DNA of 21,517 bases from a virus, in the IMG/VR virus record IMGVR_UViG_3300025769_000998, positions 1 to 21,517 of that record; one strand, written 5' to 3'. Position numbers and translations under genes: made by a program. Of the stretch, positions 1-21,517 are shown in pieces. How positions within the stretch are numbered: the stretch's first letter is position 1; the number at the start of each line of letters is the position of its first letter. The notes under the pieces are model-generated. The model was not told where the DNA came from, did not search any database, and worked only from the letters and a program-made list of their open reading frames with translations.

Positions 1-1383
1 GATTATACGCCTAAACGTATAGAAGACCCCGCCAGTGGAAATTATGTAGCTATGCGAGGCATTACAGCTAAGACTATGGAAGACTTTGGCGTACAGACTT
101 ACTCTGATCGTCAGGAATATGTGTACCCCAGCGGGGGAATTAAAGTACGCAAGCTAGACGAGAAGGTATTCTACACTAAGGATGGCTTTAAGGGTGATGA
201 GCTATTCGGTATGAACCTGTTTACTGCTGGCAGCTCTAAGATGGTAACAGTTACTGAGGGTGAATTAGACGCTCTCTCAGTAGCCCAAATGCTTAAGAGC
301 CAATACACCAACCCTGTAGTATCTTTACCCTCTGCTACTCCCTCTAAGAAGCTCTGGGAGAAGTGTACAGAGTGGCTCAACAGTTTCGATAAGATTATCC
401 TATCTGTAGATAGCGACGAGGCTGGGAATGCTGTAGCTGATCGTATGGCTAAACTGTTTCCTAACAAGGTCTACCGTGTACCACACGACAAGTTCAAGGA
501 TGCTAACGAGTTCCTGACTAATAATGCAGCAGCAGAATTTAAGAGTGCTTGGTGGAATGCTAAGAAGTATACACCTGAGAATGTTCTTAATAGTACTGAG
601 GATTTCATAAGCCTATACACAGATACCCCTGAGCATCAGTATGTACCAACTGGTATTATAGCTTTAGACGATAAGATCTTGGGTTTGATGCAGGGTCACT
701 TCACAGTCATTAAAGCTCCTACAGGTATTGGTAAGACTGAGATTATGCGTTACCTAGAATACAATATGTTACAACATAACATCCCATTTGCCGCATGGCA
801 CTTGGAAGAGACTAAGCTACGATCTTTACTTGGTCTTGTGTCGTACCAGCTAAAGGATAATCTGACACGTAGAGATCTTATTGAAGAGAAACAAGCAGAG
901 GATGATGTCATACGTGCCATTAAAGAGCTAACTAAGGATGAGCTATTCTACCAGTTCTATCTAAGTGATGGTCAAGGTGCTGATGATCTATGCGACCAGA
1001 TTAGATACTTTAGTCAAGCATGTGGCTGTAAGTTTGTATTCTTTGAGCCTATCCAAGATGTAGTATCAGGTCAGTCAGAAGAGAGTAAAGAGCAGATGTT
1101 AGCTGACTTATCGGTCAGGTTATCTAAATTATCAGCGGAGTTAAACGTAGGTATCGTAACTATTGCTCACACTAACGACAATGGTGACCCTAAGTACTGT
1201 AAGATGATTGGACAACGGGCATCAGTAATACTAGACCTCTCCCGTGACAAAGAGGCAGAAGACTTACAGGAACGTAATACAACGCACATAATAGTACAGA
1301 AAAACCGTCCATGCTCAGAAGAAGGTAGGGCTGGTATGATGCGGTTCAACTCAGAAACATTTACACTACGAGAGGTTATATAA
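1..1383 (+). CDS. Primase-helicase, T7 gp4-like (5' end outside window)
   Basis: This protein makes primers and unwinds DNA at the phage fork. The reading frame is open to base 1, and the residues before the first ATG (base 52) read as ordinary coding sequence, so base 52 is probably internal and the N-terminal zinc-finger part lies upstream. Counting from that ATG, a TOPRIM region shows EGELDAL near residues 69-75, SVDSDEAG near 118-125 and DANEFL near 150. A RecA-like helicase domain follows, with Walker A APTGIGKT at 222-229, a hydrophobic Walker B-like strand in FVFFEPIQDVV, the IAHTND motif, and a C-terminal QKNRPCSEEGRAG segment. This TOPRIM-plus-helicase order is that of T7 gp4. Its stop overlaps the next start (TAATG). 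Confidence 0.93.
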   Translation, partial: DYTPKRIEDPASGNYVAMRGITAKTMEDFGVQTYSDRQEYVYPSGGIKVRKLDEKVFYTKDGFKGDELFGMNLFTAGSSKMVTVTEGELDALSVAQMLKSQYTNPVVSLPSATPSKKLWEKCTEWLNSFDKIILSVDSDEAGNAVADRMAKLFPNKVYRVPHDKFKDANEFLTNNAAAEFKSAWWNAKKYTPENVLNSTEDFISLYTDTPEHQYVPTGIIALDDKILGLMQGHFTVIKAPTGIGKTEIMRYLEYNMLQHNIPFAAWHLEETKLRSLLGLVSYQLKDNLTRRDLIEEKQAEDDVIRAIKELTKDELFYQFYLSDGQGADDLCDQIRYFSQACGCKFVFFEPIQDVVSGQSEESKEQMLADLSVRLSKLSAELNVGIVTIAHTNDNGDPKYCKMIGQRASVILDLSRDKEAEDLQERNTTHIIVQKNRPCSEEGRAGMMRFNSETFTLREVI

Positions 1384-1859
1384 TGAAAAACTCGCAGTCA
1401 GTTTATGAAGGTACAGAGGCAGAAAAACTATTTCGTAAGTTACGTGGAGATAACTTTGTTCGTAGAGCAACCAGAGAAGAGGATATGAATGAACACTGGG
1501 ATGTACTTGATTCTGAATTTGGACGGGTAGATGTTAAAGCCGCTAAACGTAAATTTAGAAGTGGCCCAGTTGACTATACAATTTGGTGGGAACTAAAGAC
1601 TGTTAAACGTCCACCAAACTGGAAATCAAAATCTGGATGGGGTGTACCAAATGAGGTTGACAGGTTAATTGCAGTACGTGCAGAGGACGCATTCTATCTA
1701 GTGAACCCAAGTGATATAATAAAGCCACTAAGAGAGAAATGCACTGAATACTATAGGGGTGATTTTGGTTTACATAGTAGGCCAGATAGGGGCGATTTAA
1801 TGACCATATTACCTCTAAGTTTCATAGTTGAAAACAGTGTTGGAAAGGTTAGAACTTAA
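1383..1859 (+). CDS. Small PD-(D/E)XK nuclease-like protein
   Basis: A 158-residue protein of unproven function. What is visible fits a minimal PD-(D/E)XK nuclease core: E12/E14 in an N-terminal helix, then H38-W-D40, then D50-V-K52 (a D...DxK pattern), and a later WWELKTV strand. Two basic stretches (RRATR and KAAKRKFR) could contact DNA. It lies between helicase and polymerase, overlapping both neighbours by one base (TAATG), so it is probably translated with them and may act on replication or recombination intermediates. The catalytic reading comes from motif spacing only; it could instead be a structural or inactive member of the fold. Confidence 0.6.
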   Translation: MKNSQSVYEGTEAEKLFRKLRGDNFVRRATREEDMNEHWDVLDSEFGRVDVKAAKRKFRSGPVDYTIWWELKTVKRPPNWKSKSGWGVPNEVDRLIAVRAEDAFYLVNPSDIIKPLREKCTEYYRGDFGLHSRPDRGDLMTILPLSFIVENSVGKVRT

Positions 1860-3697
1860 TGCCAGTATTTGATATAGAAACAGATGGACTAGATAGCACT
1901 AAGATTCATGTAATCTCTTGGATGGATGACCAAGGAAATGTGCAACACACACATGACTATGTAGCTATGCGTATCTTCCTTGAGGAAGCACCAATCCTGA
2001 TAGGACATAACATTGTAAGGTTCGACATCCCCGCAGTGGAAAAGGTGCTAGGCGTTAAGATTACAGCAAAGCTAGTGGATACGTTAGCTCTGTCTTGGTA
2101 TCTAAACCATAGTCGGAGCTTAGGTGATCACAATTTAGCATCCTATGGTGAGGAGTATGGGGTACCTAAGCCTAAAGTAGAGGATTGGGTGGGCTTAACA
2201 CCAGAGGAGTATGCTCACAGGTGTAATGAGGACGTTAAGATCAACGCTAGACTATGGCGTGACTTGGACATCAAACTTAAGAAGCTATACCCTGATGAGG
2301 ATGAGAAGTGGCGTTTCACTGACTACCTTACTTTCAAGATGCAGTGTGCAGCGGAGCAAGAGGCTCTACAGTGGAAATTAGATGTAACCAAAGCTAAGGG
2401 GCATCTAGCGGAATGGGAAGCTATGAAGGCTGAGAAGATTGAGCAATTAGCCGATGCTATGCCTAAGCGTGTCCTTACTAAGGTACAACAAAGACCAAAG
2501 GTAATGTACAAGAAGGATGGTGAGCTATCTTCACATGGCGAAAGGTTTGAGGAACTACGCAAAGAATATAAGCAGCCAGAAGGTGTACAGTCCTTTGTCG
2601 TTAAGACAGGTGAAGAACGGGCTAATCCTAATTCACCCCCTCAAGTAAAGGATTGGCTGTATTCTATCGGGTGGAACCCAAGTACCTTCAAGTTTGAAAG
2701 GGGCAGTGATGGCGAAGAGAAACAAATACCACAGGTACGAAAGGATGGAGAACTATGCCCGTCAGTCAGAAGATTGGCCTCTGTCGACCCTGCTGTGGTC
2801 ATCCTTGATGGGCTTTCTGTTCTCAGCCATCGTATTTCTGTTCTTAAAGGCATGGTTGATGCAGAGCGTGATGGATACGTGCAAGCAACAATCGCAGGAT
2901 TTACCAACACAATGCGCTTCCGTCATGCAAAACCCCTAGTCAATCTACCCTCAGTGGAAAAGCCCTATGGCGCTGAGATACGTGGGTGTCTGACTGCACC
3001 TGATGGCTACACTTTATGTGGGGCTGACATGACTAGCTTAGAGGACACAACCAAGCGTCACTACATGAAACCACTAGATCCTGATTATGTAGCTGAGATG
3101 AGTAAAGAGGGCTTTGACCCACACTTAGACTTAGCTAAACATGCTGGTGTTATCACACAAGATGACATCAACAAACATAACTCAGGGGAACGTAGCTTGA
3201 AGTCACTACGCAAGAACTACAAGGTAGTGAACTACAGTGCTACATATGGCGTAGGAGCGCCTAAGCTGGCCCGTGAGACAGGTATGAGTGTCAAAGAGGC
3301 TAAGACCCTTCTGGAAGCCTTCTGGTCACGTAACTGGTCAGTAACTAAGGTAGCTGACAGCCTACGCACTAGAGAGTTATTTGGCAGCATGTGGGTGCAG
3401 AATCCAGTATCTAAGTTCTGGTACAGCTTACGAAGTGAGAAAGACCGCTTCAGTACACTTAACCAAAGTACAGGTGTCTACTGCTTTGATAACTGGGTTA
3501 AGGGTTGTCGTGAGAAGGGTATCAAGACCATTGGTCAGTTCCACGACGAAATTATAGCTTTAGTAAAGAAAGGTGATGAAATGGAGACAAAAATAAATAT
3601 GGAGTACTCTATACAAGATCTCAACAAACAACTGAATCTAAACATAGACTTAGGGATTGACGCTCAATTCGGAAGTACATATGCCGATATACATTAG
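1859..3697 (+). CDS. DNA polymerase, family A, T7-like, with 3'-5' exonuclease
   Basis: This is the replicative phage polymerase, 612 residues against about 704 for T7 gp5. The proofreading exonuclease comes first: FDIET with D5 and E7, GHN...FD at 49-56, and a third motif ending in D125. The polymerase domain has motif A with D390 and E395 (ADMTSLE). Motif B is R451-x3-K455-x7-Y463-G464 and motif C is H562-D563-E564. Tyr459 sits at the position of E. coli Pol I Phe762 and T7 Tyr526. The ATG overlaps the preceding stop, and GGAAAGG lies upstream. Primase-helicase, SSB, exonuclease and resolvase genes around it form a T7-style replication set. An out-of-frame ORF at 2709-2939 is described separately. 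Confidence 0.96.
   Translation: MPVFDIETDGLDSTKIHVISWMDDQGNVQHTHDYVAMRIFLEEAPILIGHNIVRFDIPAVEKVLGVKITAKLVDTLALSWYLNHSRSLGDHNLASYGEEYGVPKPKVEDWVGLTPEEYAHRCNEDVKINARLWRDLDIKLKKLYPDEDEKWRFTDYLTFKMQCAAEQEALQWKLDVTKAKGHLAEWEAMKAEKIEQLADAMPKRVLTKVQQRPKVMYKKDGELSSHGERFEELRKEYKQPEGVQSFVVKTGEERANPNSPPQVKDWLYSIGWNPSTFKFERGSDGEEKQIPQVRKDGELCPSVRRLASVDPAVVILDGLSVLSHRISVLKGMVDAERDGYVQATIAGFTNTMRFRHAKPLVNLPSVEKPYGAEIRGCLTAPDGYTLCGADMTSLEDTTKRHYMKPLDPDYVAEMSKEGFDPHLDLAKHAGVITQDDINKHNSGERSLKSLRKNYKVVNYSATYGVGAPKLARETGMSVKEAKTLLEAFWSRNWSVTKVADSLRTRELFGSMWVQNPVSKFWYSLRSEKDRFSTLNQSTGVYCFDNWVKGCREKGIKTIGQFHDEIIALVKKGDEMETKINMEYSIQDLNKQLNLNIDLGIDAQFGSTYADIH
2709..2939 (+). other. Candidate nested out-of-frame gene: small membrane protein (unproven)
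   Basis: Inside the polymerase gene, in another frame, an ATG at 2709 begins a 76-codon ORF. It is preceded by AAGGGG at 2698-2703 with a 5-base spacer, a good ribosome binding site. The predicted protein has a basic N-terminus (MAKRNKYHRYER), one strong hydrophobic segment at about residues 27-50, and a polar tail with two cysteines. This layout is that of an N-in, single-pass membrane protein. Out-of-frame ORFs can look hydrophobic by chance, and the host frame is clearly polymerase, so this stays a candidate. In-frame TTG at 2694 is a less likely start. Confidence 0.3.
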
Positions 3698-3781
3698 TAA
3701 AAATATTTATATCTTATAGGGTATAAAAATCTTATATGGGTCTATATAGTATATTACCAGCCTTAACGAAAGGAACTCGAT
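3698..3781 (+). promoter_or_regulatory. AT-rich gap with an imperfect direct repeat before the SSB gene
   Basis: This 84-base stretch is by far the largest non-coding gap in the right-going block, whose other junctions overlap or touch. It is strongly AT-rich. It contains ATCTTATAGGGT (3711-3722) and ATCTTATATGGGT (3729-3741), an imperfect direct repeat with a period of about 18 bases, followed by TCTATATAGTATATT. A clear Shine-Dalgarno AAAGGA (3769-3774) serves the SSB gene at 3782. It probably holds a promoter or regulator site that separates expression of SSB and later genes from the polymerase operon. I could not fit a convincing -35/-10 pair. Confidence 0.45.
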
Positions 3782-4285
3782 ATGGGTAAGAAAGTTTACG
3801 TAGATTGTGAGTTAGAGTGGACAAAGTTACGTCCAGAAGACCGTGACATGGGTCCAAATGATGGATCAGATATGGCTAAGAACTTTGATGCTAAGAAGGG
3901 TATTTATGTTGTAAACTGTATCATTGATGAAAGCACTAAATCTAAGATGGTTGCCGATGGTATCCCAAACAAGGGGTTACAGGCTCAACTCTTCAAGACT
4001 AATAAAGAGGGTAAGCAATTCTATAAGGCTACTCGACCTCACTTTAATCCTAAGTTCAAGAATCAAGATACAGGGGAGCAAGGTGTTGAAATGGGACCAC
4101 CCGTTATGCTCAAGATGGTAGATGGAGAGTATCTACCTTGGGATTGGGAGAGTGACGGTCTTATAGGTAATGGTACTAAAGCCACTGTTAAGTTTGATGT
4201 GTGGGACAATAAGATTACTACGCTAGAGAAGGTTTGTGTTACTGAGCATGTAGCTTATGAAGCAAGTGAAGAGGCAGTTTTTTAA
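3782..4285 (+). CDS. Single-stranded DNA-binding protein, T7 gp2.5-like
   Basis: A 167-residue protein that coats single-stranded DNA during replication and recombination. The N-terminal region (MGKKVYV), the central GLQAQLFK and FYKATRPHFNPKF stretches, and the later GNGTKATVKFDVW strand match the layout of phage gp2.5-type OB-fold proteins. The C-terminus ends EASEEAVF: an acidic tail closed by phenylalanine. In T7 gp2.5 the acidic tail and last Phe contact the polymerase and helicase, so the feature supports the call. AAAGGA lies seven bases before the ATG. The stop overlaps the next start. Confidence 0.85.
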   Translation: MGKKVYVDCELEWTKLRPEDRDMGPNDGSDMAKNFDAKKGIYVVNCIIDESTKSKMVADGIPNKGLQAQLFKTNKEGKQFYKATRPHFNPKFKNQDTGEQGVEMGPPVMLKMVDGEYLPWDWESDGLIGNGTKATVKFDVWDNKITTLEKVCVTEHVAYEASEEAVF

Positions 4286-4479
4286 TGGAAAACTCAAATG
4301 AGCTTACTATTTCATACAAAGATGAGTTTGGCACGGTTACTGTTGTAAGGCATGATGTAGAAGATTTATATAGCCTATCTCATGCTTATACTGATGCTAC
4401 TAAAGCTATAGGTTTTTCTTATGTTGAATCGGTAGGATTTGAGAAGGATGATGGCAAGATGGTGTTTGGAGACTTCTAA
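4285..4479 (+). CDS. Hypothetical small acidic protein
   Basis: A 64-residue acidic protein that I do not recognise. It begins MENSNELTISYKDEFG and ends KMVFGDF, has no membrane segment or cysteine, and probably forms a small mixed alpha/beta fold. It is joined by TAATG to SSB upstream and by TAATG to the exonuclease downstream, so it is almost certainly translated. Its place between two replication genes hints at an accessory role in replication, but nothing in the residues shows which one. Confidence 0.7.
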   Translation: MENSNELTISYKDEFGTVTVVRHDVEDLYSLSHAYTDATKAIGFSYVESVGFEKDDGKMVFGDF

Positions 4480-5192
4480 TGGGTAAGCGTAAGGTTCTGA
4501 TCGACGGTGACATTGTGGCCTATCGGTCAGCCTTTGCTACTCAAGACTTGTTCCCAAAGGATGCAGAAGAGAAAGCTGAGATCCTTCTTGACTACATCTT
4601 AGAAGAAACACTGGAGTTCCCTACCCCAGATCAATACGAGATCTATCTTACGGGGTCAGGGAACTTTCGACATCAAATAGCAAAGTCATACGAGTATAAA
4701 GGTAACCGTAAGTCAGCAGAGAAACCTATACACCTGTACCATATCCGACAATACATGGTAGATAAGTTTGATGCTATAGTGAGTGAAGGAGAAGAAGCTG
4801 ATGACCTTATAGCAATAGAAGCAACAAGACTTGGACCTGATACTGTCGTTGCCTCAATAGACAAAGATATGTTACAGATACCTTGTCACCACTTTAACTT
4901 TGGTAAGAATGAGTGGAAAACAGTAGATGACTGGGCAGGACTACAGTTCTTCTACAACCAGATCTTAACAGGCGATAGGGCTGACAACATAATTGGTTTA
5001 TATCGTGTGGGGCCAGTTAAAGCTACAAAGATGTTAAGTGAGGCTAAGACTGAAAAGGACTTGTGGGAAGCCTGTGTTAAAGCCTATGACGGTGATGTAG
5101 ATAGGGTAATAGAGAATGCTAGACTACTATGGCTTAGACGTAAAGAGGGCGAGATATGGCAACCACCAGTGAACGTAGAAGACACGCAATAA
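4479..5192 (+). CDS. 5'-3' exonuclease (T7 gp6/FEN-like)
   Basis: A 237-residue metal-dependent nuclease of the FEN/PIN type, which in T7-like phages removes RNA primers and degrades host DNA. The active-site acids are in place: D9/D11 in LIDGDIVAYR, E107-D108-D109 in EEADDLIA, D128/D130 in SIDKDML, and D166/D169 in LTGDRADN. The last is followed by a GLYRVGPVKATKML helix-hairpin-like DNA-binding turn. YKGNRK at 73-78 is the conserved basic patch. Its 3' end overlaps the resolvase gene by 37 bases. Confidence 0.9.
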   Translation: MGKRKVLIDGDIVAYRSAFATQDLFPKDAEEKAEILLDYILEETLEFPTPDQYEIYLTGSGNFRHQIAKSYEYKGNRKSAEKPIHLYHIRQYMVDKFDAIVSEGEEADDLIAIEATRLGPDTVVASIDKDMLQIPCHHFNFGKNEWKTVDDWAGLQFFYNQILTGDRADNIIGLYRVGPVKATKMLSEAKTEKDLWEACVKAYDGDVDRVIENARLLWLRRKEGEIWQPPVNVEDTQ

Positions 5193-5557
5193 AGAATGGC
5201 TACAGATCTGGTTTAGAGGATGACATAGCTAAGGATCTTAAGGACAGGGGTGTAGAGTTTGAATATGAGAAGTTAAAGGTACGGTGGCAGCTTCTTGAGA
5301 ACAAGACTTACACTCCTGACTTTAAACTGCCTAATGGTATTATCATAGAATCTAAAGGTAGGTTTGTACAAGCTGACCGTAAGAAGCACTTAATCATACA
5401 AGATCAGCATCCATTTCTTGACATAAGGTTTGTCTTTTCTAATTCTAAGGCTAAGTTATACAAAGGTGCAAAGAGTACATATGGGGATTGGTGCAATAAG
5501 CATGGGTTCTTGTACGCAGATAAAAGGATACCCGACGAGTGGCTAACACAATCCTGA
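5156..5557 (+). CDS. Endonuclease I, Holliday-junction resolvase (T7 gp3-like)
   Basis: A 133-residue resolvase that cuts four-way junctions and branched DNA. The match to T7 gp3 is close along its length: GYRSGLED, YTPDF, IIESKG, DRKKHL, LDIRFVFS, KLYKG and DEWL occur in order. The active-site residues are E21, D55, E65 and K67, nearly the numbering of T7 (E20, D55, E65, K67). The ATG at 5156 has AGAGGG upstream and lies inside the exonuclease gene. The two nuclease genes are therefore coupled. The product probably helps resolve replicative concatemers and digest host DNA. Confidence 0.93.
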   Translation: MATTSERRRHAIKNGYRSGLEDDIAKDLKDRGVEFEYEKLKVRWQLLENKTYTPDFKLPNGIIIESKGRFVQADRKKHLIIQDQHPFLDIRFVFSNSKAKLYKGAKSTYGDWCNKHGFLYADKRIPDEWLTQS

Positions 5558-5784
5558 TTAAAGTCCATCGTGTTCTTGATGGCCCCTATGAAGATGAAGA
5601 TGGTAATTACTGGTTAAACTGTAGAGTAGAAGATCCCCAAGAAAGGAACCCAAGTAAGGTTATGTTCGATGAAGAGATCCCGTTTGTCTCCTTTGATGCA
5701 GCCTACGAGTTTCAGAGTCACTTCTACAGATCAATCGAACCCATACTAATAGAATTTGAAATGGATACCCGATATGACAGCTAA
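5539..5784 (+). CDS. Hypothetical 81-aa protein, related to the ORF at 11569-11739
   Basis: A small acidic protein of unknown function that begins with GTG at 5539, inside the resolvase gene, with AAAAGGA about ten bases upstream. I prefer this start because the N-terminal part (ILIKVHRVLDGPY) lines up with the other family member in this window. Shared features are GP, a W, CRV, PS, EE and the C-terminal block FDAAYEFQSHF (FDAAHEFESQW in the relative). This copy has about 20 extra C-terminal residues. No membrane segment or known catalytic motif is visible. Confidence 0.7.
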   Translation: MANTILIKVHRVLDGPYEDEDGNYWLNCRVEDPQERNPSKVMFDEEIPFVSFDAAYEFQSHFYRSIEPILIEFEMDTRYDS

Positions 5785-6550
5785 GACAGCAGTAGTATTC
5801 TCATGTGCTCACTCAGACCCCTCGACGGGAAATGAGCGTTTCGACTGGCTAGGGGAATTAATCTATGAGGTAAATCCTACCTACATAATTGACTTAGGTG
5901 ATGGTGCTGATATGCGCTCCCTTAACACCTTTGACACACGTTACCCAGAGGCTATCGTAAGTCAGAACTACGAACAGGACATCAACTGCTACAATGAGGC
6001 AATGGATCGTCTACGGAAGAAACCTAGCGAAAGAAAGTATAAGCGCCCATATTGGATTGGCTTTGAGGGGAACCATGAGAATAGAATCAAAAAAGCTATC
6101 GCACACGACCCAAGATTACAGGGAGACAAGTACGGGATTTCCTTCGGGCATCTTCAAACAGACCACTGGTTCGACGAATACCACGAATACACTAATAGCG
6201 CCCCCGCTATCGCTGACTATGATGGCGTTTCTTATGCTCACTTCTTTAGTAGTGGTAATTATGGTACAGCTATGTCTGGTTTACATCACGCTAATAGCCT
6301 ACTCGCCAATCGTAATCACAGTTCTACTTGTGGGCATAGCCATAAACGTGATCTTAAGTTTAAAGATGGCGCACACCCTAATGGGATTATCGGTTTGGTT
6401 GCGGGTTGCTACAAAGGCTCAGAAGAAACGTGGGCTGGACAGGCAAATAGAGATTGGTGGAAAGGTTGTGTAATCAAGCGTGAGATTAGCAACGGTATCT
6501 ATGAGCCTGAGTTTGTATCACTTAAGAGGTTAAAAGAATTGTATGGGTAA
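5774..6550 (+). CDS. Calcineurin-like metallophosphoesterase
   Basis: A 258-residue protein with the metallophosphoesterase layout: S-C11-A-H13 (normally DxH), LGDGAD with D43, GNHEN at 99-103, YAHF at 154-157 and CGHSHKRD at 186-193 (the GHxH motif). Such enzymes hydrolyse phosphodiesters or phosphomonoesters with two metals; phage members may act on nucleotides, DNA ends or other substrates. The substrate here cannot be read. The first metal-binding Asp appears to be Cys11, which is unusual. I chose ATG 5774, just before the first strand, over an in-frame TTG at 5756; it overlaps the upstream gene by 11 bases. The next gene overlaps its end by 8. Confidence 0.8.
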   Translation: MTAKTAVVFSCAHSDPSTGNERFDWLGELIYEVNPTYIIDLGDGADMRSLNTFDTRYPEAIVSQNYEQDINCYNEAMDRLRKKPSERKYKRPYWIGFEGNHENRIKKAIAHDPRLQGDKYGISFGHLQTDHWFDEYHEYTNSAPAIADYDGVSYAHFFSSGNYGTAMSGLHHANSLLANRNHSSTCGHSHKRDLKFKDGAHPNGIIGLVAGCYKGSEETWAGQANRDWWKGCVIKREISNGIYEPEFVSLKRLKELYG

Positions 6551-7091
6551 GCGTAGTGACTTTGAGAGGATACCAAGAGATTACTACCCTACACCAATAG
6601 AAGCTGTTGAACCTCTTATAGCCCATTTACCATATGAGAAGTTTGACTATGTAGAGCCTTGTGCTGGTGACGGTAGACTGATACACCACATACACGAACT
6701 AACAGATGGTCTAGGGGAATGTTTATACGCCTGTGACATAGAGCCTAGACACCCAGACATCAAGCAAATGGATGCTCTGGAAATAAGTTTTGGTAGTCAG
6801 TATAAGGTTCTTGATCTCTGTATTACTAACCCACCGTGGGAAAGAAAGTTCTTACATGCTTTCATAGATCACTGGACGGAGATATGCCCAACTTGGTTGT
6901 TGTTTGATGCTGATTGGGCGCACACTAAACAGTCTGCTGCACTTATGACTTATTGTACAAAGATCGTAAGTATAGGTAGAGTTAAATGGATTGAAGGTAG
7001 CAAGATGACAGGTAAAGACAACTGCGCTTGGTACTTGTTCGATAAAGACAACAGAAACGCACACACAGAATTTTATGGAAGGTTGATGTAA
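6543..7091 (+). CDS. SAM-dependent DNA methyltransferase-like protein
   Basis: A 182-residue class I methyltransferase-like protein. VEPCAGDGRL (37-46) is the SAM-binding glycine motif, CDIEP (64-68) gives the acidic residue at the end of strand 2, and TNPPW (95-99) is the NPP(Y/F/W) catalytic motif of N6-adenine or N4-cytosine methylases. The N-terminal YYPTPIEAVEPLI is also typical of phage adenine methylases. It is short, with no obvious separate target recognition domain, and no restriction enzyme partner is adjacent. It may protect phage DNA or act on another substrate. ATGGGTAA overlaps the preceding stop. Confidence 0.75.
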   Translation: MGKRSDFERIPRDYYPTPIEAVEPLIAHLPYEKFDYVEPCAGDGRLIHHIHELTDGLGECLYACDIEPRHPDIKQMDALEISFGSQYKVLDLCITNPPWERKFLHAFIDHWTEICPTWLLFDADWAHTKQSAALMTYCTKIVSIGRVKWIEGSKMTGKDNCAWYLFDKDNRNAHTEFYGRLM

Positions 7092-7426
7092 TGCTTACAG
7101 CGAAAGATATGAAAGACATGATTGATATGTACTCACAGTTTGTAGAAGACAAGATGATTACTAAGGGTCGGGAGCGTCTGATTGAGAATGCCCTTGGATT
7201 GACTGGCGAAGCTGGTGAGGTATCAGAGAAGATTAAGAAACTATTTCGTGACAACAGAATTGATGATGATGCAGTCTTAAGAGAATTAGGTGACGTACTG
7301 TTCTATACTGTAGCTCTATCTAATATCTTTGGTGGCAGCTTGATTAAGATCATTGAGTTGAACATGGAGAAGCTAAACGAGCGTGTAAAGAATGGTACAC
7401 TACAAGGATCAGGTGACAACCGATGA
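7091..7426 (+). CDS. MazG-type NTP pyrophosphohydrolase
   Basis: A 111-residue all-alpha protein with the MazG metal-binding pattern: E40-A-G-E43 in GLTGEAGEVSEKIKK and E65-L-G-D68 in ELGDVLFY. MazG-type enzymes hydrolyse NTPs or dNTPs to the monophosphate plus pyrophosphate. Marine phage copies have been proposed to clean the nucleotide pool or to alter the host stringent response. The length fits a single MazG domain. GGAAGG precedes the start, which overlaps the methyltransferase stop (TAATG). It leads a nucleotide-metabolism run with RNR, glutaredoxin and the DUF3310 protein. Confidence 0.88.
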   Translation: MLTAKDMKDMIDMYSQFVEDKMITKGRERLIENALGLTGEAGEVSEKIKKLFRDNRIDDDAVLRELGDVLFYTVALSNIFGGSLIKIIELNMEKLNERVKNGTLQGSGDNR

Positions 7427-7635
7427 GTAAGAAGAAGACTGGTATGTCATGGTTCTGGAGATATATAAACTATCTTGCGACATGGCGAACCCACAGAATA
7501 GCAATTAAACAGCTTAACCAACTAACAGATAAAGAGCTTGCAGATATTGGAATAGCTAGGGCTGACATTGACCGTATGGTCTGGCTAAAAGAAGATAAGA
7601 CTATGAGAGCGAGAGGAAAGCCTGACGATGAATAA
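7423..7635 (+). CDS. DUF1127 family protein (YjiS-like)
   Basis: A 70-residue basic protein. Residues 19-53 (ATWRTHRIAIKQLNQL, then TDKELADIGIARADI) match the DUF1127 pattern: an arginine-rich amphipathic helix followed by (T/D)D(R/K)ELADIG(I/L)xRxDI. In alphaproteobacteria, small DUF1127 proteins influence RNA turnover, sRNA maturation and phosphate or carbon stress responses. In a phage it could redirect host RNA metabolism, but that is inference. It starts in an ATGA overlap with MazG and overlaps the RNR gene by 8 bases. An internal ATG at 7444 is an alternative start. Confidence 0.85.
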   Translation: MSKKKTGMSWFWRYINYLATWRTHRIAIKQLNQLTDKELADIGIARADIDRMVWLKEDKTMRARGKPDDE

Positions 7636-9526
7636 TTACCTACCAACTGACTACCAGACTTTTATTGCTAAGTCTCGCTACGCTAAGTACATCGACGGTC
7701 AAGGCCGTGAGGATTGGGGTGATACAGTAGAACGCTACATGGATAATGTGGTACGTCCTAAAGCTGGTAACGATTCTTATGTCAATCAACTACGGGATGC
7801 CATCTTAAACCTAGAAGTTATGCCCTCTATGCGAGCTATGATGACTGCTGGACCAGCACTGGCCCGTGACAATACTGCTGGGTACAACTGTAGCTATCTA
7901 CCAGTAGATGATCCTAAAGCATTTGATGAAGCTATGTTTATCTTATTGTGTGGCACAGGTGTAGGCTTCTCAGTAGAGCGTCAGTTCATCCAGAAGCTAC
8001 CAGAGGTTCCTGAGCTATTTGAGAGCGACACAGTGATTGTAGTTAAAGATAGTAAAGAGGGTTGGGCTAAAGCGTTCCGTCAAGTCCTTGCGCTTCTCTG
8101 GGCTGGTGAGATCCCTAAGTGGGATGTATCTGCTGTACGCCCTGCTGGTGCTAGACTTAAGACCTTTGGTGGTAGAGCATCTGGCCCTGCACCTCTAGTT
8201 GAGTTGTTTAACTTTGCAGTTACAACATTCAAGGCTGCACAAGGGCGTAAGTTATCCTCTATTGAGTGCCATGACCTTATGTGCTTTATCGGTCAGATTG
8301 TTGTAGTTGGTGGTGTTCGTCGTAGTGCTATGATTAGCTTGTCTAACCTATCAGATGACCGTATGCGTCATGCTAAGTCAGGACAATGGTGGGAAACAGC
8401 AGCCCATCGTGCATTGGCTAATAACAGTGTGAGCTACACAGAGAAGCCTGACATGGAGACATTCATGCGTGAGTGGCTTGCATTAGTTGAAAGTAAGTCA
8501 GGTGAACGTGGTGTCTTTAATCGTCAGGCTAGTAAGGTACAGGCAGCTAAGAATGGACGTAGAGATCCCAACTATGAGTTTGGCACTAACCCCTGTAGCG
8601 AAATTATCTTACGACCAAACCAGTTCTGTAACCTGACAGAGGTTGTAGTACGAGCTACAGATACTATTGATGACTTAGAGCGTAAGGTACGCCTAGCTAC
8701 AATACTAGGCACTATCCAATCGTCTATGACTAAGTTTCCTTATCTACGAAAGATCTGGAACAAGAACACAGAAGAGGAGAGATTACTAGGTGTGTCTTTA
8801 ACAGGCATTATGGATAATAGATTAACGACCAGTCAAAATGCTGGCCTTGAGAAAACCCTAGAAAGGTTAAAAGATGTTGCAATATCTACGAATGCTGAGT
8901 GGGCTGAACGCCTTAACATCCCTGCTTCTGCTGCTATCAGTTGCGTTAAACCAAGTGGTACTGTCTCCCAACTTGTTGATTCTGCTAGTGGCATTCATGC
9001 TCGTCACAGCCCTTATTATGTTCGTACTGTGCGTGGAGATAACAAAGACCCGCTGACGAAGTTTATGATTGATAAGGGTGTACCTAACGAACCATGTGTT
9101 ATGAAGGGTGATACCACGACAGTCTTTAGCTTTCCCATCAAGTCACCAGAAGGGGCAGTCACTAGAAACGATATGACAGCCGTAGAGCAGCTAGAGACAT
9201 GGTTAATCTATCAGATGTCATGGTGTGAACATAAGCCCTCAGTGACGATCTCAGTACGTGATCATGAGTGGATGGAAGTGGGTGCCTTTGTCTACAAACA
9301 CTTTGATGAGATGTCAGGGGTGTCGTTCTTACCTCACTCAGATCATACTTATCAGCAAGCTCCATATCAGGATTGTACTAAAGAAGACTACGAAGAGTTA
9401 TTAGCTATTATGCCAAAGGCTATTAACTGGTCTGAACTTTCAGAATATGAGGATGAGGATAACACTGCTGGTAGTCAGACAATGGCTTGTAGTGGTGACA
9501 CTTGTGAAATAGTAGATCTAACATGA
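7628..9526 (+). CDS. nrdJ: Ribonucleotide reductase, class II (B12-dependent), monomeric type
   Basis: A 632-residue enzyme that reduces ribonucleotides to deoxyribonucleotides using adenosylcobalamin. N321-P-C323-S-E325 is the radical active site, and the redox pair is C88 (in AGYNCSYLP) and C334, exactly 11 residues after C323 as in Lactobacillus RTPR. The tail holds C621-SGDT-C626, the reducible pair that re-reduces the active site. VVVGGVRRSA at 226-235 and RPAGARLKTFGGRASG at 171-186 are further family motifs. It is about 100 residues shorter than Lactobacillus RTPR (739). GAGAGGAAA precedes the start. The glutaredoxin directly downstream is the likely electron donor. The host must supply or import cobalamin. 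Confidence 0.95.
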   Translation: MNNYLPTDYQTFIAKSRYAKYIDGQGREDWGDTVERYMDNVVRPKAGNDSYVNQLRDAILNLEVMPSMRAMMTAGPALARDNTAGYNCSYLPVDDPKAFDEAMFILLCGTGVGFSVERQFIQKLPEVPELFESDTVIVVKDSKEGWAKAFRQVLALLWAGEIPKWDVSAVRPAGARLKTFGGRASGPAPLVELFNFAVTTFKAAQGRKLSSIECHDLMCFIGQIVVVGGVRRSAMISLSNLSDDRMRHAKSGQWWETAAHRALANNSVSYTEKPDMETFMREWLALVESKSGERGVFNRQASKVQAAKNGRRDPNYEFGTNPCSEIILRPNQFCNLTEVVVRATDTIDDLERKVRLATILGTIQSSMTKFPYLRKIWNKNTEEERLLGVSLTGIMDNRLTTSQNAGLEKTLERLKDVAISTNAEWAERLNIPASAAISCVKPSGTVSQLVDSASGIHARHSPYYVRTVRGDNKDPLTKFMIDKGVPNEPCVMKGDTTTVFSFPIKSPEGAVTRNDMTAVEQLETWLIYQMSWCEHKPSVTISVRDHEWMEVGAFVYKHFDEMSGVSFLPHSDHTYQQAPYQDCTKEDYEELLAIMPKAINWSELSEYEDEDNTAGSQTMACSGDTCEIVDLT

Positions 9527-9756
9527 GTGGGGTATACACATTAGTGGGGCGGGTTGACTGCCCTTACTGCTCTAAAGCTATGGGTCTACTAAGGGACAGT
9601 GGTATTGTAGTTAAGTACTACTCCCTTAATGATTCTAAATGGGTGCTTGACTTATTTAAAAAATCTGGTATGAAGACGGTTCCACAGATTTGGGATCGAG
9701 AGGGTAATTACATAGGTGGTTATTCAGAACTCAAAACTCACTTGAAAGGGGAATAA
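9523..9756 (+). CDS. Glutaredoxin-like protein (probable RNR electron donor)
   Basis: A 77-residue thioredoxin-fold protein with the CPYC active site at about residues 13-16 (RVDCPYCSKA) and the cis-Pro stretch TVPQIW followed by GGYSEL. Length and motifs fit a phage glutaredoxin or NrdH-type redoxin. It starts in an ATGA overlap with the class II RNR, whose C-terminal CxxxxC pair needs an external reductant. Whether glutathione or thioredoxin reductase reduces this protein cannot be told from sequence alone. Confidence 0.92.
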   Translation: MSGVYTLVGRVDCPYCSKAMGLLRDSGIVVKYYSLNDSKWVLDLFKKSGMKTVPQIWDREGNYIGGYSELKTHLKGE

Positions 9757-10002
9757 ATGGCTAAGTGGGACTTAAGCAAGATGGAATCTGATAATGTAAA
9801 TAGTCCACCACATTACGGACAAGGCACTATTGAGTGTATCAAATACATTGAGGACTTCTTAAGTAAGGATGAGTTTGTAGGATACCTACGAGGGAATATA
9901 GCTAAGTACCTTCATAGGTGGCGCTACAAGAATGGCCTAGAGGATCTTAAGAAGGCTGACTGGTATCTAGCTAAACTGATACAGGTGGAGAGTAAGAAAT
10001 GA
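9757..10002 (+). CDS. DUF3310 protein (T7 gp1.7-like C-terminal domain)
   Basis: An 81-residue protein with the DUF3310 pattern: PPHYGQGTIECIKYIED, then GYLRGNIAKYLHRWRYKNG and EDLKKADWYLAKL. The same HY...GN..KYl.R...K...DL.KA..YL pattern occurs in T7 gp1.7, a nucleotide kinase, so a role in dNMP or dTMP phosphorylation is possible. This short version has no P-loop and may be only a binding domain. AAAGGGGA lies five bases before the ATG, and the gene follows glutaredoxin without a gap. It belongs to the nucleotide supply run. Confidence 0.82.
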   Translation: MAKWDLSKMESDNVNSPPHYGQGTIECIKYIEDFLSKDEFVGYLRGNIAKYLHRWRYKNGLEDLKKADWYLAKLIQVESKK

Positions 10003-10160
10003 TAAGCCTAGATCAGTCAGTAGACTTAGTACACTTAGGTATTACACTCTACTTGGTCTGGAAGGTACATAAACTACAACAAGAGGTAGACTATGCTTAC
10101 TTTACACTAAGTAACCTACTAAAGTCTTTAACCAGTACATTTAAGGCAATGACACAATAG
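9999..10160 (+). CDS. Small single-pass membrane protein (53 aa)
   Basis: A short ORF that begins in an ATGA overlap with the DUF3310 gene, with GGAGAG seven bases before the start. It encodes 53 residues starting MISLDQSVDLVHLG. A hydrophobic stretch from about residue 8 to 21 (VDLVHLGITLYLVW) is followed by a basic-polar helix and a C-terminus ending FKAMTQ. It is the last gene of the right-going block, directly before the terminator hairpin. I do not recognise it; a small membrane-associated or early host-takeover protein is possible. Confidence 0.65.
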   Translation: MISLDQSVDLVHLGITLYLVWKVHKLQQEVDYAYFTLSNLLKSLTSTFKAMTQ

Positions 10161-10163
10161 AAA

Positions 10164-10197
10164 AAGCCCCTGCGTCCAACTAAGGATACAGGGGCTT
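10164..10197. terminator. Hairpin terminator between convergent gene blocks
   Basis: AAGCCCCTG (10164-10172) pairs with CAGGGGCTT (10189-10197). Inside, after one mismatch, GTCC pairs with GGAT (one G-U), leaving a six-base AACTAA loop. On the - strand the stem is followed directly by a T-run (complement of 10161-10163, extending the stem's TT), so it best fits rho-independent termination of the left-going lysis transcript. On the + strand there is an A-run before the stem but only a weak AAGTTTG after it, so it may work less well for the right-going operon. Confidence 0.85.
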
Positions 10198-10228
10198 AAG
10201 TTTGTCTGGGGTAGTCTTTTTGTTGTTA

Positions 10229-10579
10229 TTATTTACCGAAGAATTTAGATACTGACCTAATTCCTATGGATGCTGATACGATCCCACCAAGGGAATACTG
10301 ATACCATGTTGGCATAGTCTCAAGTGCTGCAAAACCAGCTTGCACTATAGCATTACCCCAATCACCACAAAATGCCAGTATCAAGGGAATACTGAAGAGT
10401 AGGGTTATCCATTCATCCTTCCAGCTATTCTGTGTAGCTTGTATAGCAGCTAGATCCCAGTCAATCTCACCTGTAAGCTGTTTCTTCTTAATCTCAGCCT
10501 CAGTAAGTTTGATCTGTGTCTTACTGTCTATTACACTTGTAGCTAGACCAGCTACACTACTTAAGATTTGACCAATCAT
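10229..10579 (-). CDS. Holin-like protein, GTA 3-TM holin type
   Basis: A 116-residue membrane protein. Its polar N-terminal helical part is rich in K/E/Q (QIKLTEAEIKKKQL). A SWKDEW motif comes before hydrophobic segments around residues 58-70, 75-87 and 93-110. The SW..EW(R/I)-type motif just before the membrane segments is typical of the 3-TM holins found in gene transfer agents and alphaproteobacterial phages. It would make the membrane lesions that let the endolysin reach the wall. It starts in an ATGA overlap with the next membrane protein and ends the left-going block just before the terminator. Confidence 0.7.
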   Translation of the reverse strand: MIGQILSSVAGLATSVIDSKTQIKLTEAEIKKKQLTGEIDWDLAAIQATQNSWKDEWITLLFSIPLILAFCGDWGNAIVQAGFAALETMPTWYQYSLGGIVSASIGIRSVSKFFGK

Positions 10580-10785
10580 TTGCTCTCATTCCCTAACCAA
10601 ACTGCAAAGGCTCCAGTTAAGGCTCCAGTTACAGTTGCTGTAAGTGCAGTTGCCTGTGATGTCATAGCCTCTGGTGGTAGCGACATAAACCACTCAATCA
10701 CTCTGATGTACATACCAGTCATAACTAACATCATTAGTCGTGGTAGTAGTTTCCAAGCTAGTATACGTTCCATTGCTGCTGTCAT
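10576..10785 (-). CDS. Small two-TM membrane protein, possible holin/antiholin
   Basis: A 69-residue protein with two hydrophobic segments, about residues 11-34 (LAWKLLPRLMMLVMTGMYIR region) and 45-64 (ALTATVTGALTGAFAVWL), joined by a short polar loop (SLPPEAMTS). It ends in GNESK. Two-TM proteins beside a 3-TM holin are often a second holin or an antiholin, but this is inferred from position. AGAGG lies upstream of the ATG at 10785. The preceding gene stops two bases earlier, and the 3' end forms an ATGA overlap with the holin-like gene. Confidence 0.7.
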   Translation of the reverse strand: MTAAMERILAWKLLPRLMMLVMTGMYIRVIEWFMSLPPEAMTSQATALTATVTGALTGAFAVWLGNESK

Positions 10786-10786
10786 G

Positions 10787-11080
10787 TTATACCTCTACGT
10801 CTAGTATCTTACCTACATCTATAGGTGCTACAATCCTACCATTGGGGCTGTAGGCTAACTCAGCCATACTTCTCTGTCTGTTTAAGAGTTCTTCAGCCTT
10901 TTCTTGCCAGTACTTATCAAGTCTTATGGTAACTTCACTACGAGTAGCTGGCTCTACAACCTTTGGCTTATCAGCACTAACCTTAGCTGGGAGAATAGGT
11001 GCTGTAGTCACTGTAGTAGCTGTAAACTCAGGTATCTGGTACATCTGGAATGGGAAAGTACCTTTAGCTTCTAATCCCAT
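10787..11080 (-). CDS. Hypothetical soluble protein in the lysis region
   Basis: A 97-residue protein that I do not recognise. The N-terminal half is rich in Thr, Ala, Pro and Val (TATTVTTAPILPAK) and looks flexible. The C-terminal half has a charged helix (RLDKYWQEKAEELLNRQRS) followed by a short strand-rich tail ending VGKILDVEV. No membrane segment or signal peptide is evident. It is coupled by TAATG to the coiled-coil membrane protein upstream and by TAACATG to the two-TM protein downstream, so it is translated with the lysis cassette. Confidence 0.6.
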   Translation of the reverse strand: MGLEAKGTFPFQMYQIPEFTATTVTTAPILPAKVSADKPKVVEPATRSEVTIRLDKYWQEKAEELLNRQRSMAELAYSPNGRIVAPIDVGKILDVEV

Positions 11081-11523
11081 TATAACATCCCCTTTGATGA
11101 CATTATTATAAGTACAGCTATACCTGTTATAATAGACAACACAGTTACTGTACCCCCGATAACAACTACCTTCTCTACAACCTCTTGCTTACGGAGCCTC
11201 TCAGCAGCTTCTCTCTCTTTACGTTCTCTACGTGTCCTAGCTCTTATTTCTTGTAGCTCACCCCAAGCGGAGTAACCTCTGGTAGCTATCACAATGGCTC
11301 TGAGTTCTTCTTCAGCATCCTTAGCCTTCTGTAGTTTCACGAAAGTCTCCATACTGTTCTCATCATCACCTGAGAAGAGACTATTCTTTTTCTTATTGTG
11401 GTTGTTCCTTAGTTCATCGACACCATCAAAGAACTCACCTATTTGTTTAGTAACTGAGACAAGCTCTTTACCCGCACTAACAGCAGTCTTGACCGCAGCC
11501 AAAGCTGTAAATGGATCTACCAT
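11080..11523 (-). CDS. Coiled-coil protein with C-terminal membrane anchor
   Basis: A 147-residue protein. It begins MVDPFTALAAVKTAVSAGKE, continues with a helical region to about residue 110, including a strongly charged helix (RARTRRERKEREAAERLRKQ), and ends in one membrane segment at about 118-142 (VVVIGGTVTVLSIITGIAVLI). Proteins with this opening and a C-terminal anchor are common in marine phages next to lysis genes. The function is unknown; a spanin-like or holin-regulating role is possible. TAGGGG lies upstream of the start, and the stop overlaps the next start (TAATG). Confidence 0.65.
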   Translation of the reverse strand: MVDPFTALAAVKTAVSAGKELVSVTKQIGEFFDGVDELRNNHNKKKNSLFSGDDENSMETFVKLQKAKDAEEELRAIVIATRGYSAWGELQEIRARTRRERKEREAAERLRKQEVVEKVVVIGGTVTVLSIITGIAVLIIMSSKGML

Positions 11524-11568
11524 AATGCACCCCTACAATGGAAATGCGGAGCATTGAAGAAATTAGCC

Positions 11569-11739
11569 TTAACTCCACTGACTTTCAAACTCATGGGCTG
11601 CATCAAAAGTATCGAAACTTACTTCCTCAAGTGAAGGTCTTGAAGAAGTACTCTTGTGAACAACCCGACAAAGAATAAACCACTTGTCACCAACTTGCAT
11701 TGGGCCTTTGATTATTTCTACTAAGTGATAACTACTCAT
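11569..11739 (-). CDS. Small 56-aa protein, paralogue of the 5539-5784 product
   Basis: A short ORF of 56 codons starting MSSYHLVEIIKGPMQVG and ending EFESQWS. Its ATG at 11739 overlaps the stop of the coiled-coil membrane protein gene at 11732-11998 by 8 bases (ATGAGTAG), the same junction style as other genes here. It shares CRV, PS, EE and the block (S)FD(x)FDAAHEFESQW with the 81-residue protein of the opposite arm. This shared block argues that both are real genes. The function is unknown. The 45 bases between its stop and the next gene hold only that gene's ribosome site. Confidence 0.65.
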   Translation of the reverse strand: MSSYHLVEIIKGPMQVGDKWFILCRVVHKSTSSRPSLEEVSFDTFDAAHEFESQWS

Positions 11740-11998
11740 TAGCCATCTTTTCTACTGACTGTCGGATTGCTTTAATGTTCTCATCTATACGGGCCATAGA
11801 TACTGCTTGTCTTTGTGTAGCATCTTCTACGATAGACATCCTAGACTGTAGACGCATGATCTCTTCACCATTGCGTTCAATGTCTGCCATCATCATAGAT
11901 ACAGTCCACACAATAGCTCCTGCTTGAGCTATAAGACCAAAGATAAGGGTTATAGGGACACTCCTAGAGAGATGCCAATTATCTTCATCCTTGGTCAT
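11732..11998 (-). CDS. Membrane-anchored coiled-coil protein, possible inner spanin
   Basis: An 88-residue protein with a short cytoplasmic N-terminus, one membrane segment at about residues 15-38 (VPITLIFGLIAQAGAIVWTV) and a long helical tail (about 40-85) with heptad-like spacing (EEIMRLQSRMSIVEDATQRQ). An N-terminal anchor followed by a coiled coil, directly after the endolysin, fits an inner-membrane spanin subunit. No lipoprotein partner was found nested or next to it, so the call is tentative. It starts in an ATGA overlap with the endolysin gene. Confidence 0.6.
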   Translation of the reverse strand: MTKDEDNWHLSRSVPITLIFGLIAQAGAIVWTVSMMMADIERNGEEIMRLQSRMSIVEDATQRQAVSMARIDENIKAIRQSVEKMANE

Positions 11999-12375
11999 GC
12001 TGGGTAGACTTTACGATCAAGTTCAAAGTGAGGGGCATCATAGAAGCTCTTCCAGTCACCACCCCATACGATGGAAATGTCAAGCTCTTCTGCTGCATCC
12101 TTCATGGCTTCAGCCATAGTTTCAAACCTATCTAAGTCTTCCCAATCTACAGGCCAAGGAACCATGTCTACAGCATGGCCTGTGATATGTCTTGAGTTAA
12201 GTGTAGTTGACTTACCCTCTTTGAGTAACTGTCTTTGACGATCAATATGACGTATACCTTCGATGACTGTGAAGTCTACGTCAGTGATCTCTATTGCTCT
12301 CTTAACTACAGCTTGCATATCAGGGTGAACGCCTGACAAGTTCTGTAAGCTACGTGTTCCTAGTTTATATCCCAT
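11995..12375 (-). CDS. Endolysin, M15 family peptidase (L-Ala-D-Glu type)
   Basis: A 126-residue zinc peptidase that would cut peptidoglycan cross-peptides during lysis. S61-R-H63-I-T-G66-H-A68-V-D70 is the SxHxxGxAxD motif, giving zinc ligands H63 and D70; H116 in DAPHFEL is the third ligand. The EGIRHIDRQRQLL stretch before it is also conserved in phage M15 endolysins such as the T5-like group. There is no signal peptide, so export depends on a holin, and several small membrane proteins follow in the same operon. AAAGGG precedes the ATG at 12375. Confidence 0.92.
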   Translation of the reverse strand: MGYKLGTRSLQNLSGVHPDMQAVVKRAIEITDVDFTVIEGIRHIDRQRQLLKEGKSTTLNSRHITGHAVDMVPWPVDWEDLDRFETMAEAMKDAAEELDISIVWGGDWKSFYDAPHFELDRKVYPA

Positions 12376-12393
12376 TGTCAGGAGTCCCTTTGA

Positions 12394-12621
12394 TTAAGCT
12401 GCTAATTCTTGTGGCTCTGGATCAGGTGTAAGTGTATCTTTAAGAGCATTCATAAATGCCCCACGACCTACATTAAGCTGATCTAAGTTAAACTTAGTGC
12501 TACCGATCTTACGATCTAAATCCATAACGTGGTTAATCAGAACTCTTTGTTCATCTGTAAAGTCTTCCACGTTGTATTCTACTTCATCAATCGTAATGAC
12601 TTGTGTTTTTTTCTCTGTCAT
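12394..12621 (-). CDS. Hypothetical small acidic phage protein
   Basis: A 75-residue protein. It opens MTEKKTQVITIDEVEYNVED, followed by a helix with FTDEQRVLINHVMDLDRKI and a second helix around FNLDQLNVGRGAF, and a proline-rich acidic C-terminus (PDPEPQELAA). The ITIDxxEYxxEDFTDEQ...NHV pattern is one I associate with short phage proteins near tail-fibre and lysis genes; no function is known to me. AGAAAGGAAAG lies just before the ATG. It stands between the tail-accessory gene and the endolysin. Confidence 0.7.
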   Translation of the reverse strand: MTEKKTQVITIDEVEYNVEDFTDEQRVLINHVMDLDRKIGSTKFNLDQLNVGRGAFMNALKDTLTPDPEPQELAA

Positions 12622-12647
12622 TAGTCTTTCCTTTCTTCTAGGTTAGA

Positions 12648-12953
12648 TTACCAAGGCACTCCCGCCTCAGTAGTTGGATTAGCTATCGCATCAATCTGAG
12701 AAGCAATAGCAGCTTCAGTATCAGCTTGTGATACATGACCCCAGACCCAGCCTTGAGCTTGAGCCTCAGTAATATCTGCATACGGTGTAAAGTCAGGCGC
12801 AGAGGCATCGTAGGTTAAGCCACAAGTGCCATATGAGCTTGCTGAGTTGCCATCGTCATCAACGCCTGTGCAGCGCCAATGAGCAATGTAAACGCCACCA
12901 TCTGCTGTGTGACGCTCAAGTGTTGGAATAGTCCAAGTGTAGGTGATTGCCAT
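12648..12953 (-). CDS. Small tail-fibre-associated hypothetical protein
   Basis: A 101-residue protein beginning MAITYTWTIPTLERHTADGG, with IAHWRCTGVDDDG and a helical C-terminal part (ITEAQAQGWVWGH, then ADTEAAIASQIDAI) ending AGVPW. Short proteins of this kind often follow tail fibre genes in marine phages and may be fibre accessory or virion proteins. I cannot assign a precise role. GGAGAAAGAGATC directly before the ATG is a good ribosome binding site. It lies 13 bases after the fibre gene. Confidence 0.65.
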   Translation of the reverse strand: MAITYTWTIPTLERHTADGGVYIAHWRCTGVDDDGNSASSYGTCGLTYDASAPDFTPYADITEAQAQGWVWGHVSQADTEAAIASQIDAIANPTTEAGVPW

Positions 12954-12966
12954 GATCTCTTTCTCC

Positions 12967-14697
12967 TTAATTAGATTCTAAGGCGGTGATTCGCGCCTCT
13001 AATTCCTTAATGGTTGCAACTAATAATGGAACAATTTTTGATTGATCGATGCCCTGATAAACAGGATTGCCATCAGCATCGACCTCGTTGTGAGTGCCTG
13101 TAATTGCTTCTGGTACGACCGACTGCACTTCATGTGCTAGGAAGCCATCAACTGTTGTGTCTGCATCTGCGATGAAGTTGAACCGTTTTGGCTCTAGCTG
13201 TTTAAGGCGTGTTGTTGCGCCAGTAAGTTCAATTACGTTTTCTTTTAGGCGGTAGTCAGAGGATGTATTGTAGGATGTTGAACTTGTTGCTAGAACTATA
13301 TCTCCGACTTCACGATTTGAACCGTCATTTCTTATAAATCTTATCGCTTCGCCATCATTGCCTCTTGCAATAACTACATTAGGCAAAGTGTCAGTGGTAC
13401 TTGTTCTGCTGTGTTCAATATATCCAGCATCACCCGCTACAATTCTTGTTCCTGACTCATCAACCTCAGCGGTTAATGTAGTCCCCACCAGCAAGTTACC
13501 GCTGCTGTCGATTCGCATGGCTTCTGAAGTACCAAAATGAAATTGCAAATTAGAAACGCCATCAGAGCCATCATGTTGCATTTTTATAGCAGCATCATTA
13601 GCGCCACCACTTCTACGGCTAAACTGAATAGCTGAAGTTGTACTACTTGAACCGCCATCTGTTGCATCACGAATATGTAACTTGGCATCTGGATTTGATT
13701 CACCAATGCCAACATTACCGCTGCTGTCGATACGCATGCGTTCTGATGTAGAGCTTCTCCAAATCCATTGGCCTGTTGATGTACCCCTATGGTCAAAGTA
13801 CATTTGTGGGGTGCCAGTGGCATATGTGCTAATAGCACTTTGAGTATTTGCTGTGCTTGTACCTAAGCGAACCTCACCACCCGTAAACCCGCTTACGCTT
13901 CCTTCAATACTTGCACCACCGCCCAATACATTTAATTTATCATTAGGCGAACTCGTCCCAATGCCCAAACTCTCAGCACTCGCATCCCAGAAGAACTTTG
14001 CCGTGGTGCCTGTGTCCTCGTAGAAGCTGATGTCTCCTTTGACATTTAAACCATTTTCTATAGTCGATGCTTCATAAGACTTTAACTGTATAGTTGCAGT
14101 GCCGCCGTGGTCGTAATAAAACGCTCCACCTTGACCTTCACCAGTTAAATCACCAACAGCGGCTATGTTCGTGCCGTCACTTTCTTTGATAAAAAGAAGA
14201 GCATCGTCTGCTTGCATTGTGACGTTACCCGTGATGTCTACGCCTGTGCTGGTGGTGGCGAGTTTGGTGGATGTATTATGCTTTAACTCAACAGTCCCGC
14301 CAGTCCCAGTGTCTGTCATTAAAATGAACTCATTGCCACCTGCATCAGCCATTGAAATATTACTTGCATAAATAAGTAAATTACCACTTCCAGTCTCTTG
14401 AATAACGCTATTATTTGTTGAACTAGCATGATAAATCTGTAGGTCAGACCCAGCGCCGAAGATGGCTTTGTCGTTGTCGCCGAAGGTTACGTCAGCACCA
14501 GATAGCGCAAGATCACCCGTCATGGTATCGCCAGTGATCCTGACAAAGCCAGTTGCTGTATCTAGGGCATTCTTTAGTTCACTAAAGACTATCTTCTTAG
14601 TTTCAGTAGCTGATGTATCTACAATAGCTATAGCATCATCGTCAGCTACGTTAGCCCCAGTAAGGGCTGTTAATTCTGAGATCTTTTGATCTGCCAT
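12967..14697 (-). CDS. Tail fibre protein with C-terminal S74 chaperone domain
   Basis: A 576-residue receptor-binding fibre candidate. The N-terminus (MADQKISELTALTG, then DDAIAIVDTSATETKK) is a known phage fibre/neck opening. The middle is beta-rich, with repeats such as MRIDSSGN(V/L) and GIG(T/E)S(S/N)P. The C-terminal about 100 residues form a peptidase S74 intramolecular chaperone: S480-DYRL-K485 matches the Ser-Lys dyad, followed by LEPKRFNF and DGFLAHEVQ, and a final coiled-coil (IKELEARITALESN). This domain helps trimerise the fibre and then cuts itself off. By eye the gene looks more GC-rich and repeat-rich than its neighbours, in line with exchange between phages. Confidence 0.88.
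   Translation of the reverse strand: MADQKISELTALTGANVADDDAIAIVDTSATETKKIVFSELKNALDTATGFVRITGDTMTGDLALSGADVTFGDNDKAIFGAGSDLQIYHASSTNNSVIQETGSGNLLIYASNISMADAGGNEFILMTDTGTGGTVELKHNTSTKLATTSTGVDITGNVTMQADDALLFIKESDGTNIAAVGDLTGEGQGGAFYYDHGGTATIQLKSYEASTIENGLNVKGDISFYEDTGTTAKFFWDASAESLGIGTSSPNDKLNVLGGGASIEGSVSGFTGGEVRLGTSTANTQSAISTYATGTPQMYFDHRGTSTGQWIWRSSTSERMRIDSSGNVGIGESNPDAKLHIRDATDGGSSSTTSAIQFSRRSGGANDAAIKMQHDGSDGVSNLQFHFGTSEAMRIDSSGNLLVGTTLTAEVDESGTRIVAGDAGYIEHSRTSTTDTLPNVVIARGNDGEAIRFIRNDGSNREVGDIVLATSSTSYNTSSDYRLKENVIELTGATTRLKQLEPKRFNFIADADTTVDGFLAHEVQSVVPEAITGTHNEVDADGNPVYQGIDQSKIVPLLVATIKELEARITALESN
13499..13732 (-). repeat. Repeated codon block (MRIDSSGN) within the tail fibre gene
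   Basis: Two near-identical stretches, GCTGCTGTCGATTCGCATG (around 13500-13518) and GCTGCTGTCGATACGCATG (around 13719-13737), encode MRIDSSGN on the - strand. They lie about 219 bases apart. They reflect beta-repeat units of the fibre shaft. Such repeats allow homologous recombination and could change fibre length. Confidence 0.6.
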
Positions 14698-14716
14698 TTT
14701 TATTATTCCTTATCCC

Positions 14717-15397
14717 TTATCTGAGTTCTGCCCAAGCAGTTAATGGTGCACTAAATACAGATACCCTGTAATATTGGTCATCTGGAATTATTGCACTGAT
14801 GCTTGTCTGACCATTATTATCAAATTGACCACCTAATTGTACTGAACTACTCATGTCCGAGTTTGAAGATACTTGAAAAATCATAGTGCTATCAACCGCT
14901 GGAACACCCGTAACATTTACAGCTATTGGAATACCTGTAGTGTTTTGATAGATTGTATTAAAAGACCTACTAGCTGTTAGGTTTTGCCAAGTTTGATTAA
15001 AACCAAGACCTGTGACATTAGCATCTATAGCAGCTTTCACCTTAGCTGGTGACACAAGGCTTTCAACTGTACCTGTTCCAGTTTCCCATGTGGCTGTAGC
15101 TTGATCCCCTAGTAGGCCAGTCTGAGTGCCAGAAGTGTTTACTACTTGTGTGTCATCTAGGATGCGAAACTTATCATTTGTTTGATCTAGGTAAGCTACA
15201 GGTATCCAAGCATCATTACCATTTGCTCTTATGTACAAGATAAAAGCATCAGTATCATACCACCATTGATTAGCGAAGGTAGTGCTAGGTGCAGAAGTTC
15301 CTGAGTTGTTTGTAGCTATAGCTGATAGGACGTTATTGATGTCGGTTCTAGCATTAGCTGCTGTTTGGTTAGCTATGTTGTAGTCGTGTTGTGCCAT
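14717..15397 (-). CDS. Tail fibre-like protein (N-terminal attachment type)
   Basis: A 226-residue protein beginning MAQHDYNIANQTAANARTDI, followed by NNVLSAIATNNSG, TTFANQWWYDTD and ILYIRANGNDAW. This opening is a common N-terminal part of fibre proteins in marine phages and probably docks to the tail tip. The C-terminal half is beta-rich (FNTIYQNTTGIPI, then DDQYYRVSVFSA) and may form a small receptor-binding or collagen-like head. It follows the J-like gene by one base (TAATATG) and precedes the S74 fibre, so it may link the two. Confidence 0.78.
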   Translation of the reverse strand: MAQHDYNIANQTAANARTDINNVLSAIATNNSGTSAPSTTFANQWWYDTDAFILYIRANGNDAWIPVAYLDQTNDKFRILDDTQVVNTSGTQTGLLGDQATATWETGTGTVESLVSPAKVKAAIDANVTGLGFNQTWQNLTASRSFNTIYQNTTGIPIAVNVTGVPAVDSTMIFQVSSNSDMSSSVQLGGQFDNNGQTSISAIIPDDQYYRVSVFSAPLTAWAELR

Positions 15398-15398
15398 A

Positions 15399-18068
15399 TT
15401 AGTATTCCACTATCCCTTCCAAGACGCTTACGCTTGGCGATACATTGTTGTTTGTACTGTCGAGTTCAGCTTTGAATTTAAATGCTCTGCCTGTGAGTTC
15501 ACCAGCAGCTATAACCCAAGATCCCCAAGTAGGAGAACCAGCAGGGTCATCATTAGTTGCAGCTACATAAACAGTTGTACTGAAGTCACCATAGGGTTGA
15601 TCCTCATCTGACCAATCGTCCCAGTTATTAGGCCAAGTATCCCAGTTGTTAGGTATGTCATCCCAATTAACTAATCCACCAGAAGCATTAGCGTGATGCC
15701 TAGTAGAGGTTAAGTTAGTTGATACCCTTACAGTTCTAGTTGAGCCTGTGTCTAAGTATCCTGTGAACTCATATGTACCTGTAGAGGGTGCAGTAGCAAA
15801 GCTAGACAGTCTTAATTCATCAGGGTCTGGGCCTGTAGCTACAGCTACGTTAGTCTTAGCACCAGCGAAACTTGGGTTCTCAGTGTCAGTCTGTGATGTA
15901 CCTAACTCAGGTAACTCAGATGGTAGGACAACAACAGAAGCTACAGTACCTTCGTTACCTGACTTATCATAAGGCTCAATAAAGAATGTTCCTGAGATAG
16001 CTGGGTAGGCTACTGATGTCGCTGGTCTAGCTACTTTATTAATTATGACTTGGGCTGAACCATCTGTGAATGTAGCTGTAGTTGATGAGCTATGCCATAG
16101 TTTATAATACGACAAGTCAAAGTCAGTTGAAGCAGTCCAAGCAAAGAATAGAGTACCACCAGATAACTGCTTTTCAAAGGTAGATGGAGCAGATGGACCA
16201 ACAGTATCAGCCTCTACAGTCTTCTGTGCGTCTGTGAAATCACCCTTAACACCAAAGGCATTGATAGCTCTAGCTCTGACATCATAGACTATTGTACCTG
16301 CTGCACCAGCTAGAGGTGTCTCAATGTCTAAGATCTCAAATCTACCTAAGTCACCTGTGCCTAAGACACTATAGTCTGTGTCTGTAGACTTCTTAAACTC
16401 TACCTCAACGTAATCTACACGTTCAAAGGCCGTAGCTGATACATTAACTACAAGTACGTTAGTTACATGCTCATTGATAATTCTATACTCTTGTGTGAGA
16501 GCTATAGCTACAGGTGGTACATCAAATGGGGATGGTAGTGTAGTATTATCACTCTCGTATACTGCACCATCGGAGACTTCATCAAAGACAGACTCGCTGA
16601 TTTCTCTTAGGGACAGATTAACTTGTATATCATAGTCATCTTGAAGACCAAAATCCCAAGTTACAACTTCAAATTCTTTATTAGACCATCCAAATCTAGT
16701 GTTGGTAAGACGTACAATATCCCCAACTTGAACTTGAAAGGCTTTCATTCCGAATGCAGCTTGTACAGTAAGTTGCTGCCTATTACGCTCAAGTGTTATA
16801 CGAGCGATACGTCTAGCTTCAGTAGTATTATCTGTAAAAGGCAGACTTAGATCAATAACACTTTCTTGATTACCATCAGCAGCTAATAGGGCATTATAAG
16901 TAGCTGAATTAAGGATAGGTACTTGAGGGAAGTCAGATGGTTGATAGTCACTTTCTGGGCCTCTGAATGTACCTTTGACTACATTGAAGTTATCTCTGCG
17001 TGAGTGTCTAGTTGTTACTGCTATACCTGACCTTAGATCATCCTCATTAAGATCTAAAACTGGGCTTGTATAATAAGCTGGCTTCATTCTCCACTTACCT
17101 TGAGCATACCACAATAAACTATCCATAGCTGTAGATAGGTTACCAATAGCATCATAGGGTGTAGTATTAGTGGTAAATGCCCCATTAAGAGAGAACCTAG
17201 TTCCACCTGATAGAGTGGGATAATTTAAGTGGTCACAAACATTAGCGGCTATAGTAACAAGGTCATCATCTACACTCTCAATGTCTTCACTAAGGCCATA
17301 ATTATAGATAGTTTCATTAGTACCCTCTTTACCTGACGTAAGGTAATCTCTCATACACAAAGCTGGATTATCAGACCAAGCTGTAGTGCTTGTACGAGGG
17401 TCGTATACTTTCTTACCTTTGACTACAGCGGTAACTTCTGGAACGCCGTTAGGAAAGGCATCAGCATTATATTCCAGCATAACGTAGAGATAAGCTGTAG
17501 CTAACAGCTTACAATCTGTAGTCCATTGTGAAGGTGGTGTGACCCCGCCTAAGTCAGAAGATGTAACAGCAGTCTGTGTAGTTGTACCTAGCTTCTTAAC
17601 TATCTTAACCTTACCAACATACTTAGCTGGGGCAGTAACGTCATTACCACTTAGAGTTAAAACTTCATCATTGAAATATATAGTCTCAAACTCTTCTACT
17701 TCATGTCCAGCAAAAGCTAATACGCTATGTAAGTATTTGTTGTTATCTGTAACACCTTGAAATACTACACCACTGGCTATTCTAGTCTTACCATAGATAA
17801 CTTGATGAGGTAATGAGGAACCCCTTTGAGTTACTAGATAGCCTTGATCCCCACCCTGCTGGTCTAATTTAGGCATTAATGCTTTACTTAAAGCAGTTGC
17901 ACCTAATGTGGCTGCATATGTTTTTGCAAATGCAGTAGCTGCACCAGCCCAACCACCCGTAAAATAACCAGCAATACCTGCAATAGTAGCTGCGGCAACA
18001 GCACCTAAATTAGAATTTTTATCTAATAAATCAATCTCACGAAGGTCGATGTCAATATCTAAAGCCAT
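15399..18068 (-). CDS. Central tail protein, J/host-specificity-like
   Basis: An 889-residue tail-tip protein. A hydrophobic N-terminal stretch lies at about residues 22-62. Then comes GYLVTQRGSSLPHQVIYG and a beta-rich region typical of J-like tail proteins (VIYGKTRIASGVVFQG). A region with DLSYYKLWHSS and GPSAPSTFEKQLSGG looks like fibronectin III-type domains. Near residues 799-821 there is a Trp-rich repeat (NWDDIP, NWDTWP, NWDDWS). The length is a little below lambda J (1132). It would form the tail tip hub that contacts the host. TAATG links it to the preceding hub gene. Confidence 0.85.
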   Translation of the reverse strand: MALDIDIDLREIDLLDKNSNLGAVAAATIAGIAGYFTGGWAGAATAFAKTYAATLGATALSKALMPKLDQQGGDQGYLVTQRGSSLPHQVIYGKTRIASGVVFQGVTDNNKYLHSVLAFAGHEVEEFETIYFNDEVLTLSGNDVTAPAKYVGKVKIVKKLGTTTQTAVTSSDLGGVTPPSQWTTDCKLLATAYLYVMLEYNADAFPNGVPEVTAVVKGKKVYDPRTSTTAWSDNPALCMRDYLTSGKEGTNETIYNYGLSEDIESVDDDLVTIAANVCDHLNYPTLSGGTRFSLNGAFTTNTTPYDAIGNLSTAMDSLLWYAQGKWRMKPAYYTSPVLDLNEDDLRSGIAVTTRHSRRDNFNVVKGTFRGPESDYQPSDFPQVPILNSATYNALLAADGNQESVIDLSLPFTDNTTEARRIARITLERNRQQLTVQAAFGMKAFQVQVGDIVRLTNTRFGWSNKEFEVVTWDFGLQDDYDIQVNLSLREISESVFDEVSDGAVYESDNTTLPSPFDVPPVAIALTQEYRIINEHVTNVLVVNVSATAFERVDYVEVEFKKSTDTDYSVLGTGDLGRFEILDIETPLAGAAGTIVYDVRARAINAFGVKGDFTDAQKTVEADTVGPSAPSTFEKQLSGGTLFFAWTASTDFDLSYYKLWHSSSTTATFTDGSAQVIINKVARPATSVAYPAISGTFFIEPYDKSGNEGTVASVVVLPSELPELGTSQTDTENPSFAGAKTNVAVATGPDPDELRLSSFATAPSTGTYEFTGYLDTGSTRTVRVSTNLTSTRHHANASGGLVNWDDIPNNWDTWPNNWDDWSDEDQPYGDFSTTVYVAATNDDPAGSPTWGSWVIAAGELTGRAFKFKAELDSTNNNVSPSVSVLEGIVEY
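15619..15674 (-). repeat. 21-nt tandem repeat (7-residue Trp-rich units) in the J-like gene
   Basis: TCCCAGTTATTAGG (15619-15632), TCCCAGTTGTTAGG (15640-15653) and TCCCAATTAAC (15661-15671) recur at exact 21-base intervals. On the - strand they encode three units of pattern (V/N)NWD(D/T)(I/W)(P/S). The exact multiple of three keeps the frame, so copies could be gained or lost without breaking the protein. Confidence 0.75.
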
Positions 18069-18712
18069 TAGCTTCCAGAACTCCTACCCCAAGCAAGTTT
18101 CTGGTCTTGCATATCAGCTACAAAATCAAAACCAGCATCTGTACTTGCACCAACTATATCCCTAGACCTTTGGTACTCAGCAGTGTACCTAGCCACCCTA
18201 GCTCTCTCTAAGTCAATCAGCTTATTCTCAACACTAACTTGAATAGTCCCTGTACCAGCATCTTCAGAGATATTCATCTGATCCATGTAACCAGTAAATA
18301 TTTCAGTCAGACCAGTTGATCTATCCTCTAACTCAATACGTGAGCCATCTTCTAGGAGAATAAAGTTAGTACTCTCTTTCTGTAGACTACCTTTAGCAAA
18401 CATACCAAAGTATATCTTACAAGTTCTACCCTGATAGGGAGTACTAAGAGCTAAAGCTAATACCTCAGAAGGTAAGCCCGTAATAGTAATGTCAGCCCCT
18501 TTAGCGGCAATCTCTTTAGTTTCTTCAACAGAAGATATGCCTAAAAGAGTTCCAGCACCTGTCCAAGAAACTCCTTCAAAGGTAAGAGTACCTACACCTG
18601 TCCATAGACGCAAGACATCATCACCATCAAAGTTCATCTCCACAGCAAAGAAGGGGTAAACTACATTATCATCTAATGCATCAACTATTGTTGTAGGCAG
18701 AACTCTCGACAT
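18068..18712 (-). CDS. Distal tail/hub protein (DUF2163-like position)
   Basis: A 214-residue protein with a beta-rich body: FFAVEMNFDGDD, LRLWTGVGTLTFEG, GADITITGLPSEV and EIFTGYMDQMNIS. A helical end carries ARVARYTAEYQ and the C-terminal ADMQDQKLAWG. Proteins with this layout sit between tape measure and J-like genes in roseophages and gene transfer agents and build the tail tip hub. The family match is by pattern and position rather than by a catalytic motif. It overlaps its neighbours by one base on each side. Confidence 0.72.
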   Translation of the reverse strand: MSRVLPTTIVDALDDNVVYPFFAVEMNFDGDDVLRLWTGVGTLTFEGVSWTGAGTLLGISSVEETKEIAAKGADITITGLPSEVLALALSTPYQGRTCKIYFGMFAKGSLQKESTNFILLEDGSRIELEDRSTGLTEIFTGYMDQMNISEDAGTGTIQVSVENKLIDLERARVARYTAEYQRSRDIVGASTDAGFDFVADMQDQKLAWGRSSGS

Positions 18713-19302
18713 TATTGTAGAGCCTCTATAGCTTCAAAAGATATACCATAGAAACTAGCATTGTCTATCGACCAAGAAGTAGTACTATTGCCAAGTCTAA
18801 ATACACCTTTAGGGCTACTGTAGATTACAGTCTCACCTGAATATGTACTTCTTAAGTCAGGCCAGATCTCTAAGTTACCACTACCACTCTGATCTACTAA
18901 TACTTGGTGTAGTCTAGCAGCAGAGCCTGTACCCAACTGAATGTAATCACCAGCTAGTAGAGTACCTGTCATAGTAACTGAAACTGTGCTATCCCCTGCT
19001 GTACCTGACAAAGTAGGAGTGCCACTTACTGTACCTCTAGGTGTAGCATAGTCAGGGTCTCCCAGCAGAAATGTCCCTACAGAACCCTTAAGGGCTACCA
19101 GCATAGCTTTCCAGTCAGCAGCTAGATCCCTACGCACCGAGGGAATACTGACTGAGGCACTCCAGATTTGACCCTGATGGGAAATAACCTGTTGCTTATA
19201 TGTAAACGGAGACTGAGAGACAGCTACAGCATTTACAGCACGTAGTTCAATACTCTCTATGCCAATAGTTGTAGGTGTATTAAGAGGGTAACTTATAGCC
19301 AT
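18712..19302 (-). CDS. Distal/minor tail protein
   Basis: A 196-residue protein with IGIESIELRAVNAVAVSQSP near the start, VRRDLAADWKAMLVALKG, then TFLLGDPDYATPRG, and a beta-rich second half (GDYIQLGTGSAARLHQVL). The DLAADW...LKG...FLLGDPD pattern is familiar from minor tail proteins next to tape measure genes in marine siphoviruses. It probably forms part of the ring at the distal tail end. It starts three bases after the tape measure stop and overlaps the next gene. Confidence 0.72.
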   Translation of the reverse strand: MAISYPLNTPTTIGIESIELRAVNAVAVSQSPFTYKQQVISHQGQIWSASVSIPSVRRDLAADWKAMLVALKGSVGTFLLGDPDYATPRGTVSGTPTLSGTAGDSTVSVTMTGTLLAGDYIQLGTGSAARLHQVLVDQSGSGNLEIWPDLRSTYSGETVIYSSPKGVFRLGNSTTSWSIDNASFYGISFEAIEALQ

Positions 19303-19305
19303 GAT

Positions 19306-21384
19306 TTATCCAAATGCTGATTTCATTGCACCACCTCTACGTCTTTGGTTCATAACTGCACCTACGGACTGATTGATGATAGCTGGTGAGGCTTGTGCTA
19401 TTGTCTGAGTGACAAGTCTCTTAGTATCGTCTGATGTATTAGCTGAGATATTGAATACTTGGTTCACTACTGTACCGCCAGAACCCTGACCTTTAGTGTG
19501 ATCTATGACAGTCTCTCTAGGGTGTAGCATAGCCATAAAGCCACCCTTACCATCTAGGCCACCTGATCTTGGGCCTGAGCCTGTGTATCCACCACCTTCA
19601 TATCTTCTAGGGGCTTTAGGTGGGGCTACAGAACCCCCAGTACCAGCAGCAGAGGCAGGAGTAAATGCACCTGTAATAGCACCAGCTATAGATTGTACTA
19701 GCTGTTCAACAACAAGTATCCTGTAAAGCTGTTGTATGATGTCAGCAGCCATAGATCTAAAGGCATCTTTAGCTGATGTAGTACCATCTACTAGCTGCAT
19801 AAAGAAGTTACCAAAGGCTCCAGAGACACTATCAGCTATAGCCACTTGTTGTTTCTGTACATCACTCAGTTCTCTGTTAAGATCTATAGCTTTTTCTGTT
19901 GCTTTATTAATCTTAGTCTTAGCTTCAAACTCTGCTATAAGTTCATCTATAGTCTTATAACCAAACTCTTGTTGATAACGGGTGCCTTGCTGTCTAGGAT
20001 CACCACCACGACCACTAGCAAGACCTGTGGGCATTAAACTTTGCTGTAAATTAAGAAGATTTAATCTTGCCTTCTCTTGGTCATTTACAAGTTTTAATGC
20101 CCCAAGTTGTAATTGTAATTTATCATAAACAGCTAAAACCTCTGTTTTATTTTTACCAAGAATACCATTAGATTCTAGTTGAGCTTCGTACTTATCTCTT
20201 TCTAATTTAGCAACAAGGTCTTGATAATGTACGCTGTCTTTACCATAAATTACTTCTTCTTTAGCTAGGAGTATTTTATCTTGTAATGACTTTTTCTCCG
20301 CATCTATTGCAGTCTGTATATCTTTTACTCTTGCTTTTTGATCTGCTGCTTGCTCTTTTGCAAGTTGATTATTTTTAATAGCTAATACTGCAGTGGCTTT
20401 TTGAAGATCTAGTAACTTTTCTTGTACTTTTTTCTCTTTCTCTAAATCATCTAGCCTTTCTTGAGCATTCTTTTTCCTATTTAAAGCTAAAGCTAAAAGT
20501 TTAGTTTCGTCTGATAATTGCTTCTTAAAAAGATCCGCTAAGTTTAAAGTAAGCTCTGCCTGACTTTTCTTTTCGCCAGTGGCTCTAATTTCTAACTCAA
20601 CAATTTTATCTATAAGTCCTTGTTGTTTTAACCTTGCTTTATATGCATCTGGATCAAACTCAGTTACAAGTGAAAGCCTCTTTTGATTTAACTCATCAGT
20701 CTTTTTATTTATACTATCTATAGCATCTGCAAAAGTTTCAACTTCTGCAGAAGACTCTTTAGCATCTTTACCAGATCTTAAGAAAGCTGCACCCAAGGCT
20801 CCAAGTAAGGGTATAGCAATGCCTAAACCAGCAATTAAAAAGCTCATAGATAACTTTAGTCCCATGAAACCGATTTTTGCATTTAGAGTTGCTGGTGGCA
20901 AGAGGTAAAGAACCCCAACCATCTGAGTCATTTGTTGACTAAAGGCGACCATTGGGTTTGTTCCCGATTGAACTTGAACAAGAAAGTCACCCACTTGATA
21001 ACCAGCTTGTTGCGTAGCAACACCAAGTTTATTCATGCCTTTGTTCATCATGTTAGCATGAGCAGAAAAGATCCCAGTACCCCGCTGGAAATCTCTATTT
21101 AATTCTTCTATGCTTACTGATCTTTGTTTGTCAGTTATAACCCCTAACTGTTGTGCCTTATTTAAATCTTTAAGGGTTTTTTCATACAACTTAGATGTAG
21201 AGTATAAGGGCTTAAACTTTCTGGACAACCTGTCAACTTCAGAACTGTACTTAGCAAACGTATTAGTTGATTTATCTGTTTTATCTCTTAATATGTTTAC
21301 TTGATTTGACGTTCTATTTAAATAATCATTCAAGACCTTTAAATCACTAAAATCAACGCCAATTTTAATGTCTTCAGTTGCCAT
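19306..21384 (-). CDS. Tail tape measure protein
   Basis: A 692-residue protein that sets tail length. The N-terminus resembles phage tape measures (DFSDLKVLNDYLNR). A Gln/Gly stretch lies at 125-160 (QVGDFLVQVQSGTN, then FSQQMTQMVGVL). A hydrophobic region at 172-202 (MSFLIAGLGIAIPLLGALGA) comes next, then a long coiled coil from about 215 to 430. The C-terminus holds a Gly-rich RRYEGGGYTGSG segment, MLHPRETVIDHTKG, and a final RRRGG stretch. By the general rule of about 0.15 nm per residue, the tail would be near 100 nm. Its start overlaps the chaperone gene upstream. Confidence 0.9.
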   Translation of the reverse strand: MATEDIKIGVDFSDLKVLNDYLNRTSNQVNILRDKTDKSTNTFAKYSSEVDRLSRKFKPLYSTSKLYEKTLKDLNKAQQLGVITDKQRSVSIEELNRDFQRGTGIFSAHANMMNKGMNKLGVATQQAGYQVGDFLVQVQSGTNPMVAFSQQMTQMVGVLYLLPPATLNAKIGFMGLKLSMSFLIAGLGIAIPLLGALGAAFLRSGKDAKESSAEVETFADAIDSINKKTDELNQKRLSLVTEFDPDAYKARLKQQGLIDKIVELEIRATGEKKSQAELTLNLADLFKKQLSDETKLLALALNRKKNAQERLDDLEKEKKVQEKLLDLQKATAVLAIKNNQLAKEQAADQKARVKDIQTAIDAEKKSLQDKILLAKEEVIYGKDSVHYQDLVAKLERDKYEAQLESNGILGKNKTEVLAVYDKLQLQLGALKLVNDQEKARLNLLNLQQSLMPTGLASGRGGDPRQQGTRYQQEFGYKTIDELIAEFEAKTKINKATEKAIDLNRELSDVQKQQVAIADSVSGAFGNFFMQLVDGTTSAKDAFRSMAADIIQQLYRILVVEQLVQSIAGAITGAFTPASAAGTGGSVAPPKAPRRYEGGGYTGSGPRSGGLDGKGGFMAMLHPRETVIDHTKGQGSGGTVVNQVFNISANTSDDTKRLVTQTIAQASPAIINQSVGAVMNQRRRGGAMKSAFG

Positions 21385-21517
21385 TAGTTATACCCATAAA
21401 GACTACATCAACACGTTTTATTGCTTCTATCTCCCAAGAAGACAATGGTGTATCTGTAAGCTCCTTCCATGTTTTTATTTCTTGATAACTTATCGGGTTT
21501 GGGCCTGAGAACCCCAT
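21374..21517 (-). CDS. Tail assembly chaperone, C-terminal part (partial)
   Basis: The frame is open from the right edge to a stop that overlaps the tape measure start by 11 bases (ATGGCAACTGA). The visible 47 residues include ISYQEIKTWKELT, LSSWEIEAIKRVD and VVFMGITNGN. The pattern of a W, a gap, then (S/P)WE...(I/L)xxxD matches tail assembly chaperones or their C-terminal halves, such as GTA and HK97-type ones. In many siphoviruses this part is read through a frameshift from an upstream frame. The ATG at the exact edge of the window may be internal, so the start is unknown. Confidence 0.68.
   Translation of the reverse strand: MGFSGPNPISYQEIKTWKELTDTPLSSWEIEAIKRVDVVFMGITNGN

Follow-up and report, generated by a model that had tools for sequence, protein, structure and literature searches.

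Two short acidic reading frames on opposite strands of a marine virus genome encode products with similar motifs, which raises the question of whether they belong to one protein family and, if so, what such a family might do for the phage. The DNA analysed, here called the window, is 21,517 bases long, comes from a single virus record and is a piece of a CRP-6-type marine roseophage genome. Identity to Roseobacter phage CRP-6 is 70-86% for the helicase, polymerase, ribonucleotide reductase, metallophosphoesterase and m116 of the window and lower for other genes, and the nearest relatives of the window are IMG/VR viral contigs. CRP-6 has been described as a distinct podovirus group of mosaic ancestry, and an endonuclease is listed among the genes common to Cobavirus (PMC6918029); the part of that paper available does not mention the small protein A. 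Replication genes occupy the + strand up to about position 10,160, beyond which the - strand carries lysis and tail genes. The features on which the analysis turns are the following.

5156-5557, + strand: endonuclease I (Phage_endo_I, PF05367), overlapping A by 19 nt
5539-5784, + strand: A, an acidic protein of 81 aa with a GTG start and a predicted β-β-β-α-β order, the core family member
5756-6550, + strand: metallophosphoesterase-like protein, overlapping the end of A, with a TTG start according to the ORF finder
11080-11523, - strand: m147, 147 aa, phrog_32327 (unknown function), the gene after B
11569-11739, - strand: B, 56 aa, a shorter homologue of A with a predicted β-β-β-α order that lacks the last strand of A
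11732-11998, - strand: m88, 88 aa, with a hydrophobic stretch at its N terminus and a stop that overlaps the start of B (ATGAGTAG)
11995-12375, - strand: M15 peptidase endolysin, a marker of the lysis block

Both ORFs were found at the positions and on the opposite strands given in the original prediction, and its placing of A in a replication and B in a lysis neighbourhood is right by the flanking genes: A is flanked by endonuclease I and the metallophosphoesterase, B by the M15 endolysin and m88 on one side and by m147 on the other. Elsewhere in the window, positions 7423-7635 encode a DUF1127 protein (PF06568) between MazG and ribonucleotide reductase, with homologues in most of the related loci that span this site, and a 158-aa gene at 1383-1859, in the helicase-polymerase interval, is matched in one compared locus only (L046). 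Judged by identity levels, the replication module is exchanged block-wise: against the window, L002, L028, L030 and others have helicase, polymerase, SSB and exonuclease at only 29-74% identity and RNR, MPE and A at 92-98%.

The blocks common to A and B are CRV, EE/DE before a strand, and FDAA(Y/H)EF(Q/E)S(H/Q)(F/W). A single BLASTP comparison gave 18 identities in 52 positions (29.3 bits, E 2e-7), and the Smith-Waterman score of 64 was reached by none of 20,000 shuffled versions of B (maximum 47); among 218 stop-to-stop ORFs in the window, the next best partner of A or B scores 42. When 31 window proteins were compared all-against-all, A-B was the top pair (E 2-3e-5; runner-up MPE-TMP, 7e-3), and B as query in its own genome found A at E 7.5e-5. 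The strongest test relied on HMMs made from A only, in which A and B are not used together. A model from 15 A orthologues, searched against all six-frame ORFs of the collected loci, recovered B with a score of 22 bits (E 9e-5), and the E<=1 list of 147 ORFs contained nothing but A and B copies; a 31-row A-only profile found B in contig G004 (E 1.1e-7) as the sole match there. B matches the A-family profile significantly, and hhalign of the A profile against B, a single comparison, gave a probability of 96% (E 3.4e-9). At the sequence level these comparisons establish A and B as true homologues in one undescribed phage protein family, in line with the relatedness originally proposed and with the profile comparison that was to decide it. 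A chance resemblance between two short ORFs could be argued from their length and from the single-sequence phmmer value, which was only about 1e-3 over all loci. The BLASTP result, the shuffles, the A-only profiles, the own-genome search and hhalign all contradict it, the A-only profile picking B and nothing else besides A orthologues, and we rejected it as having next to no probability.

The prediction that the family is undescribed also held in the collections searched. Neither A nor B matched Pfam, PHROGs, NCBIfam or PADLOC above chance level (best E 0.09-0.1), the 31 A rows reached at best E 0.032 against PHROGs, and B had no tblastn match at E<=10 in the phage collection. A scan of genome contigs for cellular relatives returned 32 stretches that fit a search pattern, none of which was confirmed. 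A literature search found no description of the A/B family, which is not proof of absence in print.

The predicted structures were compared element by element. The model of A (mean pLDDT 87) has strands at residues 3-18, 24-31 and 42-49, a helix at 52-64 and a strand at 69-75; that of B (pLDDT 88) has strands at 4-16, 19-28 and 35-42 and a helix at 45-55, after which the protein ends. The elements match save for the last strand of A, contrary to the differing folds that would have refuted the relation, an agreement that is partly built in because the alignment used for the B model included A rows. In the PDB, most of the structures nearest to the A model, the top-ranking ones included, are OB-folds: eS28, PriB, SSB, a DNA-ligase OB domain, PolC and AB5 toxin B subunits. 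No PDB structure neighbour of A reaches significance (lowest Foldseek E 0.28; highest Z 5.4, for 55 residues at 2.7 Å), the neighbours of the B model are mixed, and the 31-row A profile matched 0 of 177,635 PDB sequences at E<=10, SSB and PriB included. Measured against a closed five-stranded barrel with a helix between strands 3 and 4, A has four strands with the helix between 3 and 4, and B has three strands. The kind of structural neighbours found suggests that A may be OB-like. A search of predicted viral structures ranks A0A6J5LXP2 first for A (35% identity, E 2.8e-5), with the CRP-4 protein next (E 6.6e-3).

Orthologues of A, 27-100% identical to it, are present in viral contigs, and Roseobacter phages CRP-4, CRP-5, CRP-6 and CRP-13 have them too. 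An alignment of 31 rows has nine invariant columns (H10, V12, G15, P16, C28, E31, A55, Y56 and I66), and the protein is acidic in all 31, with net charges from -5 to -15. Within the main clade A is 94-100% identical, and its pN/pS of 0.105 (19 alleles, window clade) indicates that it is under strong purifying selection. In two loci (L067:1185-1427 and L068:6734-6976) the identity of A to the window, taken in 24-nt bins, falls to 71-83% in the greater part of the gene, with extremes of 58 and 96. This drop sets in at the start codon of A and lasts until about offset 216, which is the metallophosphoesterase ORF start, some 30 nt short of the A stop, and the bins flanking A remain at 88-100%, mostly over 90%. 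Because the drop is confined to A between near-identical flanks, A has been swapped as a unit in these loci. At another locus (L069:4273-4513) the metallophosphoesterase was not detected after A, which is directly followed by an MTase-like gene.

The position of A proved strict. Endonuclease I directly precedes A, with its end no more than 130 nt from the A ORF start, in 97 of the 98 A loci with distinct sequences. In the exception, L138, A lies directly after the gene for a 123-aa RusA-like Holliday junction resolvase (phrog_244, E 5.4e-15) for which BLASTP finds no similarity to endonuclease I. Thus, A stays beside a junction-cutting nuclease though the nuclease family differs, and it directly follows a junction resolvase in 98/98 loci. 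B does not; since it sits in the lysis block, it is a homologue and not an orthologue of A. Downstream of A in L138, before MazG, lies a 61-aa ORF (8077-8262). A is not universal beside endonuclease I: no significant match to A was found in the first 20,000 bases of SIO1, where a different, unannotated 61-aa ORF occupies the slot between endonuclease I and MazG (L147:19515-19697), nor around the endonuclease I genes of HMO-2011, ICP2, CRP-804, S-CBP3 and P-GSP1. The charges of A (-5 to -14) and of the upstream nuclease (+6 to +16) are opposite in 7/7 genomes. Beyond this constant sign, charge matching was dropped as evidence of pairing; across 15 representatives the correlation between the charge of A and that of endonuclease I was not significant (rho -0.40, p 0.14), and for the exonuclease (exo) used as a control rho was 0.53 (p 0.06, n 13).

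B is distributed differently. It occurs in 13 collected loci at 91-100% identity, always between m88 and m147 wherever the contig carries both flanks, and its ATG overlaps the m88 stop. Both flanks are present at >=90% identity in 16 loci, corresponding to 14 contigs, and B is found in 11 of these and absent from three (L030, L035 and L038), a ratio that overstates the frequency of B, as most B-bearing loci were collected by searching with B. Among the near-clade contigs spanning the site that were collected with A (n=5), B is present in L021 and L028 and missing from the same three, of which L030 and L035 do not differ across the site and may represent a single virus. Four more distant loci are likewise without B. 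L038 has a clean empty site, GGCTAATGA-AGACTAATTTCC, and the same two stretches flank B in L055. B forms a single-gene cassette, placed in the lysis block of a single CRP-6-type clade, and its pN/pS of 0.35 (7 alleles; few changes) speaks for a translated gene. Of the residues invariant in A it keeps G, P, C and A; H10, E31 and Y56 differ, the I66 region is missing, and the equivalent of V12 is uncertain as the first strand can be shifted by one residue.

How B arose bears on the proposal that the pair is an old duplication of an undescribed small family, of which the family stands and the duplication is less secure, since B is limited to one clade and one site and is missing from three close relatives. 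In a 25-row tree B has a branch length of 3.9 changes per column and lies beside other A lineages, away from the A of its own clade; forcing the two together is 5.0 log units worse and is not rejected (p-AU 0.172). A duplicate of the lineage's own A, relocated to the lysis block and then fast-diverging, would fit with the restriction of B to this clade, with the grouping that the tree test leaves standing and with the CRV common to both proteins. It sits poorly with the near-identity of A within the main clade against about 35% between A and B, with the unconstrained tree, and with the scores, B being no closer to its own A than to the A of other lineages; we regard this origin as possible, with the balance somewhat against it. 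The other origin, about which our odds are even, is that B entered as a cassette donated by an unsampled phage in which the A orthologue was already diverged and shortened. The precise presence or absence at one site between closely similar flanks argues for it, as does the unit exchange of A in L067 and L068, from which single-gene exchange occurs in the family; against it, no donor was found in the viral contig, phage or genome contig collections. On the sequences compared, acquisition fits equally well as duplication in this lineage.

As for function, the reading we put forward, at a probability of roughly 0.4, is that A is an OB-like accessory acting with the junction resolvase and that B is a shortened homologue, probably a late modulator and not a substitute for A. 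The strict gene order, the two resolvase families, the conservation and the charge underlie the first part, and the gene neighbourhood suggests an interaction of A with the resolvase. A, a small acidic protein encoded in the same operon as the nuclease, would restrain or target the basic resolvase, that is, hold it back or place it; its net charge of -11 speaks against DNA binding by A itself. B, diverged and part of the late lysis operon, may modulate A or the target of A late in infection. It is taken as a probable modulator and not a replacement because it lacks the last strand of A and its invariant H10, E31 and Y56; we speculate that such a late role is likelier than doing the job of A, if B has a related activity at all. 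That A is a dedicated OB-like subunit for endonuclease I and RusA-like resolvases, which a truncated late B counteracts at the onset of packaging and lysis, strikes us as quite improbable. Allele swapping and presence/absence variation are often seen in genes for host interaction, and the swapping of A and the patchy presence of B, together with small size and acidity, would suit anti-host or anti-defence DNA mimics whose function is unrelated to the adjoining nuclease. The location of A after a resolvase of either family at every locus and the strong purifying selection on A count against such mimics, and we consider them unlikely, though deserving of some weight.

That A is strictly paired with two junction resolvases offers a testable lead on how a phage controls an enzyme able to cut its own branched DNA, and B, as a cassette cleanly gained or lost, provides a natural presence/absence comparison. 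The fixed place of A beside phage junction resolvases is a more useful result than the A-B pair, which defines a small marine-roseophage protein family unnamed in the four family libraries searched. Should neither lead hold, what is left is a pair of small homologous phage genes of an ordinary kind; the finding is ordinary by most measures and moderately interesting as a lead.

Compared with known systems, A resembles the OB-fold proteins PriB, SSB, eS28 and the ligase OB domain, its weak structural neighbours, in its predicted β-β-β-α-β order, but it differs from them in having no sequence similarity or significant structure match, in being strongly acidic and in having one strand fewer, and B additionally lacks the last strand. 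In the complete genomes of Roseobacter phages, CRP-6 gp22, CRP-5 gp21, CRP-4 gp20 and CRP-13 gp27, each annotated 'hypothetical protein', are A orthologues directly after endonuclease I, and each genome has exactly this one family member, unlike the window with its second copy. The T7 gene 3 region has the same nuclease family as found here (PF05367), and in the T7-like Roseobacter phage CRP-804 a lysozyme follows endonuclease I, where the window has A.
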